Of a stretch of 64,000 nt of DNA, positions 1 through 64,000 are shown in pieces. The notes beneath the pieces are model-generated. The model was not told where the DNA came from. It did not search any database and saw only the letters and a list, made by a program, of their open reading frames with translations. Source of the stretch: Agaricicola taiwanensis (GTDB lineage: Bacteria > Pseudomonadota > Alphaproteobacteria > Rhizobiales > Methylopilaceae). Made by a program: the position numbers and the translations under genes. Where the stretch lies: positions 124,001 to 188,000 of the forward strand of contig NZ_BMCP01000003.1 of NCBI RefSeq assembly GCF_014635245.1. The letters run 5' to 3'. Every line of letters begins with the position of its first letter. Positions within the stretch are counted from its first letter, which is position 1.

Positions 1-5
1 AGACC

Positions 6-923
6 TTGCTGTTCCAGCCGCCAGCCCTCATCGAGACCACCGTCCACGCGCGTCTGCCGGATGCACTGAGGATGAAGGGGCGGTCCTCCGGCTGGAGCTT
101 CGGCAAGGATCACGCACATCTCCATTCTTTCCTGGAAGGTCCTGCCTTCGACCGGGATGGAAATCTCTTCGTCACCGATATTCCCTATGGCCGCATTCTG
201 AAGCTTGCTCCCGATGGGGCCTGGTCGGTCGTTGCCGAATACGACGGCTGGCCGAATGGGCTTGCCATTCATCGGGACGGCCGCATCTTCATTGCCGATC
301 ATCTCAAGGGCCTGCTTCAGCTTGATGCGGCAACGGGCGGGGTGGAGACGGTGCTCGGCCATATCCGCCGGGAAGGGCTGAAGGGCCTCAACGATCTGAC
401 CTTTGCGCGCAACGGCGATCTCTACTTCACCGACCAGGGTCAGACGGGGCTGCAGGATCCGAGCGGCCGCGTCTATCGCATGCGCGCCGACGGCCAGATC
501 GACCTTCTCATCGACAATGTACCGAGCCCCAACGGGCTGGTGCTGACGCCGGACGAGAAATTCCTTTTGGTCGCGGTGACCCGGGCCAATCAGATCTGGC
601 GACTGCCGCTGCATCCCGACGGCACCACCTCAAAGGTCGCGGCCTTCATCCAGCTTTCGGGCGGCCTTGCCGGTCCCGATGGCCTGGCGATGAATGGCGC
701 GGGCGGCCTTGCGGTCGCACACTGCGGGCTCGGCGCCGTCTGGATCTTCGACCGGCTGGGGCAGCCGCTCTATCGGGTCCAGTCCTGCGAGGGGCTGGCC
801 ACCACCAATCTGGCCTATGGCGGCATGAACGGCCGCTCGGTCTTCATCACCGAATCCGACACCGGCACCATCCTGCGGGCCGAATTGCCCGACGCGGGGG
901 CAAGCCTCTACTCGCACCTGTAG
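6..923 (+). CDS. SMP-30/gluconolactonase family protein (5' end may lie outside the window)
   Basis: A six-bladed beta-propeller hydrolase of the SMP-30/gluconolactonase/LRE family, which opens sugar lactones using one divalent metal. The protein shows the family landmarks in order: an N-terminal LEGP motif with the metal-binding Glu, a central PNGL (Asn ligand) and a later GPDGLAM (Asp ligand). About 305 residues is a normal length. The reading frame is open to the left edge and the first usable start is a TTG at position 6, so the true start may be a few codons upstream, beyond the window. It precedes a metallo-beta-lactamase gene on the same strand by 74 bp. Family assignment is secure; the substrate is unknown. 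Confidence 0.85.
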   Translation: MLFQPPALIETTVHARLPDALRMKGRSSGWSFGKDHAHLHSFLEGPAFDRDGNLFVTDIPYGRILKLAPDGAWSVVAEYDGWPNGLAIHRDGRIFIADHLKGLLQLDAATGGVETVLGHIRREGLKGLNDLTFARNGDLYFTDQGQTGLQDPSGRVYRMRADGQIDLLIDNVPSPNGLVLTPDEKFLLVAVTRANQIWRLPLHPDGTTSKVAAFIQLSGGLAGPDGLAMNGAGGLAVAHCGLGAVWIFDRLGQPLYRVQSCEGLATTNLAYGGMNGRSVFITESDTGTILRAELPDAGASLYSHL

Positions 924-997
924 CGCTTCCGGCGCCTGGAACTCCCCGTCCTGCGGCAGGTTGTAGATGATACGGTTTCGCGCGAGGGGAGTGGTTC

Positions 998-1903
998 ATG
1001 GTCCAGCAAATCGCCGTGTCGGATGCGGCTGTCCTCCAGGATGTTGCCAGCGGCGGAACGGCTCATGAGATCGCCCCGGACCTTGCCTATCGGCGGCTCG
1101 CCATCGTCAACGTCATCTTCTATGGCCTTCCCGGCGCGGGCAACCGCGGCTGGGTTCTGATCGACGCCGGGCTCTACGGCACCAAGGGTTTCATCAAGAG
1201 CGTCGCGGCCGAGCGCTTCGGTGCGGGAGCGCGACCTGCCGCCATCGTCATGACCCACGGCCATTTCGACCATGTGGGCGCGCTGGAAGAACTGGCCGAG
1301 GAATGGGACGTGCCGGTCTATGCTCATCCGCTGGAACGTCCCTACCTCCAGGGAGAGGCATCCTATCCGCCGGGTGATCCCTCTGTCGGCGGCGGGACCA
1401 TGGCGGCCGTGGCCCGGCTCTATCCACGCGGACCGGTGGACCTCGGTCATCGGCTGCATGATCTGCCGGCCAATGGCGAAGTGCCCTTCATGCCCGGCTG
1501 GCGGTGGATCCACACCCCCGGCCATAGTGTGGGCCATGTCTCCTTCTGGCGGGAGAGCGACCGCGCGCTCATCGTGGGCGATGCCTTCGTCACCACCGCT
1601 CAGGAATCCGCCATCTCGGCCGCCCTGCAAAGCGCGGAGATGCACGGTCCGCCCATGTATTTCACGATCGAATGGGACAAGGCGCGCGACTCGGTTGGCC
1701 GCCTTGCCGCGCTTCAACCGGAACTAGTCATCACAGGGCACGGGAGAGCAATGCACGGCGAGGAGATGCGCGAGGCGCTGCAGCGGCTGGCCGACAGCTT
1801 CGACCGGGTCGCCGTTCCCGCGGATGGGACATACCTGCGCCATCCCGCCCGTGTCGAAGACGGCACCGCCTATGTGCGCCACAACAGGCCTGTGCCGCAG
1901 TGA
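998..1903 (+). CDS. MBL-fold metallohydrolase
   Basis: A metallo-beta-lactamase-fold hydrolase with an intact two-metal site: T-H-G-H-F-D-H at residues 86-92, a third-ligand His at 176 (TPGHS), Asp195 in GDAF and His248 in TGHGR. It has no signal peptide, so it is probably cytosolic. The start follows a GAGGGGA ribosome site. Its stop overlaps the GTG start of the next gene (GTGA), so the two are translationally coupled. Members of this branch cleave thioesters, lactones or other esters; the neighbouring lactonase and serine hydrolase fit an ester or lactone substrate, but nothing in the sequence fixes it. Confidence 0.85.
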   Translation: MVQQIAVSDAAVLQDVASGGTAHEIAPDLAYRRLAIVNVIFYGLPGAGNRGWVLIDAGLYGTKGFIKSVAAERFGAGARPAAIVMTHGHFDHVGALEELAEEWDVPVYAHPLERPYLQGEASYPPGDPSVGGGTMAAVARLYPRGPVDLGHRLHDLPANGEVPFMPGWRWIHTPGHSVGHVSFWRESDRALIVGDAFVTTAQESAISAALQSAEMHGPPMYFTIEWDKARDSVGRLAALQPELVITGHGRAMHGEEMREALQRLADSFDRVAVPADGTYLRHPARVEDGTAYVRHNRPVPQ

Positions 1904-3084
1904 ACCTGCCCATCAATGGCCATGCCGACAGCCGCTTCGCCGCCATCGCCGATGTGTTTCGCGCCAATTTTTCCGACCGCGGCGAAACCGGGGCGGCGCT
2001 CTCGATCTATCACCAGGGCGTGAAGGTGGTCGATCTCTGGGGTGGCTACCGCGACGGGCGCGCGAGCCTTTCCTGGGAGGAGCATACCGTCGCGCCGGTC
2101 TTCTCCACCGGCAAGGGCATTGCTGCCATCGCCTGCGCCTTTGCCGTCTCGCGCGGGCTGATCCGATGGGATGACCCGATCGCCGCGCGTTGGCCCGAAT
2201 TTGCGCGTCACGGCAAGGGCGACATCACCCTCCGCCAGATTCTTGACCACAAGGCCGGACTTGTCCTGTTCGGTCGGCCGGTCTACCGGCAGGATCTCGC
2301 GGACGAGCGCAGCGTGGCCGCTATCGCGGAGGAGATGAAGCCGGTCTGGCCGCCCGGCTCCCGCTGGGGCTATCACCTCGGCACCTTTGGTCTGCTGGTG
2401 GCGGAAATCCTCCGCCGCTGTGATCCGAAGCGTCGTGCTTTCTCCCGCTTTTTCCACGAGGAGATCGCTCGGCCGCTCGGGCTCGCATTCCGCTTCGGCC
2501 TGCCGGAAACTCTGGAGCGGCAACGGCTGGCCCATATCGAGAAGCCAGGCCTGCCGCAGTTGCGACAGGCGCTGTTCCACGCGCCCCCGGGCCTTGCAAG
2601 ACAGGTTCTCAACCCCCTGTCGCGCCTGCATCGCACGTTTCGCGAGCTGCCTGATATCGACATGAACGATCGGGCCTGGCTGAAGCTGGAGTTTCCTTCC
2701 GCGAACGGGATCGGTGAGGCGAGGGCGATTGCAAAGCTTTATTCCAGCCTTGCCACGGGGGATCCGATCCTTGGGCTCGGCCAGGAGGTTCTTTTGGAGA
2801 TCACCGCTCCCCCCGAGGTGCCACCCGCCGGCCGCACGGACCGTGTGATGGGGGTGGAAGCTGCCTGGCGCCTGGGCTTCACCCGGCCGTCCCGGGATTT
2901 TCCCTTCAGCCCGTCGGCGCGCGCCTTTGGCATGCCGGGGCTTGGCGGCTCTTTCGGCTTTTGCGATCCCGATCACGGCCTCGGCTATGCCTATGTTCCC
3001 AACCAGCTCGGATTGCTGCCGTTCAATGATCCGCGCGAGCGCCGGCTGCGCGAGGCCCTTTTCGGCATTCTGGCGAGAGGATAG
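1900..3084 (+). CDS. Beta-lactamase-family serine hydrolase (EstB-like esterase)
   Basis: A class C beta-lactamase/esterase-fold serine hydrolase of 394 residues. The nucleophile motif S-x-x-K is S69-T-G-K72, and the second catalytic element is Y158-H-L in place of the usual Y-x-N. I place the start at the GTG that overlaps the previous stop, because the frame upstream reads through the preceding gene and looks like a shadow. No signal peptide is visible, so an intracellular esterase or amidase is more likely than a true beta-lactamase. It ends 7 bp from the convergent threonine aldolase gene. Confidence 0.82.
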   Translation: MNLPINGHADSRFAAIADVFRANFSDRGETGAALSIYHQGVKVVDLWGGYRDGRASLSWEEHTVAPVFSTGKGIAAIACAFAVSRGLIRWDDPIAARWPEFARHGKGDITLRQILDHKAGLVLFGRPVYRQDLADERSVAAIAEEMKPVWPPGSRWGYHLGTFGLLVAEILRRCDPKRRAFSRFFHEEIARPLGLAFRFGLPETLERQRLAHIEKPGLPQLRQALFHAPPGLARQVLNPLSRLHRTFRELPDIDMNDRAWLKLEFPSANGIGEARAIAKLYSSLATGDPILGLGQEVLLEITAPPEVPPAGRTDRVMGVEAAWRLGFTRPSRDFPFSPSARAFGMPGLGGSFGFCDPDHGLGYAYVPNQLGLLPFNDPRERRLREALFGILARG

Positions 3085-3091
3085 CGCGGGA

Positions 3092-4144
3092 TCAGGCGGC
3101 CGCCGCCTGGTCACGCAGGATCCGCGCCAGCACGGTGCCGGCCCGTTCCACGTCGGCGCGGCTGACGTCGAGGTGGGTGACCGCACGCATGCGGCGGGAT
3201 CCCTCGACGCCCAGCCGTATGCCTTCCGCGGCGAGATGCTTCGACACCTCATGGGCATCGACCGCGCTCTCGGTCAAATCCAGGAAAACGATGTTGGTCT
3301 CGATGTTCTCGGGGAAAACCGTCAATCCATCGATCCCGGCAAGAAGACTGCCGAACAGACGCGCGTTGTGGTGATCCTCGGCGAGACGCTCCAGATTGTT
3401 TTCGAGCGCATAGAGACCGGCGGCGGCGAGAACCCCGGACTGGCGCATGGCGCCGCCGAGGCGGTGCTTCCAGTACCAAGCCTCCTCGATGAAGGCGGCG
3501 GAGCCCGCCAGGACCCCGCCCACCGGGCAGCCGAGGCCCTTTGAAAGATCGATCCAGGCGCTGTCGAAGCCGCGGGTGTGCTCGGCCATGGCGTGGCCGG
3601 AGGCCACCGCCGCATTGGGAAGCCGGGCGCCATCCATATGCACGGCGAGGCCGTGGCCTTGACCGACCGTGGCGATTTCCCAAAGGCTGGTCAGCGGCCA
3701 GACGCTGCCGCCGCCACGATTGGAGGTCTGTTCGACGCTGACCACCCGGCTGCGCGGCGAGCGATAGCGCGGTGCCCGGATGGCCGCCTCCAGCTGAAGC
3801 CCGGAGAAGATGCCGTCCGGCGAGGGGATGGGGCGAAACTGGGCGCCGGCGAAGGCGGAGGCTCCCGCGCCTTCCGAGCCGAAGACATGCGCCGTGTCCG
3901 CCGTGATGATCTCATCGCCGGAGCGGCAATGAACCAGGAAGGCGATGAGGTTGCACATAGTGCCGGATGGCAGGAAGAGCGCGGCCTCCATGCCAAGAAG
4001 TTCCGCCACCCGATCCTGCAGGGCCTGCGTCGTCGGATCCTCGCCCAGCTGTTCATCGCCGACAGGCGCCCGGCTCATGGCGGCCAGCATCTCCGCTGAC
4101 GGGCGGGTCGAAGTGTCGGAGATGAGGTCGATGGCAGGCGTCAT
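3092..4144 (-). CDS. ltaE: Low-specificity L-threonine aldolase
   Basis: A PLP enzyme that splits L-threonine or L-allo-threonine to glycine and acetaldehyde. The 350-residue protein has the fold-type I landmarks: HMDGARLPNA around residues 169-178 (the Asp contacts the PLP ring nitrogen) and the Schiff-base lysine K202 in DLSKGLGCPVGG. The N-terminal region DLISDTSTRPS matches the family's D-x-x-S-D-T-x-T-x-P pattern. It is a single gene, convergent with the serine hydrolase and divergent from the chemoreceptor, with about 190 bp of partly A+T-rich promoter region between the two. Beta-hydroxy amino acid specificity (L-threo or L-allo) cannot be read from the sequence. Confidence 0.9.
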   Translation of the reverse strand: MTPAIDLISDTSTRPSAEMLAAMSRAPVGDEQLGEDPTTQALQDRVAELLGMEAALFLPSGTMCNLIAFLVHCRSGDEIITADTAHVFGSEGAGASAFAGAQFRPIPSPDGIFSGLQLEAAIRAPRYRSPRSRVVSVEQTSNRGGGSVWPLTSLWEIATVGQGHGLAVHMDGARLPNAAVASGHAMAEHTRGFDSAWIDLSKGLGCPVGGVLAGSAAFIEEAWYWKHRLGGAMRQSGVLAAAGLYALENNLERLAEDHHNARLFGSLLAGIDGLTVFPENIETNIVFLDLTESAVDAHEVSKHLAAEGIRLGVEGSRRMRAVTHLDVSRADVERAGTVLARILRDQAAAA

Positions 4145-4334
4145 ATCGATGTCGTCCGGATGGGCTGGGAGGATTTTGGCGATCTCGACGCGTGCGCGTC
4201 CAGTCTTTGCGCCTCAGCGTATTTTCATGGAGTTCATGAACCTTATTACACGATCATTTGCTGTAGCTTAATTATTTTATGGCCTAAAGGCATGGCAGGA
4301 CTTTCCCTGCGCTCCCTTACTTGGATCTCCTTTG

Positions 4335-6314
4335 ATGAGCGTACTTGAGAAGGTCCGTATCCGGACCATTGGGTCGAAGCTGATGCTTGCGACCACGGCC
4401 ACGGCTCTGGCTGCCGCCTGCGCGGTCGGGCTGGCGAGCTACATGCAGCAGAACGACTTGGTGGACATGGCCATCGAGCAGAATCTGAGCTCGGACTATC
4501 AGTCCATCACCGACGCGATGGCCGAACAGGGCCAGCGGGCGATGGGTGTCGCCTATTCCTTCGCCAATGATCCGGTCGTGGCGGATGCCTTCGTGAGCGG
4601 CGACCGCGCGAAGCTGCTTGCGGCCTATGCCGCCGTCACGCCTGTTCTCAAGTCCGAACTGAATCTCGCATTGATCAGCTTCCACAAGCCGACGGGCGAC
4701 AACCTCGTTCGCTTGCATGCGCCTGACGTCTTCGGTGACAACGTCTTCGGCCGCCGGCTGATGCTCGCCGATGTCGCGAAACAGGGCAAACCTCTTGTTG
4801 GCATCGAGCCTGGCCGTGACAGCGTCAGCATCTTCGCCTCGGTGCCGGTTATCAAGGATGGGGTGACCGTCGGAATCGTCGACATCGGCGCGCCGCTTGG
4901 CGCTGCTTTCCTTGCCGATGTGAAGAAGCGTTTCGACGTCGACGTCAGCATGAACGCCGTTTCCGGTGATGAGGTCAAATCGATCTCCTCCACCTTCGAG
5001 CAGAAGACGCTTCTTGATCCGGCCGCGCATAAGGAAGCTTCGACGGAACTGATCCACTGGCGCTCCGATGACATGGGTGATCGGCCCGTGGCGGTCCTCG
5101 CAGGCCCGCTCAAGAACTACTCCGGCAAGCCGATCGGCAGCATCGAGCTCGTGATGGATCGCAGCGAGTTCGCCGCGGCGCGTTCTTCGGCCATGATGGC
5201 CCTGGCCCTCGTGCTCCTCGGCGTTGCAGCCGTTGGAACCGGCGTGGCCGTGCTCCTCACACGTCACCTCGGCACACCGATCCGCGGCCTGACCGGCGCC
5301 ATGGCCCGTCTCGCCAAGGGCGAGTGGGATGCTGAGGTTCCCGGCATCACCCGCAGCGACGAGATCGGCGAGATGGCCAAGGCCGTGCTGGTCTTCAAGG
5401 AGAACGGCATCGAGAACGAGCGCATGACGGCCGAGCGCGAGGCGGAAAACCAGGCCAAGATGCGCCGTGCGCAGAAGCTCGATGAACTGACCAAGGCGTT
5501 CGAGCGCAATGTGACGGAGCTGACCGGCAGCCTCTCGTCCGCCGCGACCGAGATGGAGGCAAGCGCCCAGTCTATGACCGCCATCGCCAGCCAGACGAAC
5601 AGCCAGTCCGTCACCGTGGCCTCGGCGGCGGAACAGACCTCGGCCAATGTCCAGACGGTTGCCAGCGCCACCGAGGAGCTCTCGATCTCCGTTCGTGAGA
5701 TCGTGACGCAGATCAGCCAATCCTCGCAGATCGCCGGCCGGGCTGTTGAAGGCGCCCAGCGCACCAACACCATGGTGCAATCGCTGTCCGACACGGCGGA
5801 CAAGATCGGCGACGTGGTGGCCCTGATCAACAGCATCGCGGCCCAGACCAACCTTCTGGCCCTCAACGCCACCATCGAGGCGGCCCGTGCCGGTGAAGCC
5901 GGCAAGGGATTTGCGGTGGTCGCCAGCGAAGTGAAGGAACTGGCGGGGCAGACCAGCAAGGCGACCGACGAGATCGGCGCCCGGGTGACCGAAGTTCAGA
6001 CGGCCACCCGCGAAGCGATCGCGGCCATTCAGGAGATCAGCAAGACGATCAACGACATGAGCCAGATCTCGGCCACCATCGCCGCCGCCATGGAAGAGCA
6101 GGGAGCGGCGACCAGCGAGATCGCCCGCAACGTGCAGGAGGCGGCGCGCGGCACCGAACAGGTGACCGGCAACATCGGCGATGTGCGCCGCGGAGCCGGT
6201 GAAACCGGAACGGCCGCAAGCCAGGTTCTGTCGGCGGCCCAGCAGCTTGCCCGCCACTCGAGCGATCTCGGCCGGGAACTGGACACCTTCCTCACCGGCG
6301 TCAAGGCCGCGTAA
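4335..6314 (+). CDS. Methyl-accepting chemotaxis protein with Cache-type sensor
   Basis: A transmembrane chemoreceptor that reports periplasmic ligand binding to CheA/CheW. TM1 is near residues 16-37 and is followed by a periplasmic region of about 240 residues with a Cache-like section ([19 protein letters not shown]). TM2 is near 283-307, then a HAMP domain to about 360, and a methyl-accepting coiled-coil domain. The invariant hairpin tip ([20 protein letters not shown]) lies near residues 503-522. There is no C-terminal NWETF-type pentapeptide, so CheR/CheB must dock elsewhere. ATG 4335 was preferred to the adjacent TTG 4332. The gene ends in a strong hairpin shared with upp. The ligand is unknown. 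Confidence 0.92.
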
Positions 6315-6320
6315 GCCACA

Positions 6321-6348
6321 GCGGAGGAGCGGCTTTCCGCTCCTCCGC
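6321..6348. terminator. Bidirectional hairpin terminator between the chemoreceptor gene and upp
   Basis: A perfect inverted repeat with 12-bp arms (6321-6332 and 6337-6348) and a 4-base loop sits in the 37-bp gap between two convergent genes. It begins just after the chemoreceptor stop and ends just before the upp stop. The following bases are only modestly T-rich, but position and stem strength fit a shared intrinsic terminator. Confidence 0.8.
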
Positions 6349-6351
6349 CTT

Positions 6352-6990
6352 CTACCTGGTGCCGAACATGCGGTCGCCGGCGTCGCCGAGGCCCGGGACG
6401 ATGTATCCATGTTCGTTCAGCCGCTCGTCTATCGCCGCAGTGATGATGGCGACGTCCGGATGGCGGTTCTGGAGCTGCGCGATGCCTTCCGGAGCGGCCA
6501 GCAGGCAGAGAAAGCGAATGTTGCAGGCGCCGGCCTTCTTCAACAGATCGACCGCCGCACAGACGGAATTGCCCGTGGCGAGCATGGGGTCAACCACGAT
6601 CACAGGCCGGTTCGCGAGATTGTCCGGGACCTTGAAGTAATACTGCACGGCCTCCAGCGTATCGTGATCGCGGTAGAGGCCGATATGGGCGATGCGGGCG
6701 GCCGGCACGAGCTCCGAGAGCCCCGCGATCAGGCCTTCTCCCGCCCGCAGCACCGAAGCGAAGACGAGCTTCTTGCCGTCCAGCCGGGGCGCCTCCATGG
6801 ATGTGACCGGCGTCTCGATCCGTGCCGTCGTCAGAGGCAGGTCACGCGTCACCTCATAGCCGAGCAACAGCGCCAGTTCCTTGACCAGCTGCCGGAAGGT
6901 GGCCGTGGAGCTGTTCCTGTCCCGCAACAGCGTCAGTTTGTGCTGCACCAGGGGATGATCGACCACGGTGACGGGAAGACTGGGTTTCAT
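6352..6990 (-). CDS. upp: Uracil phosphoribosyltransferase
   Basis: Converts uracil and PRPP to UMP in pyrimidine salvage. The 212-residue protein carries the type I phosphoribosyltransferase PRPP loop [11 protein letters not shown] at about residues 132-142. The uracil-binding C-terminal segment [16 protein letters not shown] is also present, as is the N-terminal [13 protein letters not shown] signature of bacterial Upp. Length is normal for the family. It stands alone, convergent with the chemoreceptor gene and divergent from the cupin gene 75 bp away. Confidence 0.96.
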
Positions 6991-7065
6991 GGCCGCATCC
7001 TGGTGATTACGCTACGATGATCTATTCTGCCGCTCAGGCTCGCGAAAGCCAACGGGAGGTTCGGC

Positions 7066-7560
7066 ATGGGCAATGACCACGACCCGCATCAACACGATCA
7101 CCATGAACGCTGGAAACATGATGGCGTGCGCGTCATCAAGGGCAATCAGCTCGATGACAACACGGCGCAGACGCCTGGCATGTACCGCCAGGCCGCCATC
7201 AACCACGCACGCGTCGGCGCGCAGAAGATCTGGGCGGGCACGGTCGCCATCGCTCCCAACGCGAAGACGGGCGTGCATCACCACGGCGAGCTGGAAAGCG
7301 TGATCTATGTCGTCAGGGGCAGGGCGCGGCTGCGCTGGGGCGAGCGGCTGGAATATGTCGCAGAGGCCGAGCCGGGTGATTTCATCTATGTGCCGCCCTT
7401 CGTGCCGCACCAGGAGATCAACGCCGATCCCGATCAGGAACTGGAATGCGTGCTGGTCCGCTCCGACAACGAGGCGGTGGTGGTGAACATCACGGATGTC
7501 GATCCGGTCGAGGCGCCGGAAGAAGTCTATTGGGTGGACCCCATTCATAAGGCGCCGTGA
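7066..7560 (+). CDS. Cupin-domain protein
   Basis: A single-domain cupin of 164 residues. Motif 1 (GVHHHGELESVIYVVRG) supplies the two His and Glu metal ligands, and motif 2 (GDFIYVPPFVPHQE) supplies the third His. The N-terminus is unusually His-rich (alternating D/H near residues 4-15), which could bind extra metal. A clean GGGAGG ribosome site precedes the ATG. The gene ends 6 bp from the convergent LysR gene. Small stand-alone cupins of this kind include isomerases, dioxygenases and sugar-binding proteins; I cannot choose between them. Confidence 0.82.
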   Translation: MGNDHDPHQHDHHERWKHDGVRVIKGNQLDDNTAQTPGMYRQAAINHARVGAQKIWAGTVAIAPNAKTGVHHHGELESVIYVVRGRARLRWGERLEYVAEAEPGDFIYVPPFVPHQEINADPDQELECVLVRSDNEAVVVNITDVDPVEAPEEVYWVDPIHKAP

Positions 7561-7566
7561 GAGGCG

Positions 7567-8448
7567 TCAGTCTGGTTGCAGTTGCTCAAGGATCCAGCTG
7601 CGGAAAAGGGCGATGCGCTTCGGCACGGGGCGGCGGTCGCGATAGAGCATGAGAAATGCGTCGTCCATGTCGCAGAACTCGGGGAACGGCATCACGAGCC
7701 GCCCCTTGGCGACATCGCTCTCGAAGAAGCCGCGACGCCCCAGCACGATGCCGAGGCCATCGAGCGCGGCGCTATAGGCGATGTCGGTGCTCGTGAAGGT
7801 GATCTCATGCGGCATGGCAAGGTTCTGGGGCCGCAGGCAGTTGAACCACTTCTGCCAGTCGCCTTTGCCGCCCGGTGTCTGCAGCAGCGTGTGATGTTCA
7901 AGATCCTCGATCGCGTCGAGGGGAGGGCTGGCGGCGAGATAGGCCGGGCTGCAGACCGGCGTCAGGGAGCGGCGAACAAGCGTGTCTGCGTTCAAGCCGG
8001 GCGGGGCCTTATCGCACAGCCTGATGGCGACATCGAATTCCGCCGGCATGGGATCGCTCGGCATGGCAGAGGCGATGGTGACCTCCTGGCCGGGAAAGCG
8101 GGTGTGAAAATCGGGCAGCCGCGGGATCAGCCAGAGGCGGATGAAGAAACGGGACCCCCAGATGAGCAGCGGGCGGGCATCGGCGGCGGCGCCGATGGCC
8201 CGGGTGCCGGCTTCCAGTCGCGAGAGGCTGTCCTGCACCGTTTCCAGGTAAAGCCGGCCAGCTTCGGTCAGACTGAGCTCGGTTGAGCCGCGGACGAAAA
8301 GATCCACGCCGAGATGGTCCTCCAGCTTGCGGATCTGACGGCTGACCGCGCCGGGCGTCACATGCAGCTCATTCGCCGCCTTGCTGAAGTTCCGCAGGCG
8401 TCCCGCCACTTCGAATGTGCGCACGCCATTCAGCGGCGGCAATTTCAT
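7567..8448 (-). CDS. LysR-family regulator (GcvA-like) of the adjacent catabolic operon
   Basis: A LysR-type transcriptional regulator with an N-terminal winged helix-turn-helix (about residues 14-45, including FSKAANELHVTPGAVSRQIRKLE) and a C-terminal effector-binding domain. The sequence around MKLPPLNGVRTFEVAGR is typical of the GcvA subgroup. ATG 8448 was chosen because a GGAGGG site lies six bases upstream; GTG 8451 is the alternative. It is divergent from the lyase-transporter operon that starts at 8591, with a palindrome beside its own start, so it probably regulates that operon and itself. The effector is presumably the imported carboxylate (inference). Confidence 0.88.
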   Translation of the reverse strand: MKLPPLNGVRTFEVAGRLRNFSKAANELHVTPGAVSRQIRKLEDHLGVDLFVRGSTELSLTEAGRLYLETVQDSLSRLEAGTRAIGAAADARPLLIWGSRFFIRLWLIPRLPDFHTRFPGQEVTIASAMPSDPMPAEFDVAIRLCDKAPPGLNADTLVRRSLTPVCSPAYLAASPPLDAIEDLEHHTLLQTPGGKGDWQKWFNCLRPQNLAMPHEITFTSTDIAYSAALDGLGIVLGRRGFFESDVAKGRLVMPFPEFCDMDDAFLMLYRDRRPVPKRIALFRSWILEQLQPD

Positions 8449-8462
8449 CACAGGCCCTCCCC

Positions 8463-8481
8463 CTTTGAGTTTTTCTCAAAG
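8463..8481. promoter_or_regulatory. Palindromic LysR operator candidate
   Basis: A perfect inverted repeat, CTTTGAG-TTTTT-CTCAAAG, lies in the divergent region 15 bp upstream of the LysR gene and about 110 bp before the lyase gene. It contains the T-N11-A pattern expected of LysR-type sites. Location and symmetry support an autoregulatory operator; binding is inferred. Confidence 0.6.
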
Positions 8482-8590
8482 CGCGCGACTTTAACTCGTT
8501 TGACCCCGAGCGGGAACAGCCTTCACATCAGCCCCAACAAGACTGGGCCGGTCCCTACCGGACGCCAGGGAAGAGACATTGGGAGGGGCC

Positions 8591-9451
8591 GTGAAAGCCA
8601 CAGATCGCAGAGAGCGCCTGCGCGCCATCCTGACGGGAGAGCGCTGCGTGATGCCCGCCTCCGTGCACGATCCCTTGTCGGCGCGCCTCGCGCAGTCGCT
8701 CGGTTTCGAGGCGGGCATGTTCGCCGGATCGGTTGCCTCCCTCATGGTGCTGGGCGCACCGGATCTTGCGGTGATCACACTGACGGAGTTCGCCGAGCAG
8801 GCCCGGCGGATCACCCGCGCCACCGATCTGCCGATCATCGCCGATGCCGATCATGGCTATGGCAACGCGCTCAGCGTCGCGCGGACGGTTGAAGAGCTCG
8901 AATATGCGGGCGTGGCGGCTCTGACCATCGAGGATACGGAACTGCCGCAGGCTTTCGGCGCGAAGGGCGCTCGCGTGATCCCGCTTGCCGAGGGCGTGGG
9001 GAAGATGCGCGCGGCGGTGAGCGCGCGGGATGACGCGGCGCTGATCGTTGTCGCCCGCACGGGTGCCTCCTCCATCTCCGGGATCGATGATGCGGTTACC
9101 CGCTGCAAGGCCTACCAGGACACCGGTGTGGATGCCCTGTTCCTCTCCGGCGTGGAAAGCCGGGATCATCTGGAAAAGCTCTGCGCGGTGGCGCGTGTAC
9201 CGGTCCTGCTGGGCGCCATGGCGCCCGACGTGCGTGACCTCGACTATCTGAGCGGACTTGGCGTGCGCGTTGCGCTTCAGGGTCATTGGCCGCTGCGCGC
9301 GGCGATCTCCGCCATCCGCGACACCATGACGGCCCTGAAAGGCAACGCGGCCTATGCGGGCAGCGACACGGCGGCTTCGGCGGCGCTCATGGCCGAACTC
9401 AGCCATGACGCGCACTACAAGAAAGCGACCAAGGACTTCCTGAATGACTGA
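8591..9451 (+). CDS. Isocitrate lyase/PEP mutase superfamily protein, oxaloacetate decarboxylase-like
   Basis: A 286-residue (beta/alpha)8 enzyme of the isocitrate lyase/PEP mutase superfamily. The Mg-binding DADHGYGN segment is at residues 85-92 and IEDTELPQ is at 113-120. The KKCGH-type catalytic loop of true isocitrate lyases is absent. From memory, the surrounding sequence (SARLAQSLGFE, GSVASLMVLGAPDLAVITL) resembles the Pseudomonas oxaloacetate decarboxylase subgroup, so decarboxylation or lysis of a 2-oxo-dicarboxylate is likely. GTG 8591 follows GGAGG by about five bases; an in-frame TTG at 8579 is less likely. It overlaps the next gene by 8 bp and begins the operon that ends with a carboxylate transporter. 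Confidence 0.8.
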   Translation: MKATDRRERLRAILTGERCVMPASVHDPLSARLAQSLGFEAGMFAGSVASLMVLGAPDLAVITLTEFAEQARRITRATDLPIIADADHGYGNALSVARTVEELEYAGVAALTIEDTELPQAFGAKGARVIPLAEGVGKMRAAVSARDDAALIVVARTGASSISGIDDAVTRCKAYQDTGVDALFLSGVESRDHLEKLCAVARVPVLLGAMAPDVRDLDYLSGLGVRVALQGHWPLRAAISAIRDTMTALKGNAAYAGSDTAASAALMAELSHDAHYKKATKDFLND

Positions 9452-10355
9452 TCTGTCTCCTCCCCTCGACAGGGCTGCGGCACCCGCCATGGGGCCCGTG
9501 ACCGAGCTTTATCCCGAGCGGCTCTACGCGCTGCAGAACGTCATCCGTCTCGACGGGCGCATCAGTTCTTATCCGGCCAATGCTCGAGGTTACACAGTCT
9601 CCAACTGCTTCCTGATCAAGGAAGGCAAGGACGCCGTGCTGCTGGACAGCGGATATTCGGCGCATGAGGAATCCATCCTGGCGCAGATCGCCAGCGTGCT
9701 GGAGCCGGACGCGACGCTGTCGGTCTATCCCCTGCGCATCAACGAATACATGTCGGTGTGCAACGTGGAGGCCATCGCGGACCGCTTCAACGTGATCCAG
9801 TGCTATTCCGGCAATCCGGACGCCGCGCTCTGGGTCGACTTCGGACGACGGTCGGATGCGGCCGAACAGAAGCCCTATGCGCTGAAGACGACGCTGGTCG
9901 CCCGCAGCCAGACGCTTCAGGTTGGCAGCGAGGGCGCGCGGCCGATCGAGGCCTTCCAGGCGCCGATCCGCCTCATCGGCACGCGCTGGATTTACGATCA
10001 GGCCACCCGCACGCTCTTCACCTCCGACAGTTTTTCCCACGAGTGGAGCGACAGTCCGTCTGGTCCCTGGACCACGACGGCGGACGACAACAGCACCAGT
10101 GCCGATCACATCCGCAGCTTTCTCCTCAACACCCGCTACTGGTGGCTTGAAGGGGGCAAGACGAACGAGCTCCGCCGCAAGCTCGATGAGGTCTTCAGCA
10201 AATATGAGATCGACATGATCGCGCCGGGCTACGGGCGGGTCATCTGCGGCCGCGCGCTGGTGGAGCGGCAAGTGGCCATGTTCGACGACGTCCTGAGGCG
10301 GCTCGACCGCAGCGTCGTCCCGGCGAAATACGTCGATCGCGACGAGATTAGGTGA
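9444..10355 (+). CDS. MBL-fold protein with a lost metal site
   Basis: A 303-residue metallo-beta-lactamase-fold protein, recognised by its N-terminal strands (TVSNCFLIKEGKDAVLLDSG) and the later TRTLFTSDSFSHEW. Where active family members have HxHxDH or HxExDH, this one reads PLRINEYMSVCN (residues 96-107), and the usual C-terminal PxHG is PGYGR. Almost every metal ligand is therefore missing. Its start lies inside the previous stop and its end overlaps the next gene, another MBL-fold protein. A non-catalytic partner subunit is a reasonable inference, though an altered hydrolase is possible. No signal peptide is seen. Confidence 0.7.
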   Translation: MTDLSPPLDRAAAPAMGPVTELYPERLYALQNVIRLDGRISSYPANARGYTVSNCFLIKEGKDAVLLDSGYSAHEESILAQIASVLEPDATLSVYPLRINEYMSVCNVEAIADRFNVIQCYSGNPDAALWVDFGRRSDAAEQKPYALKTTLVARSQTLQVGSEGARPIEAFQAPIRLIGTRWIYDQATRTLFTSDSFSHEWSDSPSGPWTTTADDNSTSADHIRSFLLNTRYWWLEGGKTNELRRKLDEVFSKYEIDMIAPGYGRVICGRALVERQVAMFDDVLRRLDRSVVPAKYVDRDEIR

Positions 10356-11173
10356 TCCCCATGTGCCAGAAACATTCTCTCCCGCGCGAACTGGCCGAAG
10401 GCGTCTTCTGGCTGGGCGACTGCCTGGAGCAGCGCGCCAACGGCAAGATCTATCACACCTACAATGCCGCCTATCTCCTTGTCGGCACGGAAGCCTCCAT
10501 GCTGATCGAGACGGGACATCCCAAGGATTTCCCGACGCTCGACCGGCAGATGACGGAGCTGCTGAAGGACCGTCCGCCGCTGAAGTATCTCTTCGTCACC
10601 CATCAGGAGACGCCGCATTCCGGTGGCCTCGGGCGTGTGCTGAGCCGCTATCCCAAGGCGGTTCTCTGTGGCGATCTCAGCGATTATCACCTTGCCTTTC
10701 CGGGCCTTGCCGGCCGCATGCTCGACCTGAGGGCGGGAGACGCGGTTGATCTCGGCGGCCGCTCCTTCGTGGCGGTCGAGCCTGTCATCCGCGACCTCAG
10801 GACCACCTGGTGGGGCTTCGACACCAAGGAGCGCGTGCTCTTTCCGGGCGACGGCTTCGCCTACAGCCATTATCACGAGGACGGCCACTGCGGGCTTTTC
10901 GCCGAGGAGGCCACCTCGCTGAATCTCCCCGAGGTTTCGGCGGTCTTCGCCGATCGGGCGCTGTTCTGGACCAAGTTCACGGACATGGGTCTTTATGTCG
11001 ACCGGCTGCAATGGCTGGTGGACGAACTTGACGTGAAGTGCATCGCGCCGGCCCACGGGCTGCCGATTCAAGATCCCACGCAAACCGTACCGAAGGTGAA
11101 GGAAGGGCTGCTCTACGGCAGTTCGGTCCCTGAATCGGGCACCGAAACCGGCCTCGCGCCGGTGGCCGTCTGA
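10352..11173 (+). CDS. MBL-fold protein with a partial diiron-type (ODP-like) site
   Basis: A 273-residue metallo-beta-lactamase-fold protein. The metal motif is T-H-Q-E-T-P-H at residues 83-89. This resembles the HxExDH motif of flavodiiron/ODP proteins rather than the hydrolase HxHxDH, with Pro in place of Asp. Asp167 (PGDGF) and His235 (PAHG) are present, while the intermediate His ligand is not evident. GTG 10352 overlaps the previous stop; ATG 10361 is an alternative. No flavodoxin domain is attached. With the preceding, more degenerate homologue it may form a heteromeric oxidoreductase or sensor; this is inference. Confidence 0.72.
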   Translation: MIPMCQKHSLPRELAEGVFWLGDCLEQRANGKIYHTYNAAYLLVGTEASMLIETGHPKDFPTLDRQMTELLKDRPPLKYLFVTHQETPHSGGLGRVLSRYPKAVLCGDLSDYHLAFPGLAGRMLDLRAGDAVDLGGRSFVAVEPVIRDLRTTWWGFDTKERVLFPGDGFAYSHYHEDGHCGLFAEEATSLNLPEVSAVFADRALFWTKFTDMGLYVDRLQWLVDELDVKCIAPAHGLPIQDPTQTVPKVKEGLLYGSSVPESGTETGLAPVAV

Positions 11174-11217
11174 GCTGAAGTTCAGGCTGCAATAACGATA
11201 TAAAAATGGAGGAAACA

Positions 11218-12225
11218 ATGACGATCGAACAGAAGCGTGCCGCGGCGACAGTGTCACGGCGCATGATGGTCTCTTTGGCGGTGATGGCCTTTGGCCTCGC
11301 CCTGCCGGCGACGGCGTCCGCTCAGGATTATCCGACCCAGCCGATCAAGCTGATCGTGCCGGGAACGGCAGGTGGCGGCATGGATGTCATCGCCCGTGTG
11401 ATCGGCGACAGGATCGGTACCATCCTCAAGCAGCCCGTGGTGGTGGAAAACAAGCCCGGCGCCGGCGGCAACATCGCCGTCGACTATGTCGCCAAGTCCA
11501 AGCCCGACGGCTACACCATGCTGATCGGCCAGACCGCGCATTTCTCCATCAACCCGTCGCTCTATTCGTCCTTGCCATTTGATCCGGTCAAGGATTTCCA
11601 GCCCGTGACGCTGCTGGCGGATGCTCCCAACGTGGTGATGGTCAACGCGGAATCGCCCATCAAGAATCTGGACGAGCTTGTCGCGGCGGCCAAAGCCTCC
11701 GAAAAGGGGCTGTCGCTCGCAACTCCGGGCAACGGGACGGTCTCGCATCTGACAGGCGAGTTGTTCCAGAAGACCGCACAAGTGAAGTTCAACCACATCC
11801 CCTACAAGGGCGCCGCCGCGGCGCTGACCGATGTGATGGGCGGCCGCGTCGATTTCATGCTCTCGTCGATTCCAACAGCGCTGTCGCAGATCAAGGCGGG
11901 CAAGCTCAGGCCGATCGCGGTCTCGGCGGCAAAGCGCAGCCCCTCGCTGCCTGATGTCCCGACCATCGGCGAGCAGGGCTATCCCGGCTTCGACGCAGGC
12001 ACCTGGTATGGCCTGCTGGTGCCGGCGGGCACGCCGACGGCTGTGGTCGAGAAGCTCAACGCCGCGGCCAATGAAGCCATCGAGGCCGATGACATCCGCG
12101 AGAAGATCCGCCAGGAGGGCGGTGACAGCTACGGCGGCACGAGCGCGGAATTCGCGGCCCTTATGAAGGCCGACAGCGAAAAGTGGTCCAAGGTCGTCAA
12201 GGAATCCGGCGCCAAGGTCGACTGA
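11218..12225 (+). CDS. tctC: Tripartite tricarboxylate transporter substrate-binding protein (TctC/Bug family)
   Basis: The periplasmic receptor of a TctABC importer. It has an N-terminal signal sequence (SRRMMVSLAVMAFGLALPA, cleavage after ASA) and then the Bug-family start YPTQPIKLIVPGTAGGGMD, whose loop binds carboxylates. GGAGGAA just upstream picks ATG 11218 rather than ATG 11206. At 335 residues it is of normal size. It follows the MBL pair by 44 bp and is separated from tctB by two competing stem-loops, which would favour receptor expression over the membrane subunits. Substrates of the family are di- and tricarboxylates and related small acids. Confidence 0.9.
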   Translation: MTIEQKRAAATVSRRMMVSLAVMAFGLALPATASAQDYPTQPIKLIVPGTAGGGMDVIARVIGDRIGTILKQPVVVENKPGAGGNIAVDYVAKSKPDGYTMLIGQTAHFSINPSLYSSLPFDPVKDFQPVTLLADAPNVVMVNAESPIKNLDELVAAAKASEKGLSLATPGNGTVSHLTGELFQKTAQVKFNHIPYKGAAAALTDVMGGRVDFMLSSIPTALSQIKAGKLRPIAVSAAKRSPSLPDVPTIGEQGYPGFDAGTWYGLLVPAGTPTAVVEKLNAAANEAIEADDIREKIRQEGGDSYGGTSAEFAALMKADSEKWSKVVKESGAKVD

Positions 12226-12250
12226 CCGGCCGACCTTCGCCAATGAACAT

Positions 12251-12293
12251 CCTGCCGCCCGTCTGAGGTGACGCGGCGGCAGGACCGCGTCAC
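12251..12293 (+). promoter_or_regulatory. Two mutually exclusive stem-loops between tctC and tctB
   Basis: Hairpin A pairs 12251-12259 with 12275-12283 (9 bp). Hairpin B pairs 12268-12276 with 12285-12293 (9 bp, 8-base loop). The 3' arm of A overlaps the 5' arm and loop of B, so only one can form at a time. No T-run follows, so this looks more like mRNA processing, protection or attenuation than a plain terminator. Confidence 0.55.
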
Positions 12294-12314
12294 GGCGGAT
12301 GGACCAACCTGCTC

Positions 12315-12800
12315 ATGCAACAGAGGATCACCCGGATGTCTCCGACCATTCGCGCGCCCAAGGAATTTTGGATGGGCCTGCTCTATCTCGCCCTTGGCGG
12401 TGCAGGCATCCTGATCGCGCAGCATTATCCCTTCGGCACCGCGAGCCGGATGGGGCCTGGCTATCTGCCCAGCCTCGTCTGCGGATTGTTGATGCTGTTC
12501 GGCGTCATCTCGCTGGTGCGGGCGGTGCGGCTGACGGGTGAGCCCATCGGTGAGATCGCCTTCAAGCCGCTGTTTCTCGTCCTGCTGAGCGTCTTCGCCT
12601 TCGCGGCTCTCAGCCTGCGCGCGGGGCTGGTCATCGCGATCATCGCCCTTGTGCTCATCAGCGCCGCCGGCAGCCGCTATTTCACCTTCTCCTGGAAGGC
12701 GATGGCCGGCATGCTTGTTCTCGTCGCCTTCTGCAGTCTCATCTTCGTACGGGGCCTGGGTGTCCCGCTGCCGTTGATCGGCACATGGTTCACGGGCTGA
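12315..12800 (+). CDS. tctB: Tripartite tricarboxylate transporter small membrane subunit TctB
   Basis: The small integral-membrane subunit of the TctABC importer. The 161-residue protein shows about four hydrophobic segments (around residues 22-38, 50-68, 82-120 and 130-150). The family's G-x-G-x-x-P turn is visible as RMGPGYLPSLVCG after the first helix. A second in-frame ATG at 12336 could be the true start, since ribosome-site evidence does not decide. It ends 10 bp before tctA, so the two membrane subunits are co-translated. TctB acts with TctA in proton- or sodium-coupled uptake of the ligand delivered by TctC. Confidence 0.85.
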   Translation: MQQRITRMSPTIRAPKEFWMGLLYLALGGAGILIAQHYPFGTASRMGPGYLPSLVCGLLMLFGVISLVRAVRLTGEPIGEIAFKPLFLVLLSVFAFAALSLRAGLVIAIIALVLISAAGSRYFTFSWKAMAGMLVLVAFCSLIFVRGLGVPLPLIGTWFTG

Positions 12801-12810
12801 GGAGGCGCGC

Positions 12811-14316
12811 ATGGAACTCTTCGGCAATCTGGCGCTCGGTTTCGAAACGGCGCTGACCCTCACCAATCTGGCCTATTGTTTCCTCGGGGTGCTGCTCGGC
12901 ACGGCCATCGGCGTGCTGCCGGGGCTGGGCCCCGTGGCGACCATCGCCATGCTGCTGCCGCTCACCTTCGGGCTTCCGGCGGAGACCTCGCTGATCATGC
13001 TCGCGGGCATCTATTACGGTGCGCAGTATGGCGGCTCGACGACGGCGATCCTGGTCAATCTGCCGGGGGAATCCTCCGCGGTCGTCGCGACGCTCGACGG
13101 CTATCAGATGGCGCGGCGCGGCCGGGCGGGCGTGGCCCTTGCCACCGCCGCCATCGGCTCCTTCGTTGCCGGCACCATCGCCACCCTTGTCATCGTGCTG
13201 TTCGCGCCGCCGCTTGCCGGCGTGGCGCTGGAATTCGGCGCGGCCGAATATTTCTCGCTGATGGTTCTGGGGCTGATCGCCTCCATCGTGCTCGCCCACG
13301 GTTCGCTGCTGCATGCCTTCGGCATGATCCTGATCGGCTTCTTCCTGGGCTTTGTCGGCACCGATGTGAACTCGGGGATGCAGCGGTACAGCTTTGGCGT
13401 GCCGGAACTGGGCGACGGGCTCAACTTCGTCATCATCGCCATGGGCACTTTCGGGCTGGGCGAGATCATCGCCAACCTCGGCACCGAAATGAGCCGCGAT
13501 GTTCATGCCGCGAAGATCAACAACCTGATGCCGAGCCGCGAGGATTTCCGGCGGATCGTCAAGCCGATCCTGCGAGGGACCTTCCTCGGCTCGTTCCTTG
13601 GAATCCTGCCCGGCGGCGGGGCCATGTTGGCCGCTTTCGCGACCTATTCGATGGAGAAGAAGCTGTCGCCGCATCAGGCGGAATTCGGCCATGGCGCGAT
13701 CGAGGGCGTCGCGGCGCCGGAATCGGCCAATAACGCGGGCGCGCAAACCTCCTTCATTCCCATGCTGACGCTCGGCATCCCTTCCAATCCCGTGATGGCG
13801 CTGATGATCGGCGCGATGATCATCCAGGGCATCCAGCCGGGACCGTCGGTGATGACCGAACAGCCGAGCCTGTTCTGGGGGCTGATCATCTCGATGTGGA
13901 TCGGCAATCTGATGCTGCTGGTCCTGAACCTTCCGCTTGTTGGAATCTGGGTGAAGCTCATTTCGGTGCCCTACCACTTCCTCTATCCCGTCATCCTGAC
14001 GTTCTGCTGCATCGGCGTCTTCAGCCTCAACAACTCCACCTTCGACATCTACCTGATGATCATATTCGGCTTCATGGGATATGTGTTCCGCAAGCTGGGA
14101 GCCGAGCCCGCCCCCATGCTGCTCGCCTTCATCCTCGGTCCCATGATGGAGGAATATCTGAGGCGCGCGCTGCTTCTGTCGCATGGCGATCCCGCCGTCT
14201 TCATCTTCAGCCCCATCAGCGGCGCGCTTCTGGTGGTGGCCGTCATCCTCCTGCTTCTTGTGCTGCTGCCATCGATCAAGCGCAGCCGTGTTGAAGCCTT
14301 CCAGGAGGAGGCATGA
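12811..14316 (+). CDS. tctA: Tripartite tricarboxylate transporter large membrane subunit TctA
   Basis: The large membrane subunit, 501 residues with about 12 hydrophobic segments. It carries the conserved TctA motif near the N-terminus, GTAIGVLPGLGPVATIAMLLP (about residues 30-50), and its internal counterpart GILPGGGAMLAAF near residue 265, reflecting the inverted-repeat fold of the family. The sequence YYGAQYGGSTTAIL is also characteristic. A GAGGAGG site precedes the ATG. It belongs to one operon with the lyase, the MBL pair, tctC, tctB and the GlcG-like gene, so the carboxylate it imports is probably processed by those enzymes. Confidence 0.93.
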   Translation: MELFGNLALGFETALTLTNLAYCFLGVLLGTAIGVLPGLGPVATIAMLLPLTFGLPAETSLIMLAGIYYGAQYGGSTTAILVNLPGESSAVVATLDGYQMARRGRAGVALATAAIGSFVAGTIATLVIVLFAPPLAGVALEFGAAEYFSLMVLGLIASIVLAHGSLLHAFGMILIGFFLGFVGTDVNSGMQRYSFGVPELGDGLNFVIIAMGTFGLGEIIANLGTEMSRDVHAAKINNLMPSREDFRRIVKPILRGTFLGSFLGILPGGGAMLAAFATYSMEKKLSPHQAEFGHGAIEGVAAPESANNAGAQTSFIPMLTLGIPSNPVMALMIGAMIIQGIQPGPSVMTEQPSLFWGLIISMWIGNLMLLVLNLPLVGIWVKLISVPYHFLYPVILTFCCIGVFSLNNSTFDIYLMIIFGFMGYVFRKLGAEPAPMLLAFILGPMMEEYLRRALLLSHGDPAVFIFSPISGALLVVAVILLLLVLLPSIKRSRVEAFQEEA

Positions 14317-14343
14317 ACCCAACCCCATGACAAGGAGACACCT

Positions 14344-14757
14344 ATGAAGCTCGAGACAGCCCAGGGAATAGTGACCGCCATACTGGCGGACGCCCGAGAC
14401 CGCGGCTTCAATCCGCTGGCCGTAGCCGTGATGGACGCGCGAGGTGCGATGCGCGCGCTTGCGACGGAAGACGGCACCAGCACCAAGCGCGCCGAAATCG
14501 CCATGGGCAAGGCACATGCGGCCGTTGCCATGGGCTTCGGCACCCGCGATCTTGCGAAGCGCGCGCCGCAATTTCTCGCGGCGGTGACCCACGCGGTTGG
14601 CGGGCTCTTCGTGCCGGTTCCAGGCGGCGTGCTGATCCGGAGCCAGGACGGCAGCCTCCTCGGCTCGGTCGGCGTGTCCGGCGAGAGTTCTGACAACGAC
14701 GAAATGGCTGCGGTCGCAGGCATCACGGCGCAGGCCCTGGTGGCTGACCCGGGCTAA
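14344..14757 (+). CDS. GlcG/HbpS family protein (DUF336)
   Basis: A small soluble protein of 137 residues in the GlcG/HbpS (DUF336) family, recognised by the pattern NPLAVAVMDARGAMRALATEDG, then KRAEIAMGKAHAA, and the C-terminal GSVGVSGESSDNDE. Members accompany glycolate or dicarboxylate catabolic operons, and some Actinobacterial relatives bind haem; the biochemical role is mostly unknown. AAGGAG precedes the ATG. It is the last gene of the LysR-controlled operon, 27 bp after tctA. The toxin-antitoxin promoter begins immediately after its stop. Confidence 0.8.
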   Translation: MKLETAQGIVTAILADARDRGFNPLAVAVMDARGAMRALATEDGTSTKRAEIAMGKAHAAVAMGFGTRDLAKRAPQFLAAVTHAVGGLFVPVPGGVLIRSQDGSLLGSVGVSGESSDNDEMAAVAGITAQALVADPG

Positions 14758-14760
14758 GCC

Positions 14761-14804
14761 TTGTTTTTGCCGTTTGGCATGTTATATCTAATTCCATGCC
14801 AAAC
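14761..14804 (+). promoter_or_regulatory. Toxin-antitoxin promoter and operator; probable leaderless start
   Basis: A -35-like TTGTTT (14761-14766) and a -10-like TATATC (14783-14788) precede the antitoxin ATG at 14796. A perfect 10-bp inverted repeat (14772-14781 and 14795-14804, 13-base centre) spans the -10 and the start codon itself. No ribosome site exists, and initiation seven bases after the -10 would fall at the ATG, so the mRNA is probably leaderless and blocked by its own antitoxin. Confidence 0.6.
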
Positions 14805-15230
14805 AACAGCGCCGCCATTCAGCTCACTCTCGTCCAGCCGACACCGGCCAACAGCGCTGTTGATCGGATCACGGATGAAGAGGCGGCTGCCCTCGCGCGC
14901 ACCACCGTCAATCTCTTCCGCGCCTGGGGCCTCAGCGATGCTGAGGCCTGCACGCTTCTGGGCGGCATGGCCCTCAGAACATGGGCGCGGTGGAAGGAGG
15001 GCGCGATCGGGCGGATCGACCGCGACCTGCGGGCCCGTATGGCGATCCTGATGGGGATCCATAAGGGCTTGCGGCATCTCTTTCGCGATCCGGCGCGCGG
15101 CTATGCCTGGATCCGCAAACCGAACGCTTTTTTCGCAGGGCAATCGGCGCTCGACGTGATGATGCGCGGTGAGATGACCGATCTCATCGATGTGCGCGGC
15201 TTCCTCGACGCTGAGCGCGGGGCGTGGTGA
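14796..15230 (+). CDS. Xre/MbcA/ParS-type antitoxin (DUF2384)
   Basis: The antitoxin of a RES-Xre pair. The 144-residue protein has an N-terminal Xre-like helix-turn-helix region (about residues 30-70, LSDAEACTLLGGMALRTWARWKEG). A C-terminal toxin-binding DUF2384/MbcA domain follows (about 85-144), with the signature AWIRKPNAFFAGQSALDVM, whose last helix normally plugs the toxin's NAD pocket. The start codon lies inside an inverted repeat, fitting autorepression. The end overlaps the toxin start by 7 bp, giving coupled translation and the usual antitoxin-first order. Confidence 0.88.
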   Translation: MPNNSAAIQLTLVQPTPANSAVDRITDEEAAALARTTVNLFRAWGLSDAEACTLLGGMALRTWARWKEGAIGRIDRDLRARMAILMGIHKGLRHLFRDPARGYAWIRKPNAFFAGQSALDVMMRGEMTDLIDVRGFLDAERGAW

Positions 15231-15916
15231 CGCCGCCCCTGCGGCGGGTGACCTGGCGGCAGACCTGGCGCATCATCCGCTCCATCTATCCGCCGATCGA
15301 TCTTTTCGAGGACATCGCCGATCCCGCCGATTGGGAAGCAGTGGCTTCGGCGGAGGCCAAATTCAACCCGCGTGTGCGGGACGCGGTGGGCGATCTTGTC
15401 AAGCTGCCGGTGGCGCGGCGCGTGACGGGTCCGGGAGCAAGCTGGGTCAACGCGCCCTTCGTGCATTGTTCCATGCTCAGGCCCAGTCGGTTTTCCGACG
15501 GGAGTTTCGGGGTCTACTACGCCGCCGACCGTGAGGAGACGGCGCTTGCCGAAACCATCCATCATCACAGCCGCATGATGCGGGCGACAGCGGAGGCGCC
15601 AGGCTGGACCTCGGAGTTCCGGGCGCTCATCGGCAGCATCGACCGCGACCTGCACGACGTGGCGGACATGCCCGGGGTGCTTGATCCCGATCGCTATGAG
15701 GCGTCCCAGCAGCTTGGGGCCGACCTGCGGAGGGTTGGAAGCGACGGCGTCACCTGGCCCAGCGTCCGGCACCGGGAGGGCCGCTGCATTGGCGTGTTCT
15801 GGCCTGATGTGATCACCATACCGGCTCAGGGAAGCCACTTCGCCTATCACTGGGATGGCGGCAGGGTCGATTTCATCAAGCGGCTCGATACGGGCGAAGT
15901 GCTCAAGGTGAGCTAG
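15224..15916 (+). CDS. RES-domain toxin (NAD+ phosphorylase/ADP-ribosyl transferase family)
   Basis: The toxin partner, 230 residues. The RES fold is visible from the Arg-containing segment RPSRFSDGSFGVYYAADREETALAE (two stretches, about residues 86-110) and the Ser in YEASQQLGADLR (S161). These correspond to the Arg, Glu and Ser that name the domain. Known RES toxins (MbcT, ParT) destroy NAD+ by phosphorolysis or modify phosphoribosyl enzymes. The start is GTG 15224 or the next GTG at 15227, inside the antitoxin's 3' end. The 3' end overlaps convergent phnN by 14 bp. Confidence 0.87.
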   Translation: MVTPPLRRVTWRQTWRIIRSIYPPIDLFEDIADPADWEAVASAEAKFNPRVRDAVGDLVKLPVARRVTGPGASWVNAPFVHCSMLRPSRFSDGSFGVYYAADREETALAETIHHHSRMMRATAEAPGWTSEFRALIGSIDRDLHDVADMPGVLDPDRYEASQQLGADLRRVGSDGVTWPSVRHREGRCIGVFWPDVITIPAQGSHFAYHWDGGRVDFIKRLDTGEVLKVS

Positions 15917-16517
15917 CGGAGGCGCTGGCGGCCTGGCGTGCGGCTCCCGCGGATCGCCTGAGATGGCCGACCATCTGCCGGACCGCGCCGGCGAGATCGG
16001 CGGAATTGTCGATGCTTATGAAATCACGTGTCGCCTCAGGCAGCTCAAGCGGCACCTGACGCCCGATCCTTTCCCGGATTTCCTCCTCCGTTTCGCGACC
16101 GCGGGCGGCAAGGCGTCCCACAAGCAGCTCCGGCCGCGCGGTCACTTCGATGACCTCGATGGCGCCGAAGCGGTGTGCCGCGGGCTCCAGGGCGCGCCGC
16201 GATATATTCGCGACCACGGTATGGCCCTGCGCCAGATCCTGCAGAACCGCAGCCGGAAGGGCATAGTGAAGCCCATGCGCCTGCCAGGAGAGGCAGAAAG
16301 CACCTTGCGCCTCAGCGGCTAGAAAAGCGGCTTGGCTCAGGCTGTCGTGATCCTCAGTGCCGCCGTCCGACGGGCGCGTGATGACGCGTCGGACAAAACG
16401 TACATTGCGGCAATCCTTGAGTTCTCGGGCGGCGCGTGACAGCAGAGTGTCCTTTCCGGCGCCGCTGGGGCCGACAATGGCAACGAATACACCGGGGTGA
16501 TTGGCTTCAGGCGACAC
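15903..16517 (-). CDS. phnN: Ribose 1,5-bisphosphokinase PhnN
   Basis: Phosphorylates ribose 1,5-bisphosphate to PRPP, the recycling step of C-P lyase metabolism. The 204-residue protein has a guanylate-kinase-like fold with the P-loop G16-P-S-G-A-G-K-D23 and the RRVITRPSDGGTEDHDSLS acceptor region typical of PhnN. I place the start at GTG 16517, preceded by GGGAGGGG at a good distance; the longer upstream frame is only a shadow of phnM. It overlaps phnM by 11 bp and is the last gene of the operon. Its 3' end overlaps the RES toxin gene tail to tail. Confidence 0.92.
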   Translation of the reverse strand: MSPEANHPGVFVAIVGPSGAGKDTLLSRAARELKDCRNVRFVRRVITRPSDGGTEDHDSLSQAAFLAAEAQGAFCLSWQAHGLHYALPAAVLQDLAQGHTVVANISRRALEPAAHRFGAIEVIEVTARPELLVGRLAARGRETEEEIRERIGRQVPLELPEATRDFISIDNSADLAGAVRQMVGHLRRSAGAARQAASASASSP

Positions 16518-17643
16518 GCTGCCCCTCCCGCCACACACCTGCGATGAATGGCGGCAGGCCGTCGGCCGTGCGCACCCGCACAAGGTCGGCGCGCCGCCCG
16601 ATCTCGATCCGGCCGCGATCGTGAAGCTGCGCGGCTGCTGCCGGATTGGCCGTGATGAGACGGATTGCCTGAGGCAAGTCGAGAAGATCCCGTTCGGCGA
16701 GGACAAAGGCGGCCTGCATGAGGCTGAAGGGCACATAATCGGAGGAGAGGATGTCCAGTGCGCCCTTTGCCAGCAGATCGGTAGCCGAGACATTCCCGGA
16801 ATGCGAGCCGCCGCGCACCACATTGGGCGCGCCCATCAGGACCTGAAGCCCGGCCTGGCGTGAGCGCTCCGCCGCTTCGATGGTGGTCGGGAATTCCGCC
16901 AGCGACACGCCCAGCGCCACGCCTTCGGCGACATGATCGGCGGTGGCGTCGTCGTGGGACGCGACCGCGATGCCTGCGTCATGGCAGGCGGCGGCGATCA
17001 GCCTGCGGTTGCGATCGGAATTTTCCTGCGATTCCGCGATCCGGCGCTCGCAGAAGGCCTCAAACTCGGCGTCGGAGATCTTCTTCTTACCCTGGTAGTA
17101 GATGCGATAGGCATCCAGGCTGACGAACTGACGCTGCCCCGGCGCATGGTCCATGAGGGAGGCCAAACGGACACGGTCGTTATCCTTGATGGCATCAAAC
17201 TGGTCCATGACGTCGGAGACCGAGACCTCGCAGCGCAGATGGATGAAGTGATCTGCCCGCAGCCGCTCGGCGGCGCTGGCGGCCGAGATGGTGGCGGCCA
17301 TGGCCTGCATGTCGGCCGCACCGAGTTCGATGTCGCCGTCCGATCCTACGCGTAGGGCATCGAACACCGTGGTGATGCCCGAGGTGGCGATCTGCCCGTC
17401 ATGGGCCTGCAGGGCCGCGGCCATGTTCCAGCGCACCTTCGGCCGGGGCTGGAAATGGCTTTCCAGATGATCGGTGTGAAGCTCGACACATCCCGGCATG
17501 ACGTAATCGCCGCCGACATCAATGCCGATGGTGGCGGGACCGGAGGTGATGTCGACGATGATGCCGTCCCGGATAACGAGCGTTCCGTGGACGATCTCGT
17601 CGGCGAGGATCATGGCGGCATTGGTGAAGATGAGTTCAGACAT
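16507..17643 (-). CDS. phnM: Alpha-D-ribose 1-methylphosphonate 5-triphosphate diphosphatase PhnM
   Basis: Removes diphosphate from ribose 1-alkylphosphonate 5-triphosphate before the C-P bond is broken. It is an amidohydrolase-superfamily protein of 378 residues. The metal-binding motif is ELHTDHLESHFQPR, with H56 and H59, and further metal residues lie in VASHDDATADH. The start is ATG 17643; translation further upstream would only mirror the DUF1045 gene, which this one overlaps by 8 bp. Its end overlaps phnN. Length and motifs match PhnM closely. Confidence 0.94.
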   Translation of the reverse strand: MSELIFTNAAMILADEIVHGTLVIRDGIIVDITSGPATIGIDVGGDYVMPGCVELHTDHLESHFQPRPKVRWNMAAALQAHDGQIATSGITTVFDALRVGSDGDIELGAADMQAMAATISAASAAERLRADHFIHLRCEVSVSDVMDQFDAIKDNDRVRLASLMDHAPGQRQFVSLDAYRIYYQGKKKISDAEFEAFCERRIAESQENSDRNRRLIAAACHDAGIAVASHDDATADHVAEGVALGVSLAEFPTTIEAAERSRQAGLQVLMGAPNVVRGGSHSGNVSATDLLAKGALDILSSDYVPFSLMQAAFVLAERDLLDLPQAIRLITANPAAAAQLHDRGRIEIGRRADLVRVRTADGLPPFIAGVWREGQRVA

Positions 17644-18340
17644 GGGATGCACGGGGGGTTGTGTCGTCGCCGCCGCTGAAGCGGTGACAAGCGTGAATGT
17701 GGAAGGCGTGGCCGGGCGCGGGTTCGATGAAGAGTGCCAGCCCGTCGATGAGGAGCGGTGCGCCGAGCGCGGAGGCGAAATGGCTGCGAAGCGCCGCACC
17801 GACGCGCTTGGCATCGCAGGCGAGCCGCATGGCGTTGGTCAGTGTCATGTGAAAACGGAACTCGTCGAGGACAAAGGGGTAGCCCCAGGCCTTGAGATAG
17901 CGAAGCTGCCGCTCGGTCAGGCTCTCCGGCCGGCGGCGGGCGATCTCCTCCGGCGTCGGCGGAGCCCGGAAGACATCAAAGCTGGTCAGCGTATCCCGTT
18001 CCAGTTCCCGTAGAGCCGGCGTCTCCTGCTCCGGCACCAGCGCGTAAAAGTCGTCCAGCAGGGCCAGCGAGAGCGCGTTTATCATCACGCCCCGGCGCCC
18101 GGCGCAGAAGGAGGCCAGGTGCTGATCGACCTCGTCGAGCGAGACGTCGGGCCGCAGGCGCCAGGGTGCCTTCAGCGTGGCGTGAAAGCCGTAGCGGGAG
18201 GGCGCGGTTATGAAGGGCGCGATCGAAGGGTCCGGCGCCTTGTTCTGGACCCTGGCGAAAGCGTCACGCCCAAACCAGCTTGCCGCGAGTTTCGTCAGAG
18301 CGGCATCGCGAGGAGGCGTGAAGTAGATGGCTGCCCGCAT
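17636..18340 (-). CDS. DUF1045 phosphonate-operon protein (2H phosphoesterase fold)
   Basis: A 234-residue protein of the DUF1045 family found in alphaproteobacterial phn operons. Two H-x-T motifs, H53-A-T55 and H164-M-T166, identify the 2H phosphoesterase superfamily, whose members open cyclic phosphates. This operon has no phnP, the metallo-enzyme that opens 5-phosphoribosyl 1,2-cyclic phosphate after C-P cleavage. The natural inference is that this protein does that job. It overlaps phnE by one base and phnM by 8 bp, so it is made together with the pathway enzymes. Family call is firm; the PhnP-replacing role is inferred. Confidence 0.85.
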   Translation of the reverse strand: MRAAIYFTPPRDAALTKLAASWFGRDAFARVQNKAPDPSIAPFITAPSRYGFHATLKAPWRLRPDVSLDEVDQHLASFCAGRRGVMINALSLALLDDFYALVPEQETPALRELERDTLTSFDVFRAPPTPEEIARRRPESLTERQLRYLKAWGYPFVLDEFRFHMTLTNAMRLACDAKRVGAALRSHFASALGAPLLIDGLALFIEPAPGHAFHIHACHRFSGGDDTTPRASHV

Positions 18341-19158
18341 CAGATGACCATCTTGCGCAGCTGCTGCGACACGAGATCCATGAGGGACACCGTGATCACC
18401 ACGATGATCAGGATGGCGGCCGCCTGCGGATAGTAGAAGCCGCGAATGCTCTCGAACAGAACCTGCCCGATGCCGCCGGCCCCGATCAGGCCGAGCACGG
18501 TGGCGGAGCGGACGTTGGATTCGAGCCGGTAGAGCGAATAGGAGATCCAGAGCGGCAGCACCTGCGGAATGACGCCGAAGATGACCTGCTGAATCCGGGA
18601 CGCACCGGTGACGCGGATGGCCTCCACCGGGCGCGGGTCGATGGCTTCGACGGCTTCGGAAAAGAGTTTGGCCAGGATGCCCGTGGTGTGGATGAAAAGT
18701 GCCATGACACCGGCGAAGGGTCCGAGGCCGACGGCCACCACGAAGAGCACCGCGAAGACCACTTCATGGATGGCGCGGAAGAGGTCCATCAGCCTGCGCA
18801 CCGGGTGGAGCACCCACCAGGGCACCATGTTGTGCGCGGAAAGGATGCCAAAGGGGATCGATAGCAGGACCGAGAGGAAGGTGCCCCAGAGTGCGATCTG
18901 GATAGTGACGGTCATCTCTTCCAGGTAGTAACGCCACTCGCTGAAATCGGGCTTGAGGAAGCCGCTGGCATAATCGGCCATATTGCCGGCATCGCTGAAG
19001 AGATAGGTCCAGCGGCTCATTTCCGCCGGGCCCCAGCTGACGGCCAGGGCAATGGCGAAGACCAGGGCAAGGACGCTCATGCGCCATCCGCCACGATCAT
19101 GCGCCGGATCTTTCGGCGGAACGGCGGCCCTGCTCTCGGGGAGAATTGCGTCGGTCAT
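18340..19158 (-). CDS. phnE: Phosphonate ABC transporter permease PhnE
   Basis: The membrane permease of the PhnCDE phosphonate importer, with 272 residues and about six transmembrane segments. The EAA-type loop that docks onto PhnC is seen as [20 protein letters not shown], about 15 residues before the next helix; this wording is typical of PhnE. The N-terminal 30 residues are cytosolic. It is separated from phnD by 64 bp that contain a perfect stem-loop, and its stop overlaps the start of the DUF1045 gene. A single permease gene is present, so the channel is presumably a homodimer. Confidence 0.93.
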
Positions 19159-19180
19159 GATGGCGGTTCCAATTGAGGGT

Positions 19181-19204
19181 GAGGCGGGCCGATGAGCCCG
19201 CCTC
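19181..19204 (-). promoter_or_regulatory. Stem-loop between phnD and phnE
   Basis: A perfect 9-bp inverted repeat with a 6-base loop (19181-19189 and 19196-19204) lies between the phnD stop and the phnE start. No T-run follows it in the operon's direction. It is best read as an mRNA-stabilising or processing element that raises the amount of the binding protein relative to the permease. Confidence 0.6.
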
Positions 19205-19222
19205 CGGGCACTCGTGTCGGGA

Positions 19223-20218
19223 TCAGCCGTTGGCGGCGGCGGCGAGCTCGGCCTCGTATTTGGCCTTCTGCTCGGTCAGTTCCTTCACCTTCGCTGCCTT
19301 GTCCTCGGCCGACAGCTTGGAGTCCGCTTCGGCCTGGGCGATGTCCTTGGTCAGCTCCATGACGCGGATCGGCAGCAGCTGCTTGTTGCTGGACTCGCGG
19401 AACGGCGCCCATTTCAGGCCGGCCAGGATCTTCTTTTCCTTGGCGACGTCACCGGTCGACTTATCGGTGCCGTAGGTCATGAAGAAGTCGCGGATCTTGG
19501 TCTTCGTCTCATCCGACAGGTCCTTGCGCCAGACGATGGGATCTGACGGGATCAGCGGCGAGCGCCAGATCTCGCGGATCTTCGCATAGGCGTCCGGCTT
19601 GTTCTGCTTGATGAGGGCCATGTTCTCGGTGTTGTTGGTGGCTGCATCGACCTGGCGGTTGGCCACCACCATGGCATTTGTCTCATGATTGGCATTGGTG
19701 ACGTTCTTGAAGCAGGTCTTGGGGTCGATGCCGCGTGCGCTGAAGACGAAGGTCATCGGCACCAGATAGCCGGAGGTCGAATTGGGATCGCCCAGGCCGA
19801 AGTTGAGGGACTGATCGCATTTCAGCACGTCATCGAGGGTCTTGATGGGGGAATCCTGCGGGACGAGGATCACCGACCAGTAGCCGGGCTCGCCGCCCGC
19901 GGGTACGCTCTGGACGAAGACCTCGCCCTCGGCGCGATCGACGGCTTCCATGGCCGACTTGTTGCCGTACCAGGCGACCTGCACCTTGTTGAAGCGCATG
20001 CCTTCGACGATGCCGGCATAGTCGGAGGCAAAGAACGGCTTGATCTCGAGACCGGTCTTCGCCTTCATGTCGTCAAGCAGCGGCTGCCAGCTGGTCTTGA
20101 GGTTCTGCTGCGATTCCGTCGAGATGATGCCGAAGTTGATGGCATCCTGGGCCTGAGCCGCAGCGGTCATCGTCAAGGCGAACGACATCGCCGCGATGCT
20201 TTTCAGTGTCGCGTTCAT
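19223..20218 (-). CDS. phnD: Phosphonate ABC transporter substrate-binding protein PhnD
   Basis: The periplasmic receptor that delivers phosphonates to PhnCE. It has a classical signal peptide (residues 1-23, ending AQAQ) and then [22 protein letters not shown], typical of PhnD. The ligand-contacting [15 protein letters not shown] and [12 protein letters not shown] segments follow. The 331-residue length is normal. The last 45 residues are charged and helical ([20 protein letters not shown]), probably a surface helix. It sits 22 bp after phnC and 64 bp before phnE with a stem-loop in between. Confidence 0.94.
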
Positions 20219-20240
20219 GTGACTTCTCCGGTTGATTGGA

Positions 20241-21083
20241 TCAGGCGGACATCAGCGCCGTCTGATAGTTTCTCGGCTCCGCCTTGTGTGGGGGAGCCAT
20301 CTGCTCCGCCGGAGCATCCGGCAGCACGAGTTCTTCCGACGCCGAACCATAGAGTTCGGCGAGGAAATCGTTGGAAAGGGCGGTGGAGGGGCCATCGTAG
20401 ACGATGGCGCCGTCGCGCATGGCGACCGTCCGCTTGCAGTAGCGGCGCGCATATTCAACCTGATGCAGCGACACCAGGACGGTGATGTTGTCCTTGCCGT
20501 TGATGTCGGCGAGGACATCCATGACGCGGCGCGCGGACGAGGGATCAAGGGCGGAGATCGGCTCGTCGGCGATCAGGATCTCAGCCTCCTGCACCAGGGT
20601 GCGGGCGATGGCCGCACGCTGCTGCTGGCCGCCGGAAAGGGTGGACGATCGCTGCCGCGCCACCTGGGGGATTCCCACCCGCGCCAGCGCCGCCTGCGCC
20701 TTTTCCTTTTCATGCCGATTGAACAGGCCGAGCGTGCCGCGCCAGCGAGGCGCGCGTCCAAGATGCCCGATCAACACATTGGTGAGGACCGACAGCCGCC
20801 CGACGAGATTGAACTGCTGAAAGATCACGGCGACTTTGCCGCGACGCGCGTGACCGGACATCCGGCCGCCGGCCTGCGAGACCTGGCCGAGGACCTCGAC
20901 CTTGCCGCTGGCGCCGTCGCCTGTCTCCAGGCCGGCGATGTGCCGGATCAGCGTGCTCTTGCCGGAGCCGGAGGCGCCGATCAGCGCGACCATCTCGCCA
21001 CGTGCCAAGGTCAGGCTGACTTCCTTCAGCGCCTGCACCGCGCCATAGCTTTTGGAAAGATTGGAAACTGTGATCGCTGTCAT
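20241..21083 (-). CDS. phnC: Phosphonate ABC transporter ATP-binding protein PhnC
   Basis: The ATPase that powers phosphonate import through PhnE. The 280-residue protein has Walker [10 protein letters not shown] (residues 36-44), the signature [14 protein letters not shown], Walker B EILIADEP and the switch His in [12 protein letters not shown]-terminal tail of about 35 residues after the ATPase core (from [11 protein letters not shown]) is not needed for catalysis. Its ATG overlaps the phnL stop by 4 bases, so import genes are translationally coupled to the C-P lyase genes. This phnL-phnC order differs from the E. coli operon, which begins with phnCDE. Confidence 0.94.
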
Positions 21084-21916
21084 CGTTGTGGTCCCCTAAA
21101 TTGCTCTTCTTGAAGAGATGCAGAGGTTTGTTGTGAGCTGCCGTGACGTTCCGATGAAGGTTCTGTGACCGCTTCGATTTTCTTTCGGGCGGAAAACGAG
21201 GAGACATCGATCGTTCGTGTGACGACCGCATCCCGGACCGGTTGATCATGGAAGATGCCCAGAACGCCGGTGCCGGCCTGCAGCTTCTCCTTGATCAACG
21301 CGATCACGACGTCGCGATTGGCCGCGTCCAGCGAGGCTGTCGGTTCATCCAGGAGCAGAACGGGATGATCGGTGATGAAGCCGCGCGCGATGTTGACCCG
21401 CTGTTTCTCGCCGCCGGAGAAGGTGGCCGGCGGCAGTCCGAACAGCGCGGACGGCAGATGGAGACGATCGAGCAGGGCGGTGGCCCGCTCCCGTGCCTCA
21501 TCAGGGTCCGTGCCACGCGAAATCAGCGGTTCAGCGACGATATCGAGCGCCGAGACCCGGGGCACCGCCCGCAGGAACTGGCTGACGTAGCCGATGCTGT
21601 CGCGCCGCAGATCCAGAATGAGCCGCGGATCGCCGCCGCCGAGATCGTCCAGTTCGCCGGTCCTGCGGTTGCGGACCAGGATCTGGCCGCCGTCAATGGC
21701 GTAGTTGCCGTAGACCATGCGCAGGATCGAAGATTTTCCGACGCCGGAGGGGCCGCCGAGCACGAGGCACTCGCCCGGGTGAAGCGCGAAGCCCACATCT
21801 TCAACCACGGGCAGGCGGATGCCGCCGCGCAGGTGCATGGTGAAGGACTTGGCGACGCCTGAGGCCGAAAGCAGGGCGCTCTGAGGCATGGAGCCGGTGG
21901 GTTGATGAAATGTCAT
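21080..21916 (-). CDS. phnL: C-P lyase accessory ABC-type ATPase PhnL
   Basis: An ABC-type ATPase without a membrane partner that binds the C-P lyase core with PhnK. Walker A is GPSGVGKS (residues 55-62), the signature is [15 protein letters not shown] and Walker B is PVLLLDEP. The N-terminal half, including [21 protein letters not shown], is characteristic of PhnL. At 278 residues it is longer than the E. coli protein (226) because of an N-terminal extension and a polar C-terminal tail of about 35 residues. ATG 21916 was chosen just after the phnK stop. It overlaps phnC by 4 bp. Confidence 0.9.
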
Positions 21917-21917
21917 C

Positions 21918-22694
21918 TCAGCTCTCCGGGATCGAGGCGACGAGAAGCTGCGTGTAGGGATGGCGTGGGTCATCGAGCACCCGGTCCGTCAGCCCTGACT
22001 CCACGACGCGGCCGCTCTTCATGACGATCATGCGCTGCGACAGGAGCCGCGCGACCGCGAGGTCGTGCGTGACGATGATCACCGCAAGGTCGAGTTCGGA
22101 CACGAGCGAGCGCAGGAGGTCGAGGACGCGGGCCTGGACCGAAACATCAAGGCCTCCGGTCGGTTCGTCCATGAAGATGAGCCGGGGGCGGGTGACGAGA
22201 TTGCGCGCGATCTGCAGGCGCTGGCGCATGCCGCCGGAGAAGGCGACGGGCTGATCATCGATCCGCTCCGCCGCGATCTCGACGCGCGACAGCCATTCGG
22301 TGGCCGTGTGCCGGATCTCGCCATAGTGCCGTTCGCCGACCGCCATCAGCCGTTCGCCCACATTGGCGCCCGCGGAGACACGCATGCGCAGGCCGTCGGC
22401 GGGGTTCTGGTGCACAAAGCCCCAGTCGGTGCGCATCAGGAAGCGCCGCTCGGCTTCCGAGAGGTCGTCGAGGTCAGGGAAACGGCCGTCCCGCATCCGG
22501 TAGAGGACCTGCCCGGAGGAACGATCCAGCCGGCCGGAAATGCAGTTGAGCAGCGTGGTCTTTCCGGACCCGGATTCGCCGACGATGGCCAGTACTTCGC
22601 CCGGCCAGAGGTCGAAGGAGACGTCCGTACAGCCGATGAAGGTGCCATAGCGCTTTTCCAGCGCGCGGACCGAGAGGATGGGGGAAGTCGTCAT
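21918..22694 (-). CDS. phnK: C-P lyase accessory ABC-type ATPase PhnK
   Basis: An ABC-type ATPase that docks on the PhnGHIJ core at PhnJ and supports turnover rather than transport. Walker A is GESGSGKTT near residue 39, the signature is AFSGGMRQRLQIARN and Walker B is RLIFMDEP. The WGFVHQNPADGLRMRVSAG region and the oligopeptide-ATPase-like C-terminus (DDPRHPYTQLLVASI) are typical of PhnK. ATG 22694 overlaps the phnJ stop; an in-frame GTG one codon upstream is possible. It ends two bases before the phnL start. Confidence 0.92.
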   Translation of the reverse strand: MTTSPILSVRALEKRYGTFIGCTDVSFDLWPGEVLAIVGESGSGKTTLLNCISGRLDRSSGQVLYRMRDGRFPDLDDLSEAERRFLMRTDWGFVHQNPADGLRMRVSAGANVGERLMAVGERHYGEIRHTATEWLSRVEIAAERIDDQPVAFSGGMRQRLQIARNLVTRPRLIFMDEPTGGLDVSVQARVLDLLRSLVSELDLAVIIVTHDLAVARLLSQRMIVMKSGRVVESGLTDRVLDDPRHPYTQLLVASIPES

Positions 22695-23572
22695 CACACC
22701 GTCTCCGTCACATCATGCGCTGCCGGTTCGGGGCTGTGCCCCTCGGCACGACGCGTCTCGCAATGGTCGGTGTCGGAGCAGACGAACATCCGGCCGCCGC
22801 GGTCGTCGGTCACGACCTCATCGAGATAGACGCCCCTGGCGTTGCACAGAGCGCAGGGCGCATCGAAGCGCTGCACGGAGAAGGGGTGATCCTCGAAATC
22901 GAGACTGACCACCTTGGTGAAGGGCGGCAGGGCATAAATGCGTTTCTCGCGCCCGGCGCCGAACAGCTGCAGCGCCGGCGAATTGTGCATCTTGGGATTG
23001 TCGAACTTGGGAATGGGCGAGGGGTCCATGACGTAGCGGTCCTCGACCTTGACCGGATAGGCATAGGTGGTCGCGATATGGCCGTGCTGGGCGATGTCTT
23101 CGTAGAGCTTGACGTGGACAAGGCCGTATTCCTCAAGCCCGTGCATGAGACGGGTTTCCGTCTCGCGCGGCTCGAGGAAGCGGAGCGGTTCGGGGATCGG
23201 CACCTGGTAGACGATGATCTGCCCCGCTTTCAGCGGTGTTTCCGGAATGCGGTGGCGCGTCTGCACGATGGTGGCATCTGGCATCCTGGTGGTGGTGGCG
23301 ACACCGGCGGTCTTGGCGAAGAAGGAGCGGATGGAGACCGCGTTGGTGGTGTCATCCGCGCCCTGATCGATGACCTTGAGCACGTCGTCCGGTCCCAGGA
23401 TGGCGGCGGTGACCTGAACGCCGCCGGTACCCCAGCCGTAGGGCATGGGCATTTCCCTGGAGGCGAAGGGCACCTGATAGCCGGGGATGGCGATGGCCTT
23501 CAGGATCGCCCGGCGGATCATGCGTTTGGTCTGTTCGTCGAGATAGGCGAAGTTGTAGCTTGGGAGGGTCAT
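22694..23572 (-). CDS. phnJ: C-P lyase catalytic radical SAM subunit PhnJ
   Basis: The radical-SAM enzyme that breaks the carbon-phosphorus bond of ribose 1-alkylphosphonate 5-phosphate, releasing the alkane and a cyclic ribose phosphate. The 292-residue protein keeps every expected residue: C240, C243 and C265 for the 4Fe-4S cluster, C271 as thiyl-radical cysteine, and G31 as the glycyl-radical position. Each is offset by one from E. coli C241, C244, C266, C272 and G32. A polar C-terminal tail of about 20 residues follows. It overlaps phnI by 4 bp and phnK by one base or more. The site is intact, so the lyase should be active. Confidence 0.97.
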   Translation of the reverse strand: MTLPSYNFAYLDEQTKRMIRRAILKAIAIPGYQVPFASREMPMPYGWGTGGVQVTAAILGPDDVLKVIDQGADDTTNAVSIRSFFAKTAGVATTTRMPDATIVQTRHRIPETPLKAGQIIVYQVPIPEPLRFLEPRETETRLMHGLEEYGLVHVKLYEDIAQHGHIATTYAYPVKVEDRYVMDPSPIPKFDNPKMHNSPALQLFGAGREKRIYALPPFTKVVSLDFEDHPFSVQRFDAPCALCNARGVYLDEVVTDDRGGRMFVCSDTDHCETRRAEGHSPEPAAHDVTETV

Positions 23573-24660
23573 TCCGCGGCCTCCTGGCTCTCTGCGCGTT
23601 CAGCATCTTCGCGCCTGAGGAGGCGCAACAGATCCAGTTCAGCCTGGAAGTCGACGTAGTGCGGCAGCTTCAGGTGTTCGACGAAGCCGGTGGCCTGGAC
23701 ATTGTCGCAGTGCTCCAGGACGAATTCCTCGTCCTGCGCCGGGGCCATGCGCTGTTCGCCGAATTCATCGGCGCGCAGAGCGCGGTCGACCAGGCTCATG
23801 GCCATGGCCTTGCGTTCGGATTGGCCGAACACCAGCCCATATCCACGAGTGAAACGCGGCCCTTCGCCGTCGGTGTTCTTGAACTGCGAGACCATCTGGC
23901 ATTCGGTGATGCGGATGCGGCCGATGGAGATGGCGAAACCGAGTTCCGGCATTTCGACCTCCACCTCCACCAGCCCTACGCGGATCTCGCCGACGAAGGG
24001 GTGGGTGCGGCCATAGCCGCGCTGGGTGGAGTAGCCGAGCGACAGGAGAAAGCCTTCATCTCCTCGGGCCAGCGCCTGCAGCCTGAGGTCGCGGGCCGCC
24101 GGATAATCTGTCGGATCCCGCGTCAGATCGGCCGGTTCGGAATCGGACTGCCCATCCGGCTCGATCAGTCCCTCGTCGTTGAGGATGTCCATGACCCGGG
24201 GGCAGCTTTCGCGCTCCCTTCGCGGCTGACGCTGCGGCGCGGCCACCTCCTCGTCGGTGGCCATGGCGGGGTCTATCAGGCGATGGGTGTAATCGAACGT
24301 CGGGCCGAGCAACTGACCGCCTGGGATGTCCTTGTAGGTGGCGGAGACGCGCCGTTCGATCTGCATTCTGGACGTGTCGATGGGGCGCGAATAGCCGAAG
24401 CGCGGCAGCGTGGTGCGATAGGCGCGCAGCAGGAAGATCGCCTCGATCAGATCGCCACGCGACTGGCGCACAGCCATGGCCGCGAGATCGGGATCGTAAA
24501 GCGACCCTTCCGCCATGACGCGATCGACCGCCAGCGACAGCTGCCCGGCAATCTGCTCCAGGGAGAGCGCCGGAACGGCGCGATCTCCACGGCGCCGGTC
24601 GGCCAGAAGCCTGTGCGCCTGCTCGATGGCGGCCTCGCCGCCCTTTACGGCCACATACAT
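23569..24660 (-). CDS. phnI: C-P lyase core subunit PhnI
   Basis: The nucleosidase-like core subunit that, with PhnG and PhnH, displaces adenine from MgATP by the phosphonate to give ribose 1-alkylphosphonate 5-triphosphate. The 363-residue protein starts MYVAVKGGEAAIEQAHRLLA, the hallmark PhnI N-terminus, and contains FGYSRPIDTSRMQIERRVSA and FLLSLGYSTQRGYGRTHPF, both strongly family-specific. It begins 4 bp after phnH and overlaps phnJ by 4 bp, so the core subunits are produced in stoichiometric order. No disruption is visible. Confidence 0.95.
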   Translation of the reverse strand: MYVAVKGGEAAIEQAHRLLADRRRGDRAVPALSLEQIAGQLSLAVDRVMAEGSLYDPDLAAMAVRQSRGDLIEAIFLLRAYRTTLPRFGYSRPIDTSRMQIERRVSATYKDIPGGQLLGPTFDYTHRLIDPAMATDEEVAAPQRQPRRERESCPRVMDILNDEGLIEPDGQSDSEPADLTRDPTDYPAARDLRLQALARGDEGFLLSLGYSTQRGYGRTHPFVGEIRVGLVEVEVEMPELGFAISIGRIRITECQMVSQFKNTDGEGPRFTRGYGLVFGQSERKAMAMSLVDRALRADEFGEQRMAPAQDEEFVLEHCDNVQATGFVEHLKLPHYVDFQAELDLLRLLRREDAERAESQEAAE

Positions 24661-24664
24661 CGCC

Positions 24665-25273
24665 TCAGGCCTCTTCGATAAGGGTTGTTCGTGGCAGCGC
24701 GACAGCTTCCGGCCCGCAGACCAGAATGAGATCGAAGCTCAGGGGGAAGTGCGCCGCATTGGCCGCCATGACGGCACAGAAATGGGCCGGAAGGCCGCTG
24801 GCCGACATGAAAGCGTGATCCTTGATGCCGGGGCCGCTTAGCCGCAGGCGGCTCCCTTCGGAAAGAGAGGACACCGGGCAAAGCAGGGTGGCGGAACGAT
24901 CGGGATAGGTGGCGGTGCCGATGGGAAAGCGGTCCCATGACGAGGCGTTCGTCCTGGACGAGAGCACCGCGAAGGCGGCCTCTTCGGGCGCCTCGACAAT
25001 CGGCGCGCCTGTCTGAAACGACACCCAGGCCGCGGCCGTCGCCATCTCGTCCGGCGCTTCCATCCACACGGGCGTGTCATAGTCGGCCAAGGCGGCAAGC
25101 GTGGCCGCCGCGGCCGGCCCGAGCGGTGCCGGGGCAACAGCGGCGGCGCCGAAATCGACGCGGGTGCCGGGGCGGGCGAAGGCGTCCATCAGCGCCCGGA
25201 AGACGCTCTGGGACGCCATGACAGCGTCGGCGAAACCGCCATCGTATTCCGCGCCTGTCGTCATGGGGACCAT
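24665..25273 (-). CDS. phnH: C-P lyase core subunit PhnH
   Basis: A PLP-transferase-fold protein without PLP, part of the (PhnGHIJ)2 core. The 202-residue product has the PhnH N-terminus GGFADAVMASQSVFRALMDAFARPG and the C-terminal FILVCGPEAVALPRTT-like end. The ATG at 25273 overlaps the phnG stop (ATGA) and gives the right length; the longer upstream frame is the shadow of phnG. A second ATG lies three codons downstream. It ends 4 bp before phnI. Confidence 0.93.
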   Translation of the reverse strand: MVPMTTGAEYDGGFADAVMASQSVFRALMDAFARPGTRVDFGAAAVAPAPLGPAAAATLAALADYDTPVWMEAPDEMATAAAWVSFQTGAPIVEAPEEAAFAVLSSRTNASSWDRFPIGTATYPDRSATLLCPVSSLSEGSRLRLSGPGIKDHAFMSASGLPAHFCAVMAANAAHFPLSFDLILVCGPEAVALPRTTLIEEA

Positions 25274-25734
25274 CAGTCTTCCCCCCGCACCAGCGTGAAG
25301 AAGTTCACCCGGGTCGCCTCCGTCTCCTCGGCCAGGCGGCACTCGGCGTCGTTCTGGAGTTGGCGCGCGGGTATGACGATTTCGTCGTCGATCCGCTGGA
25401 CCCATTCAGGCAGCTGCCGGAGCGCATCCAGATGCGCGACCATGCGAGCCTTCTCCCCGTCCCGGCCCAGCACGACGGCATGGCCGATCTCGCCGCCCGC
25501 GAGTTTGACGGTGGCGCGAGTAACGCTGGCCTCCCCGAGATTGAAGGCGGCGCCACCGCCTCCGGCGCGGCCGCGCACCATCACCGCGCCGATCTCCGGC
25601 CCGCGGACGGGAAGGGAGGCCGGGGCAACCTCCGCGAGGCGTGCATAGCGCTCGGCCAGCCGGGCGGCAGGCATCGCCGCCATCGCCTCGAGCGCCCGCC
25701 TGCGGTCCGCTGTCTGTTGCTCGGTATTCATCAT
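25273..25734 (-). CDS. phnG: C-P lyase core subunit PhnG, first gene of the operon
   Basis: The small core subunit of C-P lyase, about 153 residues, typical in length. Family-specific wording includes RALEAMAAMPAARLAERYARL at the N-terminus and RGRAGGGGAAFNLGEASVTRATVKL in the centre. Three in-frame ATGs compete (25746, 25734, 25731). The first lies against the operator palindrome and has no ribosome site, while 25734 has a GGGA sequence at suitable distance, so I prefer 25734. It is the first gene of a minus-strand, closely overlapping 12-gene operon ending at phnN, controlled by the Pho box and operator upstream. Confidence 0.92.
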   Translation of the reverse strand: MMNTEQQTADRRRALEAMAAMPAARLAERYARLAEVAPASLPVRGPEIGAVMVRGRAGGGGAAFNLGEASVTRATVKLAGGEIGHAVVLGRDGEKARMVAHLDALRQLPEWVQRIDDEIVIPARQLQNDAECRLAEETEATRVNFFTLVRGED

Positions 25735-25748
25735 CCGCGTTCCCATAT

Positions 25749-25768
25749 TTGTCTATTTGTGTAGACAA
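25749..25768. promoter_or_regulatory. Palindromic PhnF operator candidate
   Basis: A perfect inverted repeat, TTGTCTA-N6-TAGACAA, sits just upstream of phnG and downstream of the Pho box. It contains the GT...TA...AC character of HutC-type GntR sites. Placed at about the expected transcription start, binding of PhnF would block the operon. The assignment rests on symmetry and location. Confidence 0.65.
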
Positions 25769-25799
25769 CTAGTCTGATGCCCGATATGAACGCGCTTGC

Positions 25800-25817
25800 A
25801 TGACGGCCTGATGACAT
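25800..25817 (-). promoter_or_regulatory. Pho box (PhoB site) of the phn operon
   Basis: On the minus strand the 18 bases read ATGTCAT-CAGG-CCGTCAT, which match the PhoB consensus CTGTCAT-N4-CTGTCAT at 12 of 14 positions with exact 11-bp periodicity. A weak -10-like CATATC follows about ten bases downstream in the phnG direction. This fits PhoB activation of the operon under phosphate limitation. Confidence 0.75.
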
Positions 25818-25846
25818 CTTCGGGCTTCGGATGATTGGGGCAGCGC

Positions 25847-26569
25847 GTGAACGGAACGGATGATGGAATTTCCCGCTGGCGGCGGGTGGCCGACGGCATT
25901 CGTGAGTGGGTGCGGGATGGCAGCATCACCGATCAGCTGCCGCCGGAGGTGGAACTGGCGGCTCGCTTCGGCGTCAACCGCCACACCGTGCGCCGGGCCA
26001 TCGCGGCCCTGACGGCCGAGGGCCTGCTGCGGGCCGAACGGGGCCGGGGCACCTTCCTTAACGCCGTGGCGCCGCGCATCATCTATCCGGTGGGCGAGCG
26101 TGCCCGCTTCTCGGAAAGCATGGTGCAGCAGTCGCTTGAACCGCGCGGGCGGTTGATCAAGGCAGAGCGGGTCGCCGCCAAAAGCTCCGTCGCCGCGCTG
26201 CTCGACTGTCGGCCGGGCACGCCGCTGCACCGGTTGGAACGCCTCGCGGTGGTCGAGGGAATGCCCCTGTCGCGCTCCACATCCTATTTCGTGGCGGAGC
26301 GCTTCCCGGACATCATCTCGGCCTATGCGGAAACCGGTTCGGTCACGGAGGCGCTGCGCCGCCATGGCGTCACCGATTACCGCCGCCGGGAAACGCGCAT
26401 CACGGCAACGCGCATCTCGGCAGGAGACGCGGAATATCTCAACTGCACCAGCGACAGCATCGTGCTGGTGAGCAATGCCATCGACGTCGATCTCGAAGGA
26501 AAGCCCGTGCAGGCGATCCGCACGCGCTTCCTCGCGGACCGCATGGAGCTCGTGTTCGCCGCATCGTGA
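25847..26569 (+). CDS. phnF: Phosphonate-operon GntR/HutC-family regulator PhnF
   Basis: A 240-residue GntR-type repressor of the HutC subfamily: a winged helix at about residues 10-70 (FGVNRHTVRRAIAALTAEGLLRAERGRGTF) and a UTRA effector-binding domain behind it, ending ALEGKPVQAIRTRFLADRMELVF-like. Such PhnF proteins repress phn genes. It is divergent from phnG, sharing an upstream region with a Pho box and a palindrome. GTG 25847 was preferred because GGGG lies just ahead; TTG 25835 is possible. It converges on the ABC importer genes. Confidence 0.9.
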   Translation: MNGTDDGISRWRRVADGIREWVRDGSITDQLPPEVELAARFGVNRHTVRRAIAALTAEGLLRAERGRGTFLNAVAPRIIYPVGERARFSESMVQQSLEPRGRLIKAERVAAKSSVAALLDCRPGTPLHRLERLAVVEGMPLSRSTSYFVAERFPDIISAYAETGSVTEALRRHGVTDYRRRETRITATRISAGDAEYLNCTSDSIVLVSNAIDVDLEGKPVQAIRTRFLADRMELVFAAS

Positions 26570-26674
26570 CGGCGGCTATTGGTCGATGGGCGCCGTCGGT
26601 GCAGAAGTTGAAGGCCCCGCGCGCCGCACCTTATTGCCACCAACAGCCATAAGTAGCCACTGTGAGCCAGTTTC

Positions 26675-27790
26675 TTACGCCAGCCAGAGGGTCGCCTTTT
26701 CGGTCAGGCGCACCTGCACCCTGTCGCCAAGCTCGTAAAGGTGCACTCCGTTCTGGAAGACCTCGTCGATGATGATCTCGGTGCCCCCGACCTCGATGCC
26801 GTATCGTGTAAAAGATCCCAGGAACTCGCGGCGTATGATGCTGCCGCCGATGCTGCCGGCGGACGGTTCGGTGGAGGCAGGGCCGAGGCTTGCGGCCTGA
26901 GGCCGGAACACCAACTGTGCATCCGCCGGAACCACAGCTTCGGGCGGAATGACGATCTGCCCGCGGCCGGCAATGTTGAAGGTGCGATCAGCGCCCTCGC
27001 CGGTGACCTTCCCCTTCAGCACATTCGCCGTCCCGAGAAAGGTCGCGACGAAGAGGTTGGCCGGTCGTTCGTAGAGCTCCATCGGGGTTCCAACCTGCTG
27101 GATGACGCCGTCATTCATGACCGCGATGCGATCGCAGACGGCATTCGCCTCTTCCTGATCATGCGTCACGAAGATGGTGGTGAGGCCAAGGCGTTGCTGG
27201 AGATCACGCAGTTCCCGGCGCACCTGGACCCGCATCTTGGCATCGAGGTTGGATAGCGGCTCATCCAGCAGCAGCACCTTGGGCTCGATCACGATGGTGC
27301 GTGCCAGGGCGACCCGCTGCTGCTGTCCGCCCGAAAGCTGGGACGGCCGCCGGTCGGCGAGGTGCGAAAGCCCCACCAGCGCCAGTGCCGCATCCACCCG
27401 ACGGTTGATCTCGGCCCGCGGCAGCCGGCGCTCCTCCAGCCCGAACGCGAGGTTGGCTCGGACCGTCATATGGGGCCAGAGCGCGTAGTTCTGGAAGACA
27501 AGTCCAACATTACGCTTCCACGGCGGCAGGTCGCCGATGTCACTGCCGTTGATGAGCACACGGCCGCTGCGCGCCGTGTTGAAGCCGGCGATGAGGCGCA
27601 GAAGGGTGGTCTTGCCGCATCCCGACGGGCCCAGGAAGGCGAAGAATTCCCCTGGCTCGATGGTGAGGTTGATGTCCTTGAGAACGTGGTGCTCGCCATA
27701 GGAGACATGCACGCCCTCCACGCGCACATCCACCGGCGCGACCTGGATGGCCTCGGCGGCGGTATCGGCCGGCCCGCTCTGCATGTTCAT
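26675..27790 (-). CDS. ABC transporter ATP-binding protein (PotA/FbpC-like)
   Basis: The ATPase of the importer that follows phnF. The 371-residue protein has Walker A GPSGCGKT (residues 54-61), signature [14 protein letters not shown], Walker B VLLLDEP and the switch region [12 protein letters not shown]-terminal TOBE/OB regulatory domain of about 120 residues follows (from [12 protein letters not shown]). The ATG at 27790 overlaps the permease stop (ATGA); the upstream frame is a shadow. It is the last gene of a three-gene minus-strand operon and is convergent with phnF. Fe3+, polyamine and aminoethylphosphonate importers all use this ATPase type. Confidence 0.9.
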
Positions 27791-29502
27791 TGGCTCATCC
27801 CCGTGTTTTTCTGACTTCGCGCGATGATGATCTGCGACAGCACCGTACAGGCGGCGACCAGGAGAACGGCGATGACGCCGAGAGCAGCGCCCGGTCCGCG
27901 CCCCGCGGCCGACTGCATGAAGACATAGAGGCCGTAGGCGAGCGGCGCGTCGGAATTGGTCTGCACCAGCATCAGGGCGGCCGAGAGCTCCACCGCGGCG
28001 GTGGCAAAGCTGGTGACGAAGCCGGCGAGGATGCCGCCCATCATCAGCGGAACCACCACGCGCCTCACGGTACGGGTGGGCGTTGCTCCCACGTTCTGGG
28101 CTGCCTCCTCGAGCGCGATGGAAATCTGCTGCAGGGCTGCGAAGCAGGCGCGGAGGGCATAGGGCAGGCGCCGGATCGCCAGCGCCAGCACGATGACGAG
28201 CCAAAGGCTGGTGAGCGGCGCGCCGTTGGGCAGCTGCACGCCGTAGAAGGTTCGAAGGTAGCCGATGCCGAGAACGACGCCGGGGACGGCAAGGGCCGCG
28301 GTGGCCGCCCAATCAAGCCACTGGCGGCCCACCAGCTTCGTGCGCAGCACGAGATAGGCGATGGCCGTTCCCAGCACCACGTCGATGACGCCCGCCAGGG
28401 ACGCGTAGAGCAGGGTGTTCTTGATGTAGAGGAAACTGTCGCTGAAGACGCGCTCGTAATGCGCGGTGGTAAAGGCGTCGGGCAGCGGGCTGAACGACCA
28501 GATGGTGGCGAATGACAGGAGGGTCAGCGCGACGTGCGGCGCGAGCACCAGGGCAAGGATGACCAGGACGACGGCGTAGGCGAGCAGCTTCTCAAGAGGC
28601 CGCATCCTGCGTCGGGCCAGGCCGCCTCCGCCGCGCTGCGTGGTGGCGTAGTCCCGTCCCCGGAACGCCAGCGCCGAGATCCACATGGCTGCCACCGATA
28701 CCACGATGAGGATGACCGCGATCACATAGCCCATGGGGTCAGTGATGCCGATGGAGGTGACCCGCAGATAGGCCTGCGGAGCCAGCATGTCCTTGACGTT
28801 GAGCAGCAAGGGGGTCGCCAGGTCGTCGAAGACCTTCACGAAGACGAGCGAAGCGCCGGCAATGTAGCCGGGCATGGCCAGTGGGAAGACGATGCGGCGA
28901 AACAGGCGAATGCCTGACGAACCGAGGTTCTGCGCGGCTTCCTCCATGGAGCGGTCGATGTTCCTCAGTGCGGCGGAAAGATTGATGAGGATGAAGGGAA
29001 AATAGTGGATCGCCTGGACGAAGATGACGCCGTTCAGCCCTTCCATGAAGGGGACGCGCAGACCGAACCAGTCGTAGAGCAGGAGGTTGATGGAGCCGTT
29101 GCGGCCGAACAGCAGCTGCATTGCAACGGCGCCCACGAATGGCGGCATGATCAACGGCAGGAAGCCGAGCGTCTGGATGATGGCGGAGCCGCGGAAATCG
29201 AACCGCGTGGTGATGTAGGCGAGCGGCAGCGCGAAAACGGAGGCCAGGACGACGGTGAGGGTCGACACATAGAAGGAATTCCACAATGACCGCATGAACA
29301 GGTCGTTGGCGAAGAAATCCTGGATGTTGACCAGCGTGAAGGCACCGGTGCCGCGTTCGGTGAAGGCCACATAGACCACCGAGGCGGTGGGAATGATCAA
29401 GAACAGCGCAAGAAAAACCGCGATCAGGATAGCCACGACGGCGGGACCCGGGCTTCCCAGGCCACGGCGGCGCGGCAACGCCTCCGAGAGAGCAACTGTC
29501 AT
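27787..29502 (-). CDS. ABC transporter permease, two fused permease domains (FbpB/AepW-like)
   Basis: A 571-residue membrane protein made of two six-helix permease units joined head to tail, each with an EAA loop (MEEAAQNLGSSGIRLFRRIV in the first half, LEEAAQNVGATPTRTVRRVV in the second). One chain therefore forms the whole channel. This layout is usual for Fe3+, 2-aminoethylphosphonate and related anion importers. ATG 29502 follows a GGA-type ribosome site; an earlier GTG at 29529 is weaker. The gene follows the binding-protein gene after 78 bp containing stem-loops and overlaps the ATPase gene by 4 bp. Confidence 0.9.
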   Translation of the reverse strand: MTVALSEALPRRRGLGSPGPAVVAILIAVFLALFLIIPTASVVYVAFTERGTGAFTLVNIQDFFANDLFMRSLWNSFYVSTLTVVLASVFALPLAYITTRFDFRGSAIIQTLGFLPLIMPPFVGAVAMQLLFGRNGSINLLLYDWFGLRVPFMEGLNGVIFVQAIHYFPFILINLSAALRNIDRSMEEAAQNLGSSGIRLFRRIVFPLAMPGYIAGASLVFVKVFDDLATPLLLNVKDMLAPQAYLRVTSIGITDPMGYVIAVILIVVSVAAMWISALAFRGRDYATTQRGGGGLARRRMRPLEKLLAYAVVLVILALVLAPHVALTLLSFATIWSFSPLPDAFTTAHYERVFSDSFLYIKNTLLYASLAGVIDVVLGTAIAYLVLRTKLVGRQWLDWAATAALAVPGVVLGIGYLRTFYGVQLPNGAPLTSLWLVIVLALAIRRLPYALRACFAALQQISIALEEAAQNVGATPTRTVRRVVVPLMMGGILAGFVTSFATAAVELSAALMLVQTNSDAPLAYGLYVFMQSAAGRGPGAALGVIAVLLVAACTVLSQIIIARSQKNTGMSQ

Positions 29503-29542
29503 ATCTGTTCCATCCGGTGGCGAGCGCACTCGCCCTCAAGGG

Positions 29543-29573
29543 CGGGGCCGAACTCAAGTCGAATTCGGCCCCG
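29543..29573 (-). promoter_or_regulatory. Stem-loop between binding-protein and permease genes
   Basis: A perfect 10-bp inverted repeat (29543-29552 and 29564-29573, 11-base loop) starts eight bases after the binding-protein stop. A smaller 6-bp hairpin follows near 29518-29533. No T-run is present. Probably an mRNA stability or attenuation element raising receptor output. Confidence 0.55.
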
Positions 29574-29580
29574 GGAGCGT

Positions 29581-30900
29581 TCAGCGCGCCAGTTTGGCGG
29601 CCTCGTCCACCTTGGCCTTCGCCTTGGCGTAGTTGTCGCGCGCGAAGGTCGCCCACTGTTGTTCCAGTTCGGCCTGGCGGGCGCCCTTTTCTTTTGCGCC
29701 GGTGAAGGCACCGGTGATCTCCGCGCTGCTCGCCTGTTCCTCGGTGACGGGCATGGAGGCGATCATGTCGCGTGCTTCCTTGATGAGGGCGCGGGCTTGC
29801 GGATTGTCGGCCTTGTCGAGCGCTGCCTCCGCCTCGTGGATCGCCTTGGTGACCTCCTTGAGGTTGTCGAGCTGGAAGGAGATGAGCTGGTCGAACAGAG
29901 TGTCGACGACCGCGGTTCGCGCGCCGGATTTGTCCACGTCGAACATCATCATGGAGCTGAACTGCGGATCCTTGAACGGGTTCGGATAGCCGTCCGGCGC
30001 ATCGGCGTAGACCGCCGGGTTGATCGGGAGGCGCCGGATCGTCGGCTCCAGCAGCACCTTCTGTCCTTCGGAAGACAGGAGATAGTCCACGAACGTCGCG
30101 GCGCCTTCCTTGTTGGGTGCATTGGCCACGATGCCGACATTGGCCGGCACCACCGTGGTGACCGTGGGATAGACGAACTTCACCGGAAAGCCTGCGCCCT
30201 GGGCGGAGAAGGCGAAGAAGTCGATGACGATGCCGTAGCCGACCTGTCCTGAGTTGACCGCTTCCGGCACGCCGAACGATCGCTCGGTGATGGTCTGGAA
30301 GTTGCCGGCGACTTCCTTGAGCGTGCGCCAGCCCTCATTCCATCCCTCGCCCTGGAGAATGGTCTCGACGGTGAGGTGGGTGGTGCCTGATCGCGCCGGG
30401 GATGCGATGGCGACGTGATCGAAGTAAGCCGGCTTGGCCAGGTCCTGCCAGTCCTTCGGATCGGGCAGATCATTGGCCTCGGCATAACGCGTGTTCCACA
30501 TGATGCCGTAGCCGGAGGCGGCAAAACCGAAATAGAAGCCATCGGGATCATTGATCGGATAGGCGCCGACCTTGTCCGGCAAGCCCTTTACCGTCGGCTC
30601 GTATTTCTGCAGCAGATCCTTGTCTTTCAACACTTCGAAGGCATCGGGCGCTGACGCCCAGAAGATATCGAGCTGATTGTTGGAGCGTGTTTCCTCCAGG
30701 TATTTCACGCCCGCGTTGGTGTTTCGGTTCTGGATATCGAGGGTGATGCCGGGATTGGCCTTCTCGAAGCTGGCCTTGATCGGATCGGTCACGTCCTTTG
30801 AGAAGGACGTCGTGATCGCGACACGGCTGTTCTGAGCATGGGCCGGAGCGAACATGGCGGATGTGGCCAGCGCCGCGGCCAGCAAGACAAATCGGTTCAT
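29581..30900 (-). CDS. Extracellular solute-binding protein (PgtC/AepX-like)
   Basis: A periplasmic binding protein of 439 residues with a signal peptide cleaved after APAHA (residue 22). The type II binding-protein fold is evident from VAITTSFSKDVTDPIKASFEKANPGI, AASGYGIMWNTRYAEANDLP and IDFFAFSAQGAGFPVKFVYP. The last 100 residues form charged helices that are longer than in most Fe3+ receptors. Relatives bind phosphoglycerates, hexose phosphates, Fe3+ or 2-aminoethylphosphonate. Its place beside phnF favours an organophosphate or phosphonate ligand, but this is inference. A GGAGG site precedes the ATG. A 12-bp inverted repeat lies upstream. Confidence 0.82.
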   Translation of the reverse strand: MNRFVLLAAALATSAMFAPAHAQNSRVAITTSFSKDVTDPIKASFEKANPGITLDIQNRNTNAGVKYLEETRSNNQLDIFWASAPDAFEVLKDKDLLQKYEPTVKGLPDKVGAYPINDPDGFYFGFAASGYGIMWNTRYAEANDLPDPKDWQDLAKPAYFDHVAIASPARSGTTHLTVETILQGEGWNEGWRTLKEVAGNFQTITERSFGVPEAVNSGQVGYGIVIDFFAFSAQGAGFPVKFVYPTVTTVVPANVGIVANAPNKEGAATFVDYLLSSEGQKVLLEPTIRRLPINPAVYADAPDGYPNPFKDPQFSSMMMFDVDKSGARTAVVDTLFDQLISFQLDNLKEVTKAIHEAEAALDKADNPQARALIKEARDMIASMPVTEEQASSAEITGAFTGAKEKGARQAELEQQWATFARDNYAKAKAKVDEAAKLAR

Positions 30901-30953
30901 ACTGTTTCCTCCGAAAGGCAGGCGATTATCACTCGCTGTTTTCTGCCGCCCGG

Positions 30954-31001
30954 AATTGTGACAGTCGTTCCGGCCATCGGCAACACAGAACTGTCACAAT
31001 T
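30954..31001. promoter_or_regulatory. Widely spaced perfect 12-bp inverted repeat
   Basis: AATTGTGACAGT (30954-30965) and ACTGTCACAATT (30990-31001) are exact reverse complements separated by 24 bases, 54-101 bp upstream of the binding-protein gene and divergent from the oxidase operon. Each arm contains CTGTCAC, which resembles half a Pho box, but the direct-repeat partner is missing. A GATAAT-like -10 lies closer to the binding-protein gene. The regulator is unknown. Confidence 0.55.
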
Positions 31002-31123
31002 GGGCGCGGGCCTTCATCGTCTTCGTTCCGATCGCTGCCGCACGCCATCATAAAGGTTCCAGTACAGGGAACGTGTGCTGCTCTGGCGTGTTCTAGGTGT
31101 CTGGGGCGAGGTAACGGCGGCCG

Positions 31124-31702
31124 ATGTGGACGGACAGTAGTTTTCTGGGGCCTCTCAGCGGGCACATGCTGCAGCACATCGTGCTGATGAACCTGATTGC
31201 TCCGGCCATCGCCTATTGCCTCAGGGATATGCTGCCCAAAGAGCTGTGGCGGAGTTGGCCCTATGCCACCGCCGTCCAGATCGCGCTGATCTGGGGCTGG
31301 CATGCGCCGTCCGTGCTGGAGAGCGCCTTTACCTCCATGTTCCTGATGGGGCTGATGCACGCCTCGCTTTTTGCCGCGGCGCTGTGGTTCTGGGGGACGC
31401 TCGCGAGCATGGCGGGGAATGCGCGCTGGCGCGCGCTGTTCGCGCTGCTTGTCACTGGAAAGCTGTTCTGTCTCCTCGGAGCGCTCCTGGTCTTCGCGCC
31501 GCGAAGCCTGTTTGACGGTTTTTACGATCTCTGCGGCCCTGCCTGGCAGGGCGCGGCGCGGGCCGAGGACCAGCATTTCGCCGGCCTGATGATGCTGATC
31601 GCCTGTCCGCTCAGCTATGTGGCGGCAGGCGTTCTGATATCCGAGCGGTGGTTCCGTGAGCTGGAAATGCTGGATCGTCGCGATGATCGATCGATTATCT
31701 GA
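31124..31702 (+). CDS. CtaG-like cytochrome c oxidase assembly protein
   Basis: A membrane protein of 192 residues with about five hydrophobic helices, related to the caa3-type CtaG family that helps insert copper into oxidase subunits. Family features include the His-rich HMLQHIVLMNLIAPAIAYC start and IWGWHAPSVLESAF, plus HASLFAAALWFWG and EDQHFAGLMMLIAC. It is shorter than most CtaG proteins (about 250-300 residues). An in-frame stop at 31112-31114 rules out a longer start, so one or two N-terminal helices appear absent. It begins the oxidase operon and overlaps the cytochrome gene by 20 bp. Confidence 0.8.
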   Translation: MWTDSSFLGPLSGHMLQHIVLMNLIAPAIAYCLRDMLPKELWRSWPYATAVQIALIWGWHAPSVLESAFTSMFLMGLMHASLFAAALWFWGTLASMAGNARWRALFALLVTGKLFCLLGALLVFAPRSLFDGFYDLCGPAWQGAARAEDQHFAGLMMLIACPLSYVAAGVLISERWFRELEMLDRRDDRSII

Positions 31703-32807
31703 GAAGCTCCCGCCCCTCAGCAGGCTTCAGCGTCTCGGTGTTTCCCTCGCCATCGTCGTCGGTGTCCTGGTGATCGCCGGAGGCGTCTTTGTCCTTTCCG
31801 GCACCTATAATATCGCCGCCGGCCGTGACCACCTTTCGGTCACCACCTGGCTGCTGGAGGTGGTGCGAGACCGATCGATCGCCGCGCGCACCAGCAACAT
31901 CAAGGCGCCCCCGCTCGATGATCCCGACCTCATCGAGCTCGGCGCGCGGCACTACCGTGATGCCTGCAGCTTCTGCCATGGCACGCCGGGGACGCCCAAG
32001 AACCCGGTGGTGGCCCAGATGCTGCCCGCGCCGCCCGATCTCACCCTCTCACCGGAGCGCTACACCCCGGAGGAGCTTTACTGGATCATTGAGAACGGGT
32101 TGAAGTACACCGGCATGCCGGCCTGGTCCGCGGAACATCGCGGCGACGAGGTGTGGTCGGCCGTCGCCTTCATCATGGACCTTCATCGCAACGGGCCGGC
32201 GCGTTACGCGGCCATCGCGGCGGAAGTGCCGCCTGCTTCCATGGAAGGAGAGGAAGGAGGCGATCTTGCCCCGCTGGCAGAATGCGTGACCTGCCATGGT
32301 GATGGGAAACGGCCTCCCGTCAGCGACCTCGTACCGAGCCTCAACGGCCAGTCCCGGTCTTACCTTGCCCGGGCGCTCGACGAATACCGCGGACTGGTTC
32401 GCCCGAGCGGCGTCATGGCGGTGGCCGCGGATGGGCTCAGCGACGCGCAGGTCGAGGCCCTTGCCTCCTACTACGCGGGGCTGCCGGATGTCCGAGGTTC
32501 TATGTCGCCGGTGGAAGGGGATGCCGCGAAAGGCCGCGAGATCGCATTGTCCGGTTTTCGAGATGGAAATGTGCCGGCCTGTGCCGCCTGCCATGCCGGC
32601 GCCGGACGAGCGGCGAATGCGTCACTGGAAGGACTGTCAGCCAGTTACATCACCGGGCAGCTGAACCTGTGGCGGAATGGGGAACGGGCCGATTCCGGCC
32701 ATGGCGCCATCATGATGCCGATTGCGAAGCGGCTCACGGAGCAGCAGATCAAGGATGTGGCCGCCTATTATCAGGCTGAGGCGGTGGCCCAGGAGGAGGC
32801 ACGATGA
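31683..32807 (+). CDS. Membrane-anchored triheme cytochrome c
   Basis: A 374-residue electron carrier with one N-terminal membrane helix (about residues 18-40) and three haem c motifs: CSFCH (95-99), CVTCH (201-205) and CAACH (300-304). The first unit is a lone class I domain, and the last two resemble a tandem c4-type pair. Methionines such as YTGMPAW and MMPIAKR can serve as distal ligands. It probably hands electrons from the bc1 complex to CoxB. ATG 31683 was preferred; an earlier GTG at 31656 lies deep in ctaG. The end overlaps coxB by 4 bp. Confidence 0.88.
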   Translation: MIDRLSEKLPPLSRLQRLGVSLAIVVGVLVIAGGVFVLSGTYNIAAGRDHLSVTTWLLEVVRDRSIAARTSNIKAPPLDDPDLIELGARHYRDACSFCHGTPGTPKNPVVAQMLPAPPDLTLSPERYTPEELYWIIENGLKYTGMPAWSAEHRGDEVWSAVAFIMDLHRNGPARYAAIAAEVPPASMEGEEGGDLAPLAECVTCHGDGKRPPVSDLVPSLNGQSRSYLARALDEYRGLVRPSGVMAVAADGLSDAQVEALASYYAGLPDVRGSMSPVEGDAAKGREIALSGFRDGNVPACAACHAGAGRAANASLEGLSASYITGQLNLWRNGERADSGHGAIMMPIAKRLTEQQIKDVAAYYQAEAVAQEEAR

Positions 32808-33793
32808 TGCACCGCCTCGCGCGTCTCCTGTGGCTAGCTTCCGGAGCGCTGGCGCTCACGGCCTGCGCGGGCGAGCAATCCGCCTTCACTCCCAAGGGCA
32901 TCGAGGCGGAGCGGATCGACACCCTGTTCTGGGTGATGACCATTGCCGGTGGGGTGATCTTCGCCGTGGTGGCAGGCCTGACGCTGGCCGCCATGCTTGG
33001 GGGCCCGCGCCTGCGGGCGAAAATCGCCAGCGAAAAGCTCGTCATCGGCGCGGGCATCCTGTTCCCGGTGGTGTCGCTGACGGCGCTGCTCTTCTGGGGG
33101 TTCATGCTGATGCGGGCCGGTGAGGCAACCGAGCCTTCCGCGATCCGGGTTTCCATCAGCGGCGAGCGGTGGTGGTGGCGCGTGACCTATGAGGATGAGG
33201 CCGGGCGGACCGTCGACACCGCCAATGAGCTTCATCTGCCGGTCGGACAGCCGGTCACCCTGACGCTGACGAGCCCGGACGTGATCCACAGCTTCTGGGT
33301 GCCGCAGCTTGCCGGCAAACTGGACATGATCCCGGGCCGGGAAAACATACTCACCCTCACCGCCACGCAGCCAGGGATCAGCCGCGGGCAATGTGCTGAA
33401 TATTGCGGCGGAGCCCACGCTCTGATGTCCTTCTATGTGGTGGCGCAGGAGCCGGACGAGTTCCGCCGCTGGCTTGATGCGGAGGCCGGCGCGGCGCGGC
33501 CGCCTGAGGGTGCGGAGGCCTTGGAGGGACAGCGCCTGTTTGCGGCACATGGTTGCGGTGCCTGCCATGCCGTGCGCGGCACGGAGGCGCTTGGCACCAT
33601 TGGACCCGATCTCACCCATGTGGGCAGCCGGCATTCGCTCGCCGCCGCCGCGCTGCCCAACCGGACGGAGGATTTCGCGCGCTGGATCCGGGACAGCGAC
33701 CACATCAAGCCGGAAAATCTGATGCCGCCGTACCGGATTTTCAGCGAGGAAGAGCTTGCGGCGCTGGCAGCCTATCTCGAGGGGCTGCGGTGA
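32804..33793 (+). CDS. Cytochrome c oxidase subunit II with fused haem c domain
   Basis: The electron-entry subunit of a caa3-type oxidase, 329 residues. A lipoprotein signal ends at LTAC (C21), and two membrane helices follow (about 40-65 and 82-104). A cupredoxin domain holds the complete CuA site: H162, C197, E199, C201, H205 and M208. A C-terminal cytochrome c domain carries C251-G-A-C-H255. It is preceded by GGAGGAGG and overlaps the triheme cytochrome gene. Its stop overlaps the start of the exchanger gene by one base, so that unexpected neighbour is translationally coupled. Confidence 0.94.
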   Translation: MMHRLARLLWLASGALALTACAGEQSAFTPKGIEAERIDTLFWVMTIAGGVIFAVVAGLTLAAMLGGPRLRAKIASEKLVIGAGILFPVVSLTALLFWGFMLMRAGEATEPSAIRVSISGERWWWRVTYEDEAGRTVDTANELHLPVGQPVTLTLTSPDVIHSFWVPQLAGKLDMIPGRENILTLTATQPGISRGQCAEYCGGAHALMSFYVVAQEPDEFRRWLDAEAGAARPPEGAEALEGQRLFAAHGCGACHAVRGTEALGTIGPDLTHVGSRHSLAAAALPNRTEDFARWIRDSDHIKPENLMPPYRIFSEEELAALAAYLEGLR

Positions 33794-34854
33794 TGGATTT
33801 CGCCCAATTCAGTCCTGTCATCAACGCTATCATTTTCGTCGCGGCCGGCGTGGTCGTGTGGCTCGCCGGTGCCCGGATCACGACCTATGCCAATGCGCTC
33901 AGCATAAAAACAGGCTTCGGCGAGGCCATAGTCGGCATGCTCCTTCTGGCCGGCATCACGTCGCTGCCTGAGGTCGGGGTCACCATCACCTCCGCCGCCA
34001 CCGGAGCGGTGGATATGGCCGTCAACAGCATGTTCGGCAGCATCGCGTTCCAGATCGTCATCCTTGCCGTCGTCGATCTTCTAATTGGACGTCGCGCGCT
34101 GACGGCGGTGGTGCCTGATCCCATGGTGATGCTGCAGGGCGGGTTGAACGTGCTGCTTCTAGCCCTGGTGGTGGCCGGCATGATCGTCGGAGATGTGTCT
34201 ATCGCTGGGGTGGGTGCTTGGGTCTGGGCCAGCCTCGGAGCCTATGTGGCGAGTGTCTATATCATGGCGCAGTCTCAAGGCAGGCGACCATGGCTTGCTG
34301 CGTCGCATGGAAAGGTTGATCGCCGCCTCGACGAGCAGCGGAAGAAGGCGCAGGCTGCCGCAGGAGATGAGCACGGAGATGAATCTCTAACGCGCATCAT
34401 TGTCTGGATTGCCGGTCTCGCGGCGGTCGTCCTTGGCGCAGGCTATCTGCTGGCCATGACCGGCGATGCATTGGCTGAACAATCCGGGCTCGGTGGCAGC
34501 TTCATGGGATTTCTTCTTCTGGCCGCCGCAAGTTCACTGCCCGAGTTGAGTACCGCCATCACAGCCGCGCAAAAAGGGCTCTACACCCTTGCGATCTCCG
34601 ACATCTTGGGCACGAACCTCATCAATATCGCCTTGCTGTTTCCCATCGATGCCATCTCGGACGGCGAGCCGGTGCTCAACGCGTCCGGGCGTTTCGCTCA
34701 ATTCGGCGCCCTGCTCGGCATCATGGTGACCGCTCTGTTCGTCGTCGGCCTTGCCGAGCGAGGCGATAAAACAGTGGCCCGCATGGGGCTCGATTCCATC
34801 GCCGTCTTCGCCGTCTATGGTATCGGTCTCATCATATTGTATGTGCTGCGATGA
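33793..34854 (+). CDS. Sodium/calcium exchanger family (CaCA) membrane protein
   Basis: A cation antiporter of the CaCA superfamily (YrbG-like), 353 residues with about ten helices in two inverted halves. The ion-binding alpha repeats are intact: G-I-T-S-L-P-E at residues 54-60 and S-S-L-P-E near 246-250, with acidic residues that coordinate cations. A soluble loop of about 45 charged residues separates the halves. It lies between coxB and coxA, overlapping the first by one base and the second by four, so it is made with the oxidase. The transported ion cannot be told from the sequence. Confidence 0.88.
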   Translation: MDFAQFSPVINAIIFVAAGVVVWLAGARITTYANALSIKTGFGEAIVGMLLLAGITSLPEVGVTITSAATGAVDMAVNSMFGSIAFQIVILAVVDLLIGRRALTAVVPDPMVMLQGGLNVLLLALVVAGMIVGDVSIAGVGAWVWASLGAYVASVYIMAQSQGRRPWLAASHGKVDRRLDEQRKKAQAAAGDEHGDESLTRIIVWIAGLAAVVLGAGYLLAMTGDALAEQSGLGGSFMGFLLLAAASSLPELSTAITAAQKGLYTLAISDILGTNLINIALLFPIDAISDGEPVLNASGRFAQFGALLGIMVTALFVVGLAERGDKTVARMGLDSIAVFAVYGIGLIILYVLR

Positions 34855-37388
34855 GCGACGATGCCCGACTAGATCTTCCCAACCCCGCTCCACGGCCTGA
34901 GGGCGAGCTGGAGCTCCTGGAGAAGGTCTGGGCTACGCCGAAGGGCTGGCGCATCGTCACGGCCGTCAACAACACCGTCATCGGCGTGTTCTACATCGGC
35001 GCCGCGCTCACCTTCTTCGTGCTGGCGGGCATCCTTGCCCTCATCATGCGCACGCAGCTGGCGGTTGGTGACAACAACTTCGTCAGCCAGGAGCTCTACA
35101 ACCAGCTCTTCACGGTGCATGGCACCACCATGATGTTCCTCTTCGCCGTGCCGGCGGTGGAGGCGCTCGGCGTCATGCTGCTGCCGCAGATGCTGGCGGC
35201 GCGCGACCTGCCGTTCCCGCGGCTCAGCGCCTTTGCGATCTGGGCCTATGTGATCGGTGGGCTCGTCTTCTTCTCCACCATCCTCTACGACCTGGCGCCC
35301 AACGGCGGCTGGTTCATGTATCCGCCGCTGACGCTGATGGAATATTCCCCCGGCGACAACGCCGACTTCTGGCTGCTGGGCATCGGCTTCATCGAGATCT
35401 CGGCCATCGCCGGGGCGGTCGAAATCGTGGTCGGCGTGCTCCGGACCCGGCCGCCGGGCATGACGCTGTCGCGCATGCCGATCTTCGCCTGGGCCATGCT
35501 GATCTTCGCGGCCATGATCATCTTCGCCTTTCCGGCGGTGATCCTCGCCACCATGCTGCTCGAGATCGAGCGCGCCTTCGGCTGGCCTTTCTTCACGGCG
35601 GAGAAGGGCGGCGACAGCCTGCTCTGGCAGCACCTCTTCTGGTTCTTCGGCCATCCGGAGGTCTACATCATCTTTCTGCCGGCGGCGGGCCTTGTCTCCA
35701 TGATGGTGCCCACTTTCGCGCAGACGCCGCTCGTCGGGCACCGCCTCATCGTGGTGGCGCTGGTGGCCACGGGCTTCTTCAGCTTCGGGCTGTGGGTGCA
35801 CCACATGTTCACGACAGGCATCCCAGCGTTGAGCCTCGCCTTCTTCTCGGCCGCCAGCATGGCGGTGGCGGTGCCCTCGGGCATCCAGGTCTTCTCCTGG
35901 ATCGCGACCATAGCCAAAGGCCGCGAGCGCTTCCGCATCACGGTGCCCTCGCTCTTCATTCTCGGCTTTCTCTTCATCTTCACGCTGGGCGGGCTTACCG
36001 GCGTCATGGTGGCTCTGGTGCCCTTCGACTTTCAGGCGCATGACAGCTACTTCATCGTGGCGCATCTGCATTACGTGCTGGTGGGCGGCATGGTCTTCCC
36101 GCTCTTTGCCACCTTCTACTATTGGGCGCCCATGGTGAGCCGGAAGATGCTGTCGGAACGGCTCGGCCGCTGGACCTTCTGGCTGATGTTCATCGGCTTC
36201 AACGTAGCCTTCTTCCCGCTCCACATCGCGGGTCTTGCCGGCATGCCGCGCCGGGTGTGGACCTATCCCAGCAATCTCGGCTGGGACACGCTGAACATGA
36301 TCTCCACCATCGGCTCCTTCATGATTGCCGCCGGCGTCCTCGCCTTCCTGATCGATCTTGCCAAAAACTTCCGGATGGGCAGCGGCGCGCCGGAAAATCC
36401 CTGGGGCGCCAGCACGCTGGAGTGGCTGCCCAACGATGTCTATTCCACCCGCAGCATTCCCCATGTCACCAGCCGCGATCCGATCTGGGACAATCCCAAC
36501 CTGCCGCGCGAGGTGGAGGAGGGGCGGCACTATCTGCCAGGCGTCCCCACTGGAGCGCGCGAGACCATCGTGACCTCGCCCATCGACGCACGCCCGCAAT
36601 ACGTCATCCAGATGCCGGGGCCGGGCTGGATGCATCTCTCAGCCGCCGTCTTCACCGCCGCCTTCTTCCTGCTTTTGACGGTGAAGGCGGTGACCATCTC
36701 CATCATCTGCGGCATCCTCGCCATCGTCTCCTGCCTGGTCTGGGCATGGCAGCTCGACAAGCCAAGCCAGGGCGAGGTGGATATCGGCGCGGGGATTGCC
36801 CTGCCGACCTATCGCACGGGCTCATCGTCACACAGTTGGTGGGCCATGGTCGTGCTCATGATCGTGTCGGCGGCACTCTACCTCTCCTATCTCTTCTCCT
36901 ACCTCTATCTGTGGACCGTCTCGCCGGAGGTATGGGCGCCCGTAGGCTCCCCCGCGCTTCCCGCTCTCGGCTATCCCCTCGGCACCGCCGCCATGCTTGT
37001 CCTCGGCGCGGTCATTCTGGCGGTGAGGCAGCGCAGCCTGCCCCGCGAGCCGAAGCGGGATGTGGGCACCGCGATCGCTGCCGTCACCGCATCGGCTTTG
37101 CTGATCGGGGCGCTGGCGCTGGAGATCTGGGGGCACTGGCAGACGGGGCTGCGACCGACGGCCAGTTCCTACGGCGCCATGGTCTACATGGGGGCGGTGC
37201 TGACCGTGCAGGCCGCCGTCGCCGTCATCATCATGTGCTTCTTCGCCGCCGCGCGGGGCCTGACGCGGCAGCTCACCCGCGAGCGCCGCGTCACCTTCGA
37301 CAATGCGGCGATCTATTACTACTACACCGTGGCCCAGGGCCTTCTCGGCCTGTTGCTGATCCACGGGTTCCCACGGCTGGCGGGGTGA
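34851..37388 (+). CDS. Cytochrome c oxidase subunit I fused to subunit III
   Basis: The catalytic subunit of an A-type haem-copper oxidase with a C-terminal subunit III-like region, 845 residues. Subunit I landmarks appear in order: HGTTMMF (low-spin haem His), ARDLPFPR (D-channel Asp), WQHLFWFFGHPEVY (CuB His, cross-linked Tyr and the channel Glu), HHMFTTG (two CuB His) and HDSYFIVAHLHYV (haem ligands). From about residue 650 the sequence resembles a shortened CoxC with five or so helices. It is coupled to the exchanger gene by a 4-bp overlap. All catalytic residues are present. Confidence 0.94.
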   Translation: MSDDARLDLPNPAPRPEGELELLEKVWATPKGWRIVTAVNNTVIGVFYIGAALTFFVLAGILALIMRTQLAVGDNNFVSQELYNQLFTVHGTTMMFLFAVPAVEALGVMLLPQMLAARDLPFPRLSAFAIWAYVIGGLVFFSTILYDLAPNGGWFMYPPLTLMEYSPGDNADFWLLGIGFIEISAIAGAVEIVVGVLRTRPPGMTLSRMPIFAWAMLIFAAMIIFAFPAVILATMLLEIERAFGWPFFTAEKGGDSLLWQHLFWFFGHPEVYIIFLPAAGLVSMMVPTFAQTPLVGHRLIVVALVATGFFSFGLWVHHMFTTGIPALSLAFFSAASMAVAVPSGIQVFSWIATIAKGRERFRITVPSLFILGFLFIFTLGGLTGVMVALVPFDFQAHDSYFIVAHLHYVLVGGMVFPLFATFYYWAPMVSRKMLSERLGRWTFWLMFIGFNVAFFPLHIAGLAGMPRRVWTYPSNLGWDTLNMISTIGSFMIAAGVLAFLIDLAKNFRMGSGAPENPWGASTLEWLPNDVYSTRSIPHVTSRDPIWDNPNLPREVEEGRHYLPGVPTGARETIVTSPIDARPQYVIQMPGPGWMHLSAAVFTAAFFLLLTVKAVTISIICGILAIVSCLVWAWQLDKPSQGEVDIGAGIALPTYRTGSSSHSWWAMVVLMIVSAALYLSYLFSYLYLWTVSPEVWAPVGSPALPALGYPLGTAAMLVLGAVILAVRQRSLPREPKRDVGTAIAAVTASALLIGALALEIWGHWQTGLRPTASSYGAMVYMGAVLTVQAAVAVIIMCFFAAARGLTRQLTRERRVTFDNAAIYYYYTVAQGLLGLLLIHGFPRLAG

Positions 37389-37393
37389 GGGCG

Positions 37394-37768
37394 ATGGAAC
37401 GTTTCAGCCAACACCGTTCCGCCACCGGTGCCCTCGTCTTCCTGCTGCTCGGCCCGCTGGTATGGAGCATCCATTTCTTCATCATCTATGCCGCGCACGC
37501 CTCGCTCTGCGCGCTGACTGGCGGCATGGGCACCGTCTGGATCACGGTGATCATCCTTGCCGTCACGGCTCTGGGCGCCCTCGCGTTGGTGTCCGCCGCG
37601 CTGGGCCCGATGCCGGTCTATCGTCTGCTCGTGCGTCATCCGGGGGGCGATGAGGAAACACGGTTCCTGATCGCCGGCATGCGGCTTCTGGCCGGTCTTT
37701 CGACCTTGGCCATCATCTGGGGCGGCACGGCCGTCCTCGTCCTGCCGCTCTGCGCGCAGCTTCGCTGA
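37394..37768 (+). CDS. Small membrane protein of the oxidase operon
   Basis: A 124-residue protein with three predicted membrane helices (about residues 12-32, 42-64 and 93-118). It begins six bases after coxA at an ATG following a G-rich ribosome site, and ends two bases before the convergent DUF457 gene. I do not recognise a named family. Position and size suggest a small oxidase subunit or assembly helper. The long upstream frame that would extend it is a mirror of coxA. Confidence 0.65.
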   Translation: MERFSQHRSATGALVFLLLGPLVWSIHFFIIYAAHASLCALTGGMGTVWITVIILAVTALGALALVSAALGPMPVYRLLVRHPGGDEETRFLIAGMRLLAGLSTLAIIWGGTAVLVLPLCAQLR

Positions 37769-37770
37769 CG

Positions 37771-38250
37771 CTAGCGCAAAGCCGCCTTGGTGCTGCGTGC
37801 TGACCACCACAGCATCAGAGCGGCGAGCCAGATGGCGATCTCCGCCGCGAAGGTCCAGTGGAACATGAAGGACAGGATCCAGTGCGAGTGGGTGGGCTCA
37901 ACCGTGACGATGGAATAGAGCTCATCACTGAATGGCGCGCCCCACATGATCCCGCCGCCGATGCTGTCGAGCACCATGTGAAGGAAGATCGCGGCAAAGA
38001 AGGCCACCGCGACCTTCCCCTGCTTCAGCCGGAAGGCCAAGGGCACAGCCATGAGTGCCACGGCCGCCCAGAACAAGGGGATGTGGACCCAGTAGCGGTG
38101 ATGGTGGAAGGCCTTGTTGTCCACGAAGTGGAAGAACAGCATGTCGAGATCAGGCAGCACCGACCCGAGGAGAGCGGCCGCCATGACGGGGCCGGATGCT
38201 TTCAGCGAACGACCGAGGCAATAGCCGGCCGGAAGATGAGCGATGAGCAT
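37771..38250 (-). CDS. DUF457/YdjM-like membrane-bound metal-dependent hydrolase
   Basis: A 159-residue membrane protein of the DUF457 (YdjM/LexA-regulated hydrolase) family. Conserved polar residues sit at helix ends: H4, SVLPDLDMLFFHF (Asp and His), HHHRYWVH and HMVLDSIGGG. These are thought to bind metal at the membrane surface. About four hydrophobic segments are visible. It starts 8 bp after the SlyX gene stop on the same strand, so the two form a small operon, convergent with the oxidase genes. The substrate is unknown. Confidence 0.83.
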   Translation of the reverse strand: MLIAHLPAGYCLGRSLKASGPVMAAALLGSVLPDLDMLFFHFVDNKAFHHHRYWVHIPLFWAAVALMAVPLAFRLKQGKVAVAFFAAIFLHMVLDSIGGGIMWGAPFSDELYSIVTVEPTHSHWILSFMFHWTFAAEIAIWLAALMLWWSARSTKAALR

Positions 38251-38258
38251 GTCGTGGC

Positions 38259-38480
38259 TCAGTAGTGTGGGGGTGGCGGTTCCTGGCCGGGTGATGTGCC
38301 GGTGGCGGCGGTGGCATCACGGACCTGTTCATCGAGACGCGCGAATTGACGGCGCAGCAGTTCGAGCTGCTTCCATTGATCGGTGATGATCTGGTTGAGG
38401 TCCTCGATGGCCTGATCCTGATAGGCGACACGTGTCTCGAGCCGATCGAGGCGTTCCGTCAGTGATGGGTCCTGCGTCAT
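38259..38480 (-). CDS. slyX: SlyX family protein
   Basis: A 73-residue coiled-coil protein of the SlyX family: RLDRLETRVAYQDQAIEDLNQIITDQWKQL in the first half with regular heptads, and the family-typical ending GQEPPPPHY. SlyX is widespread in proteobacteria, but its function is unknown. It lies upstream of the DUF457 gene on the same strand. Confidence 0.88.
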   Translation of the reverse strand: MTQDPSLTERLDRLETRVAYQDQAIEDLNQIITDQWKQLELLRRQFARLDEQVRDATAATGTSPGQEPPPPHY

Positions 38481-38541
38481 GTCCGGATTACCGCCTGTTT
38501 CCGCCAGCCATATCAGGCGCGGCCTTCGACGGGAATGCCCG

Positions 38542-38742
38542 GTCCGCCAGATCTCACACGGCGATCATTATCGCCGACTGGAAGAAGCTTCGGATCGTTG
38601 CCGAGGTCACCGAGTGGAAGGGGCACCGCCTCAACAGTTTATGGTTGTGAAGGAGCACCTCGCACGTCTTGAGCGGCTCGGCATCGAGGCTGTCGCCGAC
38701 GTCCTGGCGCACCTTGAAGATGCCCCCCTCTTGAACAGCTAA
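38542..38742 (+). pseudogene. Possible small degraded gene with a frame change
   Basis: In one frame, ending at 38650, the sequence reads HTAIIIADWKKLRIVAEVTE and WKGHRLNSLWL. In another frame, from about 38641 to 38742, it reads MVVKEHLARLERLGIEAVA and then DVLAHLEDAPLL. Both stretches look protein-like and are adjacent, as if a single short gene had suffered a frameshift. I recognise no family, and either stretch could be chance. The downstream half runs into the heat-shock promoter. Confidence 0.25.
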
Positions 38743-38757
38743 TCGGCTGAACTAAAT
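38730..38757 (+). promoter_or_regulatory. RpoH (sigma-32)-type promoter of the small heat-shock genes
   Basis: CTTGAA (38730-38735), a 16-base spacer and CTAAAT (38752-38757) match the alphaproteobacterial RpoH pattern CTTGAA-N16/17-CYTATNT closely. Initiation near 38764 would give a leader of about 97 bases, the length expected for the thermometer described next. Confidence 0.65.
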
Positions 38758-38763
38758 CGTGAA

Positions 38764-38860
38764 TTGTCGGATGCCCAGTTCGGGTCCGGCATGTCGCGCG
38801 GAGGCAGAAGCATACGGCGACAGCAGCTTGTATCCATGTTGCTCAAAGGAGGATGTGGCT
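38764..38860 (+). ncRNA. ROSE-type RNA thermometer in the leader of hsp20
   Basis: The last hairpin (38834-38858) hides the AGGAGG ribosome site at 38847-38852. C34-C35-A-U-G-U-U pairs with the bases after the site, then G41 bulges, and C-U-C pairs with G-A-G, leaving a 4-base loop (last two digits are positions after 38800). The anti-site sequence is UUGCU with one bulged G, the hallmark of ROSE elements, where that G is needed for melting. An upstream GATGCC/GGCAT stem may form a second hairpin. Heat should open the site and allow translation. Confidence 0.75.
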
Positions 38861-39337
38861 ATGAGAACCACTCTTGATTTCACGCCCCTGTTCAGGTCGA
38901 GTATCGGTTTCGACCGAATGCTGAACGCGCTCGAAGCCGCGAGCCGCGTCGAGACCATCGACAACTGGCCTCAGTATGACATCGCCAAGTTTGGGGAGGA
39001 CGATTACCGCATCACCATGGCGGTGGCCGGCTTCAGCCAAAACGAACTGACCATCACTCAGGAGCAGAACATGCTCATGGTGTCCGGTCAGAAGGCTGGC
39101 GAGGATGAGGGCCAGTATCTGCATCGTGGCATTGCCGAGCGGGTCTTCAGGCGCCGCTTCGAACTCGCCGACCATGTCAAGGTTGTAGGCGCGAGCCTCG
39201 TCGATGGTCTGCTCACCATCGATCTCAAGCGTGAGCTTCCGGAAGAGATGAAGCCGCGCAGGATCGAGATCGCGACCGGCGAGAAGCTGCCAAGGGCCGG
39301 GACGAAGCAGATCGAGACCGGCAAGCAGGCGGCCTGA
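38861..39337 (+). CDS. Small heat-shock protein Hsp20 (IbpA-like)
   Basis: An ATP-independent chaperone that holds unfolding proteins. The 158-residue protein starts MRTTLDFTPLFRSSIGFDRM, typical of class A rhizobial Hsp20/IbpA. It contains an alpha-crystallin domain (about residues 35-130) with the consensus VDGLLTIDLKRELPEE-type ending and a short polar C-terminal tail. ATG 38861 directly follows AGGAGG; the longer upstream frame would run through the thermometer. Promoter and leader point to double heat control, by RpoH and by ROSE. A second Hsp20 gene follows 96 bp later. Confidence 0.92.
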   Translation: MRTTLDFTPLFRSSIGFDRMLNALEAASRVETIDNWPQYDIAKFGEDDYRITMAVAGFSQNELTITQEQNMLMVSGQKAGEDEGQYLHRGIAERVFRRRFELADHVKVVGASLVDGLLTIDLKRELPEEMKPRRIEIATGEKLPRAGTKQIETGKQAA

Positions 39338-39338
39338 C

Positions 39339-39399
39339 CTTTCCCGCTAGCGCCTTTCGCGCATGGCGCCGGGCGATATGTCCGGCGCCACCGGGAAAG
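39339..39399 (+). terminator. Nested two-storey stem-loop between the Hsp20 genes
   Basis: An outer 8-bp stem (39339-39346 with 39392-39399) encloses an inner perfect 9-bp stem (39364-39372 with 39382-39390). It begins two bases after the first Hsp20 stop. There is no T-run, so it may terminate weakly, protect the first message, or serve as a processing site between the two cistrons. Confidence 0.45.
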
Positions 39400-39433
39400 C
39401 ATTGTCAATCGCACGAACGGAAAGGAGGAAATG

Positions 39434-39943
39434 ATGAGTGTCCGTGATCTGATCCCCTGGGGCCGCAGCAACGGCAACCAGGTTCCGAGCATCTTCCGCG
39501 ATGGCGAGCGCGATCCGTTCCTGTCGCTGCACCGCGAGGTGAACCGGCTGTTCGATGACGTTTTCCGAGGTTTCGGTTCCAGCCTGCCGTCCTTCGGTGG
39601 TGTTTCCGCTTTCGGCGGGGGCTGGCCGAGTGTCGAGATCTCCGACGGCGAGAAGGAGATCAGGGTGACGGCCGAGGTCCCCGGCCTTGAGGAAAAGGAC
39701 ATTGAGGTCCTCCTCAATGACGGCGTGCTCACGCTCAGGGGTGAGAAGCGCTCCGAAACGGAGGACAAGGACAAGCAGTTCTCCGAGCGCTTCTATGGCC
39801 GCTTCGAGCGACGCATCCCGCTCGACTGCGAGATCAGGGAAGACGAGGTCGACGCGCGTTTCAGGAATGGCGTGCTGACGGTAACCCTGCCCAAGAACGA
39901 AAAGGCGCAGTCGCAGGTCAAGCGCATCGCGATCAAAAGGTGA
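39434..39943 (+). CDS. Small heat-shock protein Hsp20
   Basis: A second Hsp20 chaperone, 169 residues, of the HSP16.5-like class: an N-terminal arm with DPFLSLHREVNRLFDDVFRGF, then an alpha-crystallin domain (about 60-150) containing VEISDGEKEIRVTAEVPGLEE and the FRNGVLTVTLPKNE strand. It ends with a short AIKR tail. AGGAGG lies five bases before ATG 39434 and only two before ATG 39431, so the second ATG is preferred. No thermometer-like pairing of its ribosome site is apparent. It differs clearly from the first Hsp20, so it is not a recent duplicate. Confidence 0.92.
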   Translation: MSVRDLIPWGRSNGNQVPSIFRDGERDPFLSLHREVNRLFDDVFRGFGSSLPSFGGVSAFGGGWPSVEISDGEKEIRVTAEVPGLEEKDIEVLLNDGVLTLRGEKRSETEDKDKQFSERFYGRFERRIPLDCEIREDEVDARFRNGVLTVTLPKNEKAQSQVKRIAIKR

Positions 39944-39954
39944 GACATGGCAGG

Positions 39955-39983
39955 CGCCGGCGGCGGCCGCTCAGCCGCCGGCG
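39955..39983 (+). terminator. GC-rich hairpin after the second Hsp20 gene
   Basis: A perfect 10-bp inverted repeat (39955-39964 and 39974-39983, 9-base loop) begins 12 bases after the Hsp20 stop and 30 bases before the next gene. It lacks a T-run, so it may be a weak terminator. Confidence 0.5.
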
Positions 39984-40012
39984 GAGAACCCTTCGCTAGA
40001 GGGAGGATAACG

Positions 40013-40354
40013 ATGGCGCTAGAGGAGTTGAGGAAACTACAGGCCCCGCCGGGCTGGCCATCGAACAACGGCCAGCCCGAGCTTCCTTCGATGGGACGCA
40101 CGATCTTTCCGGGTGACGCGGTGGCGCGCATCTACAAGCCGTCTCGCCCGGTGACGACCTCCGGCAAGGCGGGCACGAAGCATTGGCGTCTTGTTTTCGA
40201 GCGCCGCACAGCGCCCTTCATCGAACCTCTGATGGGGCATACGGGTGGTGACGATACATTGGCCCAGGTCGAGCTTCAGTTCCCGACGCTCGAAACCGCG
40301 CTCCGCTACGCTGCGCGGCAGGGACTGCTCGGATGCCTGCGCCAGTCTCCCTAG
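40013..40354 (+). CDS. NDUFS4-like NADH dehydrogenase accessory protein (ETC complex I subunit region)
   Basis: A 113-residue homologue of the complex I accessory subunit NDUFS4 (18 kDa), found in alphaproteobacteria. Typical features are ARIYKPSRPVTTSGKAGTKHWRLVFE and the motif MGHTGGDDTLAQVELQFPTLETALRYAARQGL (split here as two runs of the C-terminal half). The mitochondrial-type motif GWTSSxDT appears here as GHTGGDDT. ATG 40013 was chosen because GGGAGGA precedes it. It stands apart from any nuo operon, directly after heat-shock genes, so its role may be in complex I stability under stress (inference). Confidence 0.82.
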   Translation: MALEELRKLQAPPGWPSNNGQPELPSMGRTIFPGDAVARIYKPSRPVTTSGKAGTKHWRLVFERRTAPFIEPLMGHTGGDDTLAQVELQFPTLETALRYAARQGLLGCLRQSP

Positions 40355-40688
40355 TACCCCGCTCAACCCTCGCTCCATTGCCGCGCGGGCGAACTCGTCG
40401 CGCCATCTCCTCGGAATAAAAGCACGCTAGGCGTTCCGTCTGCTTTGCGCGTTCCACATATCCTCTACCACAATCCGGATTGGCTTAATCGTTGTATTCT
40501 GGCCCTGATCAATATTCTTCAGCCCAGGTTAGATTTTTTCTAATAATAATGTAGCTGCCTGCTAGTTGCCACAATTCAGAAAGCTGTTTATCAGGCCCCT
40601 TGTGATCTTACGTCTGTGTACTGTTCTACCCCGGAGCGCACAGCCCGGGTTGCGTAGCACAGAGTGACTTTCGAGGAGTTTCCGGATT
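40355..40688 (+). promoter_or_regulatory. A+T-rich control region with Irr/ICE-like box upstream of the siderophore receptor
   Basis: This 334-bp stretch holds no credible gene. Bases 40528-40544, GTTAGAT-TTT-TTCTAAT, match the Irr iron-control element TTTAGAA-N3-TTCTAAA at 11 of 14 defined positions and form a TTAGA/TCTAA palindrome. The flanking sequence is clearly A+T-rich. The element suggests iron- or haem-dependent control of the receptor by Irr; no second copy was seen. Confidence 0.55.
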
Positions 40689-42947
40689 ATGCATCGCGCC
40701 AACAACCAGGCTGCGCAACAGCGAACGGCGTGCGGTCACAGCCCGCTGCGACAGACGCGTCTTTTCTTCCTGTCCGGTCTCAGTCGTTCCGCGATGGCGG
40801 CGCCGTTGATGAGCGGCCTGCTGCTCGGCACCAGCCTGCTCGTCTCGCCGGCATCAGCCCAAACGCCACCGGCCGACAACGGTGCATCCAATGTGGTCGA
40901 GCTCCCGCCGATCGAGGTCTCCGGCGCGGCGCGTCTCGGCGAGGTGTTGCCACCCTATGCCGGCGGGCAGTTCGCGACGGGCGGATCCCTCGGCATTCTC
41001 GGCACCCGGGATGTGATGAGCACCCCGTTCAGCACGGTCAATTTCACCGAAGAGCTGATCCAGAACCAGCAGGCCCGCACGGCGGCGGACACATTGATCA
41101 ACGATGCCTCGGTGCGCCTCACCACAGGCAGCAATGGCTTCGACGACACCTTCCAGATCCGCGGTTTCACGGTGTCCCCCGGCGACACCGGCTTCAACGG
41201 CCTCTATGGACTGATCCCCTCCAACCGTGTGAACGCGCAATACATCGAGCGCATTCAGCTGCTCAAAGGTCCCGCGGCCTTCATGAACGGCATCCCCCCT
41301 GGGGGCAGCGTCGGCGGCAGCATCAATATCATCTCGAAGCGCGCGATCGACGAGGCTTTCGTAGAGGTCACGCCCAGCTTCATCAGCGGCGGCAATTTCG
41401 GCACCGCGATTGATGCCAACCGCCGCTTCGGCGCCAACAATGAGTGGGGCATCCGCTTCAACGGCGTGACACGCACGGGTGAAGCCTCCATCGAAGATGG
41501 CGACTGGACGAGCGGCACCGGCGCGCTCTCCGTCGACTATCGCGGCGAGCGCTTCCGCTGGGCGCTCGACGCCATCACCCAGAACGACAACACCCAGAAT
41601 TTTCGTCCGCAGATGACGCTGCAGACGACCATTCCCTTCATTCCCACCCCGCCGGATGCGCGTGGCAACTGGTATCCTGGCACCTATCTCCAGCAGCGCG
41701 ACCACACCATCGCGACCTTCGCTGAGTTCGACGTGACGGACTGGTTGACGGCCTATGCCGGCTACGGCCACCGCGAGGGCACCAACGACCAGACCTTCCC
41801 GGATTCGCGCGTTGCCGGCTTCACCAGCGGCGCGGATCAGTTCGGCAACTTTCGCCTCATCAACGCCTATTATGATTCCTACTCCTCGACCGACAGCGGC
41901 AATGCCGGTCTGAAGGCGGACTTCGACACCGGCTTTATCAATCACTCGGTGAACGTCGTCTTCACCGGCTACATGCAGGAGAACGGCAACGCCTATGCGG
42001 CAGGCACGGTGTCGGTGCCATCAAACATCTACGATCCGTCGCCGCTCCCGGCGGTATCGAACCCGCGCCTTAGCCCGCGCAAGGCGGCCGACGTAACGCT
42101 GACGAGTTATGCCGTCGTTGACACCATGTCGATGTTCAACGAGCGGGTGCTGCTCACGCTTGGTGTCCGTCATCAGGAGGTCAAGCAGAGCAGCTTCTCC
42201 ACCACGACGGGCCTGCGCACTGGGCGCTATGCTGCCGATGCTACGACGCCGCTCGCCGGCATCGTGGTCAAGCCATGGGAAAACGTCTCGCTCTACGCCA
42301 ATTACGCCGAGGGGCTCAGCCAGGGCAGAGTCGTTGCCGATAGCTTCGACAACCGCGGCGAAGTCCTTGCGCCCTTCAAGTCCGACCAGCAGGAAATTGG
42401 CGTCAAGGTAGACTGGGGCCGCATCACCACCACTGCAGCGCTGTTCCAGATTTCCCGTCCGAACCTTGTCGCCATCGACAATGTGCAGGGCTACGACGGC
42501 GAACAGCGCAACCGGGGCCTGGAACTCTCCGCCTATGGCGAGATCATCCCCGGCCTGCGCGGTTTCGGCAGCGCCATGTTCCTCAATCCGGAGCTGACCA
42601 AGACCACTAACGCGCTGCAAAAGGGCAACGACGCCGCCGGCGTTCCTGACATGACCTTCTCGGCCGGCCTCGATTGGGACACGCCGTGGGTCAAGGGTCT
42701 CTCGCTCAACGGACGCGTCATCTACACCTCGGGCTCCTATCTCACCGCCGACAACACGCTAGAGTTCCCGGACTGGACGCGCGTCGACATCGGTGCCCGC
42801 TATGAGACCAGGGTCAAGGATCACGATGTGACGGTCCGGCTCAATGTCGAGAACCTCTTCGACAAGAATTACTGGCTGACCACAGGCAACTTCGTGACCG
42901 TGGGCTCGCCGCGCACCTTCCTCGGATCGGTGTCGGTCAAGTTCTGA
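40689..42947 (+). CDS. TonB-dependent siderophore receptor
   Basis: An outer-membrane receptor of 752 residues. A long N-terminal leader ends at SPASAQ (about residue 58). A plug domain follows, with the siderophore-receptor wording ADTLINDASVRLTTGSNGFD, FQIRGFTVSPGDTGFNGLYG and ERIQLLKGPAAFMNG. A 22-strand barrel ends in the aromatic residue F (GSVSVKF). The TonB box is probably within PPIEVSGAA. It begins a locus with a binding protein, two permeases, an ATPase and a siderophore-interacting flavoprotein. Fe3+-siderophore uptake is clear; the siderophore is unknown. Confidence 0.94.
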   Translation: MHRANNQAAQQRTACGHSPLRQTRLFFLSGLSRSAMAAPLMSGLLLGTSLLVSPASAQTPPADNGASNVVELPPIEVSGAARLGEVLPPYAGGQFATGGSLGILGTRDVMSTPFSTVNFTEELIQNQQARTAADTLINDASVRLTTGSNGFDDTFQIRGFTVSPGDTGFNGLYGLIPSNRVNAQYIERIQLLKGPAAFMNGIPPGGSVGGSINIISKRAIDEAFVEVTPSFISGGNFGTAIDANRRFGANNEWGIRFNGVTRTGEASIEDGDWTSGTGALSVDYRGERFRWALDAITQNDNTQNFRPQMTLQTTIPFIPTPPDARGNWYPGTYLQQRDHTIATFAEFDVTDWLTAYAGYGHREGTNDQTFPDSRVAGFTSGADQFGNFRLINAYYDSYSSTDSGNAGLKADFDTGFINHSVNVVFTGYMQENGNAYAAGTVSVPSNIYDPSPLPAVSNPRLSPRKAADVTLTSYAVVDTMSMFNERVLLTLGVRHQEVKQSSFSTTTGLRTGRYAADATTPLAGIVVKPWENVSLYANYAEGLSQGRVVADSFDNRGEVLAPFKSDQQEIGVKVDWGRITTTAALFQISRPNLVAIDNVQGYDGEQRNRGLELSAYGEIIPGLRGFGSAMFLNPELTKTTNALQKGNDAAGVPDMTFSAGLDWDTPWVKGLSLNGRVIYTSGSYLTADNTLEFPDWTRVDIGARYETRVKDHDVTVRLNVENLFDKNYWLTTGNFVTVGSPRTFLGSVSVKF

Positions 42948-42958
42948 CCGGATGAAAC

Positions 42959-42998
42959 GACCCGAGGCCGGCTCGTCGAGACCAGCCGGCCTCGGGTC
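42959..42998 (+). terminator. Strong hairpin terminator/attenuator after the receptor gene
   Basis: A perfect 15-bp inverted repeat (42959-42973 and 42984-42998, 10-base loop) starts 11 bases after the receptor stop and is followed by AAATTTTAAAG. This is the strongest terminator-like element in the window. Read-through would lower expression of the periplasmic and membrane components compared with the receptor. Confidence 0.82.
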
Positions 42999-43027
42999 CT
43001 CAAATTTTAAAGACAGGACATTCTGCG

Positions 43028-44020
43028 ATGCTTCGATTGATCCCCTTCATCCGCATGGCGGTCGTGAGCCTTGCCGTCGGCACGGCCGGCGCCGCAGCGG
43101 CGCAGGAGACGAGTTATCCCCTCACCATCAAGCACGCCTACGGCGAGACGGTGATCACCAAGAAGCCGGAACGTATCGCGACCGTTAATTTCGCCAACCA
43201 GGAGGTGCCGCTGGCGCTCGGTGTCGTGCCGGTGGGCTTTGCGAGGGCGACCTTCGGCGACGACGACGGCGACGGGGTGTTGCCCTGGGTCGCCGCCCGC
43301 CTGAAGGAGCTCGGCGCCGAAACGCCGGTCCTCTTCAACGAGGGCGACGGCATTGATTTCGAGGCCGTTGCCGCCACCCAGCCGGACGTCATCCTTGCCG
43401 CTTATTCCGGTTTTTCCCAGAAAGACTACGAGACCCTCAGCCAGATCGCGCCCGTCGTCGCCTTCCCCGAGTCGCCCTGGTCGACCGAATGGCGCGACAT
43501 GATCCGCCTCAACAGCAAGGGCATGGGAATGGCCAAGGAGGGTGATGCGCTGATCGAGAAGCTGGAGGCCGAGATCGAGGCCGTGACGGCGCAACATCCG
43601 GAACTCAAGGGCAAAACGGCCATGTTCATCACGCATCTGAACGCGCGTGACCTGAGCAAGATCAGCTTCTATTCGGCCAACGACACCCGCGTGAAATTCT
43701 TCGAGGACCTGGGCCTCAAGATGCCGAAAAGCGTCACCGATGCGACCGAGGCCGGTAAATATTCCGGTTCCGTCAGCGCCGAGAAGATCGACCTGTTCGA
43801 TGACGTCGACATTCTGGTTACCTACGGCAGCCCGGACCTCGTGAAAGCGGTTCAAAGCAATCCTCTCACCGGCAAGATGCCGGCTGTCGAGAGGCAGTCG
43901 CTGGTGGTGCTGACCAATTCCACGACCGGAAATGCCGCCATGCCCACGCCGCTCAACATCTCCTGGCTCTTGAAGGACTATGCGGCCCTCCTCGGTGAGG
44001 CAGCCCGCAAGGTGAAGTGA
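43028..44020 (+). CDS. Iron-siderophore ABC transporter substrate-binding protein
   Basis: A class III periplasmic binding protein of the FepB/FhuD type, 330 residues. The signal peptide ends at AAAQ (residue 27). Family wording includes YGETVITKKPERIATVNFANQEVPLALGVVP (in two parts), ATQPDVILAAYSGFSQKDYETLSQIAPVVAFPE and the long rigid helix GMGMAKEGDALIEKLEAE linking the lobes. It follows the receptor after a strong terminator-like hairpin. Its stop overlaps the GTG start of the first permease by 4 bases. Confidence 0.92.
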   Translation: MLRLIPFIRMAVVSLAVGTAGAAAAQETSYPLTIKHAYGETVITKKPERIATVNFANQEVPLALGVVPVGFARATFGDDDGDGVLPWVAARLKELGAETPVLFNEGDGIDFEAVAATQPDVILAAYSGFSQKDYETLSQIAPVVAFPESPWSTEWRDMIRLNSKGMGMAKEGDALIEKLEAEIEAVTAQHPELKGKTAMFITHLNARDLSKISFYSANDTRVKFFEDLGLKMPKSVTDATEAGKYSGSVSAEKIDLFDDVDILVTYGSPDLVKAVQSNPLTGKMPAVERQSLVVLTNSTTGNAAMPTPLNISWLLKDYAALLGEAARKVK

Positions 44021-45063
44021 GCGGGCAGGAAGCCTCAAGTCCCATGTTCTCCAAGGTCCCTTCAGGTCACCGCGATGCGGTCCGCAGCTTCTGGCTCGTG
44101 GGCCTCTTCGCCCTTTTGGGCCTGCTCGTGGTGCTCTCCATCGTGGTGGGCACGCGCGATGTCGGGACCGATGACATATGGGCGGCCCTCAACGGCCAAA
44201 CGGAGACCATCGGCCAGTCCGCCATCGCGGTGCGGATCCCCCGCATGGTGCTGGCCGTGCTTGCCGGAGGTGCGCTGGCCCTTGCCGGCGCGGTGATGCA
44301 GGGCGTCACCCGCAATCCGCTGGCGGATCCCGGCATCCTCGGCGTCAACAGCGGAGCCTCTCTCGCCGTCGTTCTGGGCGTCGCCTGGTTCGGCATCAGC
44401 TCGCCCGAGGCCTATTTCTGGAGCGCGCTTCTTGGAGCCGCCGTCACGACGCTTTTCGTCTATGCCGTCGGTTCTCTCGGTCCCGGTGGCGCGACGCCGC
44501 TGAAGCTGACGCTCGCCGGCGCCGCCACGTCGGTTGCCTGCGTGTCGCTGTTCATCGCCGTGATCCTTCCCCTGAACGACATCGCCGGCGGCATCCAGAC
44601 CTGGCTCATCGGAGGCGTGGGCGGCGCGACCTTCCACCGGATCGTCCCGGTGCTGCCCTTCTTCGCCGCCGGGCTCCTGATCAGCCTCCTGTCAGCCCAC
44701 AAGCTCAATTCGCTTGCGCTGGGAGATGACCTCGCGGCGGGGCTCGGCGACAATGTCGCCCTGTCGCGCATCATCGCCTCGGTGGGAGCGGTTCTCCTCT
44801 GCGCTGCCGCGACGGCTCTGTGCGGGCCGATCATCTTCCTCGGCCTGATGGTGCCGCACCTCCTGCGGCTCATGACCGGCGTCGATTATCGCTGGCTGCT
44901 GCCGCTCTCGACACTCGGCGGTGCCTGTTTTCTCCTTTTTGCCGACACGCTAGGGCGCGTGGTCGCGCGACCGGACGAGATCGAGGTCTCCATCATCACG
45001 GCTCTTTTCGGCGCGCCGATCTTCATCTGGATCGTCCGCCGCCAGAAGGTGCGCGAGCTGTGA
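44017..45063 (+). CDS. FecCD-family iron-siderophore permease (first)
   Basis: One half of the siderophore import channel, 348 residues with about nine to ten helices. FecCD signatures are RIPRMVLAVLAGGALALAGAVMQGVTRNPLADPGILG (split around residues 70-105) and the coupling region LGDDLAAGLGDNVALSR. The C-terminal GPIIFLGLMVPHLLRLMTG is also typical. GTG 44017 follows AAGG and overlaps the binding-protein stop; an ATG at 44044 is possible. Its stop overlaps the second permease's GTG start. Confidence 0.93.
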   Translation: MSGQEASSPMFSKVPSGHRDAVRSFWLVGLFALLGLLVVLSIVVGTRDVGTDDIWAALNGQTETIGQSAIAVRIPRMVLAVLAGGALALAGAVMQGVTRNPLADPGILGVNSGASLAVVLGVAWFGISSPEAYFWSALLGAAVTTLFVYAVGSLGPGGATPLKLTLAGAATSVACVSLFIAVILPLNDIAGGIQTWLIGGVGGATFHRIVPVLPFFAAGLLISLLSAHKLNSLALGDDLAAGLGDNVALSRIIASVGAVLLCAAATALCGPIIFLGLMVPHLLRLMTGVDYRWLLPLSTLGGACFLLFADTLGRVVARPDEIEVSIITALFGAPIFIWIVRRQKVREL

Positions 45064-46100
45064 CCGCGCCTGCCCATTCCATCGAGACGCTCGCGGCACG
45101 CCGACGCCGGCGCACCAGCCGGCATCGCCTGACGCTCGGCATCCTGGCAGGCCTGGTTTTCGCTCTGTTCACGCTGACCATGGTCCTTGGCCAGTCGTAC
45201 ACGCCCCTCACCACCGTCATCCGCGTGCTAATGGGCGAGAACGTGGAGGGCGCCAGCTTCCTCATCGGCACGCTGCGTCTGCCGCGCGCCCTCGTGTCGG
45301 TGCTGGCCGGGCTGTGTTTCGGTCTGGGCGGCGTCGTTTTCCAGATCATGCTGCGCAATCCGCTGGCGAGCCCTGATTTCATCGGCATCACATGGGGCGC
45401 CAGCGCCGCCGCCGTCTTTTCCATCGTCGTCCTGTCCCTCAGCGGGCCGCCGGTTTCCATCGTTGCCGTCGTCGCGGGGCTGCTGGCGGCTCTCCTGGTC
45501 TATGGTCTGGCGGCCCGCAACGGAGTTGCCGGCGCCCGGTTCATCCTCGTCGGCATCGGCATCTCGGCCATGCTCAGGAGTGTCACCTCCTATATCCTCG
45601 CCAGCGCTCCCGCCTGGAGCCTGCAGGATGCGCTGAGGTGGCTCACAGGCAGCGTCAACGGCGCGCAGATCAGCGACGTTCTTCCGCTTCTCCTCGCCTT
45701 TACGTTGTTCGGCGGTCTTCTGTTCACGCAGCGCCGCGACCTCGAAGCGCTGCGGATGGGTGACGATACGGCGGCTGCCCTCGGCGTTAAGGTCGCGCGG
45801 ACGCGGATACTGCTCATCATCGCAGCGGTGGGCCTGATCGGGTCCGCGACCGCCATCACCGGCCCGATCGCCTTCGTGTCGTTCCTCGCAGGTCCCATCG
45901 CCGCCCGCATCGTCGGCGGGGGAGGGTCCGTGCTCATCCCTGCCGCGCTGGTCGGCGCCGCGCTGGTCCTCGCCTCCGATTATACCGGGCAGTTCCTCTT
46001 GCCGACCCGCTATCCTGTCGGCGTCATCAGCGGGGTGCTCGGCGCTCCCTACCTTCTCTATCTCATCGTCCGCATCAACCGGAAGGGAAGGTCGCTATGA
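45060..46100 (+). CDS. FecCD-family iron-siderophore permease (second)
   Basis: The partner permease, 346 residues. The same signatures appear in its own version: GTLRLPRALVSVLAGLCFGLGGVVFQIMLRNPLASPDFIG (two runs), coupling helix MGDDTAAALGVKVARTR, and GPIAFVSFLAGPIAARIVGG. The N-terminus is strongly basic (RRRRRTSRHR), as expected on the cytosolic side. GTG 45060 overlaps the first permease's stop; the longer upstream frame is only its shadow. It overlaps the ATPase gene by 4 bp, so ATPase and permeases are coupled. Confidence 0.92.
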   Translation: MTAPAHSIETLAARRRRRTSRHRLTLGILAGLVFALFTLTMVLGQSYTPLTTVIRVLMGENVEGASFLIGTLRLPRALVSVLAGLCFGLGGVVFQIMLRNPLASPDFIGITWGASAAAVFSIVVLSLSGPPVSIVAVVAGLLAALLVYGLAARNGVAGARFILVGIGISAMLRSVTSYILASAPAWSLQDALRWLTGSVNGAQISDVLPLLLAFTLFGGLLFTQRRDLEALRMGDDTAAALGVKVARTRILLIIAAVGLIGSATAITGPIAFVSFLAGPIAARIVGGGGSVLIPAALVGAALVLASDYTGQFLLPTRYPVGVISGVLGAPYLLYLIVRINRKGRSL

Positions 46101-46936
46101 CCGATCCTCGCCACATCCTCAGCGTCACGCAACTTTCAGCCGGCTATGGCGAGATCGAGATCCTGAAGACGCTTGATCTCGACGTGCCGCCAGGCAAGAT
46201 CACGGTGATCGTCGGCGCCAATGCCTCGGGCAAATCCACGCTCCTGCGGACAATGTCACGGCTCTTGTCTCCGACGGCCGGTCAGGTTCTGCTCGACGGC
46301 AAGTCGATCCACCACACGCCGACCCGCGAACTCGCGCGAAAGCTTGGGCTGCTGCCGCAATCGCCGATCGCGCCGGAGGGCATTCTGGTCGACGATCTGG
46401 TCCGGCGGGGCCGTCATCCCCATCGCGGCCTTCTTTCATCATGGACGCGCAAGGACGAGGAGGCGGTCGAGCATGCGCTGACCGCGACCCGAACGCTCGA
46501 CCTCGCGGAACGTCCGGTAGACGAGCTCTCGGGCGGGCAACGCCAGCGCGTCTGGGTGGCCATGGCCCTGGCGCAGCAAACGGATATCCTGCTGCTTGAC
46601 GAGCCCACCACCTTCCTCGACATCAACCATCAGGTGGAGATCCTCGACCTGATGGTCGATCTCAACCGCGCGCGCGGCACCACGGTCGTCATGGTGCTGC
46701 ATGATCTCAACCTCGGGGCGCGCTATGCGGACCATCTGGTCGCTCTGGCCGGCGGCAAGGTTCATGTCTCCGGTACACCGGAAGACGTCTTGACAGAAGA
46801 CACGGTTCGGAGCGTCTTCGGCCTTGAAAGCCGGATCCTGACCGATCCAACCTCGGGCAGACCCATCATGGTGCCCATCGGCCGGCATGGCATGCTGGAC
46901 GGGCACCGCCTCGCGGAGGGCGAAGGACATGAATGA
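46097..46936 (+). CDS. Iron-siderophore ABC transporter ATP-binding protein (FepC-like)
   Basis: The ATPase of the siderophore importer, 279 residues. Walker A is GANASGKST near residue 36, the signature ELSGGQRQRVWVAMALAQ is complete, and Walker B is ILLLDEPTTFLDINHQ, a wording typical of FepC/FecE. It starts within the second permease's 3' end and ends 8 bp inside the start of the siderophore-interacting protein gene, so transport and intracellular iron release are produced together. Confidence 0.94.
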   Translation: MTDPRHILSVTQLSAGYGEIEILKTLDLDVPPGKITVIVGANASGKSTLLRTMSRLLSPTAGQVLLDGKSIHHTPTRELARKLGLLPQSPIAPEGILVDDLVRRGRHPHRGLLSSWTRKDEEAVEHALTATRTLDLAERPVDELSGGQRQRVWVAMALAQQTDILLLDEPTTFLDINHQVEILDLMVDLNRARGTTVVMVLHDLNLGARYADHLVALAGGKVHVSGTPEDVLTEDTVRSVFGLESRILTDPTSGRPIMVPIGRHGMLDGHRLAEGEGHE

Positions 46937-47990
46937 AATGCCGCAGACCTTCAAGCTCGACGGCCTGGCGCTGCCGGCGGATGCCGCCCATATGCTTGAC
47001 GAAATCGCCGAACATTTCGTCGAACATGCCGAGGTCAGCCGGAGGGACGATTTCCTCCTCATGACTAGCGACCATGGCCGCGTCACCATTGAGAAACAGG
47101 ACGAGCGGCTGGCGATCCGGCTGGCCTGCCCCTCGGAAGAGGCGCTGCAGGTCGTGCGCAACAGCATCGCCGAACATATGTTCTTTTTCGCGGGCGAGGA
47201 TCCGCTGGAGCTCACCTGGGCCGAGACAGGCGCGCGTGGCCGTGCGGTGCCGAACCTTCGCCAGGCAACCGTTGTCGGGGCGGAGGATGTGACGCCGCAC
47301 ATGCGCCGCGTGAAGCTCGCGACCGCCGATGTCACGCCCTTCATCGGCGGGGCCATGCATGTCCGCATCCTCGTGCCGCCCCGGGGCCGCACGCCCATCT
47401 GGCCGCACTATGGCGCGGACGGCCGCCTGGTCTGGCCTGACGGCGAGGACAAGCTCGTGGTGCGCCCCTACACCATCCGCGCCGTCGACAAGGCGCGTGG
47501 TGAACTCTGGATCGACTTCCTGCAGCACCCCACTCCTGGCATCGGCACGCCTGGCGCGGATTTCGCCCGCGATGCCGAGACTGGCGATGTGATCGGCCTC
47601 ATCGGTCCGGGATCGGGAGGCCTTCCGGAGGCCAAATCGATCCTCATGATTGGCGACGAAAGTTCGCTTCCCGCCATCGCCCGCATCGCGGCGGAAGTGC
47701 CTGATGGCACCAGCATCCGCGCCATCATCGAGGTCTGGGACAAAGCCGAAGAACAGCCGCTTCCCTCGGCTGGTGAGATCGATGTCACCTGGCTTCATCG
47801 CAGCAGCTATCCGGCTGATGCGATAGGGACCTTGAGGGAAGAGGCCACCAAGGCGATTGCCTTGGCCGATGCAGAGACGTTCATGTGGGTTGCTTGCGAG
47901 AAGGAAGACGTCCGCGCGATCAAGGCCCTGCTGAACAGCCGCAAGCACGACCGCCACCTGCGGTATGTCGCCTGGTACTGGGAGAAGTGA
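46929..47990 (+). CDS. Siderophore-interacting flavoprotein with N-terminal DUF2218 domain
   Basis: Reduces the imported ferric siderophore to release Fe2+, using NAD(P)H and FAD. The 353-residue protein has an N-terminal DUF2218-like domain (about 1-95) and then the FAD-binding SIP core (about 100-215, with VTPHMRRVKLATAD and VRPYTIRAVDKARGELWIDF). A C-terminal SIP domain follows (ILMIGDESSLPAIARIAAEVP, and the final RYVAWYWEK). The RPYTIR motif contacts FAD. ATG 46929 lies in the 3' end of the ATPase gene. The DUF2218 role is unknown; the SIP assignment is firm. Confidence 0.92.
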   Translation: MNEMPQTFKLDGLALPADAAHMLDEIAEHFVEHAEVSRRDDFLLMTSDHGRVTIEKQDERLAIRLACPSEEALQVVRNSIAEHMFFFAGEDPLELTWAETGARGRAVPNLRQATVVGAEDVTPHMRRVKLATADVTPFIGGAMHVRILVPPRGRTPIWPHYGADGRLVWPDGEDKLVVRPYTIRAVDKARGELWIDFLQHPTPGIGTPGADFARDAETGDVIGLIGPGSGGLPEAKSILMIGDESSLPAIARIAAEVPDGTSIRAIIEVWDKAEEQPLPSAGEIDVTWLHRSSYPADAIGTLREEATKAIALADAETFMWVACEKEDVRAIKALLNSRKHDRHLRYVAWYWEK

Positions 47991-48034
47991 AGGCGCGGCT
48001 CGGCTGATCCGAGGTGAAGGAAGGTCGGCCTGCC

Positions 48035-48973
48035 TTATCCGCTTGAAGCCGTGAGTCCGCTGGCCTGCGCCACCTGCGTGAGGGCGTCCCGTACCGGCAG
48101 GCCGCTCGTCTCCAGGTTCAGCATGAGATGATGCACGCCGAGCGCGCGTTGCTCGTCGAGGATCCCGGCCAGTCCGTTCACACCGGTTCGGTACCCAAGC
48201 TTCAAACGCTCCGGCGGCTCGCCCGCATCCGCGTTGAGAGTGATCCCCATGGCGACGGCAAAGGCACGGAAGCCACCGCCGGCGCCGCGCGTCACGGCTT
48301 GGCGCCACAGCGCGTGCCGATCACGCTGGACCGCGGGCTCCCGGTAGTAGGTCGCCCAGCCGCGCGCCTTTCGGGCAATCCAATCCAGGGACTGTCCGGC
48401 CGAGCCGATCGCCAGCATGGGAGGTGCCACGGTTGGGACCGGCCTCAGTTCGAACCTCGTGTCGCCGGCTGTGATTGAAGAGGGGGCGGCGAAGGCGGCG
48501 GCCAGTTCCTCCCATCCCGCCTTGAACAACTCCCGGCGGCTCTCGAAGTCCCTGTTGAAGGCGCGGTATTCCTCCGGCCGATCGCCGGAGCCGAGGCCCA
48601 GCAGCAGCCGGTCGCCGGAGAGCGCCTGCAGGGAGACTGCGGATTTGGCGATGTGCACGGGATGGCGGAGCGGCAATACGGTTGCCGCGGTGCCGAGCGC
48701 GATCGTCCGGGTTCTGGCAGCGAGCGCGCCGAGCATGACCCAGGGGTCGAGGTGCCCGATCGGCTCCGGATACCATGGGCCGTTGAGCGGCACATCCCGC
48801 ACCCACAGCGCGGAAAAGCCGAGCTCATCCGCCAAGGCGGCGAGCTCAAGCTGCTTGCGAAAGTCGATGTCGTCGGAACCGGTCCTGACGGGCAGGACCA
48901 GCCCGATGCTCATCCTGCCCTCGGAAAATACGGCGTCGAACGCGGAATTCCCTTTCGTCCTCACATCCAGCAT
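48035..48973 (-). CDS. LLM-class flavin-dependent oxidoreductase
   Basis: A luciferase-like (TIM-barrel) F420- or FMN-dependent oxidoreductase of about 312 residues. Typical segments are LAALADELGFSALWVRDVP, TRTIALGTAATVLPLRHPVHIAKSA and LLLGLGSGDRPEEY. Start choice is uncertain: ATG 48973 has GAGG nearby, while ATG 48913 (MSIGLVLPVR) also has a GAGGG site and matches many homologues' first residues. It lies downstream of an MFS exporter gene on the same strand with a strong hairpin between. The substrate is unknown; many relatives act on xenobiotics or alkane sulfonates. Confidence 0.87.
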   Translation of the reverse strand: MLDVRTKGNSAFDAVFSEGRMSIGLVLPVRTGSDDIDFRKQLELAALADELGFSALWVRDVPLNGPWYPEPIGHLDPWVMLGALAARTRTIALGTAATVLPLRHPVHIAKSAVSLQALSGDRLLLGLGSGDRPEEYRAFNRDFESRRELFKAGWEELAAAFAAPSSITAGDTRFELRPVPTVAPPMLAIGSAGQSLDWIARKARGWATYYREPAVQRDRHALWRQAVTRGAGGGFRAFAVAMGITLNADAGEPPERLKLGYRTGVNGLAGILDEQRALGVHHLMLNLETSGLPVRDALTQVAQASGLTASSG

Positions 48974-49000
48974 GGGCACCTCGCGGCCGGGAATGGGATT

Positions 49001-49028
49001 CCGGGCCGCCAGCCATGCGGCGGCCCGG
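49001..49028 (-). terminator. Hairpin between the MFS and LLM genes
   Basis: A perfect 10-bp inverted repeat (49001-49010 and 49019-49028) with an 8-base loop lies downstream of the MFS stop on the minus strand. There is no T-run, so termination may be partial. Confidence 0.55.
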
Positions 49029-49057
49029 AGGAGCCGGGATCGACACCCTCATCCTAT

Positions 49058-50236
49058 TTAGGTCTCGAAGGCGACGGTTGCACGCTGCGCGCTGCGACGC
49101 CCGAGCCCCACCAGCAGAAGGGCGGCTCCGGCGGCAACTCCGCCGGCGACGGGCACCGCGGCATAGCCGAGGCCGGCGCCGATCACGGCGCTGCCGAGAG
49201 CCGCGCCGATGGCATTGCCGAGATTGAAGGCGCCGATGTTGAGCGAGGAGGCAAGGCCCGGCGCCTCGGCGGCGGTCTGCATCACCCGCGTCTGAACAGG
49301 CGGAACGAGGGCAAAGGCCGCCGCGCCCCAGACCAGCAGCGTCACCGCCGCGCTCACCTCGCTGGTGAGAAGGAAGGGTGCTGCGAACATGATCAGCGCA
49401 AGCGCGGCGAGGAAGATAGCGGTCGCGCCATCCAGCGACCAGTTGGCGAGACGGCCGCCAAGCCAGTTGCCCGCCGTGAAGCCGATGCCGATCAGCACCA
49501 GCGCAAGCGTGACGAAGCTGTCACCGGCGCCGGCCAGTGTCTCCAGGATGGGCGCCACGAAGGTGTAGAGGGCGAACATCGCGCTTGAACCAAAGACGGT
49601 GGTCAGCATGGCGAGCACCACCTCCGGCCGGGCGAGCACCCGCAGCTCCCGCCGGACGTCGGGGCGCTCGCCGGGCGCGCCCTTCGGCAGCGCCGCCCAT
49701 AGGGCCGCGATGGTCACGATGCCGAGCAGGGCGGTGCCGGCGAAAGCTTCGCGCCAGCCGATCTGTTGGCCGATCCAGGTGGCGACGGGCACGCCGCCGA
49801 TGTTGGCGATGGTGAGCCCCATGAACATGATGGCGACCGCGCCCGCCTGCTTGTCCTTCGACACGACGCTTGCGGCGACGACAGCGCCGAGGCCGAAGAA
49901 GGCGCCGTGATTGAGGCTCGTCACCACACGCGAGATCAGCAGCGTCCAATAGTCGGGCGACAGTGCCGACATGATGTTGCCCAGCGTGAAGATCGCCATC
50001 AGCGCCATGAGGGCCGTCCGCTTTCCGAACCGTGCGAACAGAAGCGTCATGACCGGCGCTCCCAGCATCACCCCGATGGCATAGGCGCTGACGAGGAGCC
50101 CGGCTGACGGGATCGACACATCCACCCCTTCCGCGATCACAGGCAGCATGCCCATGGGCGAGAATTCCGTCACGCCGATGCCGAAGGCGCCGATGGCCAG
50201 CGCAAGCAGCGGCCAGTTGATGTTACGCGTTGCCAT
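49058..50236 (-). CDS. MFS transporter (drug-efflux/AraJ-type)
   Basis: A major facilitator with 12 membrane helices, 392 residues. The start INWPLLALAIGAFGIGVTEF and PMGMLPVIAEGVDVSIPSAG are characteristic of the AraJ/YdhP subgroup of DHA1 exporters; motif A appears as LFARFGKRTALM. ATG 50236 has GGGAG upstream; the extension to 50293 reads through the LysR promoter and was rejected. It faces a LysR gene 164 bp away, which probably controls it. The exported compound is unknown. Confidence 0.9.
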   Translation of the reverse strand: MATRNINWPLLALAIGAFGIGVTEFSPMGMLPVIAEGVDVSIPSAGLLVSAYAIGVMLGAPVMTLLFARFGKRTALMALMAIFTLGNIMSALSPDYWTLLISRVVTSLNHGAFFGLGAVVAASVVSKDKQAGAVAIMFMGLTIANIGGVPVATWIGQQIGWREAFAGTALLGIVTIAALWAALPKGAPGERPDVRRELRVLARPEVVLAMLTTVFGSSAMFALYTFVAPILETLAGAGDSFVTLALVLIGIGFTAGNWLGGRLANWSLDGATAIFLAALALIMFAAPFLLTSEVSAAVTLLVWGAAAFALVPPVQTRVMQTAAEAPGLASSLNIGAFNLGNAIGAALGSAVIGAGLGYAAVPVAGGVAAGAALLLVGLGRRSAQRATVAFET

Positions 50237-50365
50237 TCCGGTCTCCCAAAGCCGTTTAGTCCCAGCGGCGATCGGTGCCCGGGGGCAGCACATATCGGCG
50301 CGCTATTTCACAGACCGGTCACTTAGGAGGAGAGGAAGAGCTTGATAAGCGGAGCGGCGAGCACA

Positions 50366-50385
50366 TGATATGTGAAATCATATCA
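50366..50385. promoter_or_regulatory. Palindromic operator candidate at the LysR start
   Basis: TGATATG-TGAAAT-CATATCA is a perfect 7-bp inverted repeat 15 bases upstream of the LysR ATG in the region shared with the MFS gene. It is A+T-rich and fits a LysR autoregulatory site. The regulator bound there is inferred. Confidence 0.5.
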
Positions 50386-50400
50386 CAGATGAGAGGGCTC

Positions 50401-51390
50401 ATGGACAACCGGGTTGGAGAGATGCAGGTGTTCCAGCGCGTGGTCGACAGCGGCAGCTTTTCGGAGGCCGCCCGGCAGCTGCGCATGATGCCATCATCCG
50501 TCTCCAAGCTGATCGGCCGCATGGAGGCGCGGCTCGGCGTGCGTCTGCTGGAACGCTCGACGCGGCGCCTGTCGCTGACGACGGAAGGGCAGAGCTATTA
50601 CGAGCGAGTCCGAGCGCTTCTGGCAGAGCTTGAGGACATTGAACGCGATCTCACGCACGGCGCCGCAAGCATCACCGGAACGGTGCGCGTCAGCGCCTCG
50701 GTCGGCTTCGGCATGATGGCGATCGAGCCGCTCTTGCCGGAGTTCTGGGCGGCCTATCCCAATGTCGCGCTGGATCTCTCGCTCTCCGATGAGATCGTGG
50801 ACCTCTATCTCGATCGCACTCATGTGGCCTTCCGCGTGGGTACGCTGGCCAGTTCCAGTCTGACCGCCATCAAGCTCGGCACGACCCCACGGAAGATCGT
50901 CGCCGCGCCGGGCTATCTCGCCCAGCACGGCACGCCGCGCAGCATCGGCGATCTCGCGCACCACAGGAGCCTTGGCTTCAATCTCCGGCAGTTCGCGCCG
51001 GTCTGGCCCCTGCGCGAGAACGATGAGTTGGTTGAGTACCGCGTCAGCGGGCCGCTCCTTGCGAACAATGGCGAAACCGTCCGGCGCATGGCCGTCGCGG
51101 GTCTCGGCCTCGCCCGGGCGGGTGAGTTCCACATCCGCGAGGACCTCAGAACCGGCGCCCTGGTGGAGGTGCTGGCGGAGGCGACGCGCGGCGACAGTGA
51201 GGACGTTCACGCGCTTTTTCTGGGCGGTGAACACATGCCCCAGCGTGTCCGCGCCTTCCTGGACTTCATGACGCCGCGGTTGAGGGCTTTCCTTCAAGGA
51301 CGCGCGCGAGGCTTCGCTCAGGCTCCAGACGAGGCGAGCCAGGAAAAGGACAAGCCGGTTTCGCCCTCCGGCTCCCCCGCCGGGCCATAG
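50401..51390 (+). CDS. LysR-family transcriptional regulator
   Basis: A 329-residue LysR regulator with a winged helix at about residues 5-60 (FSEAARQLRMMPSSVSKLIGRMEARLG), of the subgroup usually found beside MFS exporters. The effector domain spans 90-290. A polar tail of about 30 residues follows (from ARGFAQAPDEASQEKDK). ATG 50401 has an AGAGGG site. The tail's coding region overlaps the 3' end of the opposite-strand NRDE gene by 73 bp. It likely controls the divergent MFS gene. Confidence 0.9.
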   Translation: MDNRVGEMQVFQRVVDSGSFSEAARQLRMMPSSVSKLIGRMEARLGVRLLERSTRRLSLTTEGQSYYERVRALLAELEDIERDLTHGAASITGTVRVSASVGFGMMAIEPLLPEFWAAYPNVALDLSLSDEIVDLYLDRTHVAFRVGTLASSSLTAIKLGTTPRKIVAAPGYLAQHGTPRSIGDLAHHRSLGFNLRQFAPVWPLRENDELVEYRVSGPLLANNGETVRRMAVAGLGLARAGEFHIREDLRTGALVEVLAEATRGDSEDVHALFLGGEHMPQRVRAFLDFMTPRLRAFLQGRARGFAQAPDEASQEKDKPVSPSGSPAGP

Positions 51391-52091
51391 CGGCGCTCGA
51401 TGATGAGCCCCTGACCCCGGTCGTCGACGGCCACCACCGTGCTGCATCGCGTTCCGTAGACGGGATCTCGGATGAATATCGGCGAACGCACCGGCTCCTG
51501 CGGAACGTCCGATGGAAGCGAGGAGGCGATGCCGACATCGGGCAGTTCTTCATCGCCCAGGGCGTCGAGCAGGACTTCGGGACGTTCGCCCCCTTTGACG
51601 ACCCAGTCGAGCAGCCGGCCCTTGAGCCGCAAAGTCTTGGGCCACGGCTCATCGAGTGCGCCGTTGGACAGGCCGTAGATCCCTGGTGCCAGACGGCTGC
51701 GGACGGGCTCCGGCTGGTTCGACAGAAACCAGGCCTGCTCATGATCGGCGAAGATCAGGTTGAATGGGTTGAAGCCGGCAAGTTCGGCTTTGCCGGGATC
51801 CCCAAACGGCTCCTCGCCCGAGAGCAGGCCGGTGACCAGCGCGCCGCGCGAGGCGAGGCCGGGCTTCGGGGCGCCATAGCCCCTGAGGTTGGTGACCACT
51901 GCGAAGCGGCGGCGCTCGGACAGGCCGAGCCAGGTCCCACCCGATCGCAGGTCTCTTCCCGCTATCACATGATCCGGCTCGTCCCACCGCGCCAGCGGCG
52001 CAGCCGGGCGGGCGTGGAGCTCGTCACGATTGCCCGCTACCACCAACGGCCATCGGGGGTGGGCGCGCCACGCAAATGCCAGAACACACAT
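51318..52091 (-). CDS. NRDE-family protein (TANGO2-like)
   Basis: A 257-residue N-terminal-nucleophile-like protein of the NRDE/TANGO2 family. It has Cys2 directly after the initiator Met, and the family motif GNRDE at residues 19-23, followed by GGTWLGLSERRRFAVVTNLR. Family members have been linked to haem or acyl handling in eukaryotes, but bacterial function is unclear. It is convergent with the LysR gene and overlaps it by 73 bp, an unusually long tail-to-tail overlap. No operon partner is evident. Confidence 0.85.
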   Translation of the reverse strand: MCVLAFAWRAHPRWPLVVAGNRDELHARPAAPLARWDEPDHVIAGRDLRSGGTWLGLSERRRFAVVTNLRGYGAPKPGLASRGALVTGLLSGEEPFGDPGKAELAGFNPFNLIFADHEQAWFLSNQPEPVRSRLAPGIYGLSNGALDEPWPKTLRLKGRLLDWVVKGGERPEVLLDALGDEELPDVGIASSLPSDVPQEPVRSPIFIRDPVYGTRCSTVVAVDDRGQGLIIERRYGPAGEPEGETGLSFSWLASSGA

Positions 52092-52185
52092 CGTCAGACT
52101 ATCGCCGCCGGTTCGCGCCTTGGCAACGATTATGCTTTCCTGCCGGCCTCACGCGAGCGCAGGGGCCGGCTGCCCCCCGGGAGGG

Positions 52186-52878
52186 TCACCCATAGCTGTC
52201 GTGACGGCGTACCCACTCCATTCCCCCGGCCTCGTTGCGTCCCTTCGGCATGAGGTCGAGCATGGCGTAGGTCCCCATCATCGCCTCCACACCGCGGCCA
52301 AAGGTGGAGTAAGTGTGAAAGACATTGCCCGCCTCATCCTTGAAGAAGGCGCTGATGCCGGGCAATTCCTCTTCGAGCCCCTGCCACGTACCGAAATTGT
52401 AGTCGATGTGCCCGCTGGCGACCTGCTCGGGCGTGAAACTGACCCGGAAATCGTAGTTGAACGGGCTGCCGTTCGAGGACACCCACCGGAAGTGCCAGCC
52501 CATGCGACTGCGATAGCGCTCGATCTCGGCAAGCGTCGCGCGCGAAACCGCGATCATGGTAACGTCGTGATTGGCCAGATGCTTGTTCATGCCATCGGTG
52601 TGATCGGCCATGAAGGAGCAACTCCGGCAGCCTTCCTTCCATCCCGGCGCTAACATGAAATGTTGCACCAGAAGCTGCGAGCGACCGTCGAAGAGATCGG
52701 CCAGGGTGCGCGCGCCCTCCAGTGTGTCAAAGATGTACTCCTTGTCGATCCGCACCCATGGCAGGGCGAGCCGCTTCCGGGTGACCTCGTCGCGAAGATG
52801 CGTGACTTCCTTCTCCGCCTTCAGAAGATCCCGGCGGGCGGTCAGCCAGTCATCGCGTGACACAACAGCGTGTTGCAT
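52186..52878 (-). CDS. DUF899 thioredoxin-fold family protein
   Basis: A 230-residue DUF899 protein with a thioredoxin-like fold. Signatures are KEVTHLRDEVTRKRLALPWV, DLFDGRSQLLVQHFMLAPGW and the Cys-containing KEGCRSCSFMADHTDG, where CRSC could act as a redox pair. The C-terminal TYSTFGRGVEAMMGTYAML-DL region is also typical. GGAG precedes the ATG. A small membrane-protein gene lies directly upstream on the same strand, two bases away. Function is unknown; a role in thiol or peroxide stress is plausible. Confidence 0.87.
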   Translation of the reverse strand: MQHAVVSRDDWLTARRDLLKAEKEVTHLRDEVTRKRLALPWVRIDKEYIFDTLEGARTLADLFDGRSQLLVQHFMLAPGWKEGCRSCSFMADHTDGMNKHLANHDVTMIAVSRATLAEIERYRSRMGWHFRWVSSNGSPFNYDFRVSFTPEQVASGHIDYNFGTWQGLEEELPGISAFFKDEAGNVFHTYSTFGRGVEAMMGTYAMLDLMPKGRNEAGGMEWVRRHDSYG

Positions 52879-52880
52879 TG

Positions 52881-53168
52881 TCAGTCTCCTTCAGTCGGGG
52901 GGATGCGGTGCTGCGAACCGCGGGAAAGGAGCTTCAGCCACGGCGATAGGTGAAAGAGGCTCATCAGCAGGTACATCAGCGCCATGTCGTTGATCGGCAC
53001 CAAAGGCGAAGCGACAGAGCACATGATCATGCCCGGCGAGCTGACGGCGGAAATCCAGGCCATCAGAGCGAAGGTCGGGGTGGCCGCGAACCCGAGCCGG
53101 CCGGCCACATCGACCAGCGGTGGCCTGAGCATCCAATCGCGGGTTCCTGTGGCTGTCAGCCTCGTCAC
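52881..53168 (-). CDS. Small membrane protein upstream of DUF899
   Basis: A 95-residue protein with two hydrophobic segments (about residues 27-48 and 55-80), starting at GTG 53168 behind GGAGGG with a six-base spacer. It ends two bases before the DUF899 gene, so the two are co-expressed. The longer frame to 53693 only mirrors the regulator gene. I do not recognise a named family. The pair faces a divergent regulator with 99 bp between, which may control it. Confidence 0.6.
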   Translation of the reverse strand: MTRLTATGTRDWMLRPPLVDVAGRLGFAATPTFALMAWISAVSSPGMIMCSVASPLVPINDMALMYLLMSLFHLSPWLKLLSRGSQHRIPPTEGD

Positions 53169-53267
53169 TTCCGACCCTCCGTCGAACGCCGTTTCCAACG
53201 ATTGCGATACGAAGACATTAATTGGGGTGGGGAGCCGGGCGGGAGTTACAAGTGTGACGGGATTTCC

Positions 53268-54488
53268 ATGGACTTGCTGATCACTGCCGCAGCGCGCGCT
53301 CTTTCCGCCGGCGATCCGCTCGCCGCGTTGAAGAGGGTGGCTTTGCGTGATGATGCCCCGGCGCTGGCCGTGCGCGGCATCGCGATGGCGCAGCTCGGCG
53401 ACCTCACGCGTGCCAAAGAGCTTCTGCGCAGCGCGGTACGCGCATTCGGCCCGAAAGAGCCCGTGGCTCGCGCGCGCTGTGTGGTCGCCGAAGCCGAGAT
53501 TGCGCTTGTTTCGCGTGATCTGGGCCGGTCCTCGCAAATGGTCAAGGCAGCACGGGCGACGCTTGCGGCGTCGGGCGACCGGACGAACGCCGCACACGCC
53601 GGCTATCTTGAAGCCCGGCACCTGCTCCTGATCGGCCACCTCGATGAAGCCGAAGCGGTGCTCGATGAGGTCGATGTCAACGTTCTGCCGCACCCTTCGC
53701 GGGTCGGGCGTGAATTGGTGATGGCCGGCATCGCCATCCGGCGCATTCGGGCAGGGTCGGCAAGAGCAGCTCTGGAACGGGCTGGACGGGCAGCGGAAGA
53801 TGCGCGCATTCCAGCGCTTGCGGCCGAAGTCGAGCAGGCTGTGCGAGCATTCGAGGCCCCGGCCGCGCGCTCCATCACTCGGGACGGTGAGCGGTTGCTC
53901 CGTCTCGATGAGGTCGAAGCGCTATTGGCCTCCGGTACACTCATTGTGGATGCTTGCCGCAACGTCGTGCGCGCGGGAACAACCATCATTCCGCTCGCTA
54001 CGCGTCCCGTACTGCTTTCGCTTGTCCGTGCTCTTGCGGAGGTTTGGCCGGCGGATGTGCCACGCGAGGCGCTTCTTAAACGCGCTTTCCGGGCACTGCA
54101 TGCCGACGAAACGCACCGCGCTCGGCTGCGCGTCGAAATCGCCCGGCTGCGCGAGGCGATCAAACCGCTGGCGACGCTGAGTGCGACCAGGGACGGTTTT
54201 GTTCTGCAGCCTCGTACCGCGATTGAGGTTGCGGTTCTGGCGCCGCCTGTCGACGGTGATCATGGCGAAGTGCTCGCTCTGCTCGGCGATGGCGAAGCCT
54301 GGTCGAGTTCCGCATTGGCACTCGCGCTGAGCGTGAGCACACGTACGGTACAGCGGGCACTCGAAGAGCTTGCCCGTGATAGCAGGGTCGAGGCCTTCGG
54401 GCGCGGACGGGCTCGCCGCTGGATCGCGTCGAGCGTTCCGGGATTCCCGACAAGCCTGTTACTCCCCGCTGCCGGAATTTCTGGTTAG
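53268..54488 (+). CDS. Large regulator with TPR-like region and two DNA-binding domains
   Basis: A 406-residue, probably cytosolic regulator. The first 200 residues are Ala-rich helices resembling tetratricopeptide repeats (AMAQLGDLTRAKELLRSAVRA, EARHLLLIGHLDEAEAVLDE). A winged-helix or BTAD-like region follows around 275-320 (LVRALAEVWPADVPREALLK). At the C-terminus a helix-turn-helix reads ALALSVSTRTVQRALEELAR with a basic tail. I know no well-characterised relative. It is divergent from the DUF899 pair and 9 bp upstream of a propeller protein on the same strand. Confidence 0.7.
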   Translation: MDLLITAAARALSAGDPLAALKRVALRDDAPALAVRGIAMAQLGDLTRAKELLRSAVRAFGPKEPVARARCVVAEAEIALVSRDLGRSSQMVKAARATLAASGDRTNAAHAGYLEARHLLLIGHLDEAEAVLDEVDVNVLPHPSRVGRELVMAGIAIRRIRAGSARAALERAGRAAEDARIPALAAEVEQAVRAFEAPAARSITRDGERLLRLDEVEALLASGTLIVDACRNVVRAGTTIIPLATRPVLLSLVRALAEVWPADVPREALLKRAFRALHADETHRARLRVEIARLREAIKPLATLSATRDGFVLQPRTAIEVAVLAPPVDGDHGEVLALLGDGEAWSSSALALALSVSTRTVQRALEELARDSRVEAFGRGRARRWIASSVPGFPTSLLLPAAGISG

Positions 54489-54497
54489 GATAAGAAG

Positions 54498-55142
54498 ATG
54501 AAACGTTCAGCTGCCGAAATCATCCGTGAATATGGGCCCTTCCCCGATGTCGATGACGTGTCCGGCGTCAGCTTCGACGGCAAACACGTCTGGTTCGCAA
54601 GCGGCGAAAGGCTGAATGCACTGGATCCCGAAAGCGGGGAAGTATCCCGATCGCTCGACATGGCCGCCGATGCAGGGACGGCGTTCGACGGCAAGTACCT
54701 GTTCCAGATTGCCGATGCCGTTATCCGCAAGATCGACCCCGAGAGCGGCGAGGTGGTCGCCGCGATACCGGCACCCGGAAACGGCGGGGACTCAGGACTG
54801 GCCTGGGCGGAGGGCTACCTCTGGGTCGGCCAGCATCGCGGCCGCAAGATCCATCAGCTGGACCCCAAAACGGGGGAAGTGCTGCGGACGATCGAATCCG
54901 ATCGATTTGTCACGGGAGTAACCTGGGTCGACGGAGAGCTCTGGCACGGCACCTGGGAAGACAGCGAGAGCGATCTCCGCCGCATCGACCCCGCGACAGG
55001 TGAAGTGCTCGAGCGGGTGGATATGCCGCCCGGAACCGGCATCTCAGGACTCGAAGCCGACGGCCGCGATCGCTTTTTCTGCGGGGGCGGAAGCAGCGGA
55101 AGAGTGAGAGCCGTTCGTCGACCCAGGCAAGACTTCAAGTAA
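54498..55142 (+). CDS. Beta-propeller protein (glutamine cyclotransferase/Vgb-like)
   Basis: A 214-residue repeat protein. Four copies of the D-P-x-x-G-E-V turn occur at about residues 43, 80, 122 and 164, spaced 37-42 residues apart, each followed by a strand and a W-containing strand (ASGERLNALDP, GYLWVGQHRGRKIHQLDP). This is the layout of glutamine cyclotransferase and virginiamycin-B-lyase-like propellers. It is preceded by an AAGAAG-type site, lacks a signal peptide and follows the regulator by 9 bp. Enzyme activity is not established. Confidence 0.72.
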   Translation: MKRSAAEIIREYGPFPDVDDVSGVSFDGKHVWFASGERLNALDPESGEVSRSLDMAADAGTAFDGKYLFQIADAVIRKIDPESGEVVAAIPAPGNGGDSGLAWAEGYLWVGQHRGRKIHQLDPKTGEVLRTIESDRFVTGVTWVDGELWHGTWEDSESDLRRIDPATGEVLERVDMPPGTGISGLEADGRDRFFCGGGSSGRVRAVRRPRQDFK

Positions 55143-55194
55143 ACGTGGACCGCCGCGCCCCCGAGACGAAAACCACGTTCCCGTTTTCATAGAT

Positions 55195-56265
55195 CTAGCT
55201 CAGGATGAATTCTTTAAAACGGGGCTCGATGGCCGCGAAGTTTTCTCCCCACCATGCATTGTTCAGCACCGCATAGGCCGGATTATTCAGATCCGGCAGC
55301 AACTTCTTTGCGGCGTCGTCGAGGTATGCATTGGCATTCAAGTTGCCTGGAACAACACTTACTCTCCTGCAGAAGTCCGCAAGGCGTTCGGGGTTTTGCA
55401 ATACGAACGACAGATACTTCATCGCAGCATCTTTGTGCGGAGCACCTTTCGGAACGCAGTAGTAAGAGCCGTATACGACAAGCTGGTCCTGGGAGAAATC
55501 CATACTAATTCCAGCGTCTTGGATTGCTTTTACTCGGTTTAGATAGGTATAGGAGTAGTCAAGTTCCCCTGTCTTGACCAAGTCGACGGTCTGCTGGGTT
55601 TGCTCGACCCACTTGCGAATATGGGGCTTGATCTTCGCAAGGGATCGGAACGCGCGATCGACGTCCATCGGATAGATTTCCTTCGGCGGAACACCGTCTG
55701 CCAGAAGCGCGCATTCTAGTGTTTCACTTGCGCGCAGTCGCAAGCCGCGCCGCCCGGGGAATTTCTCGACATCCCAGAACTCGGGATAATTGCGGGGCGC
55801 ATTGGGGTTGCGCTTGGGATCAAAGCATATGCCGCCTACGTAAAAACCATACCCAACCATATAGGGGCTGGGGTTATCGAACATCTTTGTCCCCTTGAAG
55901 ACATCAGGATCGATTTCCTCCAGCAGACCTTCGGCGCCGGCCTGCATAAGCGCAGGGCCAACGTAGTCGAAAAGGTCCCATTCCACGGATTTTGACTGGA
56001 CCTGTATCTTCAGCTTCGCCATATCGATCGTGTTGACGATCGTGACCGGGATACCCGTTTCCGCAGTGAACGGCTTGATGATCGCTTCTTCCAGAGCAAC
56101 CTGTGTAGATCCGCCCGCAAACACCAGAACCAGCGGGTCAGATGCCCTGGCTTTCGTGCTCAGGATATAGGGAGCTGCAAGTGCAGCTGCACCTTGGACC
56201 AGTACGGTACGACGGGATATCAGTCCGGGCCGGGACGCCGTCACTGCGTTGCGATCTTGAGACAT
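55195..56265 (-). CDS. Tat-exported ABC transporter substrate-binding protein (PotD family), orphan
   Basis: A polyamine/thiamine/Fe3+-type binding protein of 356 residues. A twin-arginine signal is visible (SRRTVLVQG at residues 17-25, then a hydrophobic stretch ending TKARA). The mature part starts PLVLVFAGGSTQVALEEAI and contains DFSQDQLVVYGSYYCVPKGAPHKDAAMKYLSF (two runs), typical of PotD-like receptors. No permease or ATPase lies next to it; the adjacent genes are the propeller and a DsbA-like gene. Its base composition looks lower in G+C than the flanking core genes. The ligand is unknown. Confidence 0.85.
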   Translation of the reverse strand: MSQDRNAVTASRPGLISRRTVLVQGAAALAAPYILSTKARASDPLVLVFAGGSTQVALEEAIIKPFTAETGIPVTIVNTIDMAKLKIQVQSKSVEWDLFDYVGPALMQAGAEGLLEEIDPDVFKGTKMFDNPSPYMVGYGFYVGGICFDPKRNPNAPRNYPEFWDVEKFPGRRGLRLRASETLECALLADGVPPKEIYPMDVDRAFRSLAKIKPHIRKWVEQTQQTVDLVKTGELDYSYTYLNRVKAIQDAGISMDFSQDQLVVYGSYYCVPKGAPHKDAAMKYLSFVLQNPERLADFCRRVSVVPGNLNANAYLDDAAKKLLPDLNNPAYAVLNNAWWGENFAAIEPRFKEFILS

Positions 56266-56542
56266 GCTCTACCTTCCCCTTTGAGCCTGAATGAAGCTCA
56301 TTCGTTGGTTATCTGCTTGCTAGGTATGCCAGTCTTGATTTGAAGTCGGCGTTGAACGATTGTCCCGATAAGTTTGTTTGATGGTCGCGGCACCTGCCGC
56401 CGGCTTCGCGCTGAACCGTTGGGACGGGAGCGTCTCTTGCGACCGTTCAGCTTCACGCCGCAGCAAGGTCTAGCTTGATGCTCGTCGGCCATGCGACCAC
56501 TCTGATGGTTCCAGTGAAAGGATCAGGCACGGCAAAAGATCG
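56266..56542. other. Intergenic stretch without a confident gene
   Basis: The 277 bp between the binding-protein and DsbA-like genes contain one 64-codon frame on the minus strand (56298-56492) with a basic, low-complexity translation (RKRRSRPNGSARSRRQVPR). I recognise no family, start site or terminator here. The region is a candidate scar of insertion or deletion, but no repeats or inverted ends were seen. Confidence 0.3.
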
Positions 56543-57109
56543 TCAGGCTTCCATCAGGTGTGAAATCCATTCCGATACCTCGTCCTGGCTGCTCAAGGTC
56601 GTCTGCACCAAGCCGTTGATCATAAAGCTTGGCGAGACATGAATTCCGTTTTGCCGGGCATATTTTGTGTGCCTTTTGATTTCACGATCGAGATGCGGAA
56701 GGATGAAGGCGTCGGCGAGCTGTAAACCCGTGTACTCTTCGATACGGGCTATGACGTCACCGGGCCTGGCCTCCATATTGGGGCCGATACAATGATTGAT
56801 GGGCTCAAACTCATCGCGATGTGCAGCAACGGCCGCGAGTACCGCTTTTGCAGCTTCTTTGCCGCCGGCAAGGGTAGACGCCGCCAACACGCAGCGGATG
56901 ATAACGCCGGAATACAAATGCCACGGCTGCGAATGAAGGATGATCTTGATCGTTATGTTTTCGGGCCCTGCTTTTTCAAGCAGTTGATCAAGCTTGCCGA
57001 ATGCTTTTATAGAATAAGGACAAGTTGGTTCGAGAAACACTTCGAATGTGCGCGGGCCCGTTCCCCAGACAAGCGGTTCAGTTCGTGATGTATCGCCCGT
57101 TTCTGTCAT
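56543..57109 (-). CDS. DsbA-like thioredoxin-fold protein with a CPYS active site
   Basis: A 188-residue thioredoxin-superfamily protein. The motif is FLEPTCPYS with the single cysteine C30, so the second active-site cysteine of CxxC is Ser33. The cis-Pro loop is VSPSFMINGL near residue 158, and the inserted helical domain lies between. A second cysteine pair is absent. Such a monothiol site fits glutathione-dependent or isomerase-like chemistry rather than disulfide oxidation. No signal peptide is visible. ATG 57109 gives a sensible N-terminus; ATGs at 57133 and 57163 are possible. It lies downstream of rraA on the minus strand. Confidence 0.72.
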   Translation of the reverse strand: MTETGDTSRTEPLVWGTGPRTFEVFLEPTCPYSIKAFGKLDQLLEKAGPENITIKIILHSQPWHLYSGVIIRCVLAASTLAGGKEAAKAVLAAVAAHRDEFEPINHCIGPNMEARPGDVIARIEEYTGLQLADAFILPHLDREIKRHTKYARQNGIHVSPSFMINGLVQTTLSSQDEVSEWISHLMEA

Positions 57110-57192
57110 CCCTCGCCCCCAGGTTTCCGTCATAATCCCGCAAAGAATTCGGCCTGACCACAAGGCATGCTGAAATTATTTGGCCGTTCCGG

Positions 57193-57837
57193 TCATTTTC
57201 CATATGCACCGAGATAACGGCCTTCCCGGATGGATTGGATGATGTCCGCCTCGCGGTTTTCCTGGGCACGCACGGCCTCCAAGAGGCTGGCAGCACTCGA
57301 TTGTGGAAAGGCGACGACACCATCGTCATCACCAACCACGATATCGCCCGGTTCGATGACCATGCCGCCGACACACGCTGGTACGTTGATTTCCCCCGGT
57401 CCGTCTTTGTAAGGACCGCGATGGGTGATGCCCCGCGCGTAGCACGGCAAATCCGTCTGTCGGATGGTCGCGACGTCGCGAATAGCGCCATCAATAACAA
57501 GTCCGGCCAGTTTGCGCTCAATGGCGATGTTCAGCATGATCTCCCCAAGAAGAGCACGGCTCAAATCTCCCCCGCCATCGACGACGAGGACATCGCCAGG
57601 CCTGACCAGATCGAGGGCTTCGTGCACGGCGAGATTATCGCCGGGCCTGGTTCGAACCGTGAAGGCCATTCCGACCATTACGCCCGTTGTTCTGTGAAAG
57701 GGTTGCAGACCAACGACGCCTGGTAATCTTGCAAGATTGTCGCTGATAACAGCCGTGGCCGCCGATCGAAATCCTTCGATCAAGATCGGATCGGCCTGGG
57801 AAGGAGCTTCGATTCGCTTGTACACCATGATGGACAC
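57193..57837 (-). CDS. RraA-family protein (HMG/CHA aldolase-like)
   Basis: A 214-residue member of the RraA/4-hydroxy-4-methyl-2-oxoglutarate aldolase family. Landmarks are TAVISDNLARLPGVVGL, the substrate loop RPGDVLVVDGGGDLSRALLGEI and the GLVIDGAIRDVATIRQTDLP segment, in which Arg and Asp bind the metal and substrate. Homologues cleave HMG or decarboxylate oxaloacetate; others bind RNase E, but the aldolase is more likely here. GTG 57837 is used, with ATG 57828 as alternative. It lies 171 bp downstream of the glutathione reductase gene. Confidence 0.83.
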   Translation of the reverse strand: MSIMVYKRIEAPSQADPILIEGFRSAATAVISDNLARLPGVVGLQPFHRTTGVMVGMAFTVRTRPGDNLAVHEALDLVRPGDVLVVDGGGDLSRALLGEIMLNIAIERKLAGLVIDGAIRDVATIRQTDLPCYARGITHRGPYKDGPGEINVPACVGGMVIEPGDIVVGDDDGVVAFPQSSAASLLEAVRAQENREADIIQSIREGRYLGAYGK

Positions 57838-58008
57838 TTGCTCTGTTCCTGGCCTGAAAGATTTCGAGATCAGATTCGAGGGCTTAAAGAAGCATCGGCT
57901 CTCACGTTAGAGTTTAGCTAAGGTCGCAGAGCGTAGCGCCTTGCGAAAAAACAATACGGCACTGATAGATTTGTAAAAGCGATTAATTGGAATGCAATTG
58001 CATCACTT
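57838..58008 (-). other. Intergenic region with a 12-bp perfect palindrome
   Basis: This 171-bp stretch between gor and rraA is A+T-rich. It contains the perfect palindrome ATGCAATTGCAT at 57992-58003, close to the gor stop. It may hold the rraA promoter. I find no hairpin with a T-run. Confidence 0.35.
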
Positions 58009-59400
58009 TTAGCGAACCCGTTCGCCGTTTCGGACGCGATAGCTTGGGCTATAAGCGGTGACGAGTTCTTCGGCCGCTGTCGGATGTACCGCCATTGTGC
58101 GATCGAAGGCGGCCTTGGTGACCCCCGCCTTCAAGGAAATGCCGAGCAACTGCGCCATCTCACCGGCATTGTGACCGAGCACATGAGCGCCGACAATCTT
58201 TCCGCTTGCCGCGTCGGTGATCAGCTTCATTATCATCTTCTCGTCCCGGCCTGAGAGTGTCGCCTTCATCGGGCGGAACTCGGCGCGAAAGACCTCGAGT
58301 TCCACGTAGCGTCTTGCGGCATCTACTTCCGAGAGGCCCACGGTGCCGATCTCCGGCTGCGAAAAAACCGCCGTAGGGATGAGCTCGTGGTCTGGGGCGG
58401 TCGGATTATTCCGGTATTTGGTTTCAATGAAGCACATGACCTCATGGATCGCCACCGGCGTCAGCTGTACCCGGTCGGTGACATCTCCGAGCGCGAATAT
58501 ATTCGGCACATTCGTCCGTGAGTACTGATCGACAAGAACCGCTCCACGTTCATTGACAGCAACCCCCGCCGCCTCGAGGCCGAGGCCGTGGGTATTGGGA
58601 GTACGGCCAAGCGCCAGCATGACCGTATCGAGCGAAAGCGTCTCACCGTTGAGAGTCCTGGCCACGAGAGCGCCGGTGGGGGCCTTGGTGACCTCTTCGA
58701 TGACGTCGGTAAGGATGATGCGGATGCCTTTGTCGACCATCGCCTCATGTAGGCCGCGACGAAGATCGTGGTCGAAGCGCGACAAGATTTCCCTGCCGCG
58801 ATATATCAGGGTGGTTTCAACGCCGAGCCCGTGGAAGATGTTGGCGAATTCGACTGCGATGTAGCCGCCGCCAGCGATCAGGATCGAGCGGGGCAGTTCT
58901 GCCATGTCGAAAGCGTCGTTGGAGGATATGCAAAATTCGTGGCCGGGTAGCGCCTCATGCGGATTAGGTGTGCCGCCGGTCGCTATCACGATCGTTTCGG
59001 CGGTCACTGTCTGACCCGTCCTGACGATACGGATTGTGTGGCTGTCCACGAGTTCCGCACGGCTGTCGATGACTTCGGCGCCGCTATTCTCAAGACCTCT
59101 GCGGTAAAGGCCTTCGAGGCGTGCGATTTCCTTGTTCTTCGCGGCGAGGAGCTTCGTCCAGTCGAAGCTGCTATTTCTAAGCGTCCATCCATAGCCTTCG
59201 GCATCTTCGAAATGCTCGCGATATTGGGATGCGTACACAAAAAGCTTTTTTGGCACGCAGCCTCGGATGACGCAGGTGCCGCCGAAGCGAAATTCTTCAG
59301 CTATTGCAACTCGTTTGCCGAGCGACGCCGCCATACGGCCCGCCCTCACGCCGCCCGATCCCCCGCCGATCACGAAGAGGTCGTAGTCATATGCGGCCAT
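58009..59400 (-). CDS. gor: Glutathione-disulfide reductase
   Basis: Reduces glutathione disulfide with NADPH and FAD. The 463-residue protein has the FAD-binding GGGSGGVRAGRMAA at the N-terminus and the redox pair C43-V-I-R-G-C48. A second nucleotide fold follows (ILIAGGGYIAVEFANIFHGLG), and the C-terminal HPTAAEELV carries the catalytic His and Glu. The NAD(P) site RGREILSRFDHDLRRGL contains the Arg residues of NADPH-using enzymes. GGAG precedes the ATG. It lies between a LysR gene and rraA on the minus strand, in a run of genes linked to thiol chemistry. Confidence 0.93.
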   Translation of the reverse strand: MAAYDYDLFVIGGGSGGVRAGRMAASLGKRVAIAEEFRFGGTCVIRGCVPKKLFVYASQYREHFEDAEGYGWTLRNSSFDWTKLLAAKNKEIARLEGLYRRGLENSGAEVIDSRAELVDSHTIRIVRTGQTVTAETIVIATGGTPNPHEALPGHEFCISSNDAFDMAELPRSILIAGGGYIAVEFANIFHGLGVETTLIYRGREILSRFDHDLRRGLHEAMVDKGIRIILTDVIEEVTKAPTGALVARTLNGETLSLDTVMLALGRTPNTHGLGLEAAGVAVNERGAVLVDQYSRTNVPNIFALGDVTDRVQLTPVAIHEVMCFIETKYRNNPTAPDHELIPTAVFSQPEIGTVGLSEVDAARRYVELEVFRAEFRPMKATLSGRDEKMIMKLITDAASGKIVGAHVLGHNAGEMAQLLGISLKAGVTKAAFDRTMAVHPTAAEELVTAYSPSYRVRNGERVR

Positions 59401-59604
59401 GGTGTTCTCCTGGGAAAGCGGGGGGCGAGACAGCCCGAAATGATGAAGAGTCGGCTCTTGATCCCGGGCTGCGGATTAGCGCTCGAAGGATGCGCTCAGG
59501 AACCAGTGCGTGTTTTTCCGAGGGCTGATCCGGGACTGCACCCCAGAATGCCCCGTTTCCGGTGTTCTGATCGGATCTGATATCGCCTCAGATCGCTCAA
59601 TGGC

Positions 59605-60504
59605 CTATGCCTGCAGCTGGCGAGAAAAGTCGCAGATATCCACCATCAGATCGGCAATTTTCGAGAGGAATACGGAGGCGCGATCGCTTCGATACATGGC
59701 ACTGTAAGGTGTTGGCGGAAGCGCCGGCCTCGTAGAGATGACAACCAGCTTGCCTTCATCGATGAGCGGTCGGAAAACTTGCCGCGGAAGGTAGGAAATC
59801 CCTACCCCTGCAACAGCCAGTCCAAGGAGCGCAATGAGATTGTCGCTCGAAAGCATCTGAGGAAAGGTAATGCCCTGCGACCGGAACCACCTATAGTAAA
59901 ACAGGCCCGTACCCCCTCGGGATCCTTGTGTTAGTATGGGATACTTCGCCAGTTCTTCGAGCGTTAGTCCATTTCTATCTTTGACGAGCCCGGGGCGGGT
60001 CATCCACACGTTCGACACTTCCGCCAACCTCACTGAGGTGATGTCATCGTCGGAAAAGGTCTCGGGGATCGCAATCAGATCGAGTTCATCCTCACGCAGT
60101 CTCTCCGTCAGCGAGAGGGTAGCCCCCACGTGGGGCTCAAGGATGATCTGCGGATACAACTCGCGGACCGTAGCTACAAAACGCGGTAACCATGTTAACG
60201 CCGTCAATTCGGTGACGCCAAAGCGAAGGCGCCGAGCGGGCATCTCTTTGGCATCCTTCAAGTCGAGAATTCGCTCTCGCAGGCCCAGCATTTCCTGGCC
60301 AAGTGCAAGAAGATGTTCCCCCTTTTCTGTGAGGCGGGCGCCGCGCTGATTGCGATCGAAAAGCGGAAAGCCGGATGCGGCTTCCAATTCGCGGATCCGC
60401 TTTGAGATCGCAGATTGGGTTGTATTCAGCTTTGCCGCAGCGCGTTCGAAAGTGCCGAGCTGAGATATCCAGTAGAGGGCTTCAAGTTGCTTCAACGTGA
60501 TCAT
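59605..60504 (-). CDS. LysR-family transcriptional regulator
   Basis: A LysR regulator of 299 residues with a winged helix at about 5-60 (FERAAAKLNTTQSAISKRIRELEAASGFPLFDR) and a type 2 periplasmic-like effector domain. The N-terminus MITLKQLEALYWISQLGTFERA is typical of regulators of small catabolic operons. It sits upstream of the glutathione reductase gene by 204 bp on the same strand, and downstream of the sulfite-exporter-like gene by 181 bp. It may control either set; no operator was identified with confidence. Confidence 0.9.
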   Translation of the reverse strand: MITLKQLEALYWISQLGTFERAAAKLNTTQSAISKRIRELEAASGFPLFDRNQRGARLTEKGEHLLALGQEMLGLRERILDLKDAKEMPARRLRFGVTELTALTWLPRFVATVRELYPQIILEPHVGATLSLTERLREDELDLIAIPETFSDDDITSVRLAEVSNVWMTRPGLVKDRNGLTLEELAKYPILTQGSRGGTGLFYYRWFRSQGITFPQMLSSDNLIALLGLAVAGVGISYLPRQVFRPLIDEGKLVVISTRPALPPTPYSAMYRSDRASVFLSKIADLMVDICDFSRQLQA

Positions 60505-60685
60505 GGCTGGTCTCGATGCGCGCCAAACATAACAGTCTGGAAAGTGATGCCGATCGACTCAGGAGTATGACATTTATTGATGGCTGACTCGCTGTCCCTT
60601 TGACCACCCTGATTGCGGTCCCGAACCTGGCCACCGAGATTGTAGGGGCTGTTCGGTTGGCAAATCGCGAGGTTCGGCGGTCGCC

Positions 60686-61549
60686 TCACCCCAGAAGACT
60701 GAAGGCGAACCGGACGCAGACGAGGAGCAGGAAAATACCGAATGCCACCTCCAGCCGGCGCTTGGAGAGCCGATGCGTGATGCGCGCGCCGACCGGAGCC
60801 ATCCACGTGCTGGTGGGAATGAACAGTACGAGCCCCAGGAGCGACACGTAGCCCAGAGCCAGCGGCGGCTGGAAGGCGCTTACGGTGGGATAATCGGCCA
60901 TATGCGGCCAACCGGCATAGATATAGCCGAGTGTGCCTGGGATGGAGATGAGAATGCCCAGCCCCGACGACGTCGCGATCGCCTGATGGATCGGCCGATT
61001 GTAGAAGGTCATGAACAGGTTCGAGAGCTGGCCGCCGCCGATGCCCATCAGTGCAGACAAAATGCCGATAATCCCGCCATAGCCCACCATGATCGGCTTT
61101 GCCGGCATGTCGAGGCCCAAGCGCCACGTGTCCTTACCAAAGAGCAAGCGGATTGCCGAAATGCCGGCCACGATGACGAAGACCGCTTTGAACAGATCGG
61201 CCGGGGCGTAGCGTGCGATGACGCTGCCGATGAAGACGCCGAGCACCACGGGAACGGCCCAGACGCGCAGGATCGTCATGTCGACCGCGCCTTTTGCCTT
61301 GTGAGCGTTGAAGGAGCGGATAGAGGTCGGAATGATGACGGCAAGCGATGTGCCGACACAAAGCGGCATGCGTACTTCCTCTGGCACTTCCAGGATGCGG
61401 AAGAGCTCGTAGAGGATCGGCACGGCCACTGCGCCGCCGCCGACGCCGAACACGCCCGCGAGCAGGCCGGTGATCGCGCCGGCGACCAGCAGCGATACCA
61501 GGAGCCAGGCAAGATCGAACAGAGGTATGCCAAACATCGGAAAGTCCAT
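60686..61549 (-). CDS. TauE/SafE-family sulfite or anion exporter
   Basis: A membrane protein of 287 residues with about eight helices in two repeats. The conserved motifs are GAITGLLAGVFGVGGGAVAVPI (first repeat) and VGYGGIIGILSALMGIGGGQLS (second repeat); the GxGGG turns are the hallmark of TauE/SafE proteins that move sulfite, sulfoacetate or related anions. ATG 61549 is used, but the ribosome site is poor and the start is uncertain. It is downstream of the gamma-glutamyltransferase gene by 231 bp. Export of sulfite formed from cysteine breakdown would fit its neighbours. Confidence 0.87.
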   Translation of the reverse strand: MDFPMFGIPLFDLAWLLVSLLVAGAITGLLAGVFGVGGGAVAVPILYELFRILEVPEEVRMPLCVGTSLAVIIPTSIRSFNAHKAKGAVDMTILRVWAVPVVLGVFIGSVIARYAPADLFKAVFVIVAGISAIRLLFGKDTWRLGLDMPAKPIMVGYGGIIGILSALMGIGGGQLSNLFMTFYNRPIHQAIATSSGLGILISIPGTLGYIYAGWPHMADYPTVSAFQPPLALGYVSLLGLVLFIPTSTWMAPVGARITHRLSKRRLEVAFGIFLLLVCVRFAFSLLG

Positions 61550-61780
61550 CGAAAAAAGGGGAGGGCGCCATGGGCTCGGGACCATCGGCACGTTGCGCTA
61601 TTGTGGGGGGGTTAGGCTTCGGTTGGGCTCGCAGCCTTGCTGTTCCTGGTATTCATGCGCCTCTCATTGATCCAGGACTGGCCCGTGATACCACCGGAGG
61701 GCGCGGTGGCGCCGGATGGCACCCCCGCGCCGGCGGGCAGGATCCCTGGCGATGATCAACCAAGCCATGATCCGCACTCC

Positions 61781-63574
61781 TCAGCGGCCAACTGCATAGG
61801 CCTGCATCAAGCGCGGCGTTGCGGCGCCGTGCAGCAGTCCGTCCTTGTCGCGGCTGGCGGCCACGAGGCGTCCCACCGTCCAGGCGGGCGCCACTTCGAG
61901 GTCATGACCGCGGGCGCGCAGATCGTCGAGCACCTCCGTGCCAAAGGTTTCTTCAGCCATGAGATGGCCGGGCTTCTGTTCGCGCGGATAGAAGGAAGAG
62001 GGGAAATGCGCGGTGTGCGACATCGGCTGGTCGATGGCTTCCTGCAAGCTCAGGCCGTGGTGGGCATGGCGTAGGAAGAGAAGAAGCTGCCACTGCTCCT
62101 GCTGGTCGCCGCCTGGGGAACCGAAGACCATGTATGGCTCGCCGTCCTTTTCAGCGAGGGTCGGCGTGAGCGTGGTGCGCGGACGCTTGCCTGGGGCGAG
62201 ACTGGCCGGCAGGCCTTCTTCGAGCCAAAACATTTGAGCGCGGGAGTTGAGCATGAAGCCCAGTTCAGGGATGGCGGGAGAGGATTGCAGCCAGCCGCCG
62301 GACGGCATTGCCGCGATCATGTTACCGAAGCGGTCGACCACGTCGATATGCACCGTGTCGCCGCGTCGCGCCGAGCGCATGGAGGCCAGCGTCGGCTCTC
62401 CGTCCGACACCTCACGGTTTGTCGTCGAGAGATTGTGCAGGACCTCGAGGGTGCGCTCCACCTGAGTTTCGTATCCCTCGATGCGGCCAGGCCGCAGCTC
62501 AAACGATGCCTTGCCGGTGATGAGCTTGCGTCGCTCGTCGTTATAGGCATCCGACAGCAGGGACTCGATCGGAACGTCGACGAAGTCAGGATCCCCATAA
62601 TAGGCTTCACGGTCGGCAAAGGCGAGTTTCTTGGCCTCTGTGATGGTGTGGATGAACTCGGCGCTGGTCGGTCCCATGGCGGGAAGATCGAAGCCCTTCA
62701 GAAGCGCCAGCATCTGCAGGAAAACCGGGCCTTGCCCCCAGGGCCTGATCTTGTTGACCCTGTAGTTGTGATAGTCATAGGTCTGCGGCACGTCATAGGT
62801 GGCGGACCACTTCGCCATGTCGTCCGAGGTAAGCACGCCGCGATGGCGTGAGCCGCTCTGGTCCATAACCTCGGTCCTGCGGACGAAGGCATCAATGGCC
62901 TCGGCCACGAAGCCCTTGTAGAAGGCGTCACGTGCCGCTTCAATCTGCGCCTCGCGGTCGTTTCCTTTGGCCTCACCCTCGCGAATGATGCGCTTCCAAG
63001 TACTGGCCAGTTGCGGGTTTCGAAAAAGTGCGCGGGGCTTGGGCGGCTCGCCGCCGGGCAGGAACACCGCGGCGGAAGTTGGCCATTCAGTTTTGAAGAA
63101 CTCCTTCAGGCCCTTTATGGTGTCGGACACGCGGGGCAGCAGCGGATGGCCTTTCTCGGCATAATAGATCGCGGGTTCCAGCACTTCTCTCAATGAGAGA
63201 AGCCCATGGTCCCGCAGCAGCAGCATCCAGGCGTCGAACGCACCGGGGATTACAGTCGCCAGCATGCCGTTGCCGGGAATGAGCTTGAGGCCTTCATTCT
63301 TGTAGTGATCGATGGTGGCGCCCCTCGGCGCGCTGCCTTGCCCGCACAGCACCTCAACCTTCTTGCTCCTGGCCGAATAGAACACCGCCGGAACATCACC
63401 GCACGGGCCTACCAGGTGCGGCTCAACGACCTGAAGTACGAAAGCGGCAGCCACGCAGGCATCAAAGGCATTGCCGCCTTTTTCGAGCATCGACATGCCG
63501 GATGCCGAGGCTAGCCAATGGGTCGAGGTGACGATGCCGAAGGTGCCGAGAATCTCAGGTCGAGTTGTAAACAT
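61781..63574 (-). CDS. Gamma-glutamyltransferase family protein
   Basis: An N-terminal-nucleophile hydrolase of 597 residues that releases the gamma-glutamyl group of glutathione and related peptides. The self-cleavage and catalytic Thr is expected at T407 in GDTVHIDVVDRFGNM. Other motifs are SMLEKGGNAFDACVAAAFVL and SSPAIPELGFMLNSRAQMF with MVFGSPGGDQQ near the C-terminus. There is no signal peptide, unlike the periplasmic enzyme of enteric bacteria, so it probably works in the cytosol. A peptide ABC transporter gene lies 26 bp upstream in the same direction. It may also act on other gamma-glutamyl or acyl substrates. Confidence 0.9.
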   Translation of the reverse strand: MFTTRPEILGTFGIVTSTHWLASASGMSMLEKGGNAFDACVAAAFVLQVVEPHLVGPCGDVPAVFYSARSKKVEVLCGQGSAPRGATIDHYKNEGLKLIPGNGMLATVIPGAFDAWMLLLRDHGLLSLREVLEPAIYYAEKGHPLLPRVSDTIKGLKEFFKTEWPTSAAVFLPGGEPPKPRALFRNPQLASTWKRIIREGEAKGNDREAQIEAARDAFYKGFVAEAIDAFVRRTEVMDQSGSRHRGVLTSDDMAKWSATYDVPQTYDYHNYRVNKIRPWGQGPVFLQMLALLKGFDLPAMGPTSAEFIHTITEAKKLAFADREAYYGDPDFVDVPIESLLSDAYNDERRKLITGKASFELRPGRIEGYETQVERTLEVLHNLSTTNREVSDGEPTLASMRSARRGDTVHIDVVDRFGNMIAAMPSGGWLQSSPAIPELGFMLNSRAQMFWLEEGLPASLAPGKRPRTTLTPTLAEKDGEPYMVFGSPGGDQQEQWQLLLFLRHAHHGLSLQEAIDQPMSHTAHFPSSFYPREQKPGHLMAEETFGTEVLDDLRARGHDLEVAPAWTVGRLVAASRDKDGLLHGAATPRLMQAYAVGR

Positions 63575-63600
63575 GGATCTTTTCCGAAGTTGGCGTGTGT

Positions 63601-64000
63601 TTACTGTTCGCGGGGATCGAGCGCGTCGCGTAAGCCGTCGCCGAGAAGATTGAAGCCGAGCACGATCAGGAAGATGGCCGCGCCGGGGAAGACCGACATC
63701 CAGGGCGCCTGGTCCATGAAATTCTTGGCGGTGTTTAGCATGGAGCCCCAGGAGGGCATCGGCGGTTGCTGTCCCAGGCCGAGGAAAGAAAGGCTCGCCT
63801 CCGCGATGATGGCCATGGCGATGGTGAGTGTGCCTTGAACCAGGATTGGCGGCAGCACGTTGGGGAAAATGTAACGCACCAGGATCCAGAAGTCCGGCAG
63901 ACCTATGGCGCGCGCGCCCTCCACATAGTCCTCCTGCTTGACCGACAGCACCTGTCCGCGGGTGAGGCGGATGAAGATCGGCATAGCGGAGAATCCGATC
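63601..64000 (-). CDS. Peptide ABC transporter permease (DppC/GsiD-like), 5' end outside the window
   Basis: The C-terminal part of a dipeptide/oligopeptide permease. The EAA loop reads YVEGARAIGLPDFWILVRYI, and the following LPPILVQGTLTIAMAIIAEASLSFLGLGQQPP (two runs) and GFNLLGDGLRDALDPRE end are diagnostic of DppC-type subunits. The frame stays open through the right edge, so the start is missing and the ATG at 63984 is internal. It precedes gamma-glutamyltransferase by 26 bp, suggesting import of glutathione or gamma-glutamyl peptides (inference). Confidence 0.9.
   Translation of the reverse strand, partial: IGFSAMPIFIRLTRGQVLSVKQEDYVEGARAIGLPDFWILVRYIFPNVLPPILVQGTLTIAMAIIAEASLSFLGLGQQPPMPSWGSMLNTAKNFMDQAPWMSVFPGAAIFLIVLGFNLLGDGLRDALDPREQ

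Follow-up and report, generated by a model that had tools for sequence, protein, structure and literature searches.

Tandem metallo-beta-lactamase-fold genes in uptake operons: a candidate two-subunit metalloenzyme family derived from the flavodiiron/ODP branch

Introduction

The window analysed here, a stretch of 64,000 nucleotides from the genome of Agaricicola taiwanensis, contains two overlapping genes (designated MBL1 and MBL2) for proteins of metallo-beta-lactamase (MBL) fold, which lie between a lyase gene and the genes of a tripartite tricarboxylate transporter. Neither protein has the HxHxDH hallmark of the fold, the corresponding residues being HQETPH in MBL2 and RINEYM in MBL1, and both departures are invariant; the hallmark is known to vary within the metallo-beta-lactamase superfamily. 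The locus raises the question of whether the two metal sites are decayed, as was claimed in an earlier note made from the sequence alone, and of what two such proteins do side by side in an uptake operon.

Results

Organisation of the locus

The two overlapping MBL-fold genes were confirmed where the earlier note had placed them (Table 1), as was the occurrence of THQETPH in MBL2 and PLRINEYM in MBL1 at the expected position of the ligand motif. All seven genes from the lyase to the HbpS/GlcG-like gene run in the same direction, with an overlap of 8 bp between the lyase gene and MBL1 and of 4 bp (GTGA) between MBL1 and MBL2. The start codon of the lyase gene is uncertain (TTG at 8579 or later), while both GTG at 10352 and ATG at 10361 are possible for MBL2. 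The closest solved relative of the lyase is the PA4872 oxaloacetate decarboxylase (3b8i; phmmer 3.1e-70, residues 10-286). A homologue of the divergent LysR gene, likewise divergent, occupies the same place at 6 orthologous loci, and the gene is likely to encode the regulator of the operon. Homologues of the HbpS/GlcG-like gene were found by neighbourhood clustering in 6 pair loci.

Table 1. Genes of the putative operon and other features of the window (positions within the 64,000 nucleotides)
Feature	Position	Strand	Remarks
Conventional MBL-fold protein	998-1903	+	Lactamase_B 1.4e-36, strongest match in the genome; outside the pair
Methyl-accepting chemotaxis protein	4332-6314	+	dCache_3 sensor domain
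LysR-family regulator	7567-8451	-	Pfam LysR_substrate and HTH_1; divergent to the operon
PEP-mutase/isocitrate-lyase superfamily lyase	8579-9451	+	PEP_mutase 3.2e-41
MBL1	9444-10355	+	303 aa; Pfam ODP 27.3 bits
MBL2	10352-11173	+	273 aa; Pfam ODP 28.7 bits, Lactamase_B 35.3 bits (over cut-off)
TctC, tripartite tricarboxylate transporter binding protein	11206-12225	+	Pfam TctC 4.8e-75
TctB, small membrane subunit	12315-12800	+	Pfam TctB 6.6e-13
TctA, large membrane subunit	12811-14316	+	Pfam TctA 9.3e-160
HbpS/GlcG-like protein	14344-14757	+	Pfam HbpS-like 5.1e-26; final gene of the putative operon
RES-Xre toxin-antitoxin pair	14796-15916	+	Xre/MbcA/ParS-type antitoxin gene, then RES-domain gene; 7-bp overlap
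Amidohydrolase and small P-loop kinase genes	15903-17814	-	PhnM-like and PhnN-like look

Other features of the window were also recorded. The toxin-antitoxin pair is of an ordinary kind, and the look of the two minus-strand genes that follow suggests a putative phosphonate-metabolism fragment. Some 3 kb separate the chemotaxis gene from the MBL pair downstream of it, and nothing suggests that this gene is part of the operon.

Fold and family of the two proteins

Within the metallo-beta-lactamase fold, both proteins were confirmed to belong to the ODP/flavodiiron branch. Each narrowly passed the cut-off of the Pfam ODP family (PF19583; 27.3 bits for MBL1 and 28.7 for MBL2 against 27.2), while no specific NCBIfam model scored above its cut-off and no flavodoxin domain was matched by Pfam or NCBIfam in either protein; a Roseomonas relative of MBL1 matched no Pfam family. 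With family profiles, the best solved relatives of MBL2 were FprA flavodiiron proteins (2ohh, 1.2e-22), and MBL1 matched both ODP, its best PDB match, and flavodiiron proteins. The predicted structure of MBL1 (pLDDT 72.5) aligned to the Flv1 core (6h0d) with a Z-score of 22.5 and an rmsd of 3.0 over 247 residues. Z-scores were 19-22 for further flavodiiron and ODP structures and at most 17.5 for zinc beta-lactamases. The model of MBL2 was poor (pLDDT 51.7), and worst at residues 86-91 and 144-210, which form the metal-site region; it contributes little to the fold assignment, and the ligand geometry of MBL2 consequently rests on sequence alignment.

A remodelled site in MBL2 and an emptied one in MBL1

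The site residues of MBL2 are H84-x-E86-x-P88-H89, D148, D167 and H235, together with H173, H175 and E186. On alignment to flavodiiron proteins, H84, E86, H89, D167 and H235 are kept, while the Asp of the motif is replaced by P88 and the His of the third motif by D148, such that the flavodiiron set H-E-D-H-H-D-H becomes H-E-P-H-D-D-H. No variation was seen across 32 MBL2 copies at H84, E86, P88, H89, D148, D167, H173, H175 or E186; H235 occurs in 31 of the 32, and the remaining copy runs off its contig. As these residues are essentially invariant, the site is a conserved, remodelled flavodiiron-type site rather than a decayed one, and the possibility of a defective MBL2 was dropped. One broken MBL2 copy was seen, in a Rhizobiales MAG (L026 4749-5564), where the gene is split into two frames by a frameshift or an assembly error.

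The His ligands are lost from MBL1 in the alignment, but other residues have become fixed. In the 32 pairs R98, R176, T180, W182, D195 and W234 of MBL1 are invariant and E101 and N107 nearly so, with the caveat that the window clade has a one-residue insertion in the alignment around positions 98-101. Distant MBL1 copies mostly have the motif RxExD(C/S), in which the acidic residues are retained. MBL1 evolves faster than MBL2 (mean identity 0.36 and 0.46, respectively). The invariance of key residues in 32 homologous pairs indicates that the pairs are real beyond chance.

Co-occurrence of the pair

MBL1 was searched for in genomes of the family and of the class and in a species-level genome collection, and also with an MBL1 profile. 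The searches with MBL2 covered plasmids, genomes of Pseudomonadota and those of the Achromobacter family. MBL1 and MBL2 were adjacent in all 32 pairs, at 31 loci from Alphaproteobacteria, Betaproteobacteria and Actinomycetota, and each true member of either group that was examined had its partner adjoining. The claim that the genes are paired was thus borne out at every locus examined; homologues occurring singly, the result named in advance as telling against it, were looked for and not seen, with no lone MBL2 among 398 genomes of Pseudomonadota or 240 of the Achromobacter family. The other matches to the MBL2 profile in the 398 Pseudomonadota genomes (58-70 bits, open frames of 427-547 aa) look like flavodiiron proteins. 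No relatives of MBL2 were found in phage records. The pairing is close to obligate, and since the gene order is reversed (MBL2-MBL1) in three loci, in Roseomonas and Agrobacterium, it is proximity that has been kept and not one ancestral layout.

The pair is rare, being found in 4 of 385 Alphaproteobacteria (single-sequence search, with the window's own genome included) and 4 of 240 Achromobacter-family genomes; in one alphaproteobacterial family it was present in 14 of 24 genomes. A second pair in the window genome (G000:C1:1513091-1514771; 27% identity for MBL1 and 33% for MBL2) adjoins an ABC importer and a divergent dihydropyrimidinase-like gene, and one Arthrobacter plasmid bears two pairs.

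Joint inheritance

In the tree, bacterial MBL1 and bacterial MBL2 each formed one clade with 100/100 support, and each clade held copies from both Actinomycetota and Pseudomonadota, while the first and second members of haloarchaeal pairs formed two separate groups; the tree carries no determined root and so gives no order of events. Pairwise distances within MBL1 and MBL2 were strongly correlated (0.96, with none of 5000 permutations as high; 0.86 in the distant subset), which is read as joint inheritance rather than contact, because shared species history contributes to it.

Related pairs in haloarchaea and Paracoccus

Tandem pairs were also identified on haloarchaeal plasmids (Halocatena, Natrinema, Halalkalicoccus and Halobaculum) and in Paracoccus. 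Here both members have Hx[DE]xPH followed by D, D and H, the exception being an altered last motif (SHT) in which the His is intact. Next to three of the haloarchaeal pairs are genes for TctC, TctA and TctB; the remaining ones have ABC or TRAP-TAXI genes adjoining or near, and the Paracoccus pair adjoins an ABC importer. Two genes precede the Halocatena pair (L035 2339-7810), one for a conventional MBL protein and one, overlapping the pair, for a fused D-2-hydroxyacid dehydrogenase/Fe-S oxidoreductase (993 aa), a possible clue to the class of substrate.

Gene neighbourhoods

A survey of the neighbourhoods bore on the suggestion that the pair is linked to the lyase and to TctABC. Both adjoin it in the window, and this part stands; elsewhere the lyase is mostly absent and the transporter may be of ABC or TRAP type instead of tripartite, and the two were dropped as fixed partners. 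In the clustered set, 4 loci have a PEP-mutase/isocitrate-lyase relative, and two Halobaculum loci have one at a distance of about 5 kb. TctC lies directly 3' of MBL2 in 11 of 11 close orthologous loci, with TctA and TctB in some of them only. As the window genome has 40 TctC genes, a TctC gene beside any single pair is weak evidence for the substrate, and it is the conservation that counts.

Other neighbours include genes for fumarylacetoacetate-hydrolase family proteins, GFO/IDH and 3-hydroxyisobutyrate-type dehydrogenases, DctP, an alpha/beta hydrolase, an isochorismatase-fold amidohydrolase, a PuuE-type allantoinase, 3-isopropylmalate dehydratase, HpcH aldolase and mandelate racemase family members, and regulators of the LysR, IclR and GntR types are frequent. 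This company, made up mostly of transporters and of genes for the breakdown of organic acids or amides, suggests that small carboxylates and cyclic amides are catabolised, with substrates differing between loci; the enzymes vary so widely from locus to locus that no single substrate or reaction follows. No dedicated reductase was consistently found beside the pair, and neighbourhood clustering gave no recurrent chemotaxis genes, the one such gene nearby being that of the window. At L067 (5774-6520) and 5 related loci, all from one alphaproteobacterial family, a gene near or adjoining MBL2 encodes a conserved protein, some 250 aa long, that matches no Pfam or NCBIfam model.

Discussion

Given that MBL1 has lost its ligands and MBL2 keeps a conserved set, the pair is most naturally read as one catalytic and one non-catalytic subunit. 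On balance we infer, with confidence a little above even, that the pair forms a heteromeric, flavin-free metalloenzyme acting on an imported acid, in which MBL2 would be catalytic and MBL1 an arginine-lined pseudo-subunit. The two would be subunits of one soluble enzyme derived from a flavodiiron/ODP MBL domain. In MBL2, metal position one would be formed by H84, E86, D148 and D167, and position two by H89, H235 and a bridging D167, Pro standing in for the Asp that is usual at this second site. Where carboxylates dominate a ligand set, iron or manganese is favoured over zinc, and the metal of MBL2 would most likely be iron or another M(II). Flavodiiron proteins are described as having a more acidic ligand set (PMC7785958). 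The metal of MBL1 would have been lost and its position taken by an arginine-lined pocket (R98 and R176 with E101), which may hold the carboxylate of the substrate, or MBL1 may complete and stabilise the MBL2 subunit, or both. A small organic acid, brought in by TctCBA at the present locus, would be converted by the enzyme to an intermediate which the upstream decarboxylase/lyase, where present, would turn into a central metabolite. Imported carboxylates or cyclic amides are the candidate substrates, and a hydrolytic opening of a ring or amide and an O2-dependent oxidation would fit equally well as the reaction.

Several known systems resemble parts of this picture. The flavodiiron proteins (FprA/ROO/flavorubredoxin, and the Flv1-Flv3 and Flv2-Flv4 heterodimers), whose defining features include two bound irons and the reduction of O2 or NO, belong to the same MBL branch. 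The cyanobacterial Flv1/Flv3 heterodimer is a precedent for a heteromer (PMC6658166), and some flavodiiron proteins of class C, which no longer bind metal (PMC7785958), are one for a subunit with an empty site. The pair differs from them in having no C-terminal FMN-binding flavodoxin domain, in its ligands (HxExDH...H...D...H in flavodiiron proteins, HxExPH with D148 in MBL2, and most ligands gone in MBL1) and in adjoining organic-acid transporter genes instead of genes for O2 or NO detoxification. ODP, the single-domain oxygen-binding diiron protein of Thermotoga and Treponema, shares with the pair a single MBL domain and no flavodoxin, whereas its ligand set differs and no chemotaxis genes recur beside the pairs that were clustered; we know of no ODP that occurs as an obligate pair of paralogues. 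CmlA has a carboxylate where other MBL proteins have the third-motif His, as MBL2 has D148, a likeness offered as an idea only. CmlA, an MBL diiron beta-hydroxylase mentioned in PMC7785958, was not among the profile-search matches listed, and its domain make-up and gene context differ from those of the pair. The PA4872 oxaloacetate decarboxylase is a clear relative of the lyase, which is a neighbour at this locus and not a conserved partner of the pair.

Other explanations of the pair were weighed against the same observations. The faster evolution of MBL1 and the loss of its His ligands, together with the metal-free flavodiiron proteins of class C (PMC7785958), would also suit an arrangement in which MBL2 is the sole enzyme and MBL1, taking no part in binding the substrate, only chaperones or stabilises it. 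However, the residues of MBL1 at the former ligand positions (R98, E101, R176 and D195) show little or no variation in Pseudomonadota and Actinomycetota alike, which is beyond what a scaffold needs, and this arrangement is considered unlikely. In our view it is distinctly unlikely that the pair, like PqsE or the chemotaxis sensor ODP, is a sensing or scaffold module for a small molecule or O2, which would report the imported compound and not convert it. ODP oxygen sensors are indeed the closest single-domain relatives in the PDB, MBL1 is without a metal site, a dedicated reductase is not a constant neighbour and regulators of the three types are frequent ones; but no signalling domain is fused to or encoded in the pair, the regulators are of ordinary one-component types, and the company of the genes is catabolic and uptake genes, not chemotaxis genes. 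Moreover, ligand-type residues and H173, H175 and E186 that are invariant across phyla are a better fit to catalysis.

A chance association near transporter genes, whether of two independent hydrolases or of an enzyme and its degenerate duplicate, was also considered, as tandem duplicates are common and the window genome has a greatly enlarged family of transporter binding proteins. Against this, both the MBL1 and MBL2 groups span Actinomycetota and Pseudomonadota, adjacency survives changes in gene order, and invariant residues in both proteins indicate selection, which makes coincidence highly improbable. The heteromeric metalloenzyme remains the preferred reading.

Both the fold and the theme of an active subunit with a pseudo-subunit are known, and the pair is a variant of each; there is a fair chance that it represents an undescribed enzyme family. 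More tentatively, at somewhat less than even confidence, the tandem pairs of bacteria and haloarchaea together may constitute an undescribed family of two-subunit metalloenzymes with a new carboxylate-rich Hx[DE]xPH/D/D/H site, in which most bacterial pairs would have a pseudo-subunit whose emptied site has become a carboxylate pocket, and which would carry out a novel step in the catabolism of organic acids or cyclic amides. No literature on operons of MBL and tripartite-transporter genes or on the HxExPH motif was found among open-access papers, which is weak evidence of novelty.

If this is correct, genes annotated as 'MBL fold metallo-hydrolase' and 'hypothetical protein' would together encode a conserved two-part enzyme that occurs in several phyla and has twin-gene relatives in archaea, and a new metal-ligand pattern would be added to a very large superfamily. 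The pairs might also represent an evolutionary series, from paired sites in haloarchaea and Paracoccus to pairs of active enzyme and pseudo-enzyme in other bacteria, and would give a hint of function in uptake operons which lack known substrates.

Follow-up and report, generated by a model that had tools for sequence, protein, structure and literature searches.

A cation exchanger gene recurs between coxB and coxA of caa3-type oxidase operons and may couple respiration under stress to cation export

The 64,000-nucleotide stretch of DNA analysed here (the window) contains a run of six plus-strand genes, from ctaG to the gene of a small hydrophobic protein, which is one caa3 oxidase operon (Table 1). 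Its proteins exceeded the family cut-offs for CoxA and CoxB, and the presence of PF00034 in subunit II assigns the oxidase to the caa3 type. Between coxB and coxA lies the gene of a CaCA-family cation exchanger, which overlaps both of its neighbours. The stop codon of coxB (TGA, 33791-33793) shares one base with the ATG of the exchanger at 33793, and the end of the exchanger gene overlaps coxA by 4 bp (ATGA, 34851-34854; coxA ATG at 34851). The first-pass annotation had placed an exchanger between subunits II and I with overlaps of 1 and 4 bp, and this description was exact. The c-type cytochrome gene has a GTG start as listed, and an in-frame ATG is found at 31683. Judging from the alignment, coxA probably encodes subunit I fused to subunit III; polypeptide I+III of PDB 2yev aligns to residues 26-701, and COX1 (residues 44-491) was the sole Pfam match. 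For the 124-aa protein encoded by the last gene, no Pfam family was found at E 0.01. A homologue is encoded at 38 of the 43 loci with an inserted exchanger described below and also in some exchanger-less operons, and the protein is possibly a small oxidase subunit. When the 3.76 Mb assembly was searched with PF01699, two matches were obtained, which are the two halves of the exchanger, and no second such gene was found. Four genes of the assembly matched PF00115 (heme-copper oxidase subunit I). Shortly past the operon, there are two Hsp20 genes (PF00011; 38759-39337, 69.7 bits and 39431-39943, 78.9 bits), which is in keeping with a stress neighbourhood.

Table 1. Features of the caa3 oxidase operon and its upstream region (positions refer to the window)
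Feature	Position	Strand	Remarks
EcfG-type promoter-like site GGAAC-N16-TGTT	31068..31092	+	56 bases before ctaG start codon
ctaG, caa3 oxidase assembly factor (Caa3_CtaG)	31124..31702	+	PF09678, 58.3 bits (cut-off 27.7)
c-type cytochrome, several heme c domains	31656..32807	+	PF13442, PF00034
coxB, subunit II fused to cytochrome c domain (caa3 type)	32804..33793	+	PF00116, PF00034; TIGR02866, 151.4 bits (cut-off 147.7)
CaCA-family cation exchanger, 353 aa	33793..34854	+	PF01699 in two stretches, 86.1 bits (cut-off 24.9)
coxA, subunit I, A-family heme-copper oxidase	34851..37388	+	TIGR02891, 685 bits (cut-off 670.75)
Small hydrophobic protein, 124 aa, last gene of the operon	37394..37768	+	starts five bases past coxA

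For the exchanger, an AlphaFold2 model with a mean pLDDT of 87.5 was compared with known structures. The 26 best rows were all CaCA exchangers (Z 21.8-30.9; NCX1 30.9, NCLX 28.2, CAX 26.6, NCX_Mj 25.7), the next row reached a Z of 7.1, and no non-CaCA fold stood out in this comparison. The SLPE glutamates E60 and E251, one per alpha repeat, are invariant in 12 of 12 aligned operon exchangers. With its two PF01699 domains, the predicted CaCA fold and both SLPE glutamates, the protein appears to be a genuine member of the CaCA superfamily. Its scores were below the cut-offs of the calcium/sodium antiporter family TIGR00367 (85.1 vs 179.65 bits) and of the calcium/proton exchanger family TIGR00846 (24.9 vs 317.45 bits). 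At the equivalents of Asn81 and Asp240, which we take to be the residue numbers of the NCX_Mj ion site, the window exchanger has Q87 and N278, and the residue pattern of NCX-type Na+/Ca2+ exchangers is absent at these two positions. Among the 43 inserted exchangers, the Asp240-equivalent is Asn in 29, Asp in 11 and His in two, and one (L176) was unreadable by motif; Rhizobiaceae-type exchangers carry Asp. Therefore, ion and stoichiometry may differ from those of NCX. From these sequence features, we infer that the window exchanger works, with an altered site.

The first-pass annotation had named restriction to this strain as a sign of an accidental insertion. This did not hold, and the insertion turned out to be widespread. 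When named-species genomes were scanned with an alignment of operon exchangers as query, relatives were detected that an earlier single-sequence scan of those genomes had not found, and the best 80 of 161 loci were kept. Here, coxB and coxA flank the exchanger in the same orientation at 43 of the 80 loci, which belong to alpha-, beta- and gammaproteobacteria, a fraction that is no prevalence, the scan being aimed at the operon exchanger clade. The alphaproteobacterial genera include Devosia, Pelagibacterium, Chelatococcus, Mesorhizobium, Sinorhizobium, Stella, Reyranella, Hyphomonas and Parvularcula; the betaproteobacterial ones are Nitrosospira, Keguizhuia and Ramlibacter, and the gammaproteobacterial ones Methylobacter and Methylomicrobium. 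Nine of the best 80 loci have the exchanger near a caa3-type operon in other arrangements, and 28 have no caa3-type operon in the retrieved stretch. In Roseomonas, Falsiroseomonas and Belnapia, the exchanger lies about 370 bases behind coxA. The genes and start codons of the relatives were called by simple rules instead of a gene finder, and on this basis the gaps in the 43 insertion loci range from -8 to +36 (coxB-exchanger) and from -11 to +13 (exchanger-coxA).

Gene order was also surveyed in 397 genomes of the order to which the window belongs, with at most two subunit I candidates scored per genome and regions fetched for 20 of the 66 listed matches. All five other genomes in which subunit I shares 77-79% identity (blastp) with the window protein have the exchanger in the same slot. 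None of the ten fetched operons with a subunit I of 56-67% identity contains it; in eight of them coxB and coxA overlap by 4 bp, and the gaps in the other two are -1 and +56. It was likewise absent from five operons with 45-49% identity, which include the second such operon of the window genome, and one of these five has a gap of 175.

The distribution of the exchanger is uneven. In a survey of the class (385 genomes), 16 genomes had a match at E 1e-15 or better, and of the 15 matches beside the window, two lie in an operon (54% and 53% identity). A further search with the exchanger gave 60 rows, 30 of them with loci, and oxidase genes were present within flanks of 1.5 kb in six (window included) and absent in 24. 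No exchanger match was obtained in the 17 other searched genomes of the window's family, three of which carry a sister operon without exchanger. This gene set is thus patchy, and its horizontal movement is probable. Among plasmids, the collection searched gave 86 records that matched the exchanger at 1e-10, 65 of them from Sinorhizobium. Ten records were opened and seven contained the order coxB-exchanger-coxA (three from S. meliloti, the others from Rhizobium, Ciceribacter, Peteryoungia and Aquibium). The exchanger stands without a nearby oxidase in Sulfitobacter and Limimaricola and is convergent with the oxidase operon in Aurantiacibacter. In the model organism Sinorhizobium meliloti 1021, the operon is located on pSymB. 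On the Aquibium oceanicum plasmid (L091:5917-6983), the reading frames of exchanger and coxB are each broken in two, and exchanger and coxA of Ciceribacter (L089) are in pieces; these broken frames reflect either decay or sequencing errors.

In a tree of 12 operon exchangers and 40 others, the operon exchangers form one clade (100/99), and in a tree of 27 subunit I sequences the twelve with an exchanger also form one clade (100/100). One row (L101) was dropped from the exchanger tree, and the frame-broken plasmid exchangers L089 and L091 were kept out of the trees. On wider trees, which were quick searches without bootstrap, the insertion label changes six times for the exchanger (93 rows) and twice for subunit I (66 rows). 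These numbers are compatible with a single ancient origin, to which some betaproteobacteria are exceptions, or with a small number of origins. In both wider trees, Nitrosospira falls within the Devosiaceae, and its three loci (L129, L136, L137) carry a Devosiaceae-type operon with 60-61% identity for the exchanger and 75-78% for subunit I; two of the three have His at the Asp240-equivalent. As far as the trees indicate, this nesting points to whole-operon transfer between classes.

The exchanger and the other genes of an operon do not always share the same nearest relatives. At locus L071, the exchanger is nearest to those of Mesorhizobium alhagi and Sinorhizobium, and ctaG, cytochrome c, coxB and coxA are nearest to Devosia subaequoris. 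At L139 and L145, the same four genes are, after each other, nearest to M. alhagi and the exchanger is not. The simplest reading of these sequence relationships would be that the exchanger alone was replaced in place by a divergent homologue at least twice (L071; L139/L145). Since such replacement apparently took place in two lineages, the slot looks selected, and replacement in place would be expected of a useful, modular slot. When pairwise distances were compared over 40 loci, exchanger and coxA correlated with r 0.74 (0.82 without the three replaced loci), and coxB and coxA with r 0.87.

The promoter-like site upstream of ctaG (Table 1) resembles the EcfG consensus, which passages of PMC3892343 and PMC7083833 give as GGAAC-N16-CGTT and a passage of PMC6599016 gives for Sphingomonas melonis as GGAAC-N17-20-GTT. 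It deviates from the consensus in its -10 element (TGTT instead of CGTT). As background, such a motif occurs in 94 of 8774 tiles (200 bp each) from the fetched loci, and genome-wide the strict consensus only slightly outnumbers its reversed control (50 vs 37). Therefore, the window site alone proves nothing, and it counts because the operons of relatives have the motif far above shuffles. In a first set of loci, on which the motif was spotted by pattern and then tested, GGAAC-N17-GTT occurred within 200 bases before five of 11 exchanger operons (shuffle mean 0.03) and three of four sister operons without exchanger (shuffle mean 0.006). On the reverse strand, it was found in none of the 11 and in one of the four.

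In the named-species set, which overlaps the first set (L150 and L151, for instance, come from the same genomes as L110 and L111), the promoter count took the 35 of 43 insertion loci whose first detected gene is ctaG, and no motif was found in the other eight. Among the alphaproteobacterial operons, the motif (N16-18) precedes 18 of 31, and 15 of the 31 have it with N17 (shuffle mean 0.126, none of 1000 shuffles as high), although the shuffles ignore relatedness and seven of the 18 motif-positive operons are Sinorhizobium/Ensifer-like. The remaining 13 of the 31, including all four counted loci of Devosia (near relatives of the window operon), have no motif. It was also absent before the beta- and gammaproteobacterial operons (0/4, few loci), which agrees with expectation, since EcfG is described as restricted to Alphaproteobacteria (a passage of PMC3892343). 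Within 250 bases before the exchanger inside the 43 operons no motif was found, and therefore the exchanger would rely on the promoter of the operon. Outside the operon, the motif precedes nine of 26 alphaproteobacterial exchangers (shuffle mean 0.21), in five of these nine 32-34 bases ahead of the start codon, and none of 11 non-alphaproteobacterial exchangers (class by record title). A further set of 37 alphaproteobacterial exchanger relatives had it in five cases (0.27 expected). Since three of four sister operons without exchanger have it too, the putative motif would be tied to the oxidase operon no less than to the exchanger. Its occurrence before exchanger operons and before exchangers outside them appears to be a new observation.

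The window genome also holds NepR, the anti-sigma factor of the general stress response. The same genome encodes another oxidase of this general type, which lacks the exchanger (G000:C4:103260-117260; subunit I C4:114816-117260) and lies about 11.5 kb from NepR (C4:103260), and a strict EcfG consensus is present in this region at C4:110541.

The architecture of the operon, its conservation, the apparent replacement in the slot and the enrichment of stress motifs before the operon and before related exchangers outside it can be read from the sequences. What we infer from them is that the motif functions, which ion is transported and in which direction, which ion is coupled to it, and that the exchanger depends functionally on the oxidase. 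The explanation that we favor, to which we give about an even chance, is a stress-induced caa3 operon with a cation exchanger that would spend the proton-motive force of the oxidase on cation export. Here, the general stress sigma factor EcfG would switch on the operon in many Alphaproteobacteria, and the oxidase would maintain the proton-motive force when cells are stressed or starved. The co-translated exchanger would spend part of this force, with H+ or Na+ moving inward, and export Ca2+ or a comparable divalent cation from the cytoplasm. According to passages of PMC5436846, the caa3 oxidase of P. aeruginosa is RpoS-dependent and raises fitness in carbon starvation. By analogy, the window operon most likely encodes a stress-induced survival oxidase, the proton-motive force of which would drive the exchanger made with it.

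The main rival of this explanation is co-regulation only. Exchanger and oxidase would then each belong to the general stress regulon in their own right and share a promoter without any energetic or physical link. We regard this as somewhat unlikely, yet the EcfG motifs of alphaproteobacterial exchangers outside the operon and those of sister oxidase operons without exchanger speak for it. It also gains from a second recurrent partner of the exchanger, which is a fusion protein of NAD-dependent epimerase domain, SPW repeats and VKOR domain (epimerase-SPW-VKOR-SPW) encoded beside it in nine of the 28 oxidase-less loci. However, the pairing with the oxidase recurs in several arrangements, persists in beta- and gammaproteobacteria, where the EcfG motif was found before none of the four operons counted, and the slot seems to have been refilled after exchanger replacement. 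The fusion protein has about 820-890 aa and was observed outside the oxidase operon at L207:3427-5889, L175, L178, L180, L187, L188, L197, L198 and L204, in a neighbour survey in which 70 of 134 picked ORFs were Pfam-scanned. It is also encoded at the plasmid loci L087 and L088 and at the oxidase loci L160 and L166, with a partial match at L130. A search of the window's genome, run without positive control, gave no match.

A more far-reaching version of the favored explanation treats oxidase and exchanger as one unit in stressed cells. The exchanger would be a regulated drain that turns the proton-motive force of the oxidase into cation export, thereby bounding membrane potential and cytoplasmic calcium and letting the oxidase take electrons at low ATP demand, and the slot would accept different exchanger subtypes. 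The exchanger swaps at L071 and L139/L145 suggest such a slot, but as a whole we consider this version distinctly unlikely.

We consider it improbable that the exchanger helps to assemble the oxidase or serves as its accessory subunit, for example by supplying a divalent metal for cofactor insertion or by binding the complex. Its position between two core subunits fits such a role, since translational coupling would favor co-assembly, and transporters are needed for other oxidases, as described for CcoA (a passage of PMC5829832) and for MFS genes in the case of E. coli bo3 (a passage of PMC10588857). However, operons of the same make-up with a subunit I of 56-67% identity lack the exchanger, and the whole exchanger gene seems to have been swapped without a matching change in the subunits. 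Moreover, exchanger distances track those of coxA less closely than coxB distances do, and these correlations over the 40 loci disfavor a close physical subunit.

Canonical aa3 oxidases bind Ca2+ or Na+, and control of calcium at this cation site of subunit I would be another conceivable task of the exchanger. The chance of this is very remote. The Glu of the MRMEL motif, presumably a ligand of the Ca/Na site, is present in the genome's own canonical aa3 subunit I (VAMRMELQEPG), which was used for comparison as alignment row L209 was uninformative. In contrast, the corresponding residue is Gln in every aligned caa3-type subunit I, with or without exchanger, and thus the exchanger is unlikely to serve this site. 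The first-pass annotation had offered two interpretations, of which use of the gradient produced by the oxidase is compatible with our findings and calcium control for an oxidase-bound cation is left unsupported by the Gln. A functionless, accidental insertion can practically be dismissed: the patchy distribution, with no match in 17 other family genomes, and the split exchanger of Aquibium oceanicum speak for it, but the wide recurrence (43 of the best 80 of 161 named loci), the mostly intact frames and the conserved site residues speak against it.

Annotations of a sorbosone dehydrogenase and of DUF2231 adjoin the S. meliloti operon and are also found near the Aurantiacibacter genes. The idea that calcium export serves a Ca2+-dependent PQQ sugar dehydrogenase was rejected as not general, GSDH being detected in two of 118 neighbour proteins (118 of 138 picked ORFs from 30 insertion loci Pfam-scanned).

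To our knowledge, the physiological role of bacterial CaCA exchangers is largely open. When the locus was first annotated, no role was known for a link of an exchanger with an oxidase, and our search of open-access articles likewise yielded none. In the accessible parts of these articles, we found no exchanger described as part of an oxidase operon or of the EcfG regulon. The main texts of two surveys treating alphaproteobacterial oxidase operons (PMC6431628, PMC4013037) do not mention calcium, exchanger or antiporter, and in the accessible portions of PMC3616915, PMC6180224, PMC10315480 and PMC2651895 nothing was found on this cluster. The parts are known, and their combination was not found in the accessible portions of the literature searched. 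Taken together, the recurrence of the insertion and the EcfG motifs suggest that stressed cells may link respiration to ion export. The finding connects the general stress response of Alphaproteobacteria with alternative caa3 oxidases and with CaCA exchangers of bacteria. Should the coupling prove real, bacteria under stress would use cation export as part of running their respiration. The link is approachable in a model organism, as S. meliloti 1021 has the operon on pSymB.

With the CaCA exchangers of solved structure (NCX_Mj, NCX1, NCLX, CAX/YfkE/Vcx1), the window exchanger shares the whole-chain fold and both SLPE motifs, although identity in the structural alignments is 10-17%. It differs from NCX_Mj in its Gln and Asn in place of Asn81 and Asp240 and in the embedding of its gene in a respiratory operon. 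The subunits, the cytochrome c fusion and the assembly factor are common to caa3-type operons (coxB-coxA with ctaG and cytochrome c), but when compared with the 15 fetched operons of this type (subunit I identity 45-67%), the window operon is distinguished by the exchanger between coxB and coxA. For the alternative aa3 oxidases of Rhizobium etli (coxPONM, CH00981-CH00985), no exchanger is named in the relevant passages of PMC3188799, in which CH00981-CH00985 is mentioned as a third probable oxidase that is not expressed. The P. aeruginosa operon coxBA-PA0107-coxC has no exchanger among its four named genes and is controlled by RpoS instead of EcfG, but, as is proposed for the window operon, it places a caa3 oxidase under a stress sigma factor, there for starvation (passages of PMC5436846).
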